Below are positions 1 to 54,098 of a DNA stretch of 54,098 bases, piece after piece; position 1 is the first letter of the stretch, and every line of letters begins with the position of its first letter. The notes beneath the pieces are model-generated. The model was not told the origin of the DNA. It saw only the letters and a list, made by a program, of their open reading frames with translations, and ran no database searches. Position numbers and translations under genes: made by a program. The DNA is from an uncultured Deferribacteraceae bacterium (GTDB lineage Bacteria > Chrysiogenota > Deferribacteres > Deferribacterales > Mucispirillaceae): NCBI GenBank assembly GCA_947039395.1, contig CAMQYS010000012.1, positions 1-54,098 on the forward strand. The letters run 5' to 3'.

Positions 1-162
1 AATGTTAAGCGTTGTAAGTGAATAAGATTAAGTACGATGAGTAAATAATGTTAAGCGTTGTAAGTGAATAAGATTAAGTACGATGAGTACATAATGTTAA
101 GCGTTGTAAGTGAATAAGATTAAGTACGATGAGTAAATAATGTTAAGTGTTGTAAGTGAATA
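1..162. repeat. 46-bp direct tandem repeat, about 3.5 copies
   Basis: Unit boundaries fall at positions 1, 47, 93 and 139. Each unit begins AATGTTAAGCGTTG and ends GATGAGTAAAT. The first three copies are almost identical and the fourth is cut off at about 162, a few bases before the stop codon of the next gene. The array reaches the window edge, so the true copy number is unknown. The spacing is too regular, with no unique spacers, for a CRISPR array. Confidence 0.9.
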
Positions 163-166
163 GGAG

Positions 167-721
167 TTAGTAGGTATATGGATTACTTGTTTTCTCTTTT
201 TGTCTTATTTTATCAAGTATAGCTACTTCATCTTTAATATCTTCAATATTATTTTCAATCAGTTTTTTATAAGCTATAAGCATCTCATCATTTGGTACTC
301 TATTTATTGCTTTGCAAATAATTTCTAAAGCTTCATACAGGTTTTCTTTTGCCTTATCAATATTTTTGTAGAATTTATCAATAAGCTGATTAGCTTTTGT
401 GATATATGTGTTTCTTATATAGTTTTTTTTGAGATTTGTAAATGATTCAAGATTTCTCACAGGCTCAATAGGTTTATTCATTATTTTTAGTGTTAGATTG
501 TTTAACTTAGTTGAGTATTGAGCAGTATCTACTATAGCATTTTCGATATAATCAAAAGCCCTAACAACTTTATCGTGTGGTGATTTAGGGTCGTTTATAG
601 CTTCAGCAGCAGTTCTGATATTTTTTAATATTTTAGATAGATTGTAGTTGCTAAGATCAATTTTTTTTACTCCCCCTGTTACGGGGTCAGTAATTTTTTT
701 GTAATCAGAATCGTCAGTCAT
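167..721 (-). CDS. Hypothetical protein, 184 aa
   Basis: I do not recognise this protein. It is a Lys/Asn/Ile-rich, largely helical soluble protein with no signal peptide and no membrane segment. It starts at an ATG and begins MTDDSDYKK. It lies between the 46-bp repeat array, which starts right after its stop codon, and the tRNA operon, whose last gene ends about 180 bases upstream of its start. It could be transcribed by readthrough from the tRNA operon or from its own promoter in the 722-898 gap, where I see no strong -35/-10 pair. Codon use looks like that of its neighbours. The reading frame is probably real because of its length and normal composition, but no function can be assigned. 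Confidence 0.6.
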   Translation of the reverse strand: MTDDSDYKKITDPVTGGVKKIDLSNYNLSKILKNIRTAAEAINDPKSPHDKVVRAFDYIENAIVDTAQYSTKLNNLTLKIMNKPIEPVRNLESFTNLKKNYIRNTYITKANQLIDKFYKNIDKAKENLYEALEIICKAINRVPNDEMLIAYKKLIENNIEDIKDEVAILDKIRQKEKTSNPYTY

Positions 722-898
722 TACACTTTATAAACACGATACTTCACAGCTGATTTTTTAAATACATACATTTTTTTAAGGATATTACGTAAAGTTTTCT
801 TAAGATTTTTCACAAGAGACCTCATTAAATAATATTGTATACCAACTGGATATACGCAAATAGTATGTTCAACACTTACTATTGAGTGTATTACTATA

Positions 899-972
899 CG
901 GGGACGACGAGACTCGAACTCGCGACCTCTGACGTGACAGGCCAGCGTTCTAACCAACTGAACTACGCCCCC
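899..972 (-). tRNA. tRNA-Asp (GUC)
   Basis: Read on the minus strand, a 7-bp acceptor stem (GGGGGCG with CGUCCCC, one G-U pair), discriminator G, a normal T-arm with GTTCGAGTC, and an anticodon loop CUGUCAC with anticodon GUC. CCA is not encoded. It is the last gene of a four-tRNA minus-strand operon. The open frame that overlaps it (721-957) is a shadow of the tRNA. Confidence 0.97.
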
Positions 973-995
973 TAGTAATCTAACAAATAAAAAAA

Positions 996-1068
996 TGGAC
1001 GCTGCAGGGATCGAACCTGCGACCCACGGCTTGTAAGGCCGTTGCTCTCCCAGCTGAGCTAAGCGTCC
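996..1068 (-). tRNA. tRNA-Val (UAC)
   Basis: Minus-strand cloverleaf with acceptor stem GGACGCU paired to AGCGUCC, discriminator A, anticodon loop CUUACAA (anticodon UAC) and T-loop GTTCGATCC. CCA is not encoded. It lies 23 bases upstream of tRNA-Asp in the same operon. Confidence 0.97.
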
Positions 1069-1115
1069 AAAAACACATTATAGACTATATTATAAAAATA
1101 ATCTATTATTATTAA

Positions 1116-1190
1116 CGACCCGTAGGGGATTTGAACCCCTGTTGCCTACGTGAAAGGCAGGTGTCCTAGGCCAAGCTAGACGAACGGGTC
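1116..1190 (-). tRNA. tRNA-Glu (UUC)
   Basis: Minus-strand cloverleaf with acceptor stem GACCCGU paired to ACGGGUC, discriminator G, and anticodon loop CUUUCAC (anticodon UUC). CCA is not encoded. Second gene of the Lys-Glu-Val-Asp operon. Confidence 0.97.
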
Positions 1191-1226
1191 TAAAAACTTT
1201 AGATACTAAAATTGTATCTAACTAAG

Positions 1227-1299
1227 TGAGCCGTACTGGGGTCGAACCAGTGACCCTTTGATTAAAAGTCAAATGCTCTACCAACTGAGCTAACGGCTC
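1227..1299 (-). tRNA. tRNA-Lys (UUU)
   Basis: Minus-strand cloverleaf with acceptor stem GAGCCGU paired to ACGGCUC, discriminator A, and anticodon loop CUUUUAA (anticodon UUU). CCA is not encoded. It is the first gene of the tRNA operon, directly downstream of the promoter at 1324-1352. Confidence 0.97.
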
Positions 1300-1323
1300 T
1301 TCTGCACTAACTAACGAACTAGG

Positions 1324-1352
1324 AAGTTATCATAAGATAAGATATTTGTCAA
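1324..1352 (-). promoter_or_regulatory. Sigma70-type promoter of the tRNA operon
   Basis: On the minus strand TTGACA (1352-1347), a 17-base spacer, then TAACTT (1329-1324). It ends about 25 bases before tRNA-Lys. The consensus -35 and correct spacing fit a strong stable-RNA promoter. The rest of the 1300-1531 gap shows nothing else. Confidence 0.6.
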
Positions 1353-1531
1353 CTAGTTTATATGTTAATATCATATAATGTTATGTTAATTTAAGATTAT
1401 GTCGATTGTTTTTATAATAAATTATATCAATTTTGATATATATTACTTACTTTATTTGATGTTTTTAATATATGAAATACCTGTAAAAATATTATTTCAA
1501 ATATTGAAAATTTTAAAAATATTATAGATAA

Positions 1532-2434
1532 CTATGTATATTTCGACATGTTTTTTATATAACTATCAAATGGTTGTTGCTCTATATTTAGTATATTGAA
1601 TACTTTATTTTCATCACATGTATTATTAGATAGAAGCATATTTAATTGTTCAGTTGTTATCGGGAAAAAATCAAATCGTTCAAATATTTTTATTATTGGT
1701 TTAGCTAAATCTATAGGTATATGTATCAACATATTACTTATTTTTAAGTTAGTTGATATGCTTTCAATTAGATCATTATATGTGTATACAGTAGTTCCAC
1801 AAAGTTCAAATGAACAGTTTTGGCAATCGATATTAGTGATAGATTTAGTAAATGCTTTTGCAACATCATTTACATAGATAGGTTGTAATTTGTAGTTACC
1901 ATTACCAAAGACAGGTAAAATTCTAATTTTTTTAATATTTTTTATGAATAGATTTATAGACTTATCGTCTTTTCCAAAAATTAGTGATGGTTGAAAAATT
2001 GTCCAGACTAAGTTTTTGCTTTTAACTATATTTTCAGCTCTATATTTTGTTTCAAAGTAGCTACTTATTTCTGTAGACGAAGCAGAGTTAACTGACATAT
2101 GAATATATCGTTTAACATTATATTTTATCGCTAAATCAGTGATTATATCAGTTGCTTCAACATGGAGTTTATTAAATGTAATATTTTTATTTTTATCTTC
2201 ACGAATAATACCTATAAGATTTATTATAGCTAATGATCCAGTGATTTTATTTTCCCAATGCATACAGTTAAAGATATCTCCACGAATAACTTCTAGGTTA
2301 TTATTAGGTTTAATTTTTTTAATATCTCTTGCTAATAATTTCACTCTATAGTTTAAATTTAATAACTCTTTTACTATTTCAGTGCCAACGAAACCTGTTC
2401 CGCCTATAATAAATATAGTATCTTTATTTTCCAT
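1532..2434 (-). CDS. NAD(P)-binding epimerase/dehydratase-like protein (NDUFA9 family)
   Basis: About 300 aa with an N-terminal Rossmann motif GGTGFVGTEI near residue 10. It follows the atypical short-chain dehydrogenase pattern of NDUFA9-like proteins: a conserved NLIGI segment near residue 75, then the YIHMS strand near residue 115, with a YxxxK-like EISSYFETKYRAE region afterwards. Members of this family bind NAD(P) and often act on nucleotide sugars or as uncharacterised oxidoreductases; the substrate cannot be read from the sequence. I chose the ATG at 2434 because GGAG lies 9 bases upstream; a longer frame begins with TTG at 2449. The gene stands alone, facing the tRNA operon on one side and divergent from the acetyltransferase gene on the other. 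Confidence 0.75.
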   Translation of the reverse strand: MENKDTIFIIGGTGFVGTEIVKELLNLNYRVKLLARDIKKIKPNNNLEVIRGDIFNCMHWENKITGSLAIINLIGIIREDKNKNITFNKLHVEATDIITDLAIKYNVKRYIHMSVNSASSTEISSYFETKYRAENIVKSKNLVWTIFQPSLIFGKDDKSINLFIKNIKKIRILPVFGNGNYKLQPIYVNDVAKAFTKSITNIDCQNCSFELCGTTVYTYNDLIESISTNLKISNMLIHIPIDLAKPIIKIFERFDFFPITTEQLNMLLSNNTCDENKVFNILNIEQQPFDSYIKNMSKYT

Positions 2435-2646
2435 TAAAACATACTCCAAACTATCAGATGTATCTTTACTATAATATGTATTGTGATCATTGCAAGAGAA
2501 ATACTTTCATCTATTTTTTTAGATATGACTATTTTAACTATTAGGTAAAGCATTTTTATTATTATCGGTAATAATTCTCTTAGAGTATTGTTTTTTTAAA
2601 AGTAGTATATAATTTATCTAGTTGTTCTAAGAGGGTTTAATATTAT

Positions 2647-3438
2647 ATGGATACGATAATAAAACTTACTAATAAAAATATTGATAGTGAACATATCTGT
2701 TGTGCAATATCGGATAAAAAGAGTGTACACGGTTATAGTTTAAAGAAAGAGTGGCTTAAATCAGAGTTTGATAATGGGTATGTATTTGAAAGATTAGATG
2801 AGCGAGCAAAAGTATTTATAGAGTATGGTGATAGTGAAAAAGCATGGGCACCGATTGAGGCTAAAAACTACCTATTTATACAGTGTTTTTGGGTCGCTGG
2901 TTCGTATAAAGGTAAAGGATACGGTAAGAGGTTGATATCGTATGCAGTAGAAGAGGCTAAGGCTCAAAAGAAAGATGGATTAATTATTATCACTGGTAAG
3001 AAAAAGATGCACTTTTTAGCTGATGGAAGTTGGTTGTTAAAAAATGGCTTTAAAGAGATCGATAAAACTGATTCAGGTTTTACTCTACTCTCTTATAAGA
3101 TTGATGAAGATTTAAAAGATACCCAATCACAAGCAGAACCAAAAAAGATGCCGAAGTTTAAGGATCAGATATATACAGGTGAGTGTGAGAATAGTAACGG
3201 TTTAACTGTGTATTATTCAGATAGATGCCCGTACACAGATTACTATGTGAATACCGTTTTAAAAGAGTCTGCGATTAAGCGAGATATACCTATAAAGAGT
3301 GTGTATTTAAAGACGGTGAAAGATGCTCAAAACTCTCCTGCACCGTCTAGTATTTTCAGTTTGTTTTATAACGGTAAATTTTTGACTACAGATATGAGTG
3401 TCTGTTTAGAGTCAAAATTTAATAAAATAATTAAGTAG
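2647..3438 (+). CDS. GNAT acetyltransferase with YoaP-like C-terminal domain
   Basis: 263 aa. Residues 1-155 form a GNAT fold: the acetyl-CoA-binding signature appears as WVAGSYKGKGYGKRLI near residues 85-100 (the Q/RxxGxG/A loop as YKGKGYG), followed by a helix and the KKNGF-type motif near residue 133. Residues 170-263 resemble the YoaP C-terminal domain, with a CPYTDYYV segment near residue 195. This domain arrangement is known in the Bacillus YoaP family, whose substrate is undetermined. The start ATG at 2647 has an AGAGGG element about 12 bases upstream. It is a single-gene unit that ends in a bidirectional hairpin shared with the convergent Sel1 gene. The family call is fairly safe; the acceptor substrate is unknown. 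Confidence 0.75.
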   Translation: MDTIIKLTNKNIDSEHICCAISDKKSVHGYSLKKEWLKSEFDNGYVFERLDERAKVFIEYGDSEKAWAPIEAKNYLFIQCFWVAGSYKGKGYGKRLISYAVEEAKAQKKDGLIIITGKKKMHFLADGSWLLKNGFKEIDKTDSGFTLLSYKIDEDLKDTQSQAEPKKMPKFKDQIYTGECENSNGLTVYYSDRCPYTDYYVNTVLKESAIKRDIPIKSVYLKTVKDAQNSPAPSSIFSLFYNGKFLTTDMSVCLESKFNKIIK

Positions 3439-3472
3439 AGGTTTGTGGTAAGATCATGACACGATTAAAATC

Positions 3473-3521
3473 TATAGAGATATAAAAACAGATTTTTTAT
3501 AGTAAGCTTTTAATCTCTATA
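3473..3521. terminator. Bidirectional hairpin between convergent genes
   Basis: Perfect 9-bp arms TATAGAGAT (3473-3481) and ATCTCTATA (3513-3521), with A-rich and T-rich inner flanks, lie between the convergent acetyltransferase and Sel1 genes. Confidence 0.55.
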
Positions 3522-3565
3522 TGTTATTATTATTTCTATTCAAACCGATACAACTGTTTTATACT

Positions 3566-4216
3566 TTACTTTACTTGTAGTTGTTTTTTTAATGTTGTAG
3601 CAGAGAAGCAGGCGGTTTCATCTCCCATAGAACAAGCTTTCTCTACAAGTTCTAAGGACTTATCTAAATCAATTGGAACTCCTTTTCCGTTGCTATATAA
3701 AATAGCAAGATTGTGACAGCCTAATGATATTCCTAACTCACAAGATTTATCGAATAAATCAGCTGCTTTAGCAAAACTTTGTTTAGTGCCTCTACCGTGA
3801 TAATACATGAGTGCAAGGTTTGCACATCCTATCCCATTTTCTACATTATTAGGACAACTTTTAGTAAGATAGTTAAAGGACTTATTCATATTTTGTACAG
3901 TTGCAGATGTACCGTTTAGATACATTGCTCCAGCATTGATACATGCTAATATAACATCTCCGTTATCGCAAGCGATCTCATAGAATTTTAATGCTTCTCC
4001 TTCATCAAGTTGCACAAATTCACCTAGGTTATATTGTAATGCTAATTGATAGCAAGCATCATAATTATTTTCACTACACTCTTTTTTATTTTTAGTAAAC
4101 TGTTCTTCAGATGATAGATTTGATATATTTTGTACATCATTTTCAGATACAGCGATATTGAATATTACTATAAGTGCTATAGCTAAAACAACTACAATGA
4201 CAATATTTTTTTTCAC
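3566..4216 (-). CDS. Secreted Sel1-repeat (Hcp-like) protein, 216 aa
   Basis: The N-terminus MKKNIVIVVVLAIALIVIF is a signal peptide or membrane anchor. About four Sel1 repeats of about 36 residues follow, each with paired cysteines (for example ACYQLALQYN and ACxNGDVxLAC patterns), as in cysteine-rich Hcp proteins, where each repeat is disulfide-locked. The protein would be periplasmic or secreted. Sel1 proteins mediate protein-protein contacts; Hcp relatives have been linked to host interaction, but no such role can be shown here. It is the first of several Sel1 genes in the window, all on the minus strand, each with its own hairpin terminator. The 4217-4694 gap upstream has only the hairpin at 4568-4597. 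Confidence 0.85.
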   Translation of the reverse strand: MKKNIVIVVVLAIALIVIFNIAVSENDVQNISNLSSEEQFTKNKKECSENNYDACYQLALQYNLGEFVQLDEGEALKFYEIACDNGDVILACINAGAMYLNGTSATVQNMNKSFNYLTKSCPNNVENGIGCANLALMYYHGRGTKQSFAKAADLFDKSCELGISLGCHNLAILYSNGKGVPIDLDKSLELVEKACSMGDETACFSATTLKKQLQVK

Positions 4217-4567
4217 AAGTTACTCCTTGATAATATGTATGTATGATAAAGTGATTAGTGCGATACTATTTTTATCATTTAATTTATACACAACATAGAT
4301 ATAAAAATCATAAAAAAGTGAGATAAATAGTTATGTATAATTTTTATCACAAGATATTATACAATCTAGTGTTTGATAATTCAATAAATTAATGGTGCTG
4401 TGTAGAAATTGGTTTGAAGTGAGAAAAGAAAAGAATAGAGGTTTTAGTTTATTATTTGGAAATTATATTTTAGTTAATATATGATTTTTTATTTCTCTAA
4501 AACTTAGTTATGATCTACCTGAAATAATATTACTTTAAGTTATTACACTCTATTTCTATATTAACAA

Positions 4568-4597
4568 GTTAGAGGATAAAATTAATTATCCTCTAAC
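4568..4597. terminator. Strong bidirectional hairpin (12-bp perfect stem)
   Basis: GTTAGAGGATAA (4568-4579), loop AATTAA, then TTATCCTCTAAC (4586-4597). The flanks are T-rich on the plus strand. It lies about 100 bases downstream of the minus-strand outer-membrane gene and probably terminates it. It is the only clear element in the 478-base gap 4217-4694. Confidence 0.7.
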
Positions 4598-4694
4598 TCT
4601 ATTTTTATTAAGTTAAAATTAATTAGATGTTGAATGCTTTTTAAAATCAAAATCGTTAATCAAAAGCAGTAAACATTTTCGGACAGTTTAATAT

Positions 4695-5252
4695 TTAGAA
4701 TCTTATACCAGCTTCAGCTAATATTCTAAAATCATTTAATGGAAAACGACTTACCATTGTGTGTTCATACGATAATCCAACAATAATGTTTTTATAAGTT
4801 GCCCTTACGCCTAATGTACCATAAAGACCTGCATCAAACAAACTTGTATTTTCATCAATTATTAGATAAGAACCAGATGCTCCTAAACCAACCTTAGGTA
4901 AAATACTCCATGATGGAGTTAACTTTATATTTGTTTGAAATAATAATGCATATTTTAGATTAATACGTGAAGAACCTAGGTTAGAATAACCAACAGCTAA
5001 ATCCATAGCAAAAAATCTACTTTGTTGTAAACCTCCAAGAATAGATATATCTAGACCAGAAGCACTTACACCTTCTGAGATGAACCCATTATATCCTATA
5101 TTACCTAGTAAGTAATAAAAGCTAGTTTTTTGGTTTGTGGTAATATCTTGAGCTTGTCCTTCAAAATCCTCGCCACTACTCTGTGCTAAAACTACGTTGT
5201 TGAATGAAAGAAACACAATACAAATCAATAAATAAAATCTGAAAAATTTCAT
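4695..5252 (-). CDS. Small outer-membrane beta-barrel protein
   Basis: 185 aa. A cleavable signal peptide (residues 1-23, hydrophobic core LLICIVFLSF, cleavage near VLAQ) is followed by about 160 residues of alternating polar and hydrophobic strands rich in Gly, Tyr and Ser (for example LGNIGYNGF, LAVGYSNLGSS, LGVRATYKNIIVGLSYEH). It ends in ...EAGIRF, a C-terminal Phe typical of proteins inserted by the BAM machinery. The size fits an eight-stranded OmpA/OmpW-like barrel, but I cannot name the family. A good Shine-Dalgarno (GAGGATG) precedes the ATG. The perfect dyad at 5308-5326, about 55 bases upstream, looks like an operator, so expression is probably regulated. Confidence 0.75.
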   Translation of the reverse strand: MKFFRFYLLICIVFLSFNNVVLAQSSGEDFEGQAQDITTNQKTSFYYLLGNIGYNGFISEGVSASGLDISILGGLQQSRFFAMDLAVGYSNLGSSRINLKYALLFQTNIKLTPSWSILPKVGLGASGSYLIIDENTSLFDAGLYGTLGVRATYKNIIVGLSYEHTMVSRFPLNDFRILAEAGIRF

Positions 5253-5307
5253 AATACATCCTCAATAAATTAAAATATTTTGTTCTATAAATGCTATAAT
5301 ATAAAGT

Positions 5308-5326
5308 TTTATACCTATGGTATAAA
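5308..5326 (-). promoter_or_regulatory. Perfect dyad, probable operator of the outer-membrane protein gene
   Basis: TTTATACC, TAT, GGTATAAA: 8-base arms with a 3-base centre. It lies upstream of the gene that starts at 5252, with TATATT/TATTATA -10-like hexamers between the dyad and the start. The size and symmetry fit a dimeric helix-turn-helix repressor site; the regulator is not in the window. The rest of 5327-5584 shows nothing recognisable. Confidence 0.5.
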
Positions 5327-5584
5327 GCGTGAAATACTAAACATTAAATAAATACTTTAAAAGATGAAGCTATATTAAAGAAAAAACATTATTGATATCA
5401 AACATTTAATATGTATGCGATAATTTAAGGTTATAAACATATATTGTTATCTATATATAGTAAATATAGTTATTTAATGTATCATATTTTTATATATATG
5501 TATATTAGTTCTTTATTGAGTATATAGTTGGTAATGGATATCATTGAGTGTTAATGTTAATCTCCTTACACTTTTAAATAAAAA

Positions 5585-5617
5585 TAGAGGATAAAATGTT
5601 ATTAATTCTACCCTCTA
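5585..5617 (-). terminator. Terminator of the Sel1 gene at 5664-6869
   Basis: Arms TAGAGG and CCTCTA with additional imperfect pairing inside. On the minus strand the stem is followed by TTTTTATTT. It lies about 50 bases past the Sel1 stop codon. Confidence 0.65.
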
Positions 5618-5663
5618 CTTGAAAACTGTTTTAAAACTATTTAAATTTATTTTTATTTAACTT

Positions 5664-6869
5664 TTAGTTTGATTTATATTTTAAACAATATCCCTCTGGA
5701 GTTTCTCCACATACTTTATCAAACAACGTCTTGAAATTATCGCAAGCTGTATTTTTACTATCATCATAATCTTTATCGCATGCTTGTTTATATAAACTTA
5801 ACGCCTTATCTAAATCTTTTTCTACACCTGATCCGTTTTCATATAATACACCAAGATTTCCACAACCACCCATCTCATCTCCATCGCAAGCCATTTGATA
5901 TAACTCTATCGCTTTTATATAATCCTGCTTTACACCTAATCCATCATCATGCATAAGTCCTAAATTATAACAGCCTCGCATACCATCGCTACTTCCCTTA
6001 TCATCATCACACGATATTTTAAATAAACGTATCGCTTCATTATAATCAATAGTCACGCCTTTGCCGTGCTTATATAAAATACCTAGATTATTGCAACCTA
6101 TCATACTGCCATTATCACAAGCTTTTATATTTAACTCTTTTGATCTCTGATAATCTTTTTCTACCTCTTTTTCACTATAATAGATATATCCAAGATTGGC
6201 ACAACTATCATATATATCGGCATCACAAGCTTTCTCATATAGATCTATCGCTTTTTGATAATCTTGTGGAACACCTCTACCTAAATTATACTTTATTCCA
6301 AGATTGTTACATGCGAGCATGTTATTCTTATCGCAAGCCATGTTATAAAACTTGACTGCTCTAATATCATCTTGTTCAACACCGTTGCCTTCCCCATACA
6401 TAATGCCAAGATTGTTACATGCACTCAATACTCCTGCATCACAAGTCATTTCATATAGCTCTATCGCTTTTTGATAATCTTGCTTTACACCTAATCCATC
6501 ATCATACATAAGTCCAAGTGTGTAACATGAAAGCATGCTCCCACTATTACAAGCGTTTTCATATAGCTCTACTGCCTTACCATAATCTTGTTCAACACCA
6601 TTTCCATTGTGGTACATAACGCCTAGATTACCACAAGCCATTACATTTCCATTATCACAAGCTTCTCTAAAAAGCTCAACTGCTTTAGAATAATTTTGTT
6701 TAATACCATCTCCGTCGCTATACAGAGCTCCAAGAGTATTACACTCATTCATATCTCCACTGCTACACCTTTGTTTGTAAATATAAATTGCACTTGATTT
6801 ATCTGCACATGAAATAATGAAAATTGAAAAAATAATTGTAAGTAATGAAATAATATTGAATGGTTTCAT
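5664..6869 (-). CDS. Sel1-repeat (Hcp-like) lipoprotein, about ten repeats
   Basis: 401 aa from the ATG at 6869. That start is chosen because AAGGAG lies 9 bases upstream; the open frame extends to a TTG at 6890 that falls inside the Shine-Dalgarno region. The N-terminus has a lipobox, FIISC, after a hydrophobic stretch, so the mature protein should be lipid-anchored. About ten tandem Sel1 repeats of about 36 residues follow, with the recurring pattern AC-x6-C-x-NLG, then Y-x-x-G-x-GV-x-x-D, each closed by a cysteine pair. It is the largest of the Sel1 paralogues here. The repeats are so similar that copy-number change by recombination is likely. The role is inferred as protein binding at the cell envelope. 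Confidence 0.88.
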   Translation of the reverse strand: MKPFNIISLLTIIFSIFIISCADKSSAIYIYKQRCSSGDMNECNTLGALYSDGDGIKQNYSKAVELFREACDNGNVMACGNLGVMYHNGNGVEQDYGKAVELYENACNSGSMLSCYTLGLMYDDGLGVKQDYQKAIELYEMTCDAGVLSACNNLGIMYGEGNGVEQDDIRAVKFYNMACDKNNMLACNNLGIKYNLGRGVPQDYQKAIDLYEKACDADIYDSCANLGYIYYSEKEVEKDYQRSKELNIKACDNGSMIGCNNLGILYKHGKGVTIDYNEAIRLFKISCDDDKGSSDGMRGCYNLGLMHDDGLGVKQDYIKAIELYQMACDGDEMGGCGNLGVLYENGSGVEKDLDKALSLYKQACDKDYDDSKNTACDNFKTLFDKVCGETPEGYCLKYKSN

Positions 6870-7042
6870 ATAGCATTGCTCCTTGAACAATATAATTGAT
6901 ATGATTTATTTTATAGTTTGATAAGAGTTATATAAATATATAAAATAATATTCATATATTTGTAAGTGGTTATATATATTACTTGATTTGTTTCTCTTTG
7001 TTGTTAAAAAAACATTAATAAAAATGATAGATATAAACTAAT

Positions 7043-7093
7043 TAGAGAGTTTTAAGTGATAGTATTTGAATTCGTCTGATTTAAAACCCTCTA
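7043..7093 (-). terminator. Hairpin downstream of the BFD-like gene
   Basis: TAGAGAGTTTTAA (7043-7055) pairs with TTAAAACCCTCTA (7081-7093), 12 of 13 bases. It sits directly after the minus-strand BFD-like gene. The T-tract is weak, so confidence is moderate. Confidence 0.5.
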
Positions 7094-7105
7094 ACTATAT
7101 TAATA

Positions 7106-7430
7106 CTATTCTTTTGTATCGATAAGAGTTTGAATCTCTACTTTACATTTTCCACATCCAGTGCCAGCCTCTGTCGCTTCTGAAACTTTTTCAACTGTAT
7201 CTGCACCATTTTTAATAGCTTCCGATACTGTATCCTTTGATACTCCTTTACATGTACAAATCATAATTAATATCTCCTCTATATCTTTAATACAACGACC
7301 ACATCCAGTACCTGCGTTCGTAACCTCTTTTATATCATCAATCGTTCTAACACCATTTGTCATAGCTTCTCTAATATCGCTATAACTATTTTTTTTTACA
7401 TCTACAAATAATCCTATTCACATGGATCAT
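7106..7430 (-). CDS. Tandem BFD-like [2Fe-2S] protein with a frameshift at an A9 run
   Basis: Two bacterioferritin-associated-ferredoxin-like domains. The second is complete: CTC near the start and CGKC near the end. The first has CGRC in the annotated frame, but its first cysteine pair (IICRCKK) lies upstream in another frame, starting with ATG at 7430. The two frames meet at nine consecutive A residues (7397-7389 on the minus strand). As written, the upstream frame ends at TAG just after the run; removal of one A joins everything into a protein of about 107 aa with two full C-x-C...C-x2-C clusters. The intact part alone would start at ATG 7363 (85 aa). The frameshift may be real decay, polymerase slippage at A9, or a sequencing error. 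Known BFD-like domains carry electrons or help assemble Fe-S clusters. Confidence 0.75.
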
Positions 7431-7437
7431 AACAACT

Positions 7438-7479
7438 ATTATATACAGATCCTCAACTGATCTACCTCCATGAGGATCT
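7438..7479 (-). promoter_or_regulatory. Dyad and -10 element just upstream of the BFD-like gene
   Basis: A perfect 9-base inverted repeat, AGATCCTCA (7447-7455) and TGAGGATCT (7471-7479), sits next to TATAAT (7443-7438 on the minus strand), only seven bases before the ATG at 7430. A transcript from this -10 would be leaderless or nearly so. The dyad overlaps the expected -35 region, suggesting an operator. Confidence 0.4.
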
Positions 7480-7596
7480 CCATAATATCTAAATGAGATA
7501 TATATTTTAACATACAACAGATAACGGGTCAATCATGTACGCTTTATTTATATATTAAATAAAGTAAGAGTATCGGTAAAAAATTAATCGTTGAGA

Positions 7597-8304
7597 TCAA
7601 TAGAAATCACAATATACTTTCCAATCATTTTTATCCTTATTATAGTAGAAGAAGAAAAGTCCATTATCTATAATATTAAATTTAGCTTTATCATCTGATG
7701 ATATTTGCATAACAAACTCATATCCTGCATCTAGGATAGTAATTCCACTTTGGCAATATGTAGCATAGCCACCTATTTTGTGTTGTGGATAAAGCTTATC
7801 AACTATATCATTGTGGTAATCCATTTCACCTCCATCTTCAAGTTCACAGATTATATCAAATATATCAGACGGTATATCATCTCCATCCAATACAGGGAAA
7901 TCATTTTCTATAAGCGATGGAGATAGAGGAAATGGAGTCATAATAGTTGCGTTTAAATCACAAGGTATTAAGTTATCAAGAGTACTATATTTTCTAATTA
8001 TAAACTGTGAGCTTAGGTAATCTATATCTCTTTTAAAATCATAAAAAATATTTGTAGACATAAAAACGGTTATCAACTCTATCCCTTCTAATTGAGTTGG
8101 GATAGATGGTAGATCTTTTAAAAAGAACATCGCAAGAGGTGTCATTGCGTTACTATCTTTATCAATAGGTGACGTTTCATCTTCTAACTTAAAACCTACT
8201 CTTCCGATCCAACTAACAAGTAACGCATTAGTTGGTTTTATGCCACTTGTTTTAAAAATAGTAGCTTTTTTTTGTAACGCTTTTTTGATCTTTTCAACTG
8301 TCAT
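7597..8304 (-). CDS. DUF1963 (YwqG-like) protein, immunity-type
   Basis: 235 aa, no signal peptide. The C-terminal half carries the DUF1963 pattern: KIGGYATYCQSG near residue 180 (the family's GGxPxxxQ segment), then FVMQISSD and a final FFFYYNKD strand. The YwqG family is widespread, and its members occur in polymorphic-toxin immunity loci. This one is followed 38 bases upstream by another unrecognised cytoplasmic gene on the same strand, so the two may be cotranscribed. The start ATG at 8304 follows a weak AGCG-type ribosome site. An immunity role is inference from family and neighbourhood; no toxin gene lies next to it. Confidence 0.65.
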   Translation of the reverse strand: MTVEKIKKALQKKATIFKTSGIKPTNALLVSWIGRVGFKLEDETSPIDKDSNAMTPLAMFFLKDLPSIPTQLEGIELITVFMSTNIFYDFKRDIDYLSSQFIIRKYSTLDNLIPCDLNATIMTPFPLSPSLIENDFPVLDGDDIPSDIFDIICELEDGGEMDYHNDIVDKLYPQHKIGGYATYCQSGITILDAGYEFVMQISSDDKAKFNIIDNGLFFFYYNKDKNDWKVYCDFY

Positions 8305-8342
8305 TTCTGCGCTCCGTTTAATTATAGTTATTTATTTACGGT

Positions 8343-9548
8343 TTACATTAATTTTAACTTTGTACTTTCTATGAAAGTTTTAACACTCTTATCAAATATA
8401 GTAACTCTTTTTCCACGACTATCTTTTGCTTTTAAAAAACAACTAAATATTATGCAGAGTTCAGGAAAATATATATGTACTTTATTTTTTGTTTGAACAA
8501 ATTTATAATTATCTTGTAGATATAAAAATGTGCTATCAGCAAACAGTTCCATATCAAATTTTAAGAGTATAGTTTTATAATCAGCAGACTCAAAAATATC
8601 TATATACGCTAATTTATTATTTATATAACCGATACGATCTATACATATCCCTGTGTCATAAAATTCAAATTTACCCCTGTCATCAGAAAATCGAGATTGT
8701 TCACCGAACGAAAATTTTTTACTACTATTATTATATCCAACACCGAGCGATACTTGAACGGTATTAGCTTCTTTATAATCATCAATCGAGAATATATAAG
8801 GATAGGTAAAATTAAATTTAGTATCTTCATTTTCTTCAAAAAACAGTTCGCTTTTACTAGCAGATAAACCGATTATGTTTGCTACCTTTAACGCATTATA
8901 TAACTTTTCATTAATAAATATACTTACTTGTAAAGATATTATATCGTAGGTGAGAGTTTTAGATAGACAAACTGTACACCATGCGTGAAATAAACATATA
9001 GTATAATACTCTTCACGGTTTTTAATTTGTGGATATTGATCACCACTCATAAATCCCCAAAATGCACTCTTACTGTAGTTGATTAACGAATCTGAGATTC
9101 TGTTTAATTTGAGTAAATAATACTCTCCCCACTCTGAATTATCTTTAATAGAAATTATTCTACAGCGGGTTATTGAGTGTTCAGGTAATGTAAATTGATT
9201 AAAAATATCTAAGACTTTTTTTGATATAAGTAAACTGTATTTTGAGAAAGTGAAGTTATCATTCCAAATAAAAAAATTAACGATATCTGTCTGCTTAACT
9301 CTCTTTTTAACTGTGTAGAATATAAGCTCAGTTAATTTATAAGGGTAATGAGTATTATCATAGTTAGTAGTAGTGTCAGTACGATCAATGCTTTTTATAT
9401 ACTGTATAAACTCTTTATGCTCTTGTAAGTTATGAAAATGTTTTGCATTATTTGCATCAATTTCTACTTGAGTACTATCGGTTGCATTACCTGTTATTTC
9501 AACATCGGTACAGTTAGTTAGTTCAACAAATATCTTATTTTTATTCAT
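8343..9548 (-). CDS. Hypothetical protein, possibly Imm11/DUF1629-like
   Basis: 401 aa from the ATG at 9548, chosen for its GAGGTAG ribosome site. The open frame runs up to a GTG at about 9605, but that extension overlaps the Sel1 terminator hairpin at 9586-9614, which argues for the shorter form. The protein is cytoplasmic, rich in Tyr, Phe, Asn and Lys, without membrane segments. Residues 90-190 (LLISKKVLDIFNQF, then TLPEHSITRCR, then YYLLKLNR) resemble the start of DUF1629/Imm11-type immunity domains; this is a weak match by eye. It precedes the DUF1963 gene on the same strand. If the resemblance holds, the pair forms a two-gene immunity island between Sel1 genes. Confidence 0.5.
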   Translation of the reverse strand: MNKNKIFVELTNCTDVEITGNATDSTQVEIDANNAKHFHNLQEHKEFIQYIKSIDRTDTTTNYDNTHYPYKLTELIFYTVKKRVKQTDIVNFFIWNDNFTFSKYSLLISKKVLDIFNQFTLPEHSITRCRIISIKDNSEWGEYYLLKLNRISDSLINYSKSAFWGFMSGDQYPQIKNREEYYTICLFHAWCTVCLSKTLTYDIISLQVSIFINEKLYNALKVANIIGLSASKSELFFEENEDTKFNFTYPYIFSIDDYKEANTVQVSLGVGYNNSSKKFSFGEQSRFSDDRGKFEFYDTGICIDRIGYINNKLAYIDIFESADYKTILLKFDMELFADSTFLYLQDNYKFVQTKNKVHIYFPELCIIFSCFLKAKDSRGKRVTIFDKSVKTFIESTKLKLM

Positions 9549-9585
9549 AGCTACCTCGTTTGATATATATTCTTTTTGATTAAAT

Positions 9586-9614
9586 AGTAGAGAATAAAAG
9601 ATCACTCCTCTACT
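9586..9614 (-). terminator. Terminator of the Sel1 gene at 9641-10486
   Basis: AGTAGAG (9586-9592) pairs with CTCTACT (9608-9614), with a T-rich minus-strand tail ATTTAATC. It belongs to a block also found at 19.27 and 23.80 kb downstream of Sel1 3' ends. Confidence 0.5.
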
Positions 9615-9640
9615 TAAACCTATTTAATTATAATTAAAAC

Positions 9641-10486
9641 TTATTCGTACTTTGAACAATATTTTTTAGGATCAGTTATACATAATTTATCGTAAAGAAT
9701 TTTAAAATTCTTACATCCTATATCTTTTCCAAGATCACAAGTTTGCTTATATAAACCGAGTGCTTTATCGTAATCAATAGTTACGCCTTGTCCTTCACTA
9801 TACATAACTGCAAGGTTGTTACAACCGTTCGCATAGCGTGCATCACAAGTTTTTGTGTAATACATATTTGCTTTAGCGTAATCTTGTTTGATCCTATTAC
9901 CTAATGTGTACATCGCACCAAGATTATAACAACTAGTAATATATCCTCCATCGCAAGCTTTTGTATAAAGTGTGACAGCTTTCTTATAATCAGCACTTAT
10001 ATCTTTGCCTTGCTCATACATAAGAGCTAAATTATTACAGCCAGTACCATCTTCACCATTACAAGCTTTAGTGTAAAGTTTTACCGCTTTAGTTGGGTCT
10101 TTTTTGACACCTTGACCGTTACCATATAGAATCCCAAGATTAGAACATGCAGCCAGATAGTTCATATCACAAGATTTATTTAACAGCTTTAACCCTGCGT
10201 TAATATCTTTTTCAACTCCAATTCCGTATAGATACATACCACCTAAATCGCCACATCCTTGAGGATTATCTCCTTCACAAGCTAAGTTAACATATTTAAA
10301 AGCATTCTTATAATTTTTTGTTTCTTTCGCATAAAGTCTGCCTAAATCAGCACATGATTGAGTGTCGTTCTTCATACATTTTACTTCAAGTTTTTTGAAA
10401 TTATTATTAAATTTACTCGTTGCAGATACGGTGCTTACATTTGATATAAACAATATGAATGTTAAACTTATGATTACAAATTTCAT
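9641..10486 (-). CDS. Secreted Sel1-repeat (Hcp-like) protein, 281 aa
   Basis: The ATG at 10486 is preceded by AGGTG; the frame also offers a GTG three codons earlier inside that site. The N-terminus is a signal peptide (MKFVIISLTFILFISNVS, cleavage near VSA). Seven Sel1 repeats with the paired-cysteine Hcp pattern follow (ACEGDNPQGCGDLG, ACNGEDGTGCNNLA and so on). The tail ITDPKKYCSKYE is shared with the Sel1 gene at 19.3 kb and with a remnant at 23.85 kb, so the 3' ends of these paralogues are near-identical in DNA and can recombine. It marks the left edge of the plasmid-derived region. Confidence 0.88.
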   Translation of the reverse strand: MKFVIISLTFILFISNVSTVSATSKFNNNFKKLEVKCMKNDTQSCADLGRLYAKETKNYKNAFKYVNLACEGDNPQGCGDLGGMYLYGIGVEKDINAGLKLLNKSCDMNYLAACSNLGILYGNGQGVKKDPTKAVKLYTKACNGEDGTGCNNLALMYEQGKDISADYKKAVTLYTKACDGGYITSCYNLGAMYTLGNRIKQDYAKANMYYTKTCDARYANGCNNLAVMYSEGQGVTIDYDKALGLYKQTCDLGKDIGCKNFKILYDKLCITDPKKYCSKYE

Positions 10487-10520
10487 CTTTATCACCTATA
10501 GAATTAAGTCGTTAATCTTA

Positions 10521-11114
10521 TTATAACATATATGAAAAATCAGTGCTAATATTTTTTATTATATAAATGAAATAAGTTGCTTTTTCACCAGTTTTCCAAT
10601 TTTGGATAAAACCTGCTTTACCGTTTGAATCATCGTAACAAACGTATGATCCATCTTTAGCGTTCGGCTTACCACCGACTACTGATACACGATGAAATAC
10701 ACCATCAGCAACTAGATCATCAATGATTAAACCTTTATTAGTTGCAAACTCTTTGAACGTAACTTTATCGATATCAATTGTGAGTGACTTCTTTTTATTT
10801 TCAAACCATTTTGAAGGGTAATCCTTGATGTTGGAGAATGATGGTGCGTACCATTCTTTACGTTCGCCATCAAAATAAGCACCGAGTTCTTTAGCTTGAT
10901 TTTTCTCACTGAATGGAATGTTTAAATAGGTTGAATTCATGATTGTGATTTTATCTTCTTTCATAAAATCTTTGAAATCGGAGAGATTGCTACCTTTTGG
11001 AACGTACCACGTTTTATGCTCTTTGTTCCATTTCGCACCTAGTTCAAATGCTTGATCTTTCTGCTCATATTTTACGTCTAGTTTAGTATCTACTATCGCT
11101 TTAAATTCTGACAT
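10521..11114 (-). CDS. Truncated plasmid primase-type protein (two DUF5710 domains)
   Basis: 197 aa. Two DUF5710-like modules (about residues 5-48 and 55-95) show the pattern of conjugative primases and TraC-type proteins: EKxxAxELGAKWNxExKTWYVP, then the variant EKNQAKELGAYFDGERKEWYAP. After them comes the N-terminus of a zinc/TOPRIM-primase region with DGVFHRVSV, GGK, DGSYVCY and NWKTGEK. The homology stops there; the last 20 or so residues (YIIKNISTDFSYML region) are unrelated, so the catalytic TOPRIM part is missing. The break lies about 50 bases upstream of a Sel1 gene. ATG 11114 is preceded by GGGAGG. It shares its upstream leader motif with the gene at 14997. Probably a nonfunctional plasmid relic. 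Confidence 0.7.
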   Translation of the reverse strand: MSEFKAIVDTKLDVKYEQKDQAFELGAKWNKEHKTWYVPKGSNLSDFKDFMKEDKITIMNSTYLNIPFSEKNQAKELGAYFDGERKEWYAPSFSNIKDYPSKWFENKKKSLTIDIDKVTFKEFATNKGLIIDDLVADGVFHRVSVVGGKPNAKDGSYVCYDDSNGKAGFIQNWKTGEKATYFIYIIKNISTDFSYML

Positions 11115-11147
11115 AATAAAACCTCCCATAATAATTATTAATTGCTT

Positions 11148-11181
11148 CTAATAATTACTACAAGAGGTGTAACAAATATGT
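11148..11181 (-). promoter_or_regulatory. Leader motif shared with the gene at 14997
   Basis: On the minus strand TTGTTACACCTCT, T, GTAGTAAT lies about 35 bases before the start of the primase-type gene. The same 22 bases with one change stand before the zinc-ribbon gene at 14997. A conserved operator, promoter or RNA leader of the plasmid-derived element is likely. Confidence 0.45.
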
Positions 11182-11253
11182 TTAATCCAAAATAAAAAGG
11201 ATAGAGGTTGATCTATTCTTTGAAAATTATATATAAATTTAAAAATATAAAAT

Positions 11254-12015
11254 CTAACTTATCTTATTAAACTTTCTAAATGCTTCGATTATTTCAAATA
11301 CGCCATAAGCTATTAAAGCCTTACCTAATAAATAAAGCGATCCACCTATAGATTTAAAACCCCAATGTGCTTGTGAACTATCCATAAACTTAACTAACAG
11401 CTTAGAGTCTGTTGGTATAAGGTATTTAAAGAACTCAGGCAAAAACATATTCAATTTAATATTAAATGCTTTAGTTACTGTTATTGAGGGATTTGAAAGT
11501 ATTGGTAAGAAATCGTTTATATGCTCAGCAAATGAGATATTAAATAGTGTAATAATTTCTTTAGAAGTAATAGGCATTGTGTGAAGAAATACTAGATAAA
11601 ATAGTCCAAAAAATAGAAGCCCACTGCCAAGCGTAAAACCAACTACTTGCCCCCAGTTTTGACCATGATTATTTGATATTTTACTTAGAAAAATAGAAAA
11701 TCGTTCAAAACGATTCTGCCATTTTTCATAACTGTATCTAAGTATTGCCTTTAGATGCTTTACTCTTGTTTGACAGTCTTTATGCTTAAGATACTTATAT
11801 ACAACTTTAGTATACGTATAAACTCGTTTTTGAGATATTAATTTACTCTTAAGTATAGGTGAATAAAGTTGTTTATCTTCAGCTTTGCATTCAAGTGCTT
11901 TGACAATATTATTTCTTTCTATTGCTTTACTTTTAAGTATGATTGCTGTATGATATATAGTAAATATTATATAAGTAAGAATGGGGAAATTAAATGGAGT
12001 TATTTGATAAATCAA
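11254..12015 (-). CDS. C-terminal fragment of a membrane protein
   Basis: 253 aa as an open frame. Features: a segment KSKAIERNNIVKALECKAED near residue 30, an ERF-type amphipathic region (YEKWQNRFERFSIFLSKISNNHGQNWG) near residues 95-120, then a transmembrane helix (VVGFTLGSGLLFFGLFYLVF), a soluble loop, and a C-terminal membrane segment GKALIAYGVFEIIEAFRKF. This matches the C-terminal half of bacterial membrane proteins that usually begin with a cytoplasmic, often pentapeptide-repeat, domain. That domain is absent. The first residues (about 11950-12015) look unrelated and overlap the divergent DUF6882 gene by 22 bases, so insertion of the immunity cassette probably cut the gene. Probably a pseudogene. 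Confidence 0.5.
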   Translation of the reverse strand: MIYQITPFNFPILTYIIFTIYHTAIILKSKAIERNNIVKALECKAEDKQLYSPILKSKLISQKRVYTYTKVVYKYLKHKDCQTRVKHLKAILRYSYEKWQNRFERFSIFLSKISNNHGQNWGQVVGFTLGSGLLFFGLFYLVFLHTMPITSKEIITLFNISFAEHINDFLPILSNPSITVTKAFNIKLNMFLPEFFKYLIPTDSKLLVKFMDSSQAHWGFKSIGGSLYLLGKALIAYGVFEIIEAFRKFNKIS

Positions 12016-12737
12016 AAAAGACAGCAGTGAAAATTGAAAGAACTTCTATATTTGAAACGGACTATCTATTAAATAAAAGCTCTTGGTTTGAAGTTTTTTC
12101 TGCTTGCCTTGGGCAAGTTATGGCTATACAAGATGCTTGTGGTGAACAGGTAATAAAAGGGCAAAATTGGAATGTCGACTTTGCAACTGGTCAACTTGCT
12201 TTTGGCAACCAATCATATCCTGTGCAATTTTTAGGAAGTGAGTCTAATTCAAGCTACACATGGAAATGGGGTTGGGATAATGTAAATGGATTTCCTACTT
12301 CTTTGATTGAATTGGCAAATACAACAAGAGATTTGGGAGAAAAATGGGATTTAGAACCATTATGTGTCGCGGACATTGAACTTGATGATACCTTTAATGG
12401 GTATACACTAGCAATTGTTGCTTGTGGAGTGTCGAAAGATAATTACTGCTATTATAGAGGTCCTCATGATGGAGGTGCTGTTTTAATGGTTTTTTCAGAT
12501 GTTCCTAACAGTGTGTTTAACCCTGTAGATGTACATAAATTTATTTCTATTACAATGGATTGTATTCAAGAATTTGAGGTTGATCATAAAATCTTCATTG
12601 AAAGCTTCTTACATTGGAACAAAATAAAATATAGTTGGGAAGGTCAAGCAATCATAGCTGAATTTTCTCAAAAGTTACATATTGAGTTTGAACAGTTAGA
12701 CGAGTTTTTAAGAATTTCTTCAATGAAAACAAAGTAA
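11994..12737 (+). CDS. DUF6882 family protein, immunity-type cargo gene
   Basis: 247 aa, no signal peptide or membrane segment. The DUF6882 pattern is visible: WNVDFATGQLAFG near residue 60, QFLGSESNSSYTWKWGWDN near residues 78-96, and YYRGPHDGG near residue 160. The family is uncharacterised but common in immunity-like loci of Firmicutes and host-associated bacteria. GGGG lies seven to ten bases before the ATG. It is followed, after about 12 bases, by the first copy of the TnpW leader module, the same arrangement as the gene at 13206. Its composition is less extreme (more TGG, GGA and CTT) than the neighbours, consistent with transfer. Confidence 0.75.
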   Translation: MELFDKSKKTAVKIERTSIFETDYLLNKSSWFEVFSACLGQVMAIQDACGEQVIKGQNWNVDFATGQLAFGNQSYPVQFLGSESNSSYTWKWGWDNVNGFPTSLIELANTTRDLGEKWDLEPLCVADIELDDTFNGYTLAIVACGVSKDNYCYYRGPHDGGAVLMVFSDVPNSVFNPVDVHKFISITMDCIQEFEVDHKIFIESFLHWNKIKYSWEGQAIIAEFSQKLHIEFEQLDEFLRISSMKTK

Positions 12738-12748
12738 GTATTATAAAC

Positions 12749-12960
12749 ATTGCACGCAAGTACTCCTATTCCCTAGCAACTAAGTAAAATAAAACTGAAT
12801 ATGCACAACACAAGCACTTATCGACGTGAGATATTATCTCAAAAATCGGTAAGTGCTTTTTTGCGTTATTGAAAGGAGCATAAAATATTGGAAAATAAGC
12901 AAAGAAACCTTGACAGATAAGGTGGAAAGGCTGATTTTAAGCGACTTACAGAAAGAAAAT
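12749..12960 (+). repeat. Cassette leader repeat, copy 1 (with internal deletion)
   Basis: Nearly identical to 13585-13871 from ATTGCACGCAAG to the end of the tnpW coding sequence, including CCTAGCAAC, AAGTAAAATAAAACTGAATA and the hairpin. Copy 1 lacks about 76 bases between GGAAAATAA and GCAAAGAAACC that are present in copy 2. The two copies bracket the gene at 13206-13559. Confidence 0.9.
12812..12862 (+). terminator. Long hairpin with T-run in the cassette leader (copy 1)
   Basis: AAGCACTTATCGA pairs with TCGGTAAGTGCTT (13 bp, one wobble), followed by six T. Inside the loop GAGAT pairs with ATCTC. It could terminate the upstream immunity gene or attenuate tnpW. Confidence 0.75.
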
Positions 12961-13077
12961 CAAAAGCTATCTACTTTGCGTGGGGAAATTTCCAGTGTCG
13001 AAAATATCCATATGCGAGTTGAGTTGATGACAGCAGAGCAGAGTATGAAAACCAAAAATAAGCAAGCCGAAATATAA
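12888..13077 (+). pseudogene. tnpW-like mini-gene, copy 1, disrupted
   Basis: The ribosome site GAAAGGAG and the start TTG are kept, but the deletion described for the repeat puts the rest out of frame. The shifted frame retains SKETLTDKVERLI and LSDLQKENQ, the C-terminal part of the TnpW-like protein, and then continues into KLSTLRGEISSVEN and a further 25 residues that copy 2 does not have. TnpW is a small protein of unknown function carried by Clostridia mobile elements. Confidence 0.55.
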
Positions 13078-13079
13078 AA

Positions 13080-13193
13080 TTAACATATTTTGGCTTGAAT
13101 TATGAAAGTGATTGCTACATGATATATGATAAAGATTATTTTGATAATAACGAAAAACAAAAAATATGGTGCAATGCCGTAAAATCAATATAA
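13080..13193 (+). pseudogene. C-terminal remnant of an unknown cassette protein
   Basis: An open stretch without a start encodes LTYFGLNYESDCYM, then YFDNNEKQKIWCNAVKSI and a stop, 13 bases before the ATG of the next gene. A homologous tail (YFINHENKKVRCNAVKRI) precedes the unrelated gene at 20018-20557. It is probably the end of the gene that normally stands upstream of the immunity genes in the donor. Confidence 0.45.
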
Positions 13194-13205
13194 TTGGAGG
13201 AAAAT

Positions 13206-13559
13206 ATGGAAAAGAAGTTTTTTACTAACATTAAAGATATTAGTGATGATGACAAAGTTTATAGGGGAGCTACATTTTTATTTTTCTCAACACCAAAAGG
13301 ATTGGAATGTGGAGTATTTATTCCTGATGATGGATTAACTTATATATTAGCAAGTAATGGTTTTTTAGTTTGTCTTTCGATTGGTGAAGAGGGAAATATA
13401 ACATGTCAACTTGACTTTGGTGAAAAACCTTATGCTATTGGAAAAGAAATTAAGCGAATGTTATTGTGTGATTTGCATGATGTGTATATTAGTCCAAAAA
13501 TGAAATATTCTATTGAACTTAATGAGTATATGTTGAATCAGCCATTTACTCTAACTTAA
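13206..13559 (+). CDS. Hypothetical protein, probable immunity-type cargo
   Basis: 117 aa from the ATG at 13206, with GGAGG five bases upstream; a TTG four codons earlier lies inside the ribosome site. I do not recognise the family. It is cytoplasmic and compact, predicted mostly beta with a C-terminal helix: KVYRGATFLFFSTPKG, GVFIPDDGLTYIL, FGEKPYAIGKEIKRMLL. It sits exactly between the two direct repeats of the TnpW leader module and after a remnant of another gene, so it is cargo of a small cassette. Size, solitary cytoplasmic nature and company (DUF6882, SUKH) suggest an immunity protein; that is inference only. Confidence 0.6.
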   Translation: MEKKFFTNIKDISDDDKVYRGATFLFFSTPKGLECGVFIPDDGLTYILASNGFLVCLSIGEEGNITCQLDFGEKPYAIGKEIKRMLLCDLHDVYISPKMKYSIELNEYMLNQPFTLT

Positions 13560-13584
13560 GCTTATTTTTCTGAGTAAAATGAGA

Positions 13585-13877
13585 ATTGCACGCAAGCACC
13601 CATATTCCCTAGCAACCAAGTAAAATAAAACTGAATATGCACAACGCAAGCACTTATCGACGTGAGATATTATCTCAAAAATAGGTAAGTGCTTTTTTGC
13701 GTCCTTGAAAGGAGTAAAATATTGGAAAATAAACAACTAGCAACTACCCCAACATTCACACAAAATCGGCAACACCAATTATGTGATAAATGTTCACTTT
13801 AGCAAAACAAGCAAAGAAACCTTGACCGATAAGGTGGAAAGGCTGATTTTAAGCGACTTACAGAAAGAAAATCAGTA
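13585..13877 (+). repeat. Cassette leader repeat, copy 2
   Basis: Direct repeat of 12749-12960, carrying the longer version of the tnpW-like region. It ends where the MobF relaxase remnant begins, so the cassette lies at or replaced the relaxase N-terminus. Confidence 0.9.
13649..13698 (+). terminator. Long hairpin with T-run in the cassette leader (copy 2)
   Basis: Same structure as copy 1: AAGCACTTA pairs with TAAGTGCTT, with an inner GAGAT/ATCTC hairpin and a run of six T. One base differs in the 3' arm region (ATAGG for ATCGG). Confidence 0.75.
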
Positions 13878-13878
13878 A
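13722..13878 (+). pseudogene. tnpW-like mini-gene, copy 2, frameshifted
   Basis: The TTG start at 13722 has GAAAGGAG in front and gives ENKQLATTPTF. A different frame then continues as HKIGNTNYVINVHFSKTS and KETLTDKVERLILSDLQ before TAA at 13876. The two parts would join with two extra bases, giving about 52 aa. The KIGNTxYxVxxHFSxTSxET core is the signature of transposon-encoded TnpW-like proteins of Clostridia. Confidence 0.6.
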
Positions 13879-14930
13879 ATATTTTCCGTTTTAAAAAAGT
13901 TCTTCTTGACAAAAACACTAATGATGAAAGTGAGAACTCTCTATGGCAAGGCTCACTTGCTCAAGAATTAAGTCTCACAGGGGCTGTTAAAGCCGAAGAT
14001 TTTAAAGCACTACTAGTAGGGCATGATACTAAGTCCGATAAAATACTCGTACAAGCTGGAGTGAATAAAGAACATCGTGCTGGCATTGATCTTGTGTTCT
14101 CTGCTCCTAAATCAGTATCAATCGTCGCTCTACATCTAGGTGATGAAGCCGTGATCGATGCACACAATCAAGCCGTGATAAAAGCACTAGATTATGTTGA
14201 GAAAAATTTAATCCAATATAGAGAGTTTGATCCTATCGCTAAAGACGTATTCAAAGTGAAATCTGATAACATGGTTGTTGGGACATTCGTTCATTCCACA
14301 AGTAGAAGTAATGATCCTCAACTGCATACTCATTCTGTAATCCTTAATATCACTAAAATAAACAAGAAGCAATTCAAAGCTATATCGAATGAGTTGATTT
14401 TTAACAATCAGAAATTAATCAATAATATCTATCAAAATGAACTCGCATTAAATATCCAAAATTTAGGATACAAAATTGATAACTACGATAACAAGTTTGA
14501 AATAGCAGGAGTTATAGAAGATATCATAGATGATAAAGTCTATATAAAAACAAAGAACGATAGAGAGATAATTATCAATATAGATAACTACTCACACATC
14601 GATCATGCGTACGCTCAAACGCTCCATAAATCACAAGGAGCAACGTGCAAAAAAGCAATTCTATTGCATAGCAAAAGTGACTATCTGTCAACAGAAGCGT
14701 TATACGTTGCAGCAACTAGAGCAACGGATGAATTCAAAATTCTAACATCTGACAAAAAGAAACTGATGGATACATCTAAAAGAGCACAAGCGAAAAGTTC
14801 AACAAGAGATTTTAGTGGAGTTATCGATACTGTTATTCGTCAACAGACTGAAAAAGAGGCACAAGCAGAGGCGAACGCTGCCTTAAAAGCTACCTTAGAC
14901 CATACTTTAGACGCTGTTAATCAAAAGTGA
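13878..14930 (+). pseudogene. MobF (TraI/TrwC-type) relaxase, N-terminally truncated and internally deleted
   Basis: The frame is open from 13878 to TGA at 14930. Visible: WQGSLAQELSLTG near its start, AGIDLVFSAPKSVS, then HSTSRSNDPQLHTHSVILN with the three metal-binding histidines of the MobF HUH fold. The N-terminal catalytic tyrosines are absent because the frame begins at the edge of the TnpW cassette. After LGYKIDNYDNKFEIAGV the sequence jumps directly to the last RecD-like helicase segment (DHAYAQTLHKSQGATCKKAILL, VAATRATDEFKIL), so several hundred residues, including Walker A, are missing. It cannot nick or unwind DNA as written. An internal GTG at 14061 gives a 289-aa product if translated. 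It is a relic of a conjugative plasmid together with the genes to 19.2 kb. Confidence 0.8.
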
Positions 14931-14952
14931 TTTCTCCTTATAAACAAACAAG

Positions 14953-14981
14953 TTGTTACACCTCTAGTAGTAATCTATATA
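14953..14981 (+). promoter_or_regulatory. Promoter-like leader motif shared with the primase-type gene
   Basis: TTGTTA (14953), 17 bases, TATATA (14976): a well-spaced promoter by appearance. However, a start of transcription near 14988 would remove the GGAGGT ribosome site at 14983-14988. The block TTGTTACACCTCT-A-GTAGTAAT recurs at 11148-11181, which suggests an operator or transcribed leader. Confidence 0.45.
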
Positions 14982-14996
14982 CGGAGGTATTGAATT

Positions 14997-15161
14997 ATGA
15001 GTACAGATATTATATGTCCTGATTGTGGAGAAGTATTAACCTTTCAAGAGGGTTGCCTGTTTTGTGTTTATTGTGGTTTTTCAAATTGCGATTATAGTCC
15101 ACTTGAGCATATGCATAGAAGTTCATATCGATTTAAAATTTTATATCATTTAAGGCTATAA
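14997..15161 (+). CDS. 54-aa zinc-ribbon protein resembling the NrdJ C-terminus
   Basis: GGAGGT lies eight bases before the ATG. The product has CPDCGEVLTFQEGC, then CVYCGFSNC: two C-x2-C knuckles with the spacing found at the extreme C-terminus of B12-dependent (class II) ribonucleotide reductases, followed by a basic tail ending in HLRL. In those enzymes the cysteines relay electrons to the active site. Here the knuckle stands alone, between a relaxase relic and the mobilisation genes, with its own leader motif. It may be a DNA-binding zinc ribbon of the plasmid or a detached reductase tail. Short, but the ribosome site and cysteine pattern make it credible. Confidence 0.6.
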   Translation: MSTDIICPDCGEVLTFQEGCLFCVYCGFSNCDYSPLEHMHRSSYRFKILYHLRL

Positions 15162-15298
15162 TCTTTTTCCTCTTTTTTACTGGACACTCCACGCAACAAG
15201 TTTGCAAGAAAAGTGAATGAAATAAGAGAAAGAGCGTGAGCAGATAAGAGTACAGAAAAAGATAACCACTTGATAGACAACGAATTAATTTAATAAGT

Positions 15299-15335
15299 CA
15301 GCGTGTTACATATTTTTTATAAAAATATCACGCTG
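15299..15335. other. Inverted repeat upstream of the mobilisation genes (possible oriT arm or attenuator)
   Basis: CAGCGTG (15299-15305) and CACGCTG (15329-15335) enclose a nearly perfect A/T palindrome centred on TTTTTTATAAAAA. It lies 27 bases before the ribbon-helix-helix gene. Relaxosome accessory proteins often bind just beside their own genes at oriT. The rest of 15162-15298 is A/G-rich and shows nothing else. Confidence 0.35.
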
Positions 15336-15362
15336 TACTACAAAAAAACGGAGACAAAAACG

Positions 15363-15707
15363 ATGAATAAAAGTGATAACAAAATCAACTTTAAAGTAGA
15401 TTTAATAACATACTCAAAGATAGAAAGTTACTGCAAAGTAAAAGGTGTATCTATCTCTGATTTTATGCGTTTAGCAGTCAGTAATCATTTTGAGGATAAT
15501 CGTCTACTTAAAGAACAAGCCGATAAACTTGATGATTATAACAAACTCACAGAAGTGATATTTCAAGTAAACTCTAATGCGTTTGAAACGCTAGAAAAGA
15601 GTAAAGAGTATTTTAAGAAACTGTTACAAACTATCATTCTACTTAATCCAAAATTAGAGGATGAGATAATCGCTATATGGCGTAAAGAGGATACCTCTCA
15701 TGAGTAA
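15363..15707 (+). CDS. Ribbon-helix-helix mobilisation accessory protein (TrwA/TraY-like)
   Basis: 114 aa from the ATG at 15363, which has GGAG ten bases upstream; the frame is open earlier but crosses the inverted repeat. Residues 6-45 (INFKVDLITYSKIESYC, then KGVSISDFMRLAVSNH) have the beta-strand, helix, helix layout of ribbon-helix-helix DNA-binding proteins. The rest is helical and probably oligomerises. Relaxosome accessory proteins of MobF plasmids bind oriT and stimulate nicking and the coupling ATPase. The stop overlaps the next start by eight bases, so the two genes are translationally coupled, the usual trwA-trwB order. Confidence 0.7.
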   Translation: MNKSDNKINFKVDLITYSKIESYCKVKGVSISDFMRLAVSNHFEDNRLLKEQADKLDDYNKLTEVIFQVNSNAFETLEKSKEYFKKLLQTIILLNPKLEDEIIAIWRKEDTSHE

Positions 15708-17052
15708 CAACAGTATTAAAAATAGAGGGTTCATCGACTTTGAAACTTTCTATAACAACATGAGAATGATAATAAAAATGCAGAGTAAGATCATCTTAGT
15801 TTTAATCGTATTACAACTAGTTATATGTATCGCATTGTTCATTATTATGCATAGCAAAACGGAGCTATCAATTATGATAAGTTACGTCAAAAGTTACTTC
15901 GTTTTCAATAAAGAAAATATAACTAAAATATTAATTGATAATCAGTTTTATGAGATCACATACAGTCAACTTAGAGATACATATAAGTTGAAAGTTATAC
16001 ATTGGTTAAAGGAGTTTACTCCTATTATTATGTATACGTTTGTTGTTTTTATATTGTTTATACCTCTCAATATTTTCTTCTATAAAAGGAGTGAATGGCT
16101 TGGCAAGAGTAAACATATTAAAGGCTCAAAACTTATCACATCAAAAGAATTAAATAAAGTTATTAAGATTAAAAAGAAAGATGTATTTCTACCATTTGGA
16201 GAGGTGCTTATGCCAGTTGAATCAGAGGTTAAACATACGTTAATTATCGGTAGACCGGGAGTTGGTAAAACTGTATGTATGAGCCATATTTTAGAGAAAA
16301 TAATCGAACGTGGAGACAGATGTATTATTCACGATTTCAAAGGTGATTATCTGCAAAAATTTTATAGAGAGGGGATTGATATAATCTTTAATCCATTAGA
16401 TGAAAGAAGTTGTTACTGGAACTTTTTTAGTGAAATAGAATCGCCAATCGATGTTGATGCAATCGGTTATGCATTAATTCCTGATGCTAAAGGTGCAGGT
16501 ATGGATCCGTTCTGGAACAATGCAGCACGAGATGTTTTTACTGGTATCGTAAACTACTGTGTTAGAGAGGGTAAAACGAGTTATGAAGAGTTATATAATA
16601 TCGTAACTGCTCCATCAACTGTGATAGCTGATATCTTATCATCAACTGAAGGATCAGAGGCTGGTGCTACAACTATTGCTGATCCTGAAAGTAAACAAAC
16701 TGGATCGATAATGTCTGTTCTAACGCAGTACACAAAGATATTTAATTATACTAAAGATGATACAAGTAGTGATAAAAGATTTGTGATTAATGAGTGGCTA
16801 GAAGATGGTGCAGTCGGTAATATTTATATTACCAACTACTCTACACTGCAAGATACTTTAGCACCTATATTAACTCTTATGATAGATCTTATGGGACGTA
16901 AACTATTATCATTAAAAGATGATAGTAAGCGACGTATATTCTTCCTTCTTGATGAGTTCGGTACACTCCAAAAAATGCAAACTATAACAAGGTTGTTGAC
17001 ACTTGCACGATCAAAAGGTGGTGGAGTTTTCATAGGTATTCAAGATCTATGA
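15700..17052 (+). CDS. Type IV coupling ATPase (TraD/TrwB-like), 5' part up to an in-frame TGA
   Basis: 450 aa. Two N-terminal transmembrane helices (about residues 28-50 and 108-127) anchor the protein; Walker A is IIGRPGVGKT near residue 185, Walker B FFLLDEFG near residue 409, and the motif ARSKGGGVFIGIQDL precedes the stop. In TraD/TrwB relatives that strand continues directly into the next residues, and the frame does the same here: after TGA at 17050 it goes on with QIDKIYGKEHKQTIVNACG to 17580. One base change (TGG to TGA) therefore splits an otherwise intact gene of 626 codons. Coupling proteins bring the relaxase-DNA complex to the type IV secretion channel; no such channel genes are in the window. 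Confidence 0.8.
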   Translation: MSNNSIKNRGFIDFETFYNNMRMIIKMQSKIILVLIVLQLVICIALFIIMHSKTELSIMISYVKSYFVFNKENITKILIDNQFYEITYSQLRDTYKLKVIHWLKEFTPIIMYTFVVFILFIPLNIFFYKRSEWLGKSKHIKGSKLITSKELNKVIKIKKKDVFLPFGEVLMPVESEVKHTLIIGRPGVGKTVCMSHILEKIIERGDRCIIHDFKGDYLQKFYREGIDIIFNPLDERSCYWNFFSEIESPIDVDAIGYALIPDAKGAGMDPFWNNAARDVFTGIVNYCVREGKTSYEELYNIVTAPSTVIADILSSTEGSEAGATTIADPESKQTGSIMSVLTQYTKIFNYTKDDTSSDKRFVINEWLEDGAVGNIYITNYSTLQDTLAPILTLMIDLMGRKLLSLKDDSKRRIFFLLDEFGTLQKMQTITRLLTLARSKGGGVFIGIQDL

Positions 17053-17580
17053 CAGATAGATAAAATCTACGGTAAAGAGCATAAACAGACTATTGTTAAT
17101 GCTTGTGGAAATAACGTTGTGTTCTCTGTTGCTGATAATGAAACGGCTGAAAGTTTATCTAAAAATTACGGTGAATATATATCTATTGAAAGCTACGTTA
17201 CAACATCGATGGGTATACAAGATAATCGTGATGGACAATCAATTAATCAAACTAAAAACAAAGAGAGAATAATTCTACCATCAGAGATTATAGATCTTGA
17301 AACACTTAATTTCTACATCAAGTTTTCAGATTTTAATATCGCTAAATCGTTTCTCACTTATAAAGGGTATGAAGATTTTAATGAACCGTTTATGGTGCGT
17401 AAAGGATTAACTTATCGTGAGATGTTAGGAAGCAAAGAAGAGATTGATGAGAGTATCGAATATGAAGATGATGAGATCGAATATCCAACTATCAATGAGA
17501 TTGAAACGAGAGTTATAGAGGATGAAGAGGCTGATATCACAAGTGAGAAAAAAGATATCAGTGATATTTTCGGTAAGTAA
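17053..17580 (+). pseudogene. Coupling ATPase, 3' part after the TGA
   Basis: In frame with the preceding segment. It contains the C-terminal ATPase strands (IVNACGNNVVFSVADNETAE) and an acidic tail (DEEADITSEKKDISDIFGK), and ends with TAA 26 bases before the next gene. No separate ribosome site stands before the internal GTG at 17119, so independent translation is unlikely. Without readthrough the motor lacks this region. Confidence 0.75.
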
Positions 17581-17606
17581 TAAAAAATTAAAAGGGGCAT
17601 ATATAA

Positions 17607-17852
17607 ATGGCTAAAAAGAAAACAGTAACAGAATTAAGATCAGAAGCTGAAGCGTTAATCAATAAAGCAAAAGAGATCGAGAAAGATGAGAATGCAACAA
17701 TCGGTAAGTATATAAGGGATATCACTTTAAAAGGTTTTAAGATCGATTACGATACACTAAAGCAAGAGTTGAATAATAGATTTGCTTTATCAACAGGCAA
17801 TCAATCCAAAAAAGTTAGCATTAATAATAAGTTAGATACAACTGCTCAATAA
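17607..17852 (+). CDS. Small TraD/MobC-like plasmid protein
   Basis: 81 aa, highly charged. Residues 5-40 form an amphipathic helix (VTELRSEAEALINKAKEIEKDENATIGKY, abbreviated) like the conjugal transfer TraD/MobC-type small proteins that accompany relaxases; the C-terminal half (IDYDTLKQELNNRF) matches the same family layout. AGGGG lies about nine bases upstream of the ATG. It sits between the coupling ATPase and parA, all on the plus strand with gaps of 26 bases, so it belongs to the transfer/partition operon. Its exact role is unproved. Confidence 0.55.
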   Translation: MAKKKTVTELRSEAEALINKAKEIEKDENATIGKYIRDITLKGFKIDYDTLKQELNNRFALSTGNQSKKVSINNKLDTTAQ

Positions 17853-17878
17853 ATAAGCAAAAAGGGAGATAATTAATT

Positions 17879-18619
17879 ATGATAACAATCACATTTTCGG
17901 CTATCAAAGGTGGAGTCGGTAAAAGTAGTATCGCAATACTGCTTGCAAATATATTAAATAAATCAGGACTAAAAGTTTTATGTATCGATGCTGATCCACA
18001 AAACTCTATGAGCTTTTACTACCTGCCTGATAGTAGAGATATAACTGCGAGTTTAGCCAATATATTAAATAACTTTAGCGATATTAAAGAGAACATCGTA
18101 ACAACTGATATCGGTATCGATCTAATACCGTCATCACTAGATTTAATCAACTGTAGAAATGTTGATACAGATATTTTATCTAAACAACTTAAAAAGATTA
18201 ATAAGATTTATGATTACTGCATTATCGATACAGCACCGACGTTTGATAACATTGTGCATAACTGTATTTTGTCTGCTGATAAGATTATATCGCCAGTACA
18301 GTTCTCTAATTTCGATTATAAATCATCACTCTTTTACAAGAATTTGATGTGCGAGTTAGGGTTAGAATCTAAATGGCATATCTTAATCAATAAGTGTAAA
18401 ACTTTCAGAACTGGGACATCTATTACTGCACAGTTTTTTGATATCTATAACAGTTCGTTCTCAAATATTTTGAAGAACAGAATACCTGATACATCGCTCA
18501 TAAAACATTACTTCGATACAGGTGCGAATATCACAAAATCAAAGGTAAAGATTTATGATGCGTTGATAGATTTAACAAGTGAGATAGTAGAAAATAAAGT
18601 AGAAGTGGGAGCGTTTTAA
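17879..18619 (+). CDS. parA: ParA-family partition ATPase
   Basis: 246 aa. The deviant Walker A motif is KGGVGKSSIA at residues 10-19, followed by CIDADPQNSMS (residues 36-46) and DYCIIDTAP near residue 117, all typical of Soj/ParA ATPases. ParA binds DNA in its ATP form and is displaced by ParB-centromere complexes, separating plasmid copies. The short N-terminus, without a helix-turn-helix domain, makes it a type Ib-like or chromosomal-type ParA. GGGAG lies ten bases before the ATG, and the stop is followed within one base by the ATG region of the ParB-like gene, confirming a par operon. The gene itself looks intact. Confidence 0.88.
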   Translation: MITITFSAIKGGVGKSSIAILLANILNKSGLKVLCIDADPQNSMSFYYLPDSRDITASLANILNNFSDIKENIVTTDIGIDLIPSSLDLINCRNVDTDILSKQLKKINKIYDYCIIDTAPTFDNIVHNCILSADKIISPVQFSNFDYKSSLFYKNLMCELGLESKWHILINKCKTFRTGTSITAQFFDIYNSSFSNILKNRIPDTSLIKHYFDTGANITKSKVKIYDALIDLTSEIVENKVEVGAF

Positions 18620-18620
18620 T

Positions 18621-19106
18621 ATGGCTAAATTAACTTTAAATACAATGGATAAGGATAACCTCAATAATAATGCAGGCACGATTGTAATGAGCAACACAAC
18701 TTACACGATCGGTTTTGTTAAACGTGCAAGTATAGAGTTGAATGATAAATTCTCATCGTTGTTCGGTATAAATAATAGTGTGTTAGAGAGTATTATTAGA
18801 GATATGAGAGCGAACGGATACGATAGATCACAGCCATTAATAATATGGAAAGAGAAAGGTGTATTGATTGATGGACACACACGATTTAAGGCGACAGAGA
18901 TTGTAGAGATTGATGATATACCTGCGATATATTTATCGTTCAAAGATGATGGAGAGGTTTTAGACTACATGTATAAACTCCAGTTTAGTAGGAGAAATAT
19001 TACAGATAGTGAACTGATATCGTTGATACCAAAAGCGTTAGAATATTATGTCAAAAGTTACGGCGAAGGATCAAAGGCAGATTATCTTAGAGAGCGATCC
19101 GAATGA
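18621..19106 (+). CDS. ParB-like nuclease-fold protein, frameshifted at the C-terminus
   Basis: 161 aa. The ParB/Srx-type fold is visible: the conserved region MRANGYDRSQPLIIWKEKG near residue 58, VLIDGHTRFKA near residue 77, and IYLSFKDDGEVLDYMYKLQFSRRNITD (the QF-x-RRN box) near residues 100-127. After YYVKSYGEGSK the reading frame runs into TGA at 19106, whereas a shifted frame continues to 19230 with typical downstream sequence. The DNA-binding helix-turn-helix is therefore probably lost or misread. It directly follows parA. Confidence 0.75.
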   Translation: MAKLTLNTMDKDNLNNNAGTIVMSNTTYTIGFVKRASIELNDKFSSLFGINNSVLESIIRDMRANGYDRSQPLIIWKEKGVLIDGHTRFKATEIVEIDDIPAIYLSFKDDGEVLDYMYKLQFSRRNITDSELISLIPKALEYYVKSYGEGSKADYLRERSE

Positions 19107-19230
19107 GATCTATAAAGCTTCTAAAGATGCAGATATTATAAGTAGATATCTGATCGGTGATAATGAAATGAAAAAAGATCTGATTGATAAACATACCAGT
19201 GTGAAAAAAGATAAAGAAGTTGAAAGATAA
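19060..19230 (+). pseudogene. Shifted-frame C-terminal part of the ParB-like gene
   Basis: A second frame reads QIILESDPNEIYKASKDAD, then ISRYLIGDNEMKKDLIDKH and ends at 19230. It overlaps the first frame from about 19060 to 19106. A small deletion between the two GATC-containing stretches near 19067 and 19097 would explain both the missing helix-turn-helix and the shift. Confidence 0.5.
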
Positions 19231-19273
19231 TATTTTCACAAATAGTCAGCACTAACTTTTTCAATAAAAAAAG

Positions 19274-19300
19274 TAGAGGGTAATGAAATGTTACTCTCTA
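19274..19300 (-). terminator. Terminator of the Sel1 gene at 19308-19889
   Basis: TAGAGGGTAA (19274-19283) pairs with TTACTCTCTA (19291-19300), one wobble. On the minus strand it is followed by ACTTTTTTTATTG. It is homologous to the hairpin at 23801-23827. Confidence 0.8.
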
Positions 19301-19307
19301 TTTAAAT

Positions 19308-19889
19308 CTATTTAATTATAATTAAAATTTGTTCGTACTTACTACAATACTTTTTAGGATCAGTTAAACATACCTTATTATATATATACTTAAAATTACT
19401 ACATCCTAAATCGTTGCCACCATCACAAGATTTCTTAAATGCATCTAATGCTTTATCGTAATCAATAGCTACATCATGCCTACCAAAAGAGTAAGTCATT
19501 CCAATATTATTACAACTAATTGTATCTCCACCATTGCAAGCTTTAGTATAGTACTTACAAGCTTTTATAAAGTCTTTTTTTACCACTAATCCATTGTCGT
19601 AAAATGTTCCAACATTATAACACGCGAACATCTTGCCACCGTTACATGCTTTAGTATAATATTCCATTGCTTTAACATAATCGGGTTTGATACCCATATT
19701 ATCATATCTATCGCCAACATTATCATATCTATAACCACTGTAATAAATATCTCCAAGACGTGCACACTCATCAGCGTTACCATTATCACACTTTTCAATA
19801 GACTCGTTGAATAATGATTGATCGTCAGCATATAAAAAAGACGTGCTAGATGATAATAGTAGAAGAAAAACTATAATATAAAACCTCAT
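19308..19889 (-). CDS. Secreted Sel1-repeat (Hcp-like) protein, 193 aa
   Basis: A signal peptide (MRFYIIVFLLLLSSSTSFLYAD, given here in part) is followed by about four Sel1 repeats with paired cysteines (ACNGGKMFACYNVG, ACNGGDTISCNNIG). Two imperfect copies of a YDNxG stretch (RYDNVGDRYDNMG) break the second repeat, a small internal duplication. The C-terminus CSKYE is extended by QILIIIK compared with the paralogue at 9641 because the ancestral stop codon is changed. GGAGGAG precedes the ATG. It interrupts the plasmid-derived region. Confidence 0.85.
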   Translation of the reverse strand: MRFYIIVFLLLLSSSTSFLYADDQSLFNESIEKCDNGNADECARLGDIYYSGYRYDNVGDRYDNMGIKPDYVKAMEYYTKACNGGKMFACYNVGTFYDNGLVVKKDFIKACKYYTKACNGGDTISCNNIGMTYSFGRHDVAIDYDKALDAFKKSCDGGNDLGCSNFKYIYNKVCLTDPKKYCSKYEQILIIIK

Positions 19890-20017
19890 AAATCTCCTCC
19901 AGTATTGAGTTATTAACGTTACTATAATCTATTCCAACTAAAAGTCTATAAGTTGAATATTTTCTTCCTTTATAATTGGAACGTCTGTTTTCATTTTGCT
20001 CTTACCTAAAATCATAA

Positions 20018-20557
20018 TCAATCTTTAAATTTTTCAAGTCTGTTTTTTAGATAAGATTTTATATCTTCTGTATGTGATAAATTAGCAATAAAACTCCAAT
20101 TCCAATCCACAAGTATAAATGAACCTAAATTATTTATTGATTTAAACATGTTAAGTGCAATCACAATATCATTTTCTTTTGCTATATCCAGTGTAAGCCA
20201 TATGTATTCAACAATACCATCTTTAGTTTGACAGAACAACACAACATTTTCATCATTACCATAGGCAGTTATGGAATTGCATAACTCATGATAGGAACTA
20301 TAACCTGTGTATACTTCATCATATTTGAATAAAACTTCACTTATACAACTTTCTAAAGCACTTATTGTGATACCCTTGTCATATGTATCAACGGTGTTTT
20401 TGCTACGCAGGAAAATCTCACTATATCCCTCACCACTTCTATGCTCATCAGCAAATGAATCAATATCTTTTGCCTGATTGATGCAATGCGTTTCATTTTC
20501 TTGTGGTACTATTTCAATTTGCTGAAAATCATCCTCGTAAAAATAGATACTTCTCAT
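20018..20557 (-). CDS. Hypothetical protein, probable immunity-type cargo
   Basis: 179 aa from the ATG at 20557, with GGAGG nine bases upstream; the frame also opens six codons earlier inside the ribosome site. I do not recognise the family. It is a soluble acidic protein with mixed strands and helices (EIFLRSKNTVD, SFILVDWNWSF, IKSYLKNRLEKF). The 75 bases before its start are homologous to those before the gene at 13206, including the end of an upstream reading frame, so it came in through the same kind of cassette. It replaced the 3' part of a Sel1 gene, whose remnant follows upstream. Immunity function is inferred from context. Confidence 0.6.
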   Translation of the reverse strand: MRSIYFYEDDFQQIEIVPQENETHCINQAKDIDSFADEHRSGEGYSEIFLRSKNTVDTYDKGITISALESCISEVLFKYDEVYTGYSSYHELCNSITAYGNDENVVLFCQTKDGIVEYIWLTLDIAKENDIVIALNMFKSINNLGSFILVDWNWSFIANLSHTEDIKSYLKNRLEKFKD

Positions 20558-20632
20558 AACAGACCTCCTTCCCAATTATATTCTTTTTACGGCATTGCAT
20601 CGTACTTTTTTGTTTTCGTGATTAATAAAATA
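20558..20632 (-). repeat. Cassette upstream junction (homologous to 13127-13205)
   Basis: On the minus strand GATGCAATGCCGTAAAA and AATATAATTGG match the region before the gene at 13206, where they read GGTGCAATGCCGTAAAA and AATATAATTGG. In both places they encode CNAVK-(R/S)-I and a stop just before the cargo gene. Confidence 0.75.
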
Positions 20633-20639
20633 ACCTGCA

Positions 20640-20904
20640 CCATACATTATACAGAAATTTCACCGCAGGCATCAATAAAGCCGTCATTACAAGGTTTGGT
20701 TGATAGTTATATTGATTTATTAGTATTTATATCTACTCCTACGGCAATCATATACATGCTACCTAAATCAGTATATCCTGTAGGGTTATTATTTTCACAA
20801 GCAATTTCAGCATACTTTAAAGTAACCATATCTTTTGCATATAGTGAAGTTGATAATAAAGATGTAAAAAATAAAAAATATAAGTGTCTTTTCTATTTAT
20901 TCAT
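20640..20904 (-). pseudogene. Sel1-repeat gene, 5' remnant
   Basis: Starting at ATG 20904 the frame has TAG as fourth codon, then a signal peptide (FLFFTSLLSTSLYAKD), the start of a Sel1 repeat (YAEIACENNNPTGYTDLGSM), a TAA, and KPCNDGFIDACGEIS before another stop and the cassette junction. Its upstream region resembles that of the other Sel1 genes. The DUF-type cargo gene took the place of the rest. Confidence 0.75.
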
Positions 20905-21131
20905 CCAGTATTGAGATAATTAATATTACTATAACATATCTAAACATACTATACTACCTATCTGAACATCAATATTATCTACATATATATGGTTAAATAG
21001 ATATAAAAGAAGAAACTTGCGAAAGTAGGTAAATGAGAATATAACAGTAATTATAATTTATATAGTATCAATATATATGAGGTTTTAAGTTAGTGATAAA
21101 ATAATAGATTAAAGTTTTGGAGATATAAACA

Positions 21132-23738
21132 ATGAGTGTTTTACAACCTGATGATAAGGTAACGTTTTACGAGGCTTCTAAAGATAGATATTGTTTTACC
21201 GTCTTTATCAACAATAATGATAAAACAAATGAAGTTGAATATATGTATAAAAAACTCCAATATGTTTATGTAAAGTTTTTTAGTAACTCAAAGCCATATA
21301 AATATAATTCTAAAAATGTAACGATAGTAAAAAAAAATAATATTTTAAGTGATTCAGAATATATAAAGAAGATGGAGTATTTCTCTGAAGGATCAGAAAC
21401 CATAAAGTTTAAAAACGTTGAAGATGAAGAAGAGGGCGATAGTATTCTTAAAGGTTATTTCGATAAGATTAACGTAATTCCTGATTATTCTGTTCTTGGA
21501 ACATATCTATCTAAACAACCTATTGCTAAGAAAACTTTTGATACAAATAAATTAATTTATCCTTTCGGTATTAATCCAAGTCAAAAAGAAGCTGTAGAAA
21601 ATACTTTTTTATCACAGATAAGTATTATTGAAGGTGCACCTGGCACAGGTAAAACTCAAGTAATATTATCAATTATTGCTAACCTAATATTAAACAACTA
21701 CTCTGTAGCTGTAGTTTCAAATAATAATGCTGCTATTAAAAATGTTGAAGAGAAACTTGAAAAATATAATTTTGATTTTTTAACAGCGTTCTTAGGCTCA
21801 AAAGAGAATAAAGAAAAATTTATCTCTAATCAAGTTGAAAAATATCCTGATCTATCAGCTTGGAAACATAAAGACATTAGCGACTTAGAAGAAACTATCT
21901 ACAATAATATCACCAAAATAGAAACAGGGTTAACTTGTCAGAATGTGTTAGCAAAACTTATTCAATCAAAAGCAGAGTATGTTTTAGAGGATACCTATTT
22001 TGATAGAGATTACGAAACTGCACAGAGAAATATTAAGTTAGAGAAAGCTTTAACTAATATATCTTCAGACAAGATATTTAAATTATGGTTTTATTGTACT
22101 AATCAAAAAGATCGTAAAAAGGATTCTCCATCATTTTTAAATAAATTATTTTTCTTAAGAAAGTTGAAGCATAAATATCTATTTTTAAAAGAGAAAAATC
22201 TTCTTTTATATGTAGCATCTATACAGAAAGCATATTACAACTCTAAAATTAAAGAGTTGGAAAATCTTATAGATGAAATAAATTCATTCCTAACCAACTT
22301 TAACATGGATGAGATGCTGAAGAGTCTTAATGCTAATTCTCTAAAAGTGTTACAACGAAAAATGTTTGATAGATATCAAGGTAAAGAACATAAAAAAGTT
22401 TCAATCAATGAGATGTCTTCAATTAGTACAAGTTTTAAAGATGAGTATCCTATAATTTTTAGCACACTATATTCGATCAAAAATATGTGTAATGATGGTA
22501 GTTTTTTTGATTATATTATTGTTGATGAAGCCTCTCAAGCTGATCTTATAACTAGCGTGCTTGGAATGTCTTGTGCTAAAAATATGGTGATAGTTGGCGA
22601 TCTAAAACAACTTCCAAATGTTATTACAAGAGATGTAATTGCAAAGGGTAAAATGATATGGAGTAAATATAATTATGATGATGCTTATAAATATTTTCAA
22701 CATAGTTTACTATCATCTATTGCAGAGTTATATCCTGAAATCCCATCGGTGTTGTTGAAAGAACATTATCGTTGTCATCCAAAAATAATTAATTTTTGTA
22801 GTAAAAAGTTTTACAATGATGATCTGATTATTATGACAGAAGATATTGAGGATAAAAATACGTTAAGCTCCATAAAAGCTGTAGAGGGTAATCATGCAAG
22901 GGGTAGGTATAATCAAAGACATATAGATATTATATTACAAGAAATTATGCCTAATATTGATGGTAATGCAAGTATCGGAATTATCGCTCCATATAGAGAT
23001 CAAGTTGCAAAGATGAGAAAATATTTTTCTGATAATATAGAGATTGATACTATTCATAAATTTCAAGGTAGAGAGAAAGATATAATAATTTTTTGTACGG
23101 TTGATGATAATATTACAGATTTTGTTGATAATGCTAATATGATTAATGTTGCAGTATCAAGAGCTGTAACAAACTTTTTCTTAGTGTACTCAAATGAGAA
23201 ACCTAAAAGTAGCTCAAATATTTTAGATCTTGTTAATTATATTAAGTACAATAATTTTGATGTTATTTCAAGTAAAGTACGTTCAATTTTCGATCTACTA
23301 TATAAACAGTATGCAGAAGAGAAGATTAGATTTTTAGCAAAGAATAAAGCTGTATCAGTTTATGATTCTGAAAATTTAGCATACGCTTGTATCAATGAAG
23401 TTTTACATGAGAATAATATTAGTTCGATTGATTTTGTTCATGCTATGCCTTTAAAAAACTTTATAAAAACAGATGAAGATTTTACTGATGAAGAGCTTAC
23501 ATTTATTGAAAGAAATTCACATGTTGATTTTTTGTTTTACAATACAATGAATAAAATCCCATACTTAGCAGTAGAGATTGATGGACATGAATTTCATAAA
23601 AATAATAGAAAGCAAATAGATAGAGATATTATTAAAGACGGTATTTTAGAAAAAGCTGGGATTAAGTTATTGCGACTTCCTTCAACAGGTAGCAATGAAA
23701 AACAGAAACTCAAGATAGCTATTTTAGGGATAGGGTAG
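21132..23738 (+). CDS. Superfamily 1 (UPF1-like) helicase with C-terminal DUF2726/nuclease-like domain
   Basis: 868 aa. Helicase motifs in order: NPSQKEAVENTF (Q motif, about residue 149), GAPGTGKTQVIL (Walker A, about 169), IIVDEASQAD (Walker B, about 464), GDLKQLPNV (motif III, about 487), EHYRCHPKIINF (motif IV, about 545), IDTIHKFQGREKDI (motif V, about 640) and NVAVSRA (motif VI, about 677). The C-terminal region HVDFLFYNT, LAVEIDGHEFH and GIKLLRLP is a DUF2726-type restriction-endonuclease-like fold. Such fusions are ATP-driven helicases with a putative nuclease, frequently found on mobile elements and in defence islands; the substrate is unknown. GGAG lies nine bases before the ATG. 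It is a monocistronic plus-strand gene with all motifs intact, unlike its decayed neighbours. Confidence 0.85.
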   Translation: MSVLQPDDKVTFYEASKDRYCFTVFINNNDKTNEVEYMYKKLQYVYVKFFSNSKPYKYNSKNVTIVKKNNILSDSEYIKKMEYFSEGSETIKFKNVEDEEEGDSILKGYFDKINVIPDYSVLGTYLSKQPIAKKTFDTNKLIYPFGINPSQKEAVENTFLSQISIIEGAPGTGKTQVILSIIANLILNNYSVAVVSNNNAAIKNVEEKLEKYNFDFLTAFLGSKENKEKFISNQVEKYPDLSAWKHKDISDLEETIYNNITKIETGLTCQNVLAKLIQSKAEYVLEDTYFDRDYETAQRNIKLEKALTNISSDKIFKLWFYCTNQKDRKKDSPSFLNKLFFLRKLKHKYLFLKEKNLLLYVASIQKAYYNSKIKELENLIDEINSFLTNFNMDEMLKSLNANSLKVLQRKMFDRYQGKEHKKVSINEMSSISTSFKDEYPIIFSTLYSIKNMCNDGSFFDYIIVDEASQADLITSVLGMSCAKNMVIVGDLKQLPNVITRDVIAKGKMIWSKYNYDDAYKYFQHSLLSSIAELYPEIPSVLLKEHYRCHPKIINFCSKKFYNDDLIIMTEDIEDKNTLSSIKAVEGNHARGRYNQRHIDIILQEIMPNIDGNASIGIIAPYRDQVAKMRKYFSDNIEIDTIHKFQGREKDIIIFCTVDDNITDFVDNANMINVAVSRAVTNFFLVYSNEKPKSSSNILDLVNYIKYNNFDVISSKVRSIFDLLYKQYAEEKIRFLAKNKAVSVYDSENLAYACINEVLHENNISSIDFVHAMPLKNFIKTDEDFTDEELTFIERNSHVDFLFYNTMNKIPYLAVEIDGHEFHKNNRKQIDRDIIKDGILEKAGIKLLRLPSTGSNEKQKLKIAILGIG

Positions 23739-23800
23739 AGTGATTAATTATGTTGCTTACTACTCTAAAAAGTCAGTACTAACTTATTAGATAAAAAAAG

Positions 23801-23827
23801 AGGGTAACAAAATATTACCCCTCTACT
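23801..23827 (-). terminator. Terminator belonging to a vanished Sel1 gene
   Basis: AGAGGGTAA pairs with TTACCCCTCT (one bulge), followed on the minus strand by seven T. It is homologous to 19274-19300 and now ends the replication-protein transcript. Confidence 0.75.
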
Positions 23828-23852
23828 TAAATCTATTTAATTATAATTAAAA

Positions 23853-23893
23853 TTATTCGTACTTACTACAATATTTTTTAGGATCAGTTAAGC
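23853..23893 (-). pseudogene. 3' remnant of a Sel1 gene fused to the replication gene
   Basis: The bases encode LTDPKKYCSKYE and a stop in the Sel1 frame, identical in protein to the end of the Sel1 gene at 9641 (ITDPKKYCSKYE). Only the last 14 or so codons remain; the sequence upstream switches abruptly to the replication-protein gene at about 23893. Confidence 0.75.
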
Positions 23894-24765
23894 AATGAGT
23901 ATATTACTCCGTTCGCTTTCCTGCGTGAGATATTGAAAGATGCTTCATCTTTTAATCTACTGAAAATATTTTTTATATGTGTTGGAGAGTATACACGATT
24001 TTTATATCTTTCTGATTTATATAAGTATGCAATGATATGTTTTAGATCGTTATAGCTGTAGCCTTTGATAAGTAGATTTCTGATACTACTAGTATAGCTT
24101 TTAATTTTATCAGTGCTTAAAGTTACATTAACCAAATGTTGAAAGAGAGTTGTAAGTAGAGTGCTTTGTTTATCTATTAATTCTTTATCATAGTAGCCAG
24201 CTAAACGGTTGCTATTAAGTTTATATTGATAAACTCTACCGACAAGTTTTTTAGTTAGAAATCCGTTACTCTCCAAAATTGAAATAATGCTACTGATACT
24301 ACTTACACAGCGATCAGCCTCTAACTCTTTTTTAAGTGAGCTTATTGAGAATGTTAATTCATCATTACCGTGTAAAACGTGTTGACGAAATTTGTTGATG
24401 ATAGCTGCAGTTATGTATTCAGGGATATCAACAAGATCGACACCCTCAAGCATAGATATTAAGCGATTGTTGTTAGGGTATAGTTGAGTATTAACTTTAT
24501 ACAATTTTCTTGCATAGAGAGAATTTTTTCTTGAAGTGATTAATCCGATCTCTTCAAGATGATTTAATTTTATGCGTAGAGTAGGGATAGATTTATCGTA
24601 GAACGATAAACGTTTGATATCATAAATATCTAACTCTTCTTTTGAAGAGAAGTATATCTGATTAAGCAGGACAGTTAATTCATAACTACCAGTTAATTTA
24701 AGATACGATTGATATATCGGTATTTTGACTGAGTTGGACTCGATCGGTAACTTATGATTCAACAT
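23884..24765 (-). CDS. Winged-helix replication protein (plasmid/phage type)
   Basis: 293 aa. The N-terminal half resembles replication initiators with tandem winged helices (LTGSYELTVLLNQIYFSS, then KSIPTLRIKLNHLEEIGLI near residues 60-80, then a second module near residues 140-175, SISSIISILESNGFLTKKL). The C-terminal part (GYSYNDLKHIIAYLYKSE, then YSPTHIKNIFSRLKDE) is like the DnaD/phage replication C-terminus. It probably initiated replication of the plasmid whose genes lie to the left. The last codons lie in Sel1-derived DNA: TGA at 23884 comes from shifted reading of LTDPKK codons, so the original C-terminus may be cut. AGGT lies six bases before the ATG; a hairpin is 40 bases upstream. 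Confidence 0.6.
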   Translation of the reverse strand: MLNHKLPIESNSVKIPIYQSYLKLTGSYELTVLLNQIYFSSKEELDIYDIKRLSFYDKSIPTLRIKLNHLEEIGLITSRKNSLYARKLYKVNTQLYPNNNRLISMLEGVDLVDIPEYITAAIINKFRQHVLHGNDELTFSISSLKKELEADRCVSSISSIISILESNGFLTKKLVGRVYQYKLNSNRLAGYYDKELIDKQSTLLTTLFQHLVNVTLSTDKIKSYTSSIRNLLIKGYSYNDLKHIIAYLYKSERYKNRVYSPTHIKNIFSRLKDEASFNISRRKANGVIYSLLN

Positions 24766-24803
24766 AAGCGACCTATGAGTAGAGAAGTAAATTGTAAGGG
24801 TTT

Positions 24804-24838
24804 AAGTTCGCTCCCCAACATAGGAGGAGCGAAAACTT
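24804..24838. other. Stem-loop upstream of the replication gene
   Basis: AAGTTCGCTCC (24804-24814) pairs with GGAGCGAAAACTT (24826-24838, two extra A). A second inverted repeat, AGATAGC with GCTATCT, spans about 24846-24895. Together they could be origin or copy-control elements of the former plasmid; no iterons are seen. Confidence 0.4.
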
Positions 24839-24944
24839 GAATCCAGATAGCGTTTAGAATGTTATCGCAAGATAAAAATTGATAGTTGCTATCTGTGTTC
24901 TTTTTTAAGACTATTATATCTGTAAAGAATAATAGTGTCCAAAA

Positions 24945-25017
24945 CTCCCCGGGACGGGTTCGAACCGCCGACCCAGTGATTAACAGTCACTTGCTCTGCC
25001 TGCTGAGCTACCGGGGA
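24945..25017 (-). tRNA. tRNA-Asn (GUU)
   Basis: Minus-strand cloverleaf with acceptor stem UCCCCGG paired to CCGGGGA, discriminator G, anticodon loop CUGUUAA (anticodon GUU) and T-loop GGTTCGAACC. CCA is not encoded. It lies at the right edge of the plasmid-derived region, a common integration neighbourhood, although I see no second copy of its 3' end in the window. Confidence 0.97.
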
Positions 25018-25098
25018 ATAGACTAATTTTTGTTGAAATGTTTTTAAGATTGCTTGGCAAAATCGCCTTGCTATTCATCAAAACCGCATGATTTATCT

Positions 25099-25127
25099 AT
25101 ATTATCACAACTTTTAAGTTTCATCAA
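25099..25127 (-). promoter_or_regulatory. Promoter of tRNA-Asn
   Basis: On the minus strand TTGATG (25127-25122), 17 bases, TAATAT (25104-25099). The transcript would start near 25092 and carry a leader of about 75 bases with a small GGC/GCC hairpin before the tRNA. The gap 25128-25360 shows nothing recognisable. Confidence 0.55.
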
Positions 25128-25360
25128 TACTTTTCTTTATATTTGTAGATAAATATATTTCTATTACTAGTTTACTATATTAATAACTATAAGTTAGTAT
25201 AGTAAATTACATCTTTTATTTAGATTAATTATAGTAGAAATTTATTGTTATATAGCATAAAACTCTATAAGATTATGTAATTGAGATTGACTGTATGGCG
25301 TATAAGTTTAGTAGTATACAGGTTTTTGATATGGTAGATACTTTAGAGTTTTTCAAGGCA

Positions 25361-25516
25361 TTAATGCGATATTACAGATTTTTTTGAATATGTTTTAGTA
25401 AATCTTGCAATCTTATTTATAAAGGTTTCACTGCTTGTTTCACTAGAATACACATTTGCATCATAGGTGGTGTTATCTATTTTAGTTACAATTTGTGGTT
25501 CTGTTTCTCTATTATC
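25361..25516 (-). pseudogene. tnpW-like mini-gene, copy 3 (inverted), start lost
   Basis: The frame reads REtEPQIVTKIDNTTY, then DANVYSSETSSETFINKIAR and a 14-residue basic tail before TAA at 25361. The KIxNTTYxxxVxxSxTSxETFxxKI core matches the TnpW-like copies at 13.7 kb. The ATG at 25524 is in another frame and gives only 12 codons, so the 5' end carries a small insertion or deletion. Confidence 0.6.
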
Positions 25517-25655
25517 CTATACATAAATTTCCTTTCAAGAATACAAAAAATACCTATCGATTTATGAGATAATATATCAAGTCGATAACTGCTTTAATCA
25601 TGATTTATTTAGTTTTTAGTAATTAGTTTTATTCTACTTGGTTGCTAGAAAACAG
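25517..25655 (-). repeat. Cassette leader repeat, copy 3 (inverted, diverged)
   Basis: On the minus strand CTAGCAACCAAGTAGAATAAAACT is followed about 30 bases later by TTATCGAC, ATATTATCTCATAAATCGATA and a T-run, then GAAAGGA before the mini-gene. Order and sequence match copies 1 and 2. It follows the SUKH gene just as the other copies follow their cargo genes. Confidence 0.7.
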
Positions 25656-25682
25656 TGTACTTTCATTCAACGATAAGTTTAT

Positions 25683-26306
25683 TTAGTCGTCATCATCTAG
25701 AAAATCATCATTTAGAAAGTCATATTCTCTAAGCATAATTTTTTCTAAATACTCATCAAAACTATTTGCAATTACTTCAAACTCATCAGGATCATGAACA
25801 AACATAATTACTTGTCCATACACACCTTGTTCACTTGGTGAAAAATCAATAAAAAGTGTTGATGTGCCACCGTTATTACTGCAATCAGAAAAATGTAGCC
25901 AATTCATTTTTTTTGAGTCTTGTATAATCTTTTCATCTATAGATGCTAATTCATCATGCTCATCATCTAACATTTCTTCATACAACTCGAAAGCTTCATT
26001 TTTATTTTTTATAATCTGCTTTGTTGATAATAGATAATAGGGATACTCCTCCAAGTCAGAGCCTAGTATAAAACATGTTAAAGTTCCACCACTATATTTT
26101 CTAAAATATGTACCATCTACAATTTGTAGTAAATCAATAAGTGTTTTAGGTGTGTTAGGATATAGTTCTAAAAGTTTTTTTATGTCACTATCGGTTGCAC
26201 CTTGTGATAATCTTTTGAAATCTTCATAATCCTTTTTTCTAAATTCATCTTCAATAAGCTCATAAGCATTTTTTAGTCCATCTATATACTTTTTAGCTAA
26301 ACTCAT
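25683..26306 (-). CDS. SMI1/KNR4 (SUKH) family protein, immunity-type
   Basis: 207 aa from the ATG at 26306, with GGGAG eight bases upstream; the frame extends 16 codons further without a ribosome site. The SUKH pattern is visible: SQGATDSDIKKLLELYP (the family's helix plus P) near residue 35, TPKTLIDLLQIVDGTYF near residue 50, LHFSDCSNNGGTSTLFIDFSPSEQGVYGQVIMF near residues 138-170 (interrupted here for length: HFSDCSNNGG, then LFIDFSPS, then GQVIMF), and SFDEYLEKI near residue 185. SUKH proteins are the largest immunity family against polymorphic nuclease and other toxins. It ends in an acidic tail (DDDD). The TnpW leader module follows directly, so it is cassette cargo. No cognate toxin is visible. 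Confidence 0.8.
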   Translation of the reverse strand: MSLAKKYIDGLKNAYELIEDEFRKKDYEDFKRLSQGATDSDIKKLLELYPNTPKTLIDLLQIVDGTYFRKYSGGTLTCFILGSDLEEYPYYLLSTKQIIKNKNEAFELYEEMLDDEHDELASIDEKIIQDSKKMNWLHFSDCSNNGGTSTLFIDFSPSEQGVYGQVIMFVHDPDEFEVIANSFDEYLEKIMLREYDFLNDDFLDDDD

Positions 26307-26437
26307 TTCTTTTCTCCCATTTATATATAATTTATACACTCTTAACCTAATCATTATATCTTAAGGGTGTTATAAAATTATGTATCATCATATTTTTTTT
26401 GGTTATTCCTACAGTCTCAAATATCCATAGCCCCATA

Positions 26438-27017
26438 TTATTCGAAAAGTATGTTATTACAGAGTATTTCTTTGTTATTATCTATATATCTACAGGTAAA
26501 AAGAGGTTCTTTGATCATTGACTTATAAAATTTTTCAGCTAGTTTAGATAGTTCGTTAATACTAAAAGGGATATTTAATTTATTAGCAATCATAGATCGA
26601 ACCTCAATCCAATTATGCCATCTATCTCCGTACTCTTCACACATTCTATCAATATCCCCATTGCAGTATTTTCTAAAAATCCTTTTTTAGTGTAAATACC
26701 ATTATAGATAAAATCAACAAACCACTCTATATGAATTAAAAATGTTAGAAGTTCTTTCAAGTTTTCTGCAATTCGTCCAATGCAGCCTCAGAGCTAATAA
26801 ATCCAATAGTATTGTCCTCTAGTAAAACATATTCACCACCATCACCATCATAGGCAAATACTTTGCACTCAAGAGATATTGTTTCTTCATTTGCTAAATA
26901 TTCTATATCTTGTATATCATCATACAACCCTATATGGCACTGCTTTAAAAGTGTATTGTGTAATTCTTTATCATGTAAGATTATTTTGATAATTTTATCA
27001 GACATATTGATATTCAC
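26438..27017 (-). pseudogene. SUKH/immunity-like gene broken by two frameshifts
   Basis: Three successive frames give one continuous protein of about 190 aa. The first begins at ATG 27017 and ends FAYDGDGGEYVLLEDNTIGF, then ISSEAALDE. The second, from about 26770, continues ENLKELLTFLIHIEWFVDF and GIYTKKGFLENT. The third, from about 26660, reads MCEEYGDRWHNWIEV to the stop at 26438. The AYDGxGGEYVLLEDxxIGFISSE box is typical of small immunity-like proteins. The shifts lie near 26760 (CTTGAAAG region) and 26660. Intact, it would be a further cargo gene beside the SUKH gene. Confidence 0.65.
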
Positions 27018-27361
27018 TTCTACTGAACTTAATATGTTATATTCGTTTTTGGCACAAGAAAAAAATCAAGTATTGTTTAATTATTAAAATAATTCTTATT
27101 CTAAGTAATATAGTAAACATTTCCATAATGCAAGAGATAATAGGTGAGTTTTATATTTCTACATATTTTTTGTTTATTCAAAATAGGTAGTTGTTTTATC
27201 TGCATAGAGACATTTATGCTGTTGAGAGAGTGCTTTAGAGTATAAATGTTTTTGTATGGGTATAGATAACTATTAGTAGTTGTATATACAGGAATATTAT
27301 GTGATGAAATAAGTATTTATGAGTATAATGGTATGGTTCAAGCAATATATGATTTAAAAAA
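27018..27361. other. Gap with no recognised feature
   Basis: About 340 bases between the broken immunity gene and the GLUG lipoprotein terminator. No open frame with a ribosome site, no RNA gene and no repeat is seen; the sequence is A/T-rich with a few TATAAT-like hexamers that cannot be assigned. Confidence 0.4.
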
Positions 27362-27390
27362 AACCCCCACACTTTAAAAGTTATGGGGTT
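27362..27390 (-). terminator. Rho-independent terminator of the GLUG lipoprotein gene
   Basis: On the minus strand AACCCCA...TGGGGGTT with an inner ACTTT/AAAGT pairing, followed by eight T. It lies 23 bases past the stop codon at 27413. It resembles the hairpin at 31915-31945. Confidence 0.85.
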
Positions 27391-27412
27391 GAAATTTTTG
27401 TATTTTAATATT

Positions 27413-29470
27413 TTATTGTACTTTCACTTCTCTATTATTTCTAAGGGTAGGGTATATACCATCATCTAGTAACAGCCAAATACTGCTATCACCAGTGATA
27501 TCCCAATTAGTGAAATTTGTAAATATATCTTTAAATCCGTCAGCGTCAATTTCTTTATTATTAATATCTGTATTCGCAAATGGATTTGTTGTTGGTGCAT
27601 ACCAGTAGTTACTGTTATAGCTAGGTTGAGTTGAGTTTCTTTCAGTTAAACCTATTATTGCTCCTGATTTGAATGTATCTTGACTATCTATATCACCGTA
27701 ACTAAATGTTTTTTCAATAGTAGTTTGAGCATTAGATTGTTGACTAAGATATACTTTTCCGATTATTCCACCTGAAATATTACGTCCATTTATATTTCCA
27801 GCATTATACGAGTTGGTTATCTTGTTAGGAATTGGTGCCGTATAGTAATTAGTTCCAATAATTCCACCTGCAAAACTTGTGTTACTGCTACCTAATATAT
27901 CTCCCTTATTATACGTCTCCTCAATAATCATTATTGTGTTAGTATTATTACCGATAATACCACCTGAGTGAATTATACCTACTACAGTTCCTGTATTATA
28001 CGAACGAGAGATATCTAGAGGTTTATTTTCATTATAAATATTTCCGATAATACCTCCACCAGTACTACTACTATTTATAGCACCACTATTATAACTGCTC
28101 TCTATATTAGTCGTGATATCTAATGCATTATTATTTCTAATACTTCCTGCTATTCCACCTGTATAATCGTAACTGCTTATGTTACCTACGTTATGAGTGT
28201 TTACTATATTTAAAGAGGTGCTATTGATATTTCCGATTATTCCACCTACATAACTGTAGGTATTGAAACCCATTAAATCACCAGTATTAAATGTGTTTTC
28301 TATATTTACTGTCATTGGACGAGTAGATATTGTATATCCTATAATACCTCCAATATTTCCACCAGTCGTTATATCAGAGTGATTTATTAATCCATCAAGT
28401 GTGAGATTAGAGTTAGTTGATTCTGCAATAAATCCACTACTATTATTTTTTTGATTTTTTCCAGTAGATATTTTTCTTGAGCTTATCGAGTTCGTTATAG
28501 AGATAGTTGCATTATCAGCTGATGCAATAAATCCACCCATGATAGATTGTTCACCGTTTGCACCACTAGTAGAAAATAACTGTAAATAGTTTGATGAGTT
28601 AATTATGTTAAGTTCAAGCATAGATAATTCTGTACCGTATATCTCTCCAACAAATGCACTTACGTATTTTCCACCAGTAACCTTTCCACTATCAAGTGTA
28701 AGATATTTTATCGTACTGTTGCCAACAATTTTTTTAATTAATGCCGTAGGTGTATTATCGTTACTATTAACTATATTTAAGTTTCTTATAGTTTGATTAT
28801 CGCCATCAAAAATACCAGCAAACTCATTTAATCCAGTAAAGGGTTTGTTACCCATATTGATATTGTTAGTTAATCTTATATTTTTATCAATGGTTGGAAG
28901 TTTAGATAAACCGAATAAATCTGCAGCACTACTTATAAGATAGTAATCATCATCTGAAACATTAGGTTCAGTTTCTTCACTACCATTCCATGGAGGTATG
29001 AACTCTCCAAACCTTATCATGAATGTGTATATTTCATTTAAAGTTTTATTAGGATTAGCTGTCTCAGTAATACTTATATCAAAATAAACTGTTAAAGTGC
29101 TATCATTTGCTACTGTACCACCGATCGCTGGGCTACCTAATATATGTGTGATTGAACTGTTTTTATTTAACTTTGAATTTATTCCAGCTTTTAATTCTTC
29201 TATTATACCTTCAGCTGTTTGAGTATTATAAGTTATGTGAGCTACATTATACTTTATAAATGTTTGATCTTGATTGGCAAATGTTTTACCAGTGATACTA
29301 TCTATAGTGAAATCACTTCCTAAATAAAATACTGTTAGATCATCAGGCTTCTCTGGAGAAACACAATTACCACCGCCGTTACCACTACCGCTACAATTAT
29401 TATCTAACTTATCTGACTGACAACCTACTATCATTGATAGCAGGGCTACTAAAAGTAGTATTTTCCTCAT
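27413..29470 (-). CDS. GLUG-repeat surface lipoprotein
   Basis: 685 aa. The lipobox LSMIVGCQ (Cys17) ends a short signal peptide; a GSGNGGGN linker follows. Residues 45-160 form a beta domain with an SDFTIDS and ITHILGSP region. Residues 175-660 hold many GLUG-type repeats, each with a GGIIGN or GGFIA core and a NSYNSGxI or NTGDLxG spacer, the parallel beta-helix repeat of cell-surface adhesins and peptidases. The C-terminus WDITGDSSIWLLLDDGIYPTLR matches the usual end of GLUG proteins. The mature protein is expected on the outer membrane, probably exposed. It is a single-gene unit, with GGAG about eight bases before the ATG. The repeats make length variation likely. An adhesin role is inferred from the family. 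Confidence 0.8.
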   Translation of the reverse strand: MRKILLLVALLSMIVGCQSDKLDNNCSGSGNGGGNCVSPEKPDDLTVFYLGSDFTIDSITGKTFANQDQTFIKYNVAHITYNTQTAEGIIEELKAGINSKLNKNSSITHILGSPAIGGTVANDSTLTVYFDISITETANPNKTLNEIYTFMIRFGEFIPPWNGSEETEPNVSDDDYYLISSAADLFGLSKLPTIDKNIRLTNNINMGNKPFTGLNEFAGIFDGDNQTIRNLNIVNSNDNTPTALIKKIVGNSTIKYLTLDSGKVTGGKYVSAFVGEIYGTELSMLELNIINSSNYLQLFSTSGANGEQSIMGGFIASADNATISITNSISSRKISTGKNQKNNSSGFIAESTNSNLTLDGLINHSDITTGGNIGGIIGYTISTRPMTVNIENTFNTGDLMGFNTYSYVGGIIGNINSTSLNIVNTHNVGNISSYDYTGGIAGSIRNNNALDITTNIESSYNSGAINSSSTGGGIIGNIYNENKPLDISRSYNTGTVVGIIHSGGIIGNNTNTIMIIEETYNKGDILGSSNTSFAGGIIGTNYYTAPIPNKITNSYNAGNINGRNISGGIIGKVYLSQQSNAQTTIEKTFSYGDIDSQDTFKSGAIIGLTERNSTQPSYNSNYWYAPTTNPFANTDINNKEIDADGFKDIFTNFTNWDITGDSSIWLLLDDGIYPTLRNNREVKVQ

Positions 29471-29571
29471 ATTATATTCTCCTTTTAATACTTCCTAAGG
29501 GGTTACAATTAATATATGTAGATTCAATAAAGTTGCAATGTTTTTTTGATGCTATGTTAATGAATTAGTTG

Positions 29572-30591
29572 TTACTCTTCATTATCAATCATAGATAGAT
29601 CAGCTATACAACCAGACCATGAAAGACCTACTCCAAAACCCATAAATAATGTTCTCTGTCCTAATTTTATATCTCTTTTTTGCATTCTATTGATAGCATT
29701 AGGGATTGATGCATGAGTTGTGTTACCAATATCGGAAATATCGTTCCAATATCTTCCATCATCTGGTATGTTGCACGCTTTTTGTATACCTTCAAGCATC
29801 ATTTTATTAGCTTGATGAAAAATAAAATTATCTATATCACTTATATTTAATCTTGCTGATTCTAATATTTCATGCATCATTATAGGAACAACTTTTTGAG
29901 TAAACTGCATAACAGATTTTCCGTCCATATATACATGTGCATCATTTCTAGCATTACCGAATTGATCGTAGATATCTTTATATGCTAACTCTCTATCGGT
30001 ATATTTCATTCTTGTTCCACCGTAGTGAATAATTATTTTATGATAATCTTTACCGTTTGTACCGAATTTAAAATTGCTTAGAAACTCTTTTCGTGAATAT
30101 TTTCCTGATATTAATGTTGCAGCTGCTGAATCACCAAAAATAGGTTTTGTACGCATATCACCTTGATGAATTACTTTACTTAATGTGTCAGCGTTGATAA
30201 GTAGAATATTATTTGCCATACCAGTTTCAATAAATCCTTTAGCAACTGATAAGCTGTATGGATACCCAGCACATCCTTGAGTAATATCAAATGCCAATAT
30301 ATTATCACGAAGGTTTAATCTTCCTTGCATAACGCAAGCTGTTGATGGCATAATATAGTCGACTGCTTGTGTACAAAGAATAATACCATCTATTGAATCT
30401 CTATCTATATTATACTGTTTAAATAGTTTTTCAGCAGCGAGTACACCTAAATCTGATGCACACTCATCTTCTCTAGCGTAATGATATGAATAGACACCGA
30501 TTTTTGATGTTAATCGTCCATTAGGATCATTATGCACAATTTTTTCAGGATAATGAGAAGCTATATGTTTAATATACGCTCTTTTTATCAT
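29572..30591 (-). CDS. 3-oxoacyl-ACP synthase III (FabH) family protein, paralogue 1
   Basis: 339 aa. The thiolase-fold active site is complete: nucleophilic Cys in DITQGCAGYPYSL near residue 111, His in IFHQANKMML near residue 256, and Asn in SDIGNTTHASIPNA near residue 290; the C-terminal GFGVGLSWSG loop is present. FabH enzymes condense acyl-CoA with malonyl-ACP. The divergent N-terminus (VHNDPNGRLTSKIGVYSYHYA) and the specialised MRTKPIFGDSAAATLISG loop resemble FabH-like enzymes of sugar or lipid-decoration pathways rather than housekeeping FabH. GGGGAAG lies a few bases before the ATG. A close paralogue lies at 32367-33383, and an SDR gene lies between them in the opposite direction; together they suggest a small acyl-modification set. 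Confidence 0.85.
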   Translation of the reverse strand: MIKRAYIKHIASHYPEKIVHNDPNGRLTSKIGVYSYHYAREDECASDLGVLAAEKLFKQYNIDRDSIDGIILCTQAVDYIMPSTACVMQGRLNLRDNILAFDITQGCAGYPYSLSVAKGFIETGMANNILLINADTLSKVIHQGDMRTKPIFGDSAAATLISGKYSRKEFLSNFKFGTNGKDYHKIIIHYGGTRMKYTDRELAYKDIYDQFGNARNDAHVYMDGKSVMQFTQKVVPIMMHEILESARLNISDIDNFIFHQANKMMLEGIQKACNIPDDGRYWNDISDIGNTTHASIPNAINRMQKRDIKLGQRTLFMGFGVGLSWSGCIADLSMIDNEE

Positions 30592-30955
30592 CTCTTCCCC
30601 TTACGATACTACATTTAATATTCCATTATACTTATAACCAGTTAAAGAAAACTATATAATAATAGCATGATTTATGTATTTATGCAAATGAGGAGCAGAA
30701 CATCTCTATATGAAGTGATCAGTTAATATTTATTATTATATACTATTATTTATACTGTTTATTTTAGTTATGTAGTTGATAATATTAAGAATGATACTGT
30801 TTTATTTATTATGATATTAGTAAAAAATCAATATATACATATATTGCAAACAGATTTAGGATCACGATAGATATTTATTTGATTATATTTATATGTGATT
30901 GATAGTTCGTTCCTACATTTATAATATCTCATTTACCTAATCTTCAAAATAATGC
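30592..30955. other. Gap between divergent genes
   Basis: About 360 A/T-rich bases between the FabH-like gene and the SDR promoter. No open frame, RNA gene or repeat is apparent; the only clear element is the MerR-type promoter that begins at 30956. Confidence 0.4.
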
Positions 30956-30989
30956 TTGACCTAGCGTTAACTCTAGGTTGTAGTATAAT
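30956..30989 (+). promoter_or_regulatory. MerR-type promoter with dyad operator
   Basis: TTGACC (30956-30961), a 19-base spacer and TAGTAT (30981-30986), which is the overlong spacing of promoters controlled by MerR-family regulators. The spacer holds the dyad ACCTAG-CGTTAACT-CTAGGT (30959-30978), centred between the two hexamers. AGGAGG and the SDR start codon follow. No merR gene is in the window. Confidence 0.7.
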
Positions 30990-31018
30990 ACTCACACAAA
31001 CTTTAGGAGGTTTTACAA

Positions 31019-31789
31019 ATGGGAAAAGAAGAAACAAAAGTTAGCTATGTAGCGATCACTGGTGCAAGTTCTGGTATCGGATACGATGCTGCAAAAGTAT
31101 TCGCAAAACGTGGTAAAAATTTAATTCTTATAGCTAGACGTAAGGAGCATTTAGAGAAGCTAAGAGAAGAAATTCTACAGATTTCTGGATCGTTAGAAGT
31201 GATTATAAAAGTAGCAGATTTATCTGTTATGGAGAATGTATACGCTCTTTATGAGAGTCTAAAATCTTATCATATAGACACATTTATTAATAATGCAGGA
31301 TTAGGAAATTATGGAACGGTGGCAGAACAGAGTATCGAAATGACATCAACTATGTTACGTGTAAATATCGAAGCGTTAACTATTTTATCATCACTTTATG
31401 TAAAGGATTATAAAGATGTTGCAGGTGCTCAACTTATAAATGTTTCATCAGGTGCAGGATATATTGTTGTTGGAAATGTAGTTGCTTACAGTGCGACTAA
31501 GTTTTATGTTAGTGCATTTACAGAAGGGTTAGCAAGAGAGTTACAAGCTGATCGGTCAAAATTACAAGCTAAAGTTTTAGCACCTGCTGCTACTCAAACT
31601 GAGTTTGGATCGGTTGCTACAAATACGGACACATACGACTACGATAAACATTTTAGTAGATATCACACAAGCGAACAGATGGCAGGATTTTTACTTGATC
31701 TATATGATAGTAGTGAAACAGTTGGAATAGTAGATTTAGCAGATTTTACATTTAAACTAATCTCTCCAAAGTTCCCTTATGAAGGTTAG
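31019..31789 (+). CDS. Short-chain dehydrogenase/reductase (SDR), classical type
   Basis: 256 aa. The cofactor motif TGASSGIG lies at residues 14-21, followed by LIARRKEHL (an Arg pair after beta-2, favouring NADP), the NNAG motif (FINNAGLGNYG) near residue 90, the catalytic Ser in NVSSGAGY near residue 141 and the YxxxK pair in AYSATKFYV near residues 155-160. It is therefore an active-looking classical SDR of the DltE/YqjQ-like group; the substrate is unknown. AGGAGG stands eight bases before the ATG. Transcription comes from the MerR-type promoter above, so the enzyme is probably induced by a small reactive molecule such as an aldehyde or quinone; that is inference. It is monocistronic, ending at the hairpin 31915-31945. 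Confidence 0.88.
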   Translation: MGKEETKVSYVAITGASSGIGYDAAKVFAKRGKNLILIARRKEHLEKLREEILQISGSLEVIIKVADLSVMENVYALYESLKSYHIDTFINNAGLGNYGTVAEQSIEMTSTMLRVNIEALTILSSLYVKDYKDVAGAQLINVSSGAGYIVVGNVVAYSATKFYVSAFTEGLARELQADRSKLQAKVLAPAATQTEFGSVATNTDTYDYDKHFSRYHTSEQMAGFLLDLYDSSETVGIVDLADFTFKLISPKFPYEG

Positions 31790-31914
31790 GTTATTGTTTT
31801 AAAAAGTTTCTAACTTATAATTTATAAAGATAGATTTTTTGTATATATAAAGCCTAAAATATTTATAAAGCCTAAAATATTATTATAGAAATTGATAGAG
31901 TGTTATATGAAACG

Positions 31915-31945
31915 AAAACCCCACAGCGTTAAACTATGGGGTTTT
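31915..31945. terminator. Rho-independent terminator after the SDR gene
   Basis: AAAACCCCA (31915-31923) pairs perfectly with TGGGGTTTT (31937-31945), with T on one side and A on the other, so it can work in both directions. Before it, at about 31842-31880, a 17-base stretch (ATAAAGCCTAAAATATT) is repeated in tandem. Confidence 0.85.
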
Positions 31946-31962
31946 ATATTGATATGTTTTGT

Positions 31963-32180
31963 GTATTACACTTTTATTATTTCCATCAATAATACCTCTT
32001 CCTACTACTATTACATCAGTAACATCATAAAGGCACCGATTTATCACTACTTATAAATTTCTTTTCATCAATACTTTAAAACAGTGAGTCTATCGCTTAA
32101 GTAAAACTTAGTAGCAATTCAGTATCAATATCAGATTTTCCGTTACCACCTATAATTCTATCTGAACCATAGTCTACTAT
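31963..32180 (-). pseudogene. Possible remnant of a beta-helix surface protein gene
   Basis: Two short minus-strand stretches read VDYGSDRIIGGNGKSDIDTE followed by a stop, and in another frame DVTDVIVVGRGIIDGNNKSV. Both look like rungs of parallel beta-helix or RTX-like surface proteins. No start or full frame remains. The 32181-32366 stretch shows nothing else. Confidence 0.3.
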
Positions 32181-32366
32181 TGTTGTTAGTAAGCTAAAAG
32201 TAACAATATTTTTCATAAAGCTTTTAATTTAAGTATCAAAATAAAAGTTATATTTGAATATTTGCACTATAATAATCACTCTTTATAAATTATCAAGAGT
32301 TTATTATAGATATAGATAATATGTGATATTAATATAGATATAAATATAAGGTTATTTTATTATTTG

Positions 32367-33383
32367 TTATCTATTATTTTCGATCATAGATAGATCAGCT
32401 AGACATCCTGCCCAAGATAATCCAACTCCAAAACCAACTAACAATCCTCTTTTTCCTAACGGTATGTTTGCATTTTGGATTTTATTTATAGCGTTTGGTA
32501 TTGATGAGGATACAGTGTTACCTATATCTGATGTATCATTCCAATATTTATTATCATCAGGAATATGACATAGCTCTCGTAGACTATCTAGAATAACTTT
32601 ATTTGCTTGATGAAAAATAAAATTGTCTATACTTTTAATATCTAATTTTGCTGATTTTAAAATATCGTTTACCATTTTTGGAACTACTGCTTGTGTGAAC
32701 TGCATAACAGCTTTACCATCCATATATATATGAGCATCGTTTCTAGCATTGCCGAATTGATCAAAAACATCTGTGTGAGCTAATTCAACATCAGCATTTG
32801 CCATTCTTGCTCTACCGTAATGAACAATTAGTTTGCCGTAGTCTTTACCGTTTGTACCGAACTTAAAGTTGCTTAATAACTCTTTTGATGACTCTTTACC
32901 AAGCACTAAAGTTGCAGCAGCAGCATCACCAAATAATGGTTTAGTTCTCATATCTTTCTGATTAACATATTTGCTATATGTGTCTGAAGTGATTAATAGA
33001 ACGTTATCAACTATTCCTGTTTCGATATAATTTTTTGCAAGAGCTAATCCATATATATATCCAGAGCAGCCGTGAGCGTAATCAAATGCTAATGCACTTT
33101 CTGAAAGCCCTAATGCTCCATGAACAATACATGATGTTGATGGCATAATATAATCAGGAGCTTGAGTACATACTATTATCGCCTCAATCGTACTACGATC
33201 TATATTTTGTTCGGCAAATAATTTTTCAGCCGCCGCAATAGCTAAATCTGATGCACACTCTTTTTCGCTTGCATAGTGGTATGAGTAGATATTAATTTTT
33301 GATGTTATTCTGCCATCAGGATTATTATATACTACATTCTCTGGATAGTGTGATGCTACGCTTTTAATATACGCCCGTTTAAT
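32367..33383 (-). CDS. 3-oxoacyl-ACP synthase III (FabH) family protein, paralogue 2, apparent ATT start
   Basis: 338 aa. It aligns end to end with the paralogue at 29572: IKRAYIKSVASHYPENVV against IKRAYIKHIASHYPEK, Cys in DYAHGCSGYIYGL, His in IFHQANKVIL, Asn in SDIGNTVSSSIPNA, and C-terminal GFGVGLSWAG. The first ATG in frame is at 33146, which would drop 79 conserved residues, so it is not the true start. Upstream of the conserved IKRAY codons no ATG, GTG or TTG occurs; instead AAAGGAG stands seven bases before ATT at 33383. Either ATT is the start codon, or the ancestral ATG (now ACA) has mutated. Its function should match paralogue 1. Confidence 0.8.
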   Translation of the reverse strand: MKRAYIKSVASHYPENVVYNNPDGRITSKINIYSYHYASEKECASDLAIAAAEKLFAEQNIDRSTIEAIIVCTQAPDYIMPSTSCIVHGALGLSESALAFDYAHGCSGYIYGLALAKNYIETGIVDNVLLITSDTYSKYVNQKDMRTKPLFGDAAAATLVLGKESSKELLSNFKFGTNGKDYGKLIVHYGRARMANADVELAHTDVFDQFGNARNDAHIYMDGKAVMQFTQAVVPKMVNDILKSAKLDIKSIDNFIFHQANKVILDSLRELCHIPDDNKYWNDTSDIGNTVSSSIPNAINKIQNANIPLGKRGLLVGFGVGLSWAGCLADLSMIENNR

Positions 33384-33569
33384 TGTTGCTCTCCTTTGTT
33401 ACTGTATAACTTAACTATCGATATATATATAATATTAAATTCTTTATTACGTAATAATACAGTGATAAAACATTTAATATATTTTACGTTTAACTTAGTT
33501 ATAGACAGTGTTTATCTATAAAAGTTTTAATTTGCTTGATGTTGAGTTTATTATCATCACACCTAACTA

Positions 33570-34250
33570 TCAAAATGTTTCACTTATTTTAGGTATCACA
33601 ATAATGAAAGGTGATTTATGTATTTTAGTTTTTTTGAGAATTTCTTTTGGAGTTTCATATATTGAAAACTCATTCTCCATTGATAAGTTTACGCCTAAAA
33701 AGATTTTAGATTTTAAATCACTTAACTCTTCTAAAACTTTCTGTAAAGCGTATGGACGTTCCATAAATATACTAGTTTCTTCTACACCTCTAGTTATTAT
33801 GTTATGAAAAAATCTTTTTCTCTCATCTTTTTTTATAGGAGGAAATGATAAGAAGTTAAACTTACTACAATCAAGTCCTGATATAGAAATAGCTGCTGTG
33901 ATTGATGAAGTTGCACCGATTGATTTAACTGTTACACTATTATCTCTACATAATCTAACGAACTCAAAATCAGGATCAGATAAGCATGGTGTACCGTTAT
34001 CTGAAAATAAAGTAGCTGTGCTAGAGTTAAATAGATGTTGTAAAAGTTCTAATCTATCATTATCTTTTGAGTGTTCGTTTAAAAGATAGTACTCTTTATC
34101 TCTAGCATCTGATGCGGCTAAAAGAGTTAGAACATTTCTTCTTTCTTCACCTATTACAAAGTCTGATGCTTTAATTTTATCTGTAACTTCTTTAGATGTT
34201 TCTTTATAATTGCCTGTGATAGGAATTGATGCAACGTATAGTATTGGCAT
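33570..34250 (-). CDS. RsmI-like SAM-dependent methyltransferase (tetrapyrrole methylase fold)
   Basis: 226 aa. The N-terminal strand LYVASIPITGNYKETSKEV and SDFVIGEERRNVLTLL correspond to the RsmI opening (RsmI has VATPIGNLxD and EDTRxTxxLL), and SDNGTPCLSDPDFEFVRLC near residue 85 is the cofactor loop GTPxxSDPG in a slightly altered form. RsmI methylates the 2'-hydroxyl of C1402 in 16S rRNA. This protein is shorter than RsmI (about 280 aa) and belongs to the compact branch of the family, so the exact target is uncertain. Its ATG overlaps the serS stop by one base (TAATG), so translation is coupled. Confidence 0.7.
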   Translation of the reverse strand: MPILYVASIPITGNYKETSKEVTDKIKASDFVIGEERRNVLTLLAASDARDKEYYLLNEHSKDNDRLELLQHLFNSSTATLFSDNGTPCLSDPDFEFVRLCRDNSVTVKSIGATSSITAAISISGLDCSKFNFLSFPPIKKDERKRFFHNIITRGVEETSIFMERPYALQKVLEELSDLKSKIFLGVNLSMENEFSIYETPKEILKKTKIHKSPFIIVIPKISETF

Positions 34251-35524
34251 TATTTTGACGCTTCAATTTTTTCCATATTATTAAAATACGGACGTAAAAT
34301 TTTAGGTATAGTTACAGATCCATCAGCGTTCTGATAGTTCTCTAAGATAGCAACTAATGTTCTTCCAACTGCTAATCCTGAGCCGTTCAATGTATGTGCA
34401 AACTGCATTTTACCGTTTTCATCTTTATATCTAATTGATCCTCTTCTTGCTTGAAAATCTTTACAGTTAGAACATGATGAGATCTCTCTATAACAATTTT
34501 CACTAGGTAACCATACTTCTATATCGTATGTTTTAGATGATGCAAATCCGATATCACCAGATGATAGCAACATTACTCTATAAGGAATTTCAAGTAGTTG
34601 TAATATTTTTTCTGCTGATGTTAATATATTTTCTAACTCTACTTCTGATTCTTCTTTTTTACATATTGTAACAAGTTCAACTTTATTAAATTGATGTAGT
34701 CTGATTAATCCTTTAACATCTTTACCGTATGATCCAGCCTCTCTTCTAAAACAAGCAGAGTACGCTACATGTTTAATAGGAAAGTTTGTAGTAGGTATAA
34801 CTTCATTAGAGTATAGATTAGTAACAGAAACTTCTGATGTTGGGATCAAATATAGATCATCTTTTTCACATATAAATGCATCTTCAGAAAATTTTGGTAG
34901 TTGTCCTGTATGAAACATAGATTTAGAATTAACAAGGAACGGAGTCATCACTTCATCACGTCCATCACCTGTATGAGTGTCTATCATGAAAGATATTAAC
35001 GCTCTCTCAAGTTTTGCACCGTTGCCAGTTAATACTGCAAATCTTGATCCAGAAGTTTTAACACCTCTTTCAAAATCTACCATTTTCAGATCAGTACCTA
35101 TATCAGCATGAGACTTAACATCGAAATCAAACTCTTTAGGTACGCCCCATGTACGAATTAATTTATTATCATTTTCATCTTTACCGATAGGAGTTGTGTC
35201 ATCAACTAAATTCGGAATAGTATGTAGTTGTAGATCAAGTTTATCTTGTATAATTTTCAAACTCTCTTCATAAGTTGCAAAAGTTTTTGAGATCTCTTTA
35301 ACTTCTTCTTGTATGGAAGTTGTATCGTTACCACTTTGTTTTAATCTTCCAACTTCTTTTGATAGTTCATTTCTTTTATTTTGTAGAACTTCTATATCGG
35401 TAGTTAACTTTCTTCTATCTGTATCAAGTTTAATTAAAGCATCGAAATCGATATTTAACCCTCTTGCAATACATTTTGATTTCACACTTTCAACATCTGA
35501 TACGATTAATTTTATATCTAACAT
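34250..35524 (-). CDS. serS: Seryl-tRNA synthetase
   Basis: 424 aa, the normal length. The N-terminal long coiled-coil arm (residues 30-100, LDTDRRKLTTDIEVLQNKRNELS and onward) binds the tRNA-Ser variable arm. Class II motifs follow: motif 2 in FRREAGSYGKDVKGLIRLHQF near residue 255 (FRREAGS, then GLIRLHQF), and motif 3 in LNGSGLAVGRTLVAILEN near residue 380. TSEVSVTNLY near residue 230 is the serine-binding TxE loop. The enzyme charges tRNA-Ser with serine, and the cytosolic housekeeping role is certain. It lies in a minus-strand cluster rimO-bamD-serS-rsmI-like, with 34 bases between bamD and serS. Confidence 0.96.
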   Translation of the reverse strand: MLDIKLIVSDVESVKSKCIARGLNIDFDALIKLDTDRRKLTTDIEVLQNKRNELSKEVGRLKQSGNDTTSIQEEVKEISKTFATYEESLKIIQDKLDLQLHTIPNLVDDTTPIGKDENDNKLIRTWGVPKEFDFDVKSHADIGTDLKMVDFERGVKTSGSRFAVLTGNGAKLERALISFMIDTHTGDGRDEVMTPFLVNSKSMFHTGQLPKFSEDAFICEKDDLYLIPTSEVSVTNLYSNEVIPTTNFPIKHVAYSACFRREAGSYGKDVKGLIRLHQFNKVELVTICKKEESEVELENILTSAEKILQLLEIPYRVMLLSSGDIGFASSKTYDIEVWLPSENCYREISSCSNCKDFQARRGSIRYKDENGKMQFAHTLNGSGLAVGRTLVAILENYQNADGSVTIPKILRPYFNNMEKIEASK

Positions 35525-35558
35525 AAGTAAACCTTTTAGATCATCATTATTTTATGAT

Positions 35559-36455
35559 CTAATTCTCTCCCTTATTTTCAAGTTCTTTAGTTTTATCAAC
35601 TTTATTAACTTCTTTAACTATTTCAACTTCTTCATCTATCTCAAATAGATTTTCATCTGCCTGTTTATCAAGTTTTTCAAACTCTTTAAGCTCTTTTTTC
35701 TCTTTTTTTACAATATATTTATCGTATTTTTTAACAGCATTTTGGTAATCTTTTGTATCTTTATATATTAAAGATAGATTTCTAATATATCCTTCTGCCT
35801 CTAAAAAACTATCTTCTTTTAATAGTAGTACAATTAATCTATAAAAAGTACGTGGTGCGATTTCTGTATTGCTATAATTTGTAAGTAGGTATTTATATCT
35901 TAATATCGCTTGTGGATATTTTAAAATACGAGAGTAATATCTTGCTATTTTATAATTTTTTAACGCTAGATCATTTGTTAGCTCTCCACTTAATTCAGAT
36001 AGGTTATTTGTTTCATATAATGAAGGGTTAAGTATTTTTACTTTCTCAAAATATGCTAATGCACTTGTCGCATCAACTAAATCTCTACTAGTAGACTCTT
36101 TAATTTTATTATGTGCTAATCCAAGATTAAGGTATGCTTCTGTTAATTTAGGAGATGTTGGATAAAGCTCAACATATGTTTCATATACACCGATCGCTAA
36201 GATATAATCTTTATCAGCAAAATATGTGTTAGCGATAGATAATTGAACTTCTGATGCAAGAACAGGATTTTCAGCTCTAGCTAAGGCATTCTGATAAGCT
36301 TCTAATGCTACATCATAATCTTTTGATGCATAATATTCATCCCCTAACTGTTTATAATATGTTAAATCTCTATCAGGTTCGATAGGTTTACCACATGAAG
36401 TTAGTATTGATAACAGTAAAAGAGATAGTAATATTCTTATATAAGATAAATTCAT
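35559..36455 (-). CDS. bamD: BamD-like outer-membrane lipoprotein with TPR repeats
   Basis: About 298 aa. A signal peptide ends in the lipobox ILTSCGK (Cys at about residue 22). Tetratricopeptide repeats follow: YKQLGDEYYASKDYDVALEAYQNAL, then SIANTYFADKDYILAIGVYETYVELYPTSP, then YSRILKYPQAILRYKYLLTNYSN (shown in parts), the layout of BamD/YfiO, the essential lipoprotein of the BAM complex that folds outer-membrane beta-barrels. The region after residue 240 is charged and coiled (KKEKKELKEFEKLDKQ). The ATG at 36455 follows a GTG that extends the frame by one codon; neither has a strong ribosome site. It sits 35 bases after rimO. BamD assignment is likely but other TPR lipoproteins are possible. 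Confidence 0.75.
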   Translation of the reverse strand: MNLSYIRILLSLLLLSILTSCGKPIEPDRDLTYYKQLGDEYYASKDYDVALEAYQNALARAENPVLASEVQLSIANTYFADKDYILAIGVYETYVELYPTSPKLTEAYLNLGLAHNKIKESTSRDLVDATSALAYFEKVKILNPSLYETNNLSELSGELTNDLALKNYKIARYYSRILKYPQAILRYKYLLTNYSNTEIAPRTFYRLIVLLLKEDSFLEAEGYIRNLSLIYKDTKDYQNAVKKYDKYIVKKEKKELKEFEKLDKQADENLFEIDEEVEIVKEVNKVDKTKELENKGEN

Positions 36456-36490
36456 CACGACACTTTAACACCTAATCATTAATATATCAA

Positions 36491-37786
36491 CTACAATATT
36501 TCTACGTATATATCGGGATATATAACTCTTTTTAACTTAACTTTATAAGGTCCGTATCCGTTATCTGCTACGCCGTCCAATGTGAAAAGTTTTCCATCAA
36601 CAACTGGAGTTTGAAATAACGCTCTACCTTCTAAAATATAATCAGATTGATCGGATACTGTTTCTATATACGCATCAAATATTTTAGATTTTAAACCTCT
36701 AAGTCTTTTAGATGTACATTTTTTCTGTGCTTTCTCTAAAACAGCTCTTCGTTTTTTAGCTATACGTTTATCTACTTTATCATCGTATTTATATGATACA
36801 GCGATATCTTCATCAGAGTATTCAAAGAAACCAGCAAAATCTATATTACCCTCTTCGATGAACTCTTTTAAGTCGTTAAACTCTTCATCTGTTTCTGATG
36901 GAAAGCCTACGATAAATGTCGATCTAATAAAAGCATCAGGGATATATTTTCTGATATTCGATATAACTGTTCTGATAATTTTTTGATTAGATTTCCTTTT
37001 CATAACCTTTAAAATTCTATCATTAATATGTTGAATAGGGATATCAAAGTAATTTATTATATTCTCTTTAGATTTAATAAATTGTATAAGTTCAGCCGAT
37101 ACGCCATCTGGATTCATATACAATAATCTAAAATATGTGTCTTTAAACTCTGTTGTTAATCTATCAAGTAGTTCTATCAGTCGTTTAGTTTTATCAATAT
37201 CATAATGATAATCTGTCGTATCTTGACTTATAATAATAATCTCTTTCACGCCTTTAGAGATCAATATTTTACTTTCCTCAACAATCTTTTCAATCGGTTT
37301 AGATTTTAATTTCCCTCTAATTTTAGGTATAGTACAGAACGAACATTTATTATCACATCCATCAGAAATTTTAAGATAAGCGTAATATGAGTGGTTTGTT
37401 ATTACACGGTGTTCTATATCGTTAAAATCGACTCTATTTTTATCTCTATCTGCTATCAGATAATCTGTTATATCTGATAATGTATATACACCTGTGAAAA
37501 AATCTATTTCAGGTAGTTCAGTTTTGATATCATCTTTATACCTTTCAACCATACACCCTGCGACTACTAATTTTGCAGTAGGTTTCTTTTTGCTTGCAAC
37601 GTCCATAATGGTGTCTATCGCTTCTGTAACAGCAGATTCTATAAATCCACATGTATTTATAACTATAGCATCAGATACCGTTAGATCATCTTCAATCTCA
37701 CATCCGTTAGATGATAGTTCACCTATTAGATTTTCAAAATCTACTTGGTTTTTTGCACACCCTAAACTTATATATGTAACTTTCAT
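36491..37786 (-). CDS. rimO: Ribosomal protein S12 methylthiotransferase RimO
   Basis: 431 aa from ATG 37786; the frame extends two codons to a GTG. UPF0004 domain: YISLGCAKNQVDFENL at the start, with the further cysteines in INTCGFIESA and VAGCMVERY; these three bind the auxiliary 4Fe-4S cluster. The radical-SAM motif C-x3-C-x2-C is DGCDNKCSFCTIPKIRGK near residue 145, followed by a TIM-barrel with DIPIQHINDRILKVMKRK. A C-terminal TRAM-like domain (residues 370-431) matches RimO, and the SLGCxKNxVD opening distinguishes RimO from MiaB. It adds a methylthio group to Asp of ribosomal protein S12. First gene of the minus-strand cluster. Confidence 0.92.
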   Translation of the reverse strand: MKVTYISLGCAKNQVDFENLIGELSSNGCEIEDDLTVSDAIVINTCGFIESAVTEAIDTIMDVASKKKPTAKLVVAGCMVERYKDDIKTELPEIDFFTGVYTLSDITDYLIADRDKNRVDFNDIEHRVITNHSYYAYLKISDGCDNKCSFCTIPKIRGKLKSKPIEKIVEESKILISKGVKEIIIISQDTTDYHYDIDKTKRLIELLDRLTTEFKDTYFRLLYMNPDGVSAELIQFIKSKENIINYFDIPIQHINDRILKVMKRKSNQKIIRTVISNIRKYIPDAFIRSTFIVGFPSETDEEFNDLKEFIEEGNIDFAGFFEYSDEDIAVSYKYDDKVDKRIAKKRRAVLEKAQKKCTSKRLRGLKSKIFDAYIETVSDQSDYILEGRALFQTPVVDGKLFTLDGVADNGYGPYKVKLKRVIYPDIYVEIL

Positions 37787-37974
37787 AAACACTCACAACC
37801 TTGATTAATTTCATCTATAATTATATTATGGTATAAATAAGATTACTATAAGGTAGATAAAAAATCTTATAATGTAAATATAAATAAGTATATAAAACTG
37901 TAAACTGTTGTAATATAGATATAATTATCTTAAAATAAATATAAAGAGTTATAAGTTTCTATAAGGGGGATACG

Positions 37975-38883
37975 GTGAGAAAGTCTATAAGTATTGGTGG
38001 AGAGGGCGTAACACTTAAAGAGTTAAAAGAGATTAATTCTAAATTAAAAGATGATAGTATTAGAGTTATGTTAACCGTCGATTTAGATAAGGTAGCAAAC
38101 AAAAGTTGTATCAACAATATGGACGTTATTCAACATATAACAAATGTGCGTGATCTAGTTATAGTTAATCGTACATATAAAGAGAAGAGGTTAGATCACC
38201 TAAATGAACTATCGTTAATTGATAACTTAGAAGTGTTTCATATTTATGGATGCTGTTTTAAACCTACGATATCATTTGAACCGTTAACAAAATTTTCTAA
38301 CTTAAAAGATTTAGATATTAATGAGATAAGTTTAAATAAAAAACAGCAAGAAGTTTTAAGTTCATTTCAAAATTTAGAACGGTTAAGAGTTACTAAATTA
38401 GATTTAGAATTTGTTAATGAGAATAAAAACTTAAAAAGTTTATTGATACATAGAGTGTTGATTAATGAAAATTTGCTACATGAAAAATTTCCTAATATTG
38501 AAACTATCTCACTTATTGATTGTAGAAAAGTAACAGATTTTAGTTTTTTAAATAAACTACCAAACCTAAAGAGTATAACTTTTGGACACCTATCTAAGTT
38601 AGAAAGTTTTCCTCTTTTTGATAGATCAAATAAGATAGAGGAAATCACTTTTTTTGGAAATAAACATCTCAAAAATATAGACAACTTATTGATGTGTGAA
38701 AATCTAGCAGAGTTAAGAGTATCAAATGAAACATTATTGTTAGAAGCTGAAGCGTTTGAAAAATTAGAGAAATTGAAAAAGTTGAAATTTTGCCAAGTGA
38801 TTTACTACTGTAGAAACAGTGAAAAATATGATGAAAAGTTTGAGGAGATAGCACTCAAAAACGGATGGGTAACAAGAAAGTAG
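37975..38883 (+). CDS. Leucine-rich-repeat protein
   Basis: 302 aa, GTG start with AAGGGGG just upstream. From about residue 55 on, LRR-like units of 22-24 residues recur (LSLIDNLEVFHIYGC, LTKFSNLKDLDINE, LSSFQNLERLRVTK, LNKLPNLKSITFGH, LLMCENLAELRVSN), making a curved solenoid. No signal peptide or membrane segment is seen, so it is probably cytoplasmic. LRR proteins bind other proteins; the partner is unknown. The next gene's ribosome site follows the stop, and the open frame of that gene even overlaps it, so the two are probably cotranscribed. The family is clear; the role is not. Confidence 0.75.
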   Translation: MRKSISIGGEGVTLKELKEINSKLKDDSIRVMLTVDLDKVANKSCINNMDVIQHITNVRDLVIVNRTYKEKRLDHLNELSLIDNLEVFHIYGCCFKPTISFEPLTKFSNLKDLDINEISLNKKQQEVLSSFQNLERLRVTKLDLEFVNENKNLKSLLIHRVLINENLLHEKFPNIETISLIDCRKVTDFSFLNKLPNLKSITFGHLSKLESFPLFDRSNKIEEITFFGNKHLKNIDNLLMCENLAELRVSNETLLLEAEAFEKLEKLKKLKFCQVIYYCRNSEKYDEKFEEIALKNGWVTRK

Positions 38884-38951
38884 TCGTATATGTTTTAGAG
38901 TTGGTTAAATATAAACCAACTAATGTTTATGATTTTTTAGAGGGGAAAGAG

Positions 38952-39794
38952 ATGATAAAAAAAGTTGATTTTAGTTACTATGCAATGCTAAGTATAGCGT
39001 CGTTAGTTATTCTTGTAGGTGTTGGGGCATACTGGTATCCAGCATTAATACTTTTGCCGATTTTAGGGTTAATAAATATTTATTTTGTAACTAAAAGACG
39101 TCGTTCGTTTATAGATGATTATAGTAAATATCATTGTGCTAGAGAGGGTGGTTTTGAGATCCCAGATCAGTATGTAAAATTTTTATATTACGGTAAAGAA
39201 CATCTTTATATGACAAGTGTTATTGCGTGTAACATAATGCCGTACAATGGATTAGAGGTTCAGAGCGTAACAGATAGAACGGTAACACTTGTAAATAAAA
39301 TGTATCTTAAAACAGTTAAGGTTGATATATCACAGATAAGAGTACCAAACTATGATAAGATTATTTTAAAAAATATTGAAGAAGCAAAAAGTATGGATAT
39401 ACATAATCCTGATTTAAAACGTGAGATAGAAGAAAGAGAAGCTAAGCAGAAAGCGATTGCTCCAACAGCATTGCTATTTATTCTTATGTTAGATACTTTT
39501 GGTGTATTAATTCCAACAGTGATAGCACTTACTGTGAGTGAAAAAGTTGCAGCAATCACTCTACTGTTATCGTTAGTTATCGCAACGATTATTACTATCC
39601 CTGTTACGATTAAATATTATAAACAACTTATGCGATATAAATTAGAGATTGATGCAATAAACGGATATATGCCACATTTTTATAAACTGTATATTAGATT
39701 TACTTTTTTACCTGCTGGAATGTTGTTATGTTTATGGTTTATAGCTATTGTGATGAGTGCAGATGTTTTATTTAATATCGAATTATTTAGTTAA
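38952..39794 (+). CDS. Four-helix membrane protein of unknown function
   Basis: 280 aa from the ATG at 38952, chosen for the strong site AGAGGGG nine to fifteen bases upstream; the open frame reaches back to 38865 within the LRR gene. Two N-terminal transmembrane helices (YYAMLSIASLVILVGVGAYW, then ALILLPILGLINIYFV), a cytoplasmic domain of about 120 residues (YCREGGFEIPDQYVKFLYYG region, then basic and acidic helices), and two or three C-terminal helices (ALLFILMLDTFGVLIP, AAITLLLSLVIATIITIP, FLPAGMLLCLWFIAIV). I do not recognise the family. It probably forms an operon with the LRR gene. Confidence 0.65.
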   Translation: MIKKVDFSYYAMLSIASLVILVGVGAYWYPALILLPILGLINIYFVTKRRRSFIDDYSKYHCAREGGFEIPDQYVKFLYYGKEHLYMTSVIACNIMPYNGLEVQSVTDRTVTLVNKMYLKTVKVDISQIRVPNYDKIILKNIEEAKSMDIHNPDLKREIEEREAKQKAIAPTALLFILMLDTFGVLIPTVIALTVSEKVAAITLLLSLVIATIITIPVTIKYYKQLMRYKLEIDAINGYMPHFYKLYIRFTFLPAGMLLCLWFIAIVMSADVLFNIELFS

Positions 39795-39973
39795 GAGTTT
39801 CTTAGTTATATTTTGTATGGCTTTATATATTGAGTGCTGGATAGTAATGATTAAGTTAGAAGTTGAGATTATAATGAGTTAGAAGTTAAGAGTTATAGGT
39901 TAAGATGTAAAAACATTTTAATTGATAGTTCTATTTTTTGATTGTCGTGTAATTGCTTGAGATTATTTTATAG

Positions 39974-40906
39974 TTACTCTTCATTATTAATGATTGTTTT
40001 TACAAGTGATGAATCTAGTTTCATTTGTGCTATAAGTTTATCTAGTGAGCTAAATTTTCTTTCAGCTCTTATAAATTTAAGAAAACGTATTTCTAATATT
40101 TTATCGTATATATATTCTGAAAAATCAAAGATATAAGTTTCAATTTTTCTAAGACCATCATCGTTATCAACAGTTGGTCTTGTGCCAACATATGTTATCG
40201 CTTTATAGATTTTTTGATCTATAGTTATCTCTGTAGTATAGACACCTTTACCTGGCAAAATTTCACTACTTGTTTCTATGTTAGCTGTTGGAAATCCGTA
40301 CTCTCTACCTTTTTCATCACCAGTTACAACTACTCCTTTTACAGAGAAAGGACGTCCAAGAAATTTATGTACTTTCTCAACGTTGCCACAATATAAAAGT
40401 TGTCTACATCTAGAACTGGAGATAACTATATCTTTTTCATCTGTAATACTTTCAAGAAAAAAAGTTTTTATATTATTACCTATTGCAAATTTTTCAAGCA
40501 GTTTTATATCGCCTTTTTGTTTGAAACCGAATTTATAGTTTGATCCCACAACGATCATTTTCACATCTAGTTGATCGACTAAAATTTTGTTTAAAAAATC
40601 TATAGGTTTAAGTTCTGATATTTTTTCATTGAACGGTATTTCTATATAGTAATCAATCCCTAGATCTCTAAATATCTCTATTTTTTGATCGTAGGTATTA
40701 ATTAGTTCTATTTTCTTTTTAAAGAATTTTTGTGGATGAGGAAAGAAAGTAACTACTGCTGTTTTAAGATCACATATTTTAGCTTCTAGTTTAAGTTTTT
40801 CAATTAGTTTTCTATGTCCGATATGTAGTCCATCAAAATTACCGATAGTGGTTGCAATTTTAACATTTTCACTTAAAAATTCTGACAAGTTTTTAATTAT
40901 CTTCAT
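39974..40906 (-). CDS. ribF: Bifunctional riboflavin kinase/FAD synthetase
   Basis: 310 aa, normal length. N-terminal nucleotidyltransferase domain: TTIGNFDGLHIGHRKLIEKL near residue 17 (the GxFDGxHxGH motif), VVTFFPHPQKFF near residue 52, VVGSNYKFGFKQKGD near residue 118 and the ISSSRCRQLL motif near residue 162. C-terminal kinase domain: GEKGREYGFPTANI near residue 198 (the PTAN motif, as FPTANI) and the DGLRKIETYIFDF segment near residue 255, where the ATP site lies. It makes FMN and FAD from riboflavin. It is an isolated minus-strand gene; the flanking gaps 39795-39973 and 40907-41205 show no further feature. Confidence 0.95.
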   Translation of the reverse strand: MKIIKNLSEFLSENVKIATTIGNFDGLHIGHRKLIEKLKLEAKICDLKTAVVTFFPHPQKFFKKKIELINTYDQKIEIFRDLGIDYYIEIPFNEKISELKPIDFLNKILVDQLDVKMIVVGSNYKFGFKQKGDIKLLEKFAIGNNIKTFFLESITDEKDIVISSSRCRQLLYCGNVEKVHKFLGRPFSVKGVVVTGDEKGREYGFPTANIETSSEILPGKGVYTTEITIDQKIYKAITYVGTRPTVDNDDGLRKIETYIFDFSEYIYDKILEIRFLKFIRAERKFSSLDKLIAQMKLDSSLVKTIINNEE

Positions 40907-41205
40907 TTACTCAAAACTACCTTCTGTTATCTATATGTGATAGATACTAATTTAACTAATTTATATTGTACACTAAACTTTTAAAAACTCATATATTTTT
41001 TTAAGCTATTGAGATTTTTTAATATGTGTTATGCGTAGAGAGGTGAGTGATATTTTTAAGTTTTAGAATTTATCTATGATCTGTATAACCTACAAAACTT
41101 TTATTAGTTTACAAAACTTTACTACTATTCATATTTTAGTTAGATACTTATCTGCTTTTAATACACATCTTTATCTGAACTATTTAATTTTAAAGGTGGA
41201 GTTTT

Positions 41206-42426
41206 TTAATTTTTAATTGCCTCTAAAAGTTTAAAGAGTGCTATATTTGTTGATCGTACTCTTATTGACTCTCTATCTCCTTTTAATCTTTCCTCAAACA
41301 CCACTGTTTTTTTATCAGAGGAGATAGCTATATAAACTAAACCTACAGGTTTATCATCTGTACCACCAGTTGGTCCTGCTATCCCAGTTATTGATACTGC
41401 GTAATCAACCCCTAAAATCTCTCTTGCACCTTTAGCCATAGCATCAGCACATTCAGAACTTACTGCACCGTATTTATCTATTAAAGTTTTTGCAACATTC
41501 AGTTGATTGATTTTTACTTGATTACTGTATGATATAATTGATCCCATAAAAATATTAGATGATCCAGATATATCAGTTATCACTTGTGATACCATACCAC
41601 CTGTACAACTTTCTGCAAAACCTATTGTATGGTTATTTGTTCTACATATATCAACTACAAGTTTTGCGATAGAGTCTGTGTCGTATCCTAAGAAATTTTT
41701 AGGATATTTATCTACTAATATTTTAGCGTATTTATCTATCTCACATAAATCTTTTCCACGAAATTTAACTTTTAACTGTGCCTTACCAGCGTTTAAAATA
41801 ATTGTTGTATCTACAAGTTCAAATGTTCTAATATCTTCATCTATAATAGATTCTGGAAGAGATGCAAATATCAAATCTTTAAAATGGATTTTTTCAGGTT
41901 TAAATCTATCAATTAAAAATTGTATTAGATGATTTTCAAATATATATTTCATTTCAAAAGGAACACCTGGAAGTGATGCAATATATGTTCCATTATACTC
42001 TGTACCAAAACCTAATGCTGTGCCGAACTTATTATCAAATAGATCACATCCAACAGGTAACTCTACCTGTCTCAAATGTCCTTTACCTATTGTTACGCCT
42101 AATTGAGTTAATCTATCAGCCATATGTTTATATGCTGTTACATTTTGTTCAAGCTCTCTTTTTGTAGCTATTGCAAAAATCTCTGCTGTTAAATCATCAA
42201 ATGTTGGTCCTAATCCACCTGTTGTTAAAATTATATCATGAGTAGTAAATAGTTCGTTAAATGTGTTAAGAATTTTATTTTTATCATCTATAACCATTCT
42301 CACATCAGTAACAGTGAAGCCATGTTTTGATAGGTTTACAGCGAGATAATTAGAGTTCGTATCAAGTACAGATCCTTCTAATAGTTCTGATCCGATAGCG
42401 ACAATTGCACATTTAACTTGTTTCAT
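41206..42426 (-). CDS. cinA: CinA family protein (nicotinamide-nucleotide amidase/competence-damage protein)
   Basis: 406 aa. N-terminal MoeA-like (COG1058) domain: AIVAIGSELLEGSVLDTNS at the start and TTGGLGPTFDDLT near residue 66. C-terminal amidase (PncC) domain: IGFAESCTGGMVSQVITDISGSSN near residue 265 (AESCTGG catalytic region), SIISYSNQVK, and VSITGIAGPTGGTDDKPVG near residue 345. Full-length CinA proteins hydrolyse ADP-ribose and deamidate NMN in NAD recycling. The ATG overlaps the pgpA stop by four bases (ATGA), so it is the last gene of the his-pgpA-cinA operon. Confidence 0.94.
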   Translation of the reverse strand: MKQVKCAIVAIGSELLEGSVLDTNSNYLAVNLSKHGFTVTDVRMVIDDKNKILNTFNELFTTHDIILTTGGLGPTFDDLTAEIFAIATKRELEQNVTAYKHMADRLTQLGVTIGKGHLRQVELPVGCDLFDNKFGTALGFGTEYNGTYIASLPGVPFEMKYIFENHLIQFLIDRFKPEKIHFKDLIFASLPESIIDEDIRTFELVDTTIILNAGKAQLKVKFRGKDLCEIDKYAKILVDKYPKNFLGYDTDSIAKLVVDICRTNNHTIGFAESCTGGMVSQVITDISGSSNIFMGSIISYSNQVKINQLNVAKTLIDKYGAVSSECADAMAKGAREILGVDYAVSITGIAGPTGGTDDKPVGLVYIAISSDKKTVVFEERLKGDRESIRVRSTNIALFKLLEAIKN

Positions 42427-42896
42427 ATAAATACCTCATATAATGCTTTAATAATTATAAATGTTAAAAGAGCATATATGACTGCGATTATATCATCTAA
42501 CATTATTCCGATACCACCATGAAGAGACTCAAAATATTTTATAGGGAACGGTTTAGATATATCGTAAATTCTAAAAAGAATAAATCCTGCAATAATGTAT
42601 ATCGGTTTAAACGGAAAGATAATATAAAATATTAGAAGAGCTAAATATTCATCAACTACAATCTCACTAGGATCATCTTTACCTATTAATTTTGCGTATC
42701 TATCTGATGCGTATATACCGATCAATAAAGATACTACTAGCACGGTTATTTTAACTTTTAATGATGGTATAAAAGTGAAAAGATATCCAAGAGGAATAGC
42801 AAGGAGTGATCCAAATGTGCCAGGCATAATAGGTATTTTTCCTATATATACACCTGTTGAAATTATTGTTATAAAAAAGTTATGTATTTTAATCAT
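42423..42896 (-). CDS. pgpA: Phosphatidylglycerophosphatase A
   Basis: 157 aa. Family signatures: TGVYIGKIPIMPGTFGSLLAIPLG near residues 14-38 (shown in part: KIPIMPGTFGSL), DDPSEIVVDEYLALLI near residue 76 with the catalytic acidic residues, ILFRIYDISKPFPIKYFE near residue 105, and GGIGIMLDDIIAVIYA near residue 126. Four transmembrane helices are expected. It removes phosphate from phosphatidylglycerophosphate in phospholipid synthesis. The start overlaps the end of hisA by eight bases, and its TGA overlaps the cinA ATG. The TGA stop here shows that TGA is a normal stop in this genome. Confidence 0.93.
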   Translation of the reverse strand: MIKIHNFFITIISTGVYIGKIPIMPGTFGSLLAIPLGYLFTFIPSLKVKITVLVVSLLIGIYASDRYAKLIGKDDPSEIVVDEYLALLIFYIIFPFKPIYIIAGFILFRIYDISKPFPIKYFESLHGGIGIMLDDIIAVIYALLTFIIIKALYEVFI

Positions 42897-43617
42897 GTGT
42901 AATATATTTCACTAAACTTTCAAGACTTATCTTACCTTCATAAATAGCTTTACCAACTACAACACCGTAGATATTTTTATTATTAAGATTTTTAAGTTTC
43001 TCTATATCATCACTTGATGATAATCCACCTGATGCTATAACTTTAAACGGCGAGTATAGTGCAAGTTTATCTGTTAATTGAAGATTTAATCCTTCAAGCA
43101 TTCCATCTTTTAATATATCTGTATAGATGATCGACTCAACTTTTGTGTCTTTATAAATATCAACCATATCATTTAATTTAAGTTCTGATTTAGCATACCA
43201 ACCATCAGTTGCGATATTTTCACCTTTAGCGTCAAGCCCTAAAATAACTCTATTAGGAAAATGATTGATGATCTCTTTAGTTGCATCTATATTTTTTACA
43301 GCGAGCGTTCCTACAATAAAATATTTAACACCTAGATTATCAAGATGAGTAGCAATTTTAAGTTCTCTAATCCCACCACCAAGTTCGATATCTATGTTGA
43401 CAGATTTAACGATATTTTCGATACTTTTTGCATTGGTAGTAAATTCACCTTTAGCAGCATTTAGATCAACGATATGTAATCTTTTAACACCTATATCTTC
43501 ATATTTTTTTGCAAGAGTAATAATATCTAGATTATAGTTAGTCGCATCTTCCATTATCCCTTGTTTTAATCGTACAACTTTATTATCTAAAATATCTATC
43601 GCTGGTATTACTATCAA
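42889..43617 (-). CDS. hisA: Phosphoribosylformimino-5-aminoimidazole carboxamide ribotide isomerase
   Basis: 242 aa, TTG start with AGGAG six bases upstream. The TIM-barrel shows IPAIDILDNKVVRLKQG at the start (catalytic Asp in AID), VDLNAAKGE near residue 48, IELGGGIRE near residue 77, IYTDILKDGMLEGLN near residue 167 (second catalytic Asp, in TDI) and ASGGLSS near residue 197. It catalyses the fourth step of histidine synthesis, isomerising ProFAR. It is separated from hisH by 530 bases that hold the tandem-repeat array, which is unusual within a his operon. Confidence 0.95.
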   Translation of the reverse strand: MIVIPAIDILDNKVVRLKQGIMEDATNYNLDIITLAKKYEDIGVKRLHIVDLNAAKGEFTTNAKSIENIVKSVNIDIELGGGIRELKIATHLDNLGVKYFIVGTLAVKNIDATKEIINHFPNRVILGLDAKGENIATDGWYAKSELKLNDMVDIYKDTKVESIIYTDILKDGMLEGLNLQLTDKLALYSPFKVIASGGLSSSDDIEKLKNLNNKNIYGVVVGKAIYEGKISLESLVKYITHD

Positions 43618-43739
43618 ATCTTTCTCCTAAATTATATCTAAAACATTCTATTAATTCTTTATTATATGAACGTTGCAGAAGTGTAATTTTGCTAACATGT
43701 TCAACTTTGTTGAATGTGAAGTTTACCTAACACACTGAA

Positions 43740-44147
43740 CTTACCACCATGCACCGAACTTACCATCATGCACTAAACTTTTCCACCATGTACTGAACTT
43801 GTCATCATGCACTGAACTTACCACCATGTACTGAACTTTTCCATCATGCACCGAACTTACCACCATGTACTGAACTTACCATCATGCACTGAACTTACCA
43901 TCATGCACTAAACTTGTCATCATGCACTGAACTTTCCACCATGCACTTGAGCCTACCACCATGCACCGAACTTACCATCATGCACTAAACTTACCATCAT
44001 GCACCGAACTTACCACCATGTACTGAACTTTCCATCATGCACCGAACTTGTCATCATGCACTGAACTTACCACCATGCACTAAACTTGTCACCATGTACT
44101 GAACTTTTCCACCATGTACTGAACTTTTCCACCATGTACTGAACTTA
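43740..44147. repeat. 21-copy degenerate 19/20-bp tandem array between hisH and hisA
   Basis: Twenty-one copies of a unit like CATGCACTGAACTTACCAC. The core (C/T)CATG(C/T)AC(C/T)(G/A)AACTT is nearly invariant; a 3-5 base joint varies among ACCA, TTCCA, GTCA and TCCA, so units are 19 or 20 bases. Types alternate (CATGCAC or CATGTAC; ending CG, TG or TA). The array starts about 120 bases before hisA and stops two bases before the hisH stop codon. It has no spacers of CRISPR kind and is not an open frame. Confidence 0.92.
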
Positions 44148-44149
44148 TC

Positions 44150-44755
44150 TTAAAGCTTGCAGAAATTATCTAACAATTTTAGTCCTACTTTCTGACTTTT
44201 CTCTGGATGAAACTGTGTACCTAATATATTATTATACTCAATTGATGATACAAACTCTACTCCATAATCTGTTCGAGATGAAATATTTCTATTGTCTTCA
44301 ACATTAAAATGATATGAATGTACAAAATAGAAATGAGAGTTATTATCTATACCGTTAAACAGTTTCGCACCCTCATTATATTTCACCATGTTCCAACCGA
44401 TATGAGGTATCTTATATTTTTTATCAAGTTGAAATTTATCTACTTTTCCAGCGATCATTTTAAATCCGTTATGTATGCCAAATTCATTGCCAGTATCTGC
44501 TAAAACTTGCATACCTATACAGATACCTAAAAAGTATCTCTCTTTATATATAAACTCTTTGATTGAGTCGTATATGTTTAATTTTTTAAGATTAGTGATA
44601 CAATCGCCAAATGTACCGTTTCCCGGTAATACTAATTTATCTGCATTTTCTATCAGTTTATAATCGTTGGTAATTAGTACATCTTGTCCTAAATGATTAA
44701 ACGCTTTCTCAACAGATTTTAAATTACTAGCACCGTAGTCTACTACTGTTATCAT
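44150..44755 (-). CDS. hisH: Imidazole glycerol phosphate synthase, glutamine amidotransferase subunit
   Basis: 201 aa. The class I glutaminase triad is present: Cys in LGICIGMQVLAD near residue 79, and His and Glu in GTQFHPEKSQ near residue 183. The glycine-rich oxyanion loop VLPGNGTFGDC lies near residue 43 and the conserved YFVHSYHF strand near residue 143. HisH supplies ammonia to HisF, which is not in the window. The ATG is four bases after the hisB stop, so the genes are cotranscribed. The C-terminus NFCKL ends almost at the repeat array. Confidence 0.95.
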   Translation of the reverse strand: MITVVDYGASNLKSVEKAFNHLGQDVLITNDYKLIENADKLVLPGNGTFGDCITNLKKLNIYDSIKEFIYKERYFLGICIGMQVLADTGNEFGIHNGFKMIAGKVDKFQLDKKYKIPHIGWNMVKYNEGAKLFNGIDNNSHFYFVHSYHFNVEDNRNISSRTDYGVEFVSSIEYNNILGTQFHPEKSQKVGLKLLDNFCKL

Positions 44756-44759
44756 AATA

Positions 44760-45341
44760 TTACTCTAAAACTCCTTTAGTTGATGCAAGATCGTTCGATA
44801 CCACTTCTAACGCCATAGCAAGAGATTTAGCAAGAGATTTAAAGATCCCTTCAACGATATGGTGAGAGTTTTTTCCGTAACGCATATTAATGTGTAGATT
44901 AATTTTTGCATTATTAGTAAACGCTGTGAAAAATTCTTCAACCAGTTCAATATCAAAATCACCTATTTTAGTTGAATTGAAAGTAGCATTAAATATAAGG
45001 AATGGTCTGCCTCCAAAATCAATAGCTGTTTCAATTAACGCTTCATCCATCGGTAAGATAGAATAGCCGTAACGTCTAATACCAACCTTATCGCCTGCCG
45101 CCTCATAGAAAGCTTTACCGAGAAGAATACCTATATCTTCAACGATGTGGTGATAATCAATATCGGTATCTCCAGTTGCTTTTACGTTTAATGCAAAACC
45201 AGAGTGCAGAGATAAAAGGTTTAACATGTGGTTTAAAAATGGCACAGAGGTGTCGATATTTGCACTGCCTTTCTCTAATGTTAATTCTAGTTTAACATCT
45301 GTTTCATTACTTTTTCTAACTTGGTTTGAGTATCTTTTCAT
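44760..45341 (-). CDS. hisB: Imidazoleglycerol-phosphate dehydratase
   Basis: 193 aa, monofunctional form. Both metal-binding HHxxE motifs are seen: DYHHIVEDIGI near residue 63 and SHHIVEGIFKSLA near residue 162; other marks are VPFLNHMLNLLSLHSGF near residue 33 and the MDEALIETAIDFGGRPF strand near residue 100. It dehydrates imidazoleglycerol phosphate in histidine synthesis. First gene of the minus-strand operon hisB-hisH-hisA-pgpA-cinA. A 140-base gap with the secA promoter on the other strand separates it from secA. Confidence 0.95.
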   Translation of the reverse strand: MKRYSNQVRKSNETDVKLELTLEKGSANIDTSVPFLNHMLNLLSLHSGFALNVKATGDTDIDYHHIVEDIGILLGKAFYEAAGDKVGIRRYGYSILPMDEALIETAIDFGGRPFLIFNATFNSTKIGDFDIELVEEFFTAFTNNAKINLHINMRYGKNSHHIVEGIFKSLAKSLAMALEVVSNDLASTKGVLE

Positions 45342-45408
45342 TGTTTTATAACCTGCGTATTATATTTTGCTACTAATAAGTGGTTTGTGGTTTTTAGTTA
45401 TTGTTGTC

Positions 45409-45437
45409 TTGCATTTAAGCAATAATGATATTATAAT
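45409..45437 (+). promoter_or_regulatory. Sigma70-type promoter of secA
   Basis: TTGCAT (45409-45414), 17 bases, TATAAT (45432-45437), 46 bases before the secA ATG, with AAGG about 15 bases before it. Confidence 0.65.
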
Positions 45438-45483
45438 ACTAGTTTAACGAAAAAACAACAATAGAAAAGGTGAAACTGGAAAT

Positions 45484-48093
45484 ATGTTTAAGTCAATATT
45501 AGATAAACTTTTTACTATCACTCCTGAAAAAATAGTAAAAAAACTTACTCCGAAGGTTAACGAGATCAACGCATATGAGGAATCTTTATTAGGATTGTCA
45601 TTAGAAGATTTGGAGGGCAAGGGCGAGTACTTTAAAGCTAGGCTTACAGCTGGCGAGTCTTTAAACGATATAATGTGCGAAGTTTTTGCAGTTATTAGAG
45701 AGATTTCTAAGCGTACATTAAATATGAGACATTTTGATGTACAGTTAATCGGTGGTATAGTTCTTCATTCAGGAAAGATATCTGAAATGAAAACAGGAGA
45801 GGGTAAGACATTAGTTGCAACATTAGCGTTATCGTTAAATGCGTTATCTGGTAACGGTGTGCATCTTGTTACTGTGAATGATTATTTAGCTAAACGTGAT
45901 GCGTTATGGATGTCACCAATTTATTTATCGTTAGGGTTATCAGTTGCTGTAATAGGTAGTAGTGTATCTTTAGAAATTGTTTGGGATAAGAAAGATGAGT
46001 TCTCTACAACAACAAGAGAGATTGATCGTAAAACAGCTTATAGCTGTGATATTGTTTATGGAACAAATAGTGAGTTCGGTTTCGATTATCTTCGTGATAA
46101 CATGCGTTATGATTACAGTCAATACGTTCAAAGAACCCTTAATTATGCGATAGTCGATGAGGTTGACTCAATATTGATTGACGAAGCAAGAACACCGCTT
46201 ATAATTTCTGGTCCAACTGGCAATACTAACGATCAGTATATATATATTAATGAGATTATTAAAGATTTAAAAGCAGAGATACATTACACAGTTGAAGAGA
46301 AACGTAGACAAGCAAAACTTACAGAAGAAGGTATTAATGTTTGTGAGTCGAGAATGAATATAAGTAATCTATATGACGCTGAAAATGTTAATAGTATTCA
46401 TTTTGTAAATAACTCTTTAAAAGCACATGCTGTATTTAAGAAAGATGTAGATTATGTTGTAAGCGATAATCAAGTAATTATTATTGATGAATTTACAGGA
46501 AGAATGATGCAAGGTAGAAGATATTCTGATGGACTTCATCAAGCATTAGAAGCTAAAGAGAATGTTAAGATCAATGAAGAAAATCAAACATACGCATCTA
46601 TAACATATCAGAACTATTTTAGAATGTATGAAAAGTTATCAGGTATGACTGGAACAGCGTTAACAGAGGCTTCTGAATTAAGACAGATATATGGATTAGA
46701 AGTAATACCTATACCTACCCATAGAAAGATGTTACGTATTGATAATCCTGATCTCATATATGCAACTATTAAAGAGAAGTATGAAGCTATATCGGAAGAG
46801 ATTTTGAGAATTCATTCAAAGGATCAACCTATACTTATAGGTACTGTATCGATTGAGAAATCTGAATATATATCTAAATTTTTAAATAAAAAAGGTATTA
46901 AACATAATGTCTTAAACGCTAAAAATCACGAACATGAATCTAGTATAATTAAAAATGCTGGACAGAAAGGCTCTATAACAATTGCTACAAACATGGCAGG
47001 TCGTGGAACAGATATTAAGTTAGGCGAAGGCGTTGAGGCGATCGGTGGATTATATATTCTAGGAACAGAGAGACATGAATCAAGAAGAATAGATAATCAG
47101 TTAAGAGGTAGATCTGGTCGTCAAGGAGATAACGGAGAATCGAGGTTTTTCTTATCTATGGATGATGATCTTCTTCGTATATTTGGTATGGATAAACTAA
47201 AAAGTTTTATGGCAAGATATAGTTCTCTTGAAGGAGAGCCTTTATCACACTCTGTATTAAATAGAGCGATTGAAGGAGCACAGAAAAAAGTTGAGGCTAT
47301 GCATTTTGAGATGCGTAAACATCTGCTTGAATACGATGATGTATCAAACAATCAACGTAAAGTTATATACGATCTAAGAAAAGAGATATTGATAGGCGAA
47401 AATTTAGAGAGTATAGTGACTGAACTTGCAACTGAAACTATCTCTGCATTAGTAGATGATTTTTCAAATAGTAAAACAAATGATGAAGAGTTAGAGGAGT
47501 TTAAAACTGTTTTTAATAGGATATTTAATTACGATCTTGATATCAATAAATTAAACTATAGAGATATAATGAAATCAGTTCAAGATTTATCGTATGAGTT
47601 TGCTTTAAAATTAACAGATAAAAAAGAAGAGTTAGGAACACATTTTAAAGATTTAATAAGGTATCTATTAATTAATAGTATTGATAGTAGATGGAAAGAT
47701 CATCTATTACAGATGGATCATCTAAGAGATTCTGTAGGGCTTAGAGGATACGGACAGAAAGATCCTTTAACAGAATTTAAAAAAGAAGCGTTTTCACTTT
47801 TTGCTGATATGATGCATAGAATTAAAAAAGAGAGTATCAGACTTATCATGCATGTTAAGATTAGTCAAAACGGTAATGAAGAAGAAAATCGCATGAAAAA
47901 GTTAGAGAAAAGTAATGCAGTTAAATTAAAAGAAAGTGCAGGTGCTGAAACAGGTAGAGTAGGACAAACAGGTAGAGCTTCAACAAATGCTAAAAAAGTT
48001 GCACCTGTTAGAAGGGTTGAACCTAAAATAGGTAGGAACGATCCATGCCATTGCGGATCGGGTAAAAAGTATAAAAATTGTCATGGGGCGTAA
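45484..48093 (+). CDS. secA: Preprotein translocase ATPase SecA
   Basis: 869 aa, typical length. Walker A is [15 protein letters not shown] near residue 102, Walker [21 protein letters not shown] near residue 215 ([13 protein letters not shown]), and motif V/VI sequences [14 protein letters not shown] near residue 505 and [11 protein letters not shown] near residue 540. The scaffold and helical-wing regions follow. The C-terminal zinc motif [17 protein letters not shown] binds SecB and lipids. SecA drives secretory proteins through SecYEG in the inner membrane. The ATG at 45484 fits the family start ([10 protein letters not shown]). It heads a plus-strand block with lolA, dprA and topA, though the 146-base gap after it contains a structured element and may hold a terminator. 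Confidence 0.97.
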
Positions 48094-48239
48094 CTGTAGT
48101 AATGTTTCATCGAGCATAGTTGTATTGCTTGATCGAGCAAGTATGTAGACATTATTGTAATTAAGCATAACAGTGTTGCTATTTTAGTAGTTTAGTTAAT
48201 TATATTTTTTGATCTTAATAAATTTACAATAGGAATATT

Positions 48240-48836
48240 ATGAAAAAGTTTATTTTATATGTTTTTATCTCTTTTATGCTTACAACTAATTTATATGCAT
48301 TAACTGATGCTGAATATTTTTTAAGGAATATATCTAATATAAAAAGTATCAAAGCAAACTTTATTCAAGTAAACGAGATAGTTGATTTTGGCGAAGATAT
48401 TTATGAAGGCAGTTTAACTATAGTATCTAAAAAATATGCGTTATGGGATTATATTAATCCTGAAGATACTTGGTATTTGTTCTCAGAAGATAAGTTAGAA
48501 TATTATGATAGTTTAAATAGTCAGCTTGTGGTGTATAAGGATTTCTCTATATCGGAAAATGTTCTACTACAGATGTTAATGGATCTATCAATTATCAACA
48601 GTAAGTTTAAAACTGTTGTTGTTGGAGATAAGATAACTCTTCATCCTATAGGCGATATAGGAGCTAAATATATTGAGATATTTATTAAAGGTTCATATAT
48701 TGAGTCTATTATAAGTTACGATTTTGATGATAATAAGGTAGAGATTAAGTTTAGTGAAATGGTATATAATGGTAATATAGATGAAACTATTTTCAAAAAA
48801 ACTGTTCCAGATAATACTTCAGTTTTTGAATATTAG
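48240..48836 (+). CDS. lolA: LolA-like outer-membrane lipoprotein carrier
   Basis: 198 aa. A signal peptide (MKKFILYVFISFMLTTNLYA, cleavage before LTDAE) precedes a LolA-type half-barrel: NIKSIKANFIQ near residue 35, then EGSLTIVSKKYALWDYINPED near residues 64-85 (GxlxxxrPxxxrWxY-like), and LFSEDKLEYYDSLNSQLVVY near residue 88. LolA shuttles lipoproteins through the periplasm to the outer membrane. It confirms a Gram-negative envelope. It is separated from dprA by 13 bases. Identity is moderate, as usual for this family. Confidence 0.8.
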   Translation: MKKFILYVFISFMLTTNLYALTDAEYFLRNISNIKSIKANFIQVNEIVDFGEDIYEGSLTIVSKKYALWDYINPEDTWYLFSEDKLEYYDSLNSQLVVYKDFSISENVLLQMLMDLSIINSKFKTVVVGDKITLHPIGDIGAKYIEIFIKGSYIESIISYDFDDNKVEIKFSEMVYNGNIDETIFKKTVPDNTSVFEY

Positions 48837-48849
48837 AAAGATATAAGTA

Positions 48850-49977
48850 ATGCCAGATAATAATATTGATAAAGAAAGTTTGATCTACGATTACTTAGCT
48901 TTAAAATCAGTTAAAGGTATGACAGATGCTTTAATTTATAACTTATATATTAATCGTAATACTATTAGTGGTGTATCGGCTTTAACTTTTGAAGAGTTAG
49001 AATCATACGGCTTATCTCCTACTATTGCAAAGCGTATTATAACCTCAGAATATGATAAAAAATTTATTGATCGTGAATTAGAGTTATCGGCTAAACATAA
49101 GGTTGATATTATTACCTTAGAGGATGATAACTATCCTAAATTATTAAAAGAAATTTCATCTCCTTTACCATATTTATATTGTAAAGGAGATGTATCGTTA
49201 TTAAATGCTACAACGGTTGGTATAGTTGGTGCAAGAAAGTGTAGTAGAATATCTGAAGAATTTACAAGAAAAATATCAGCAGATTTAGCTTCAATAGGAT
49301 TTACTGTTGTATCAGGTTTTGCACTGGGCATAGATATTGTCGCACATCTTGGTGCAGTAAGTCGTGGATCAACTATAGCAGTTTTAGGTTCTGGATATCT
49401 TAATATGTATCCAAAACAACATATTAAGTATATTGATACTGTATTAGAGAACGGTTTATTTGTTACAGAATTTTCATTAGAAGAGCCACCACTTGCAACA
49501 AATTTTCCAAGAAGAAATAGAATTATATCTGGTTTATCATTAGGGATCGCAGTAATAGAGGCATCACCTAGAAGTGGCTCATTAATAACTTGTAGATTTG
49601 CAGTAGAACAGAATAGAGAAGTTTTTGCAGTACCAAACTTTCCATCAGCATTTAACTCTGCTACCAATAAGTTAATTAAGGAAGGAGCAAAGCTCATAGA
49701 AAACTATCTTGACATATTAGAAGAATTCAAATATCTATTTGTAGATGATAGTTGTGTTAAAAAATCCGATATTATAGATAATAATGATATACCTGTATTT
49801 AATAATGCGTTGAAACATAGCATATATAAGGTAATTATTTTAGGCGCACATGATATAGATTCGTTATGTCTTAGATTAAATATGCAGGTTATTGATATTT
49901 TATCTACTTTAACGGAACTTGAAATAGAAGGATATATTTATAAAGATAAAGACCATAAATATTATAGTTGTATTTAA
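48850..49977 (+). CDS. dprA: DNA-processing protein DprA
   Basis: 375 aa. The DprA Rossmann-like core is clear: TVGIVGARKCSRISEEF near residue 117, VSGFALGIDIVAHLGA near residue 155, AVLGSGYLNMYP near residue 178, LATNFPRRNRIISGLS near residue 217 and EASPRSGSLITCRFA near residue 237. An N-terminal helical (SAM-like) region and a C-terminal winged-helix domain (about residues 310-370) complete it. DprA loads RecA on incoming single-stranded DNA in natural transformation. It stands between lolA and topA, a common dprA-topA arrangement. Confidence 0.94.
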   Translation: MPDNNIDKESLIYDYLALKSVKGMTDALIYNLYINRNTISGVSALTFEELESYGLSPTIAKRIITSEYDKKFIDRELELSAKHKVDIITLEDDNYPKLLKEISSPLPYLYCKGDVSLLNATTVGIVGARKCSRISEEFTRKISADLASIGFTVVSGFALGIDIVAHLGAVSRGSTIAVLGSGYLNMYPKQHIKYIDTVLENGLFVTEFSLEEPPLATNFPRRNRIISGLSLGIAVIEASPRSGSLITCRFAVEQNREVFAVPNFPSAFNSATNKLIKEGAKLIENYLDILEEFKYLFVDDSCVKKSDIIDNNDIPVFNNALKHSIYKVIILGAHDIDSLCLRLNMQVIDILSTLTELEIEGYIYKDKDHKYYSCI

Positions 49978-50042
49978 TATTATGTTGAATTATTTATTAT
50001 TTAGATGATATATTCTGATAATTAATAATAGGTAAGTGTATA

Positions 50043-52409
50043 ATGAATTTAGTAATAGTTGAGTCACCAGCAAAAGCTAGGACGATTGAAAAGTATTTAG
50101 GTAGTGAGTATAAAGTAATTGCATCAGTTGGGCATATTATTGACCTACCGGGTAGTGAACTAGGCGTTGATATCGAAAATAATTTTGAGCCTAAATATAC
50201 TGTGATAGATGGTAAAGAGAAGATTATCAAGACTCTTAAAGCAGAGGCAAAGAAAGCAGACAAGATCTTTCTAGCTCCAGATCCAGATCGTGAGGGAGAG
50301 GCTATTGCGTGGCATATTGCTAGTCAAGTTGATGGAAAAAATAAATTAATTTCAAGAGTTTTATTTAATGAAATAACAAAAAAAGGTGTTTTAGAGGGTA
50401 TTAACAACCCTATTGAAATAAATATAAACCGTGTTAATGCACAACAATCAAGAAGAATTTTAGATAGATTGGTTGGATATTTAGTTTCTCCACTTTTATG
50501 GAAACCGTTAAAACCGGGATTATCGGCAGGACGAGTTCAATCTGTTGCGTTAAAGATGATCTGCGAGAAAGAAGATGAGATTGAGAAGTTTACAACAACT
50601 GAATCATGGTCTATAGATGGTGAGTTTACAGTATCTGAAAACGGTTCTAAGGCTGGTACTTTAAAAGCTAAGTTAGATAAGATTAAAGGCGAGAAGGCAG
50701 TTATCAGTAACGAAGAGGGTGCATTAGCCATCATATCTGATTTACCTAAAGATTTTAAAATTGCACAAGTAGAGAAAAAAGAAGTTAAAGTATCTCCAAG
50801 CCCTTCATTTATCACATCTAGAATGCAACAAGAGGCTATACGTAAATTAAATTTCACTGCTAAGAAAACTATGATGATCGCTCAAAGTTTATATGAGGGA
50901 ATAGAGCTAGGTGCTGATGGACATACTGGTTTAATCACTTATATGCGTACAGACTCAACGAGATTATCTCCTGATGCGATTGAAGAGGGAAGAAAATATA
51001 TAGTTGATAGTTACGGTGAAAATTTTTACGGTGGCTATAAAGTAAAGAGTAAAAAATCAAATGCTAATGTTCAAGATGCACATGAGGCTATCCGTCCTAC
51101 ATCTGTATATTTTACACCTGATAAGATAAAGAAACATTTAACAGATGATCAATATAAATTATATAAACTTATATGGGAAAGGTTTGTATCAAGTTTAATG
51201 AGTAACGCTATATACGATCAAACATCGGTAACTATTTCTGGTGGTATATACGATTTTAAAGTTGGTGGAAGAGTCTTAAAATTTGCAGGTTTTACAACTT
51301 TATATTCAGAGAGTGTAGAAGAAGATAGTAGTGATGCAAACAGTGGTGATGAAGGTGATAATAATAAAGGTACTATATCATTTGAAGTGAAAGAAGGTTC
51401 TGATGCTGTAGTTGATAAAGTTGATAAACATCAACACTTTACACAACCTCCAAAAAGATATACAGAGAGTTCTATTGTAAGAGTTTTAGAGAATGATGGA
51501 ATAGGTAGACCTTCAACATACGCCTCAATTATATCTACTATTATTGATAGAAATTATGTAGAGTTAAAACAGAAGAAATTCTTTCCAACCGAGCTTGGAA
51601 GATTAGTTAATAGGTTATTGGTTTCTAATTTTTCAAAAGTATTCGATCAGAAATTTACTGCGTATATGGAGAGCGAGTTAGATAAGGTTGAAGAGGGTGT
51701 TGAGGATTGGAAAGATGTTCTTAAAAACTTCTACACAGATTTTAATAAAGAGTTATCTATTGTAAGTAACGATAAATTTTATAGTGATCTTCAAACATCT
51801 CTCAAGTGTCCAACATGTAATGAACATGATCTAACTATTAAGTACGGTAAGAACGGAGTTTTTCTTGCGTGTACAGATTATCCAACTTGTAAATTTACAT
51901 CTAACTATGAGAGACAAGAGAGTGGTGAGATCGTTATAAAAGAAGATAGTAATGCAGCAAGTGTTGGTATAGATTGCGAGTTATGTGGTAAAGAGCTTGT
52001 TATGAAATCTACAAGATATGGAGATATAGTTGCTTGTTCTGGATATCCTGAATGCAAAAATATTAAGAACTTTATAAAGAAAGATGATGGCACTTTAAGG
52101 ATCATTTCACAAGGTGAAAAAGTTGGAGATCCATGTCCGTTATGTGGTTCAGATATAATTGTTAAGGGTGGTAAGAACGGTATTTTTGCAGCTTGTTCAG
52201 CATACCCAAAATGTAAACATACAGCGAACATTGTTTTAGAAGGTGATGTGCTAAAGGCTGTTGAAGCTAAAGCCAATGCTGTTGTCCATACTGATGAGGT
52301 TTGTGATAAATGTGGTAAAGCTATGGTTGTTAAGAAAAGTAGAAGAGGACCATTTATTGCATGTTCAGGATATCCTGATTGTAAGAATACCAAGAGTATG
52401 AAAAAGTAG
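50043..52409 (+). CDS. topA: DNA topoisomerase I
   Basis: 788 aa. TOPRIM domain at the start (LVIVESPAKARTIEKYLG, then DPDREGEAIAWHI near residue 80). The active-site Tyr lies in GLITYMRTDSTRLS near residue 300. Later the conserved RYTESSIVRVLENDGIGRPSTYASI block is seen near residue 475 (in part: NDGIGRPSTYA). Four C-terminal zinc ribbons of the C-x2-C pattern follow (CPTCNEHDL, CELCGKEL, CPLCGSDI and CDKCGKAM). It relaxes negative supercoils through a 5'-phosphotyrosine intermediate. An acidic spacer (EEDSSDANSGDEGDNN) at about residue 430 is an unusual insertion in the central arch. It lies 65 bases after dprA. Confidence 0.96.
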   Translation: MNLVIVESPAKARTIEKYLGSEYKVIASVGHIIDLPGSELGVDIENNFEPKYTVIDGKEKIIKTLKAEAKKADKIFLAPDPDREGEAIAWHIASQVDGKNKLISRVLFNEITKKGVLEGINNPIEININRVNAQQSRRILDRLVGYLVSPLLWKPLKPGLSAGRVQSVALKMICEKEDEIEKFTTTESWSIDGEFTVSENGSKAGTLKAKLDKIKGEKAVISNEEGALAIISDLPKDFKIAQVEKKEVKVSPSPSFITSRMQQEAIRKLNFTAKKTMMIAQSLYEGIELGADGHTGLITYMRTDSTRLSPDAIEEGRKYIVDSYGENFYGGYKVKSKKSNANVQDAHEAIRPTSVYFTPDKIKKHLTDDQYKLYKLIWERFVSSLMSNAIYDQTSVTISGGIYDFKVGGRVLKFAGFTTLYSESVEEDSSDANSGDEGDNNKGTISFEVKEGSDAVVDKVDKHQHFTQPPKRYTESSIVRVLENDGIGRPSTYASIISTIIDRNYVELKQKKFFPTELGRLVNRLLVSNFSKVFDQKFTAYMESELDKVEEGVEDWKDVLKNFYTDFNKELSIVSNDKFYSDLQTSLKCPTCNEHDLTIKYGKNGVFLACTDYPTCKFTSNYERQESGEIVIKEDSNAASVGIDCELCGKELVMKSTRYGDIVACSGYPECKNIKNFIKKDDGTLRIISQGEKVGDPCPLCGSDIIVKGGKNGIFAACSAYPKCKHTANIVLEGDVLKAVEAKANAVVHTDEVCDKCGKAMVVKKSRRGPFIACSGYPDCKNTKSMKK

Positions 52410-52451
52410 AAGTTTTACTTATAATAAATTATTAAATTCTAGGAGTAACTT

Positions 52452-53741
52452 ATGAGTGAGAAAGAGCTATCAAGCATGGTATCTGTAGATGAAGATAAAA
52501 TTGATTTAAGTTTAGATTATGTAAAGGATTGTATTGGTAGGAATGAGAATTTCACTATATTAAAAATCAATGAAGTTGATAAGAGTATTGCTAATAAAGG
52601 TGCTATAGAAGAGATTGATTTAAAACTTCAATATATGTCAGTTCTTGAAGAGGATACTAAATGTGAGTTAGTTTTTAAAATACAGTTAGCACCTATGAGT
52701 TTCTTTGAGGACACTATCAGTTCATCTCTTTCACAAATAGGTTTAGATGAAAAGGATATAGCAAACGCTCTTAAAAAAGATACAGTTATAGTTCTTGAAA
52801 CTTCATTCAAAAACGATCCTTTAGAGGATTATCAAGTACAATTAAAATTATTAAATATGCTTACACCTAAATCAATATTATTTTATGATCTTTCCGCATG
52901 TTTTGGAAGAAGTGGACGTTGGATGAGATATAACTCTAACTTCAATCTTCTACCATCGTTAGAGTATTTGTATAATATCCATGCTGTACATGGCGAGAAT
53001 GATATGGGTGATGATTATTGGTTTCACACACATGGACTTAATAGATTAGATTTGCCAGAAGTTGAAGTTATAGGTATTAGCGATAAAGATATAGCGTGCA
53101 CTATAGGAACGCTTGTGAATACTGTTGCGAAATTGGTTATAGAAAATGGTATACCACCTGCTGGAAGGGTTTTTATGCCAGCAAAAGATTTTGATGTTAC
53201 ATTGAAGAAGTTTAAAGATGTTCAAAATTCATTTCCATTAGGTATATTAGGTAGTAGTGAAGATGATAGAGGAGATTTTCATTCAAGCGAAGCTGTTGTT
53301 ATAGTACCTATGAAGAATAATAAACCAGTTGAGTACTCAGAGTATAAATCAGAGTTAACAGATCATCCAGTATTTATGTTTAGCAATTTTGAAACAAGTC
53401 TTATGCAACAGGCAGCACGTGAAACAGTTGGTTATTTTACAGGGCTTTTTAATACTCATAAAAACAGTGAAGATTTTAGATTTATCTTGAAATTAGGATA
53501 CACAGCAGATGAGGGTACAGAAGATGAAGGACAAGAGCATCTATGGTTTGAAGTAAAAGGTATAGATGAAGAGAACTTACTTTTCGATGCAATATTATTG
53601 AATAAACCGTACGGCGATGTTGGAATGAAAGAGGGTGAAAGAGGTAAGCATGATTTTAGTAGACTTACCGATTGGCAGATAATGACTAGAACAGGTAGTT
53701 ACACATCTGCAAACGTATACCTTCTTTTAAATGTGATGTAA
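52452..53741 (+). CDS. DUF4026/DUF2314 domain protein
   Basis: 429 aa. The N-terminal 300 residues match the DUF4026 layout (DYVKDCIGRNENFTILKI, then SILFYDLSACFGRSGRWM, then YNIHAVHGENDMGDDYWFHTHGLNR in parts). The C-terminal 100 residues match DUF2314 (GQEHLWFEVKGIDEENL, LLNKPYGDVGMKEGER, FSRLTDWQIMTRTGSY). Both are domains of unknown function, common in gut anaerobes and spirochaetes and often adjacent to stress or secretion genes. AGGAG stands nine bases before the ATG. It is the last gene of the block that begins with secA and is followed by a strong terminator. Confidence 0.8.
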   Translation: MSEKELSSMVSVDEDKIDLSLDYVKDCIGRNENFTILKINEVDKSIANKGAIEEIDLKLQYMSVLEEDTKCELVFKIQLAPMSFFEDTISSSLSQIGLDEKDIANALKKDTVIVLETSFKNDPLEDYQVQLKLLNMLTPKSILFYDLSACFGRSGRWMRYNSNFNLLPSLEYLYNIHAVHGENDMGDDYWFHTHGLNRLDLPEVEVIGISDKDIACTIGTLVNTVAKLVIENGIPPAGRVFMPAKDFDVTLKKFKDVQNSFPLGILGSSEDDRGDFHSSEAVVIVPMKNNKPVEYSEYKSELTDHPVFMFSNFETSLMQQAARETVGYFTGLFNTHKNSEDFRFILKLGYTADEGTEDEGQEHLWFEVKGIDEENLLFDAILLNKPYGDVGMKEGERGKHDFSRLTDWQIMTRTGSYTSANVYLLLNVM

Positions 53742-53785
53742 TTTAGTAGATATAATTATTTTAAATAATTTAATATAATATTGAG

Positions 53786-53832
53786 TGAGCTAGTTTATAT
53801 AGATGAAGATTTATATTGCTAGCTCATTTTTT
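53786..53832 (+). terminator. Rho-independent terminator after the DUF4026/DUF2314 gene
   Basis: TGAGCTAG (53786-53793) pairs with CTAGCTCA (53819-53826), followed by six T (53827-53832). Confidence 0.88.
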
Positions 53833-53924
53833 ATATATGATTGTATTGTAAAAAGATGAAGGTTAATTTACAAGAGCTACTAATAATTACTAATATCTGT
53901 AAAATAACTAGGAATTATTAGTAA

Positions 53925-54098
53925 CAAATTAATTAACTAAGTAATCAACTAAGCAACTAATTAACTAAGTAATTAATCAACTAAGCAACTAATTAACTAA
54001 GTAATTAATCAACTAAGCAAATTAATTAACTAAGTAACTAATTAACTAAGCAAATTAATTAACTAAGTAAGTAATCAACTAAGCAAATTAATTAACTA
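53925..54098. repeat. AACTAAG/AATTAA tandem repeat at the window end
   Basis: Imperfect tandem repeat built from AACTAAGTAA, TCAACTAAGCAA and TTAATTAACTAAG, with higher-order periods of about 32 bases. It runs to the last base, so its length is unknown. It has no reading frame and no RNA signal. Confidence 0.85.

Follow-up and report, generated by a model that had tools for sequence, protein, structure and literature searches.

Two fused, decayed 3' ends of a probable Tn4451-like IME hold different cargo genes in one slot

Tn4451-like IMEs combine a large serine recombinase and a 2-bp target with a mobA/mobL gene near the right end, and Tn4451 itself carries one accessory gene, catP (PMC3158075). 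Decayed elements that keep their ends are described as CIMEs, and IMEs can undergo accretion (PMC5704250); IMEs with Rep_trans-type relaxases integrate in the oriT of ICEs, which is their target (PMC7563843). Orphan immunity genes accompanied by conserved intergenic motifs are a feature of the rAID systems (PMC12247911), and orphan immunity repertoires in gut bacteria have so far been described mainly for Bacteroidales, with a recombinase of their own. Extensive interphylum gene acquisition and a T6SS have been reported for Mucispirillum schaedleri (PMC5285517), both of which would fit the cassettes described below if our host is a relative. Our searches of open-access papers found none that describes this cassette arrangement.

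The window, by which we mean the whole 54,098-nucleotide stretch analysed (G+C 30%), comes from the genome of an uncultured Deferribacteraceae bacterium (G000). Its segment of interest is two fused, left-truncated copies of the 3' end of a Tn4451-like IME. The first copy reads DUF6882 gene, leader, hairpin and tnpW remnant, and the second reads relaxase C-terminus, 5' flank, 117-aa gene, leader, hairpin, tnpW pseudogene and right end. The features of the two copies (cassettes A and B) and of the gene that follows them are listed here.

11924..11981, + strand: weak remnant of the 5' flank of cassette A, before the DUF6882 gene (71% to 13093-13150, in register)
11994..12737, + strand: cargo A, DUF6882 protein of 247 aa (PF21813, E 3.9e-26)
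12745..12811, + strand: 3' leader of cassette A (93% to copy B; 88-94% to Fusobacteriaceae and Spirochaetia copies)
12812..12864, + strand: terminator-like hairpin with T-run, cassette A (-23.5 kcal/mol, z -6.3)
12871..12878, + strand: GAAAGGAG, cassette A, from its sequence the likely tnpW ribosome-binding site
12885..12962, + strand: tnpW remnant A, internally deleted (95% to L019 tnpW over 60 nt; partial PF14202)
12952..13077, + strand: MobA/MobL relaxase C-terminus, start of the second element (90% DNA to the L019 relaxase gene; tblastn match to L019 MobL)
13063..13096, + strand: hairpin across the relaxase stop codon (-15.0 kcal/mol, z -6.7)
13078..13205, + strand: 5' flank of cargo B, conserved in an alignment of 13 cassettes from three phyla (88-89% to L019, L210 and C6a)
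13206..13559, + strand: cargo B, 117-aa gene of no recognised family
13581..13647, + strand: 3' leader of cassette B, from the 3' leader alignment
13648..13700, + strand: terminator-like hairpin with T-run, cassette B (-24.3 kcal/mol, z -6.0)
13722..13874, + strand: tnpW pseudogene B, frameshifted (PF14202, 47.5 bits at 13762-13857; 92% DNA to L019 tnpW)
13878..13917, + strand: element right end (..GTTCTTCTTGACAAAAACA), followed by CT at 13918-13919 (common to L019 and L210; trwC homology from 13918)
13918..14930, + strand: remnant of an interrupted MOBF relaxase gene (trwC) with an internal deletion (PF08751, 7.9e-45)

The two copies align as direct repeats in a block of 150 bases (12737-12886 and 13573-13722, 89%) and a block of 71 bases (12892-12962 and 13804-13874, 97%). 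Their best blastn match scores 226 bits, compared with at most 28 bits in 50 shuffles, which bears out the proposal of the first-pass annotation that cargo B is flanked by direct repeats. The leader, T-run hairpin and GAAAGGAG site that it had assigned to each repeat are likewise present in both copies, the second site lying at 13707-13714. Its boundaries needed adjustment: DUF6882 does end just before the first repeat, but leader homology begins 8 bases beyond that end rather than 12, and the second repeat, placed at 13585-13877, is present but runs past 13877 to a right end near 13917. That annotation did not include the conserved flank on the 5' side of the cargo. Covariation in the 3' hairpin is weak (a two-sided change in 2 of 11 pairs, covariation term +0.3), and the case for this structure is therefore one of single-sequence stability. 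The relaxase stop codon is spanned by a hairpin in L019 as well.

The tnpW family is named for Tn4451/Tn4453-type elements. Each repeat had been thought to hold a TnpW-like mini-gene; tnpW sequence indeed occurs in both, but neither is intact, since copy A is internally deleted and copy B is frameshifted and lacks a whole reading frame. Copy B scores 47.5 bits against PF14202 (TnpW), for which the cut-off is 25, and copy A falls below it at 16.2 bits; the matches above cut-off, at 13762-13857 and 25403-25486, are both remnants. The best outside TnpW match, with 88% protein identity, is in L019, a locus of a Fusobacteriaceae MAG. Elsewhere in the host genome, PF14202 matches stand directly behind several leader/hairpin copies. 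TnpW, a protein of unknown role, gains a fixed position beside a cargo slot. TnpW-bearing elements also occur on plasmids, in L016 (Klebsiella IncC, Pseudomonadota) and L015 (Campylobacter coli, Campylobacterota), one of which adjoins aminoglycoside-resistance genes.

The anatomy of the parent element can be read from relatives. In L019 the order is large serine recombinase N-terminus, MobA/MobL relaxase, racemase cargo, leader, hairpin, tnpW and right end, with the recombinase N-terminus fused to the relaxase through an internal deletion. A complete but more distant relative, the 8.5-kb circle OY725856.1 (L099), carries a serine recombinase, a relaxase, a primase-like ATPase gene and tnpW. 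The MobL relaxase lies upstream of tnpW in most of the 80 loci compared, which are mainly from Clostridia, and in two cargo-free relatives (L016 and L057) a hairpin-like stretch, read by eye, sits directly between the two genes. Relaxase remnants persist at 12952-13077 and in several other cassettes, and the left boundaries of the cassettes vary; the relaxase C-terminal peptide had no match among plasmids. No large serine recombinase is present in the window copies, which marks them as remnants derived from a Tn4451-like IME and not as working members. Neither that gene nor a left end was found in the host genome with the L019 left end as query, so it is from the relatives that we infer insertion by a serine recombinase. 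Relaxase-driven, integrase-free transposition was considered when the first loci showed a relaxase only, and was dropped once serine recombinase sequence was found to the left in L019 and L099. Among about 1,260 genomes, with few candidates scored per genome, we found no intact autonomous element with the leader.

The right end is common to the window, L019 and the spirochaete locus L210, each of which has CTTGACAAAAA, two bases and then CT; the CT at the same offset in all three could reflect a 2-bp core, although no left junction was found. Homology to the trwC genes of two congeners, G037 and G036, starts exactly at 13918, and element B thus interrupts trwC near its 5' end. At this one insertion the right side can be compared with an empty site, as trwC is uninterrupted at the insertion point in G037:C39, G036:C17 and G036:C48. 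No left portion of trwC turned up further upstream in the window, which indicates loss or rearrangement of the left side. The trwC remnant is itself internally deleted at 14061-14930, where the relaxase domain is directly joined to a helicase C-terminal piece; the G037 gene has approximately 1.8 kb more there. A 22-bp inverted repeat (95%), ATTACTACAAGAGGTGTAACAA, lies at 11154-11175 and 14953-14974, ahead of two divergent genes. Since G037 and G036 have a similar sequence before trwC, the repeat probably serves the conjugative element as a shared promoter or operator.

Many of the 80 tnpW loci share a CTTGAC-containing end followed by variable DNA, which in our reading of the translations often resembles conjugative-element genes. 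Many Clostridia and Bifidobacterium loci (L022-L098) end in GTCCTTGAC(TTTTCGTCTCTGG), after which recurrent gene-like sequence follows, and these right ends are a ready data set for the study of target-site specificity.

The arrangement is not confined to this segment. The host genome contains at least 14 cassettes, each with a different small gene and each retaining the 5' flank, the 3' leader/hairpin or both, though not every cassette has both. The leader/hairpin was found at six further places in this genome, one of them inside the window (25530-25594). A query of the L019 relaxase and cargo-upstream DNA led to cassettes on C6 (three), C11, C26, C43, C2 and C32, and in the window to one at 27078, which belongs to cassette D. 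Besides A and B, the window contains cassettes C and D, both on the opposite strand.

20018..20654, - strand: cassette C, with its 5' flank at 20575-20654 (placed by blastn at 20575-20633) and a 185-aa cargo at 20018-20575
25403..27175, - strand: cassette D, with its 5' flank at 27078-27175, an 86-aa ORF, a SUKH-1 gene at 25683-26354 and, as its 3' part (- strand), the leader/hairpin at 25530-25670 and a tnpW remnant at 25403-25486

Also in the window, an 868-aa AAA_11/AAA_12 helicase with a DUF2726 domain is encoded at 21132-23738; PADLOC MkoA/MkoC models match its helicase part, making it a possible defence gene. The genes at 5664-6890, 9641-10495 and 19308-19889 were read as encoding Sel1-like repeat proteins, diverged copies of which occur on many contigs of the host genome.

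Across three phyla, 13 cargo genes are preceded by a common 5' flank, in which both the relaxase stop region and the motif AATACGGTGCAATGCCGTAAA lie, and an alignment of nine copies defines the common 3' leader/hairpin. Among the 51 genomes of the host's phylum in our collection, the leader is found in one congener, G037, besides the host, and several other host cassettes occupy the same loci in G037. The C6 island, where three cassettes lie between iadA-like and TPR-like genes, is absent at the corresponding place in G036 and G037; its cassettes are found on other G037 contigs at 92-98%. Beyond the phylum, a strong flank match with other cargo was found in at least 1 of 98 Fusobacteriota genomes (G051), and flanks with other cargos in at least 2 of 393 Spirochaetota genomes (G195 and G052), both counts being lower bounds because the large searches scored few candidates per genome. 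Matches in the Chakrabartyella order fell mostly in the tnpW coding part. The recurrence of the order cargo, leader, hairpin and TnpW with varied cargo had been set in advance as a test, and this order recurs both in the host genome and in other phyla. The window repeat had no match among plasmid and phage records, and the exact leader, hairpin and 5'-flank patterns had none in viral contigs. The exact hairpin pattern was also unmatched in 84,980 species genomes, as its loop and arms vary.

The cargo itself is diverse. Host cassettes carry DUF6882, SUKH-1, DUF2695, DUF3781 and DUF6707 proteins and several of no family; DUF4275, DUF1877 and SUKH-1 proteins occupy the slot in the spirochaete G195, and an alpha/beta hydrolase and a metallo-hydrolase in G052. 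SUKH-1 is the known immunity family of one window cargo and one spirochaete cargo, the others being DUFs or proteins without a family. From knowledge of the family, the SUKH cargos likely protect against toxins of rival bacteria, and the same is plausible for other cargos. Use of the slot extends beyond immunity, as the racemase and hydrolase cargos show. The earlier description of the cargo as single immunity genes is only partly right: many cargos have no known function, and in some relatives the slot is taken by a racemase or by hydrolases. Cargo B had no match in Pfam, NCBIfam, PADLOC or plasmids; its matches to PDB 'Cake' chains, presumably designed repeat proteins, were rejected, as they covered only 32 residues of repetitive chains. 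Single-sequence structure predictions of both cargos, the DUF6882 protein included, were poor (pLDDT 39 and 34). The F. vincentii relative of DUF6882 is C-terminal within a longer protein that is encoded close to a phage-type integrase, a context that neither supports nor excludes DUF6882 as an immunity family. A GAD-like/Tdi1-type immunity gene adjoins the C11 cassette, and an Imm33 gene lies near a leader fragment on C44; both are neighbors rather than proven cargo.

We consider it likely that the segment consists of two fused, decayed 3' ends of a Tn4451-like IME whose cargo varies but whose cargo slot is fixed. While intact, such an element would depend on its own large serine recombinase for insertion and excision, and on its MobL relaxase, together with a helper conjugation system, for transfer. 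Its cargo is short, in most cases a single gene, and lies between the relaxase gene and the leader/terminator ahead of tnpW, following the conserved 5' flank and ending at the terminator hairpin; its type varies and is often immunity-like. Between elements, cargo may be exchanged by homologous recombination in these flanks. Where insertion recurs and the recombinase and the greater part of the relaxase are then lost, the cargo would be left as scattered or tandem cassettes. Tandem pairs would arise from neighboring insertions with a deletion between them, as in decayed IMEs. The predicted variation of the cargo is borne out, but the repeat belongs to the 3' portion of an IME and is not a free recombination cassette.

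A related and somewhat improbable reading is that the leader/hairpin and 5' flank act as homology arms through which cargo is swapped between remnants, independent of element mobility. Homology does stop near gene borders, with the leader starting between 1 base ahead of the cargo stop codon and 26 bases beyond it in the six copies measured, and 13 cargos have a 5' flank in common. The flanks are also mosaic: leaders agree at 88-94% among L020, L019 and the window, with L020 at 94% to L019, yet the L020 tnpW reaches only 79% to those of L019 and the window; in C6a, a 5' flank 91% to L019 is paired with a right end 98% to L020. This mosaicism makes cargo exchange by homologous recombination in the flanks plausible, although part of the pattern could come from selection that acts more strongly on the leader than on tnpW, so such exchange is something we infer. 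The arms, however, are short (approximately 80-140 bases, 70-94% identical) and would be poor RecA substrates, and we found no two loci that lie in the same chromosomal surroundings but have swapped cargo. Moreover, exchange within live elements before insertion would give the same slot pattern, and neighboring insertions plus deletion explain the tandem pairs at least as well.

It is very unlikely that these are integron-like or rAID-like cassettes in which the leader/hairpin is the attachment site of a dedicated tyrosine recombinase. A gene with a conserved, structured 3' element, repeated with variable small immunity-type genes, does resemble such systems, and rAID systems have orphan immunity genes with conserved intergenic motifs (PMC12247911). 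However, among the ORFs read beside the cassettes no tyrosine recombinase was recognised except a broken one by tnpW in L211, read from its translation; the cassettes are spread over at least nine contigs, mostly singly; and the repeat runs on into tnpW and the right end common to serine-recombinase IMEs. Local duplication or misassembly, by which the copies would have arisen in place, is hardly credible. The window does have one tandem pair in a draft assembly of 64 contigs, but the copies hold different genes, many dispersed copies exist elsewhere, and the spirochaete G195 has an independent tandem pair with a different breakpoint, inside the hairpin. The copies also differ by 7-11% and in deletions, which makes a simple assembly duplication unlikely.

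With the decayed IME as the preferred reading, we tentatively propose that the relaxase-tnpW cargo slot, with its conserved flanks, is dedicated to expression and serves to exchange single immunity-type genes between elements and to seed them into unrelated gut bacteria, giving rise to orphan repertoires without the toxin. The scatter of such remnants, with different genes, through the host genome and a few unrelated bacteria points to a way in which genes for defence against rivals may spread. If the cassettes are functional, with cargo that may be expressed and protective, they would represent a second, cross-phylum route via small mobilizable elements. The conserved flanks would also provide a sequence handle with which new immunity-type genes, such as the 117-aa gene, can be collected from metagenomes.

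Compared with known systems, the parent element, as read from its relatives, shares with Tn4451/Tn4453, and with Tn6104 of C. difficile, a large serine recombinase, a right-end MobA/MobL relaxase, few accessory genes and tnpW. The elements described here differ in that they are decayed and lie in Deferribacterota-like, Fusobacteriota and Spirochaetota genomes, have a single cargo slot, which is placed between relaxase and tnpW and conserved in its flanks on both the 5' and the 3' side, and often carry immunity-like rather than resistance cargo. As in CIMEs, integration and transfer genes are lost and decayed and incoming structures stand in tandem; unlike in CIMEs, only right ends were found, and the cassettes are dispersed instead of stacked at one attB. 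The insertion of a mobilizable element inside a site of another conjugative element recalls the IMEs in the oriT of ICEs, although in our case it is the trwC relaxase gene of the other element that is interrupted, and by a MobL-type element. Like the cassettes, the rAID systems of Bacteroidales bring together orphan immunity-type genes of small size, some of them SUKH, and conserved intergenic motifs, again in gut bacteria (PMC12247911). Here, by contrast, no associated tyrosine recombinase was recognised among the ORFs read, the flanks belong to an IME, and there is no long co-oriented array, the cassettes being mostly single and dispersed, with two in tandem in the window and three on C6. 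In function, the rAID system is the nearest parallel to the cassettes described here.
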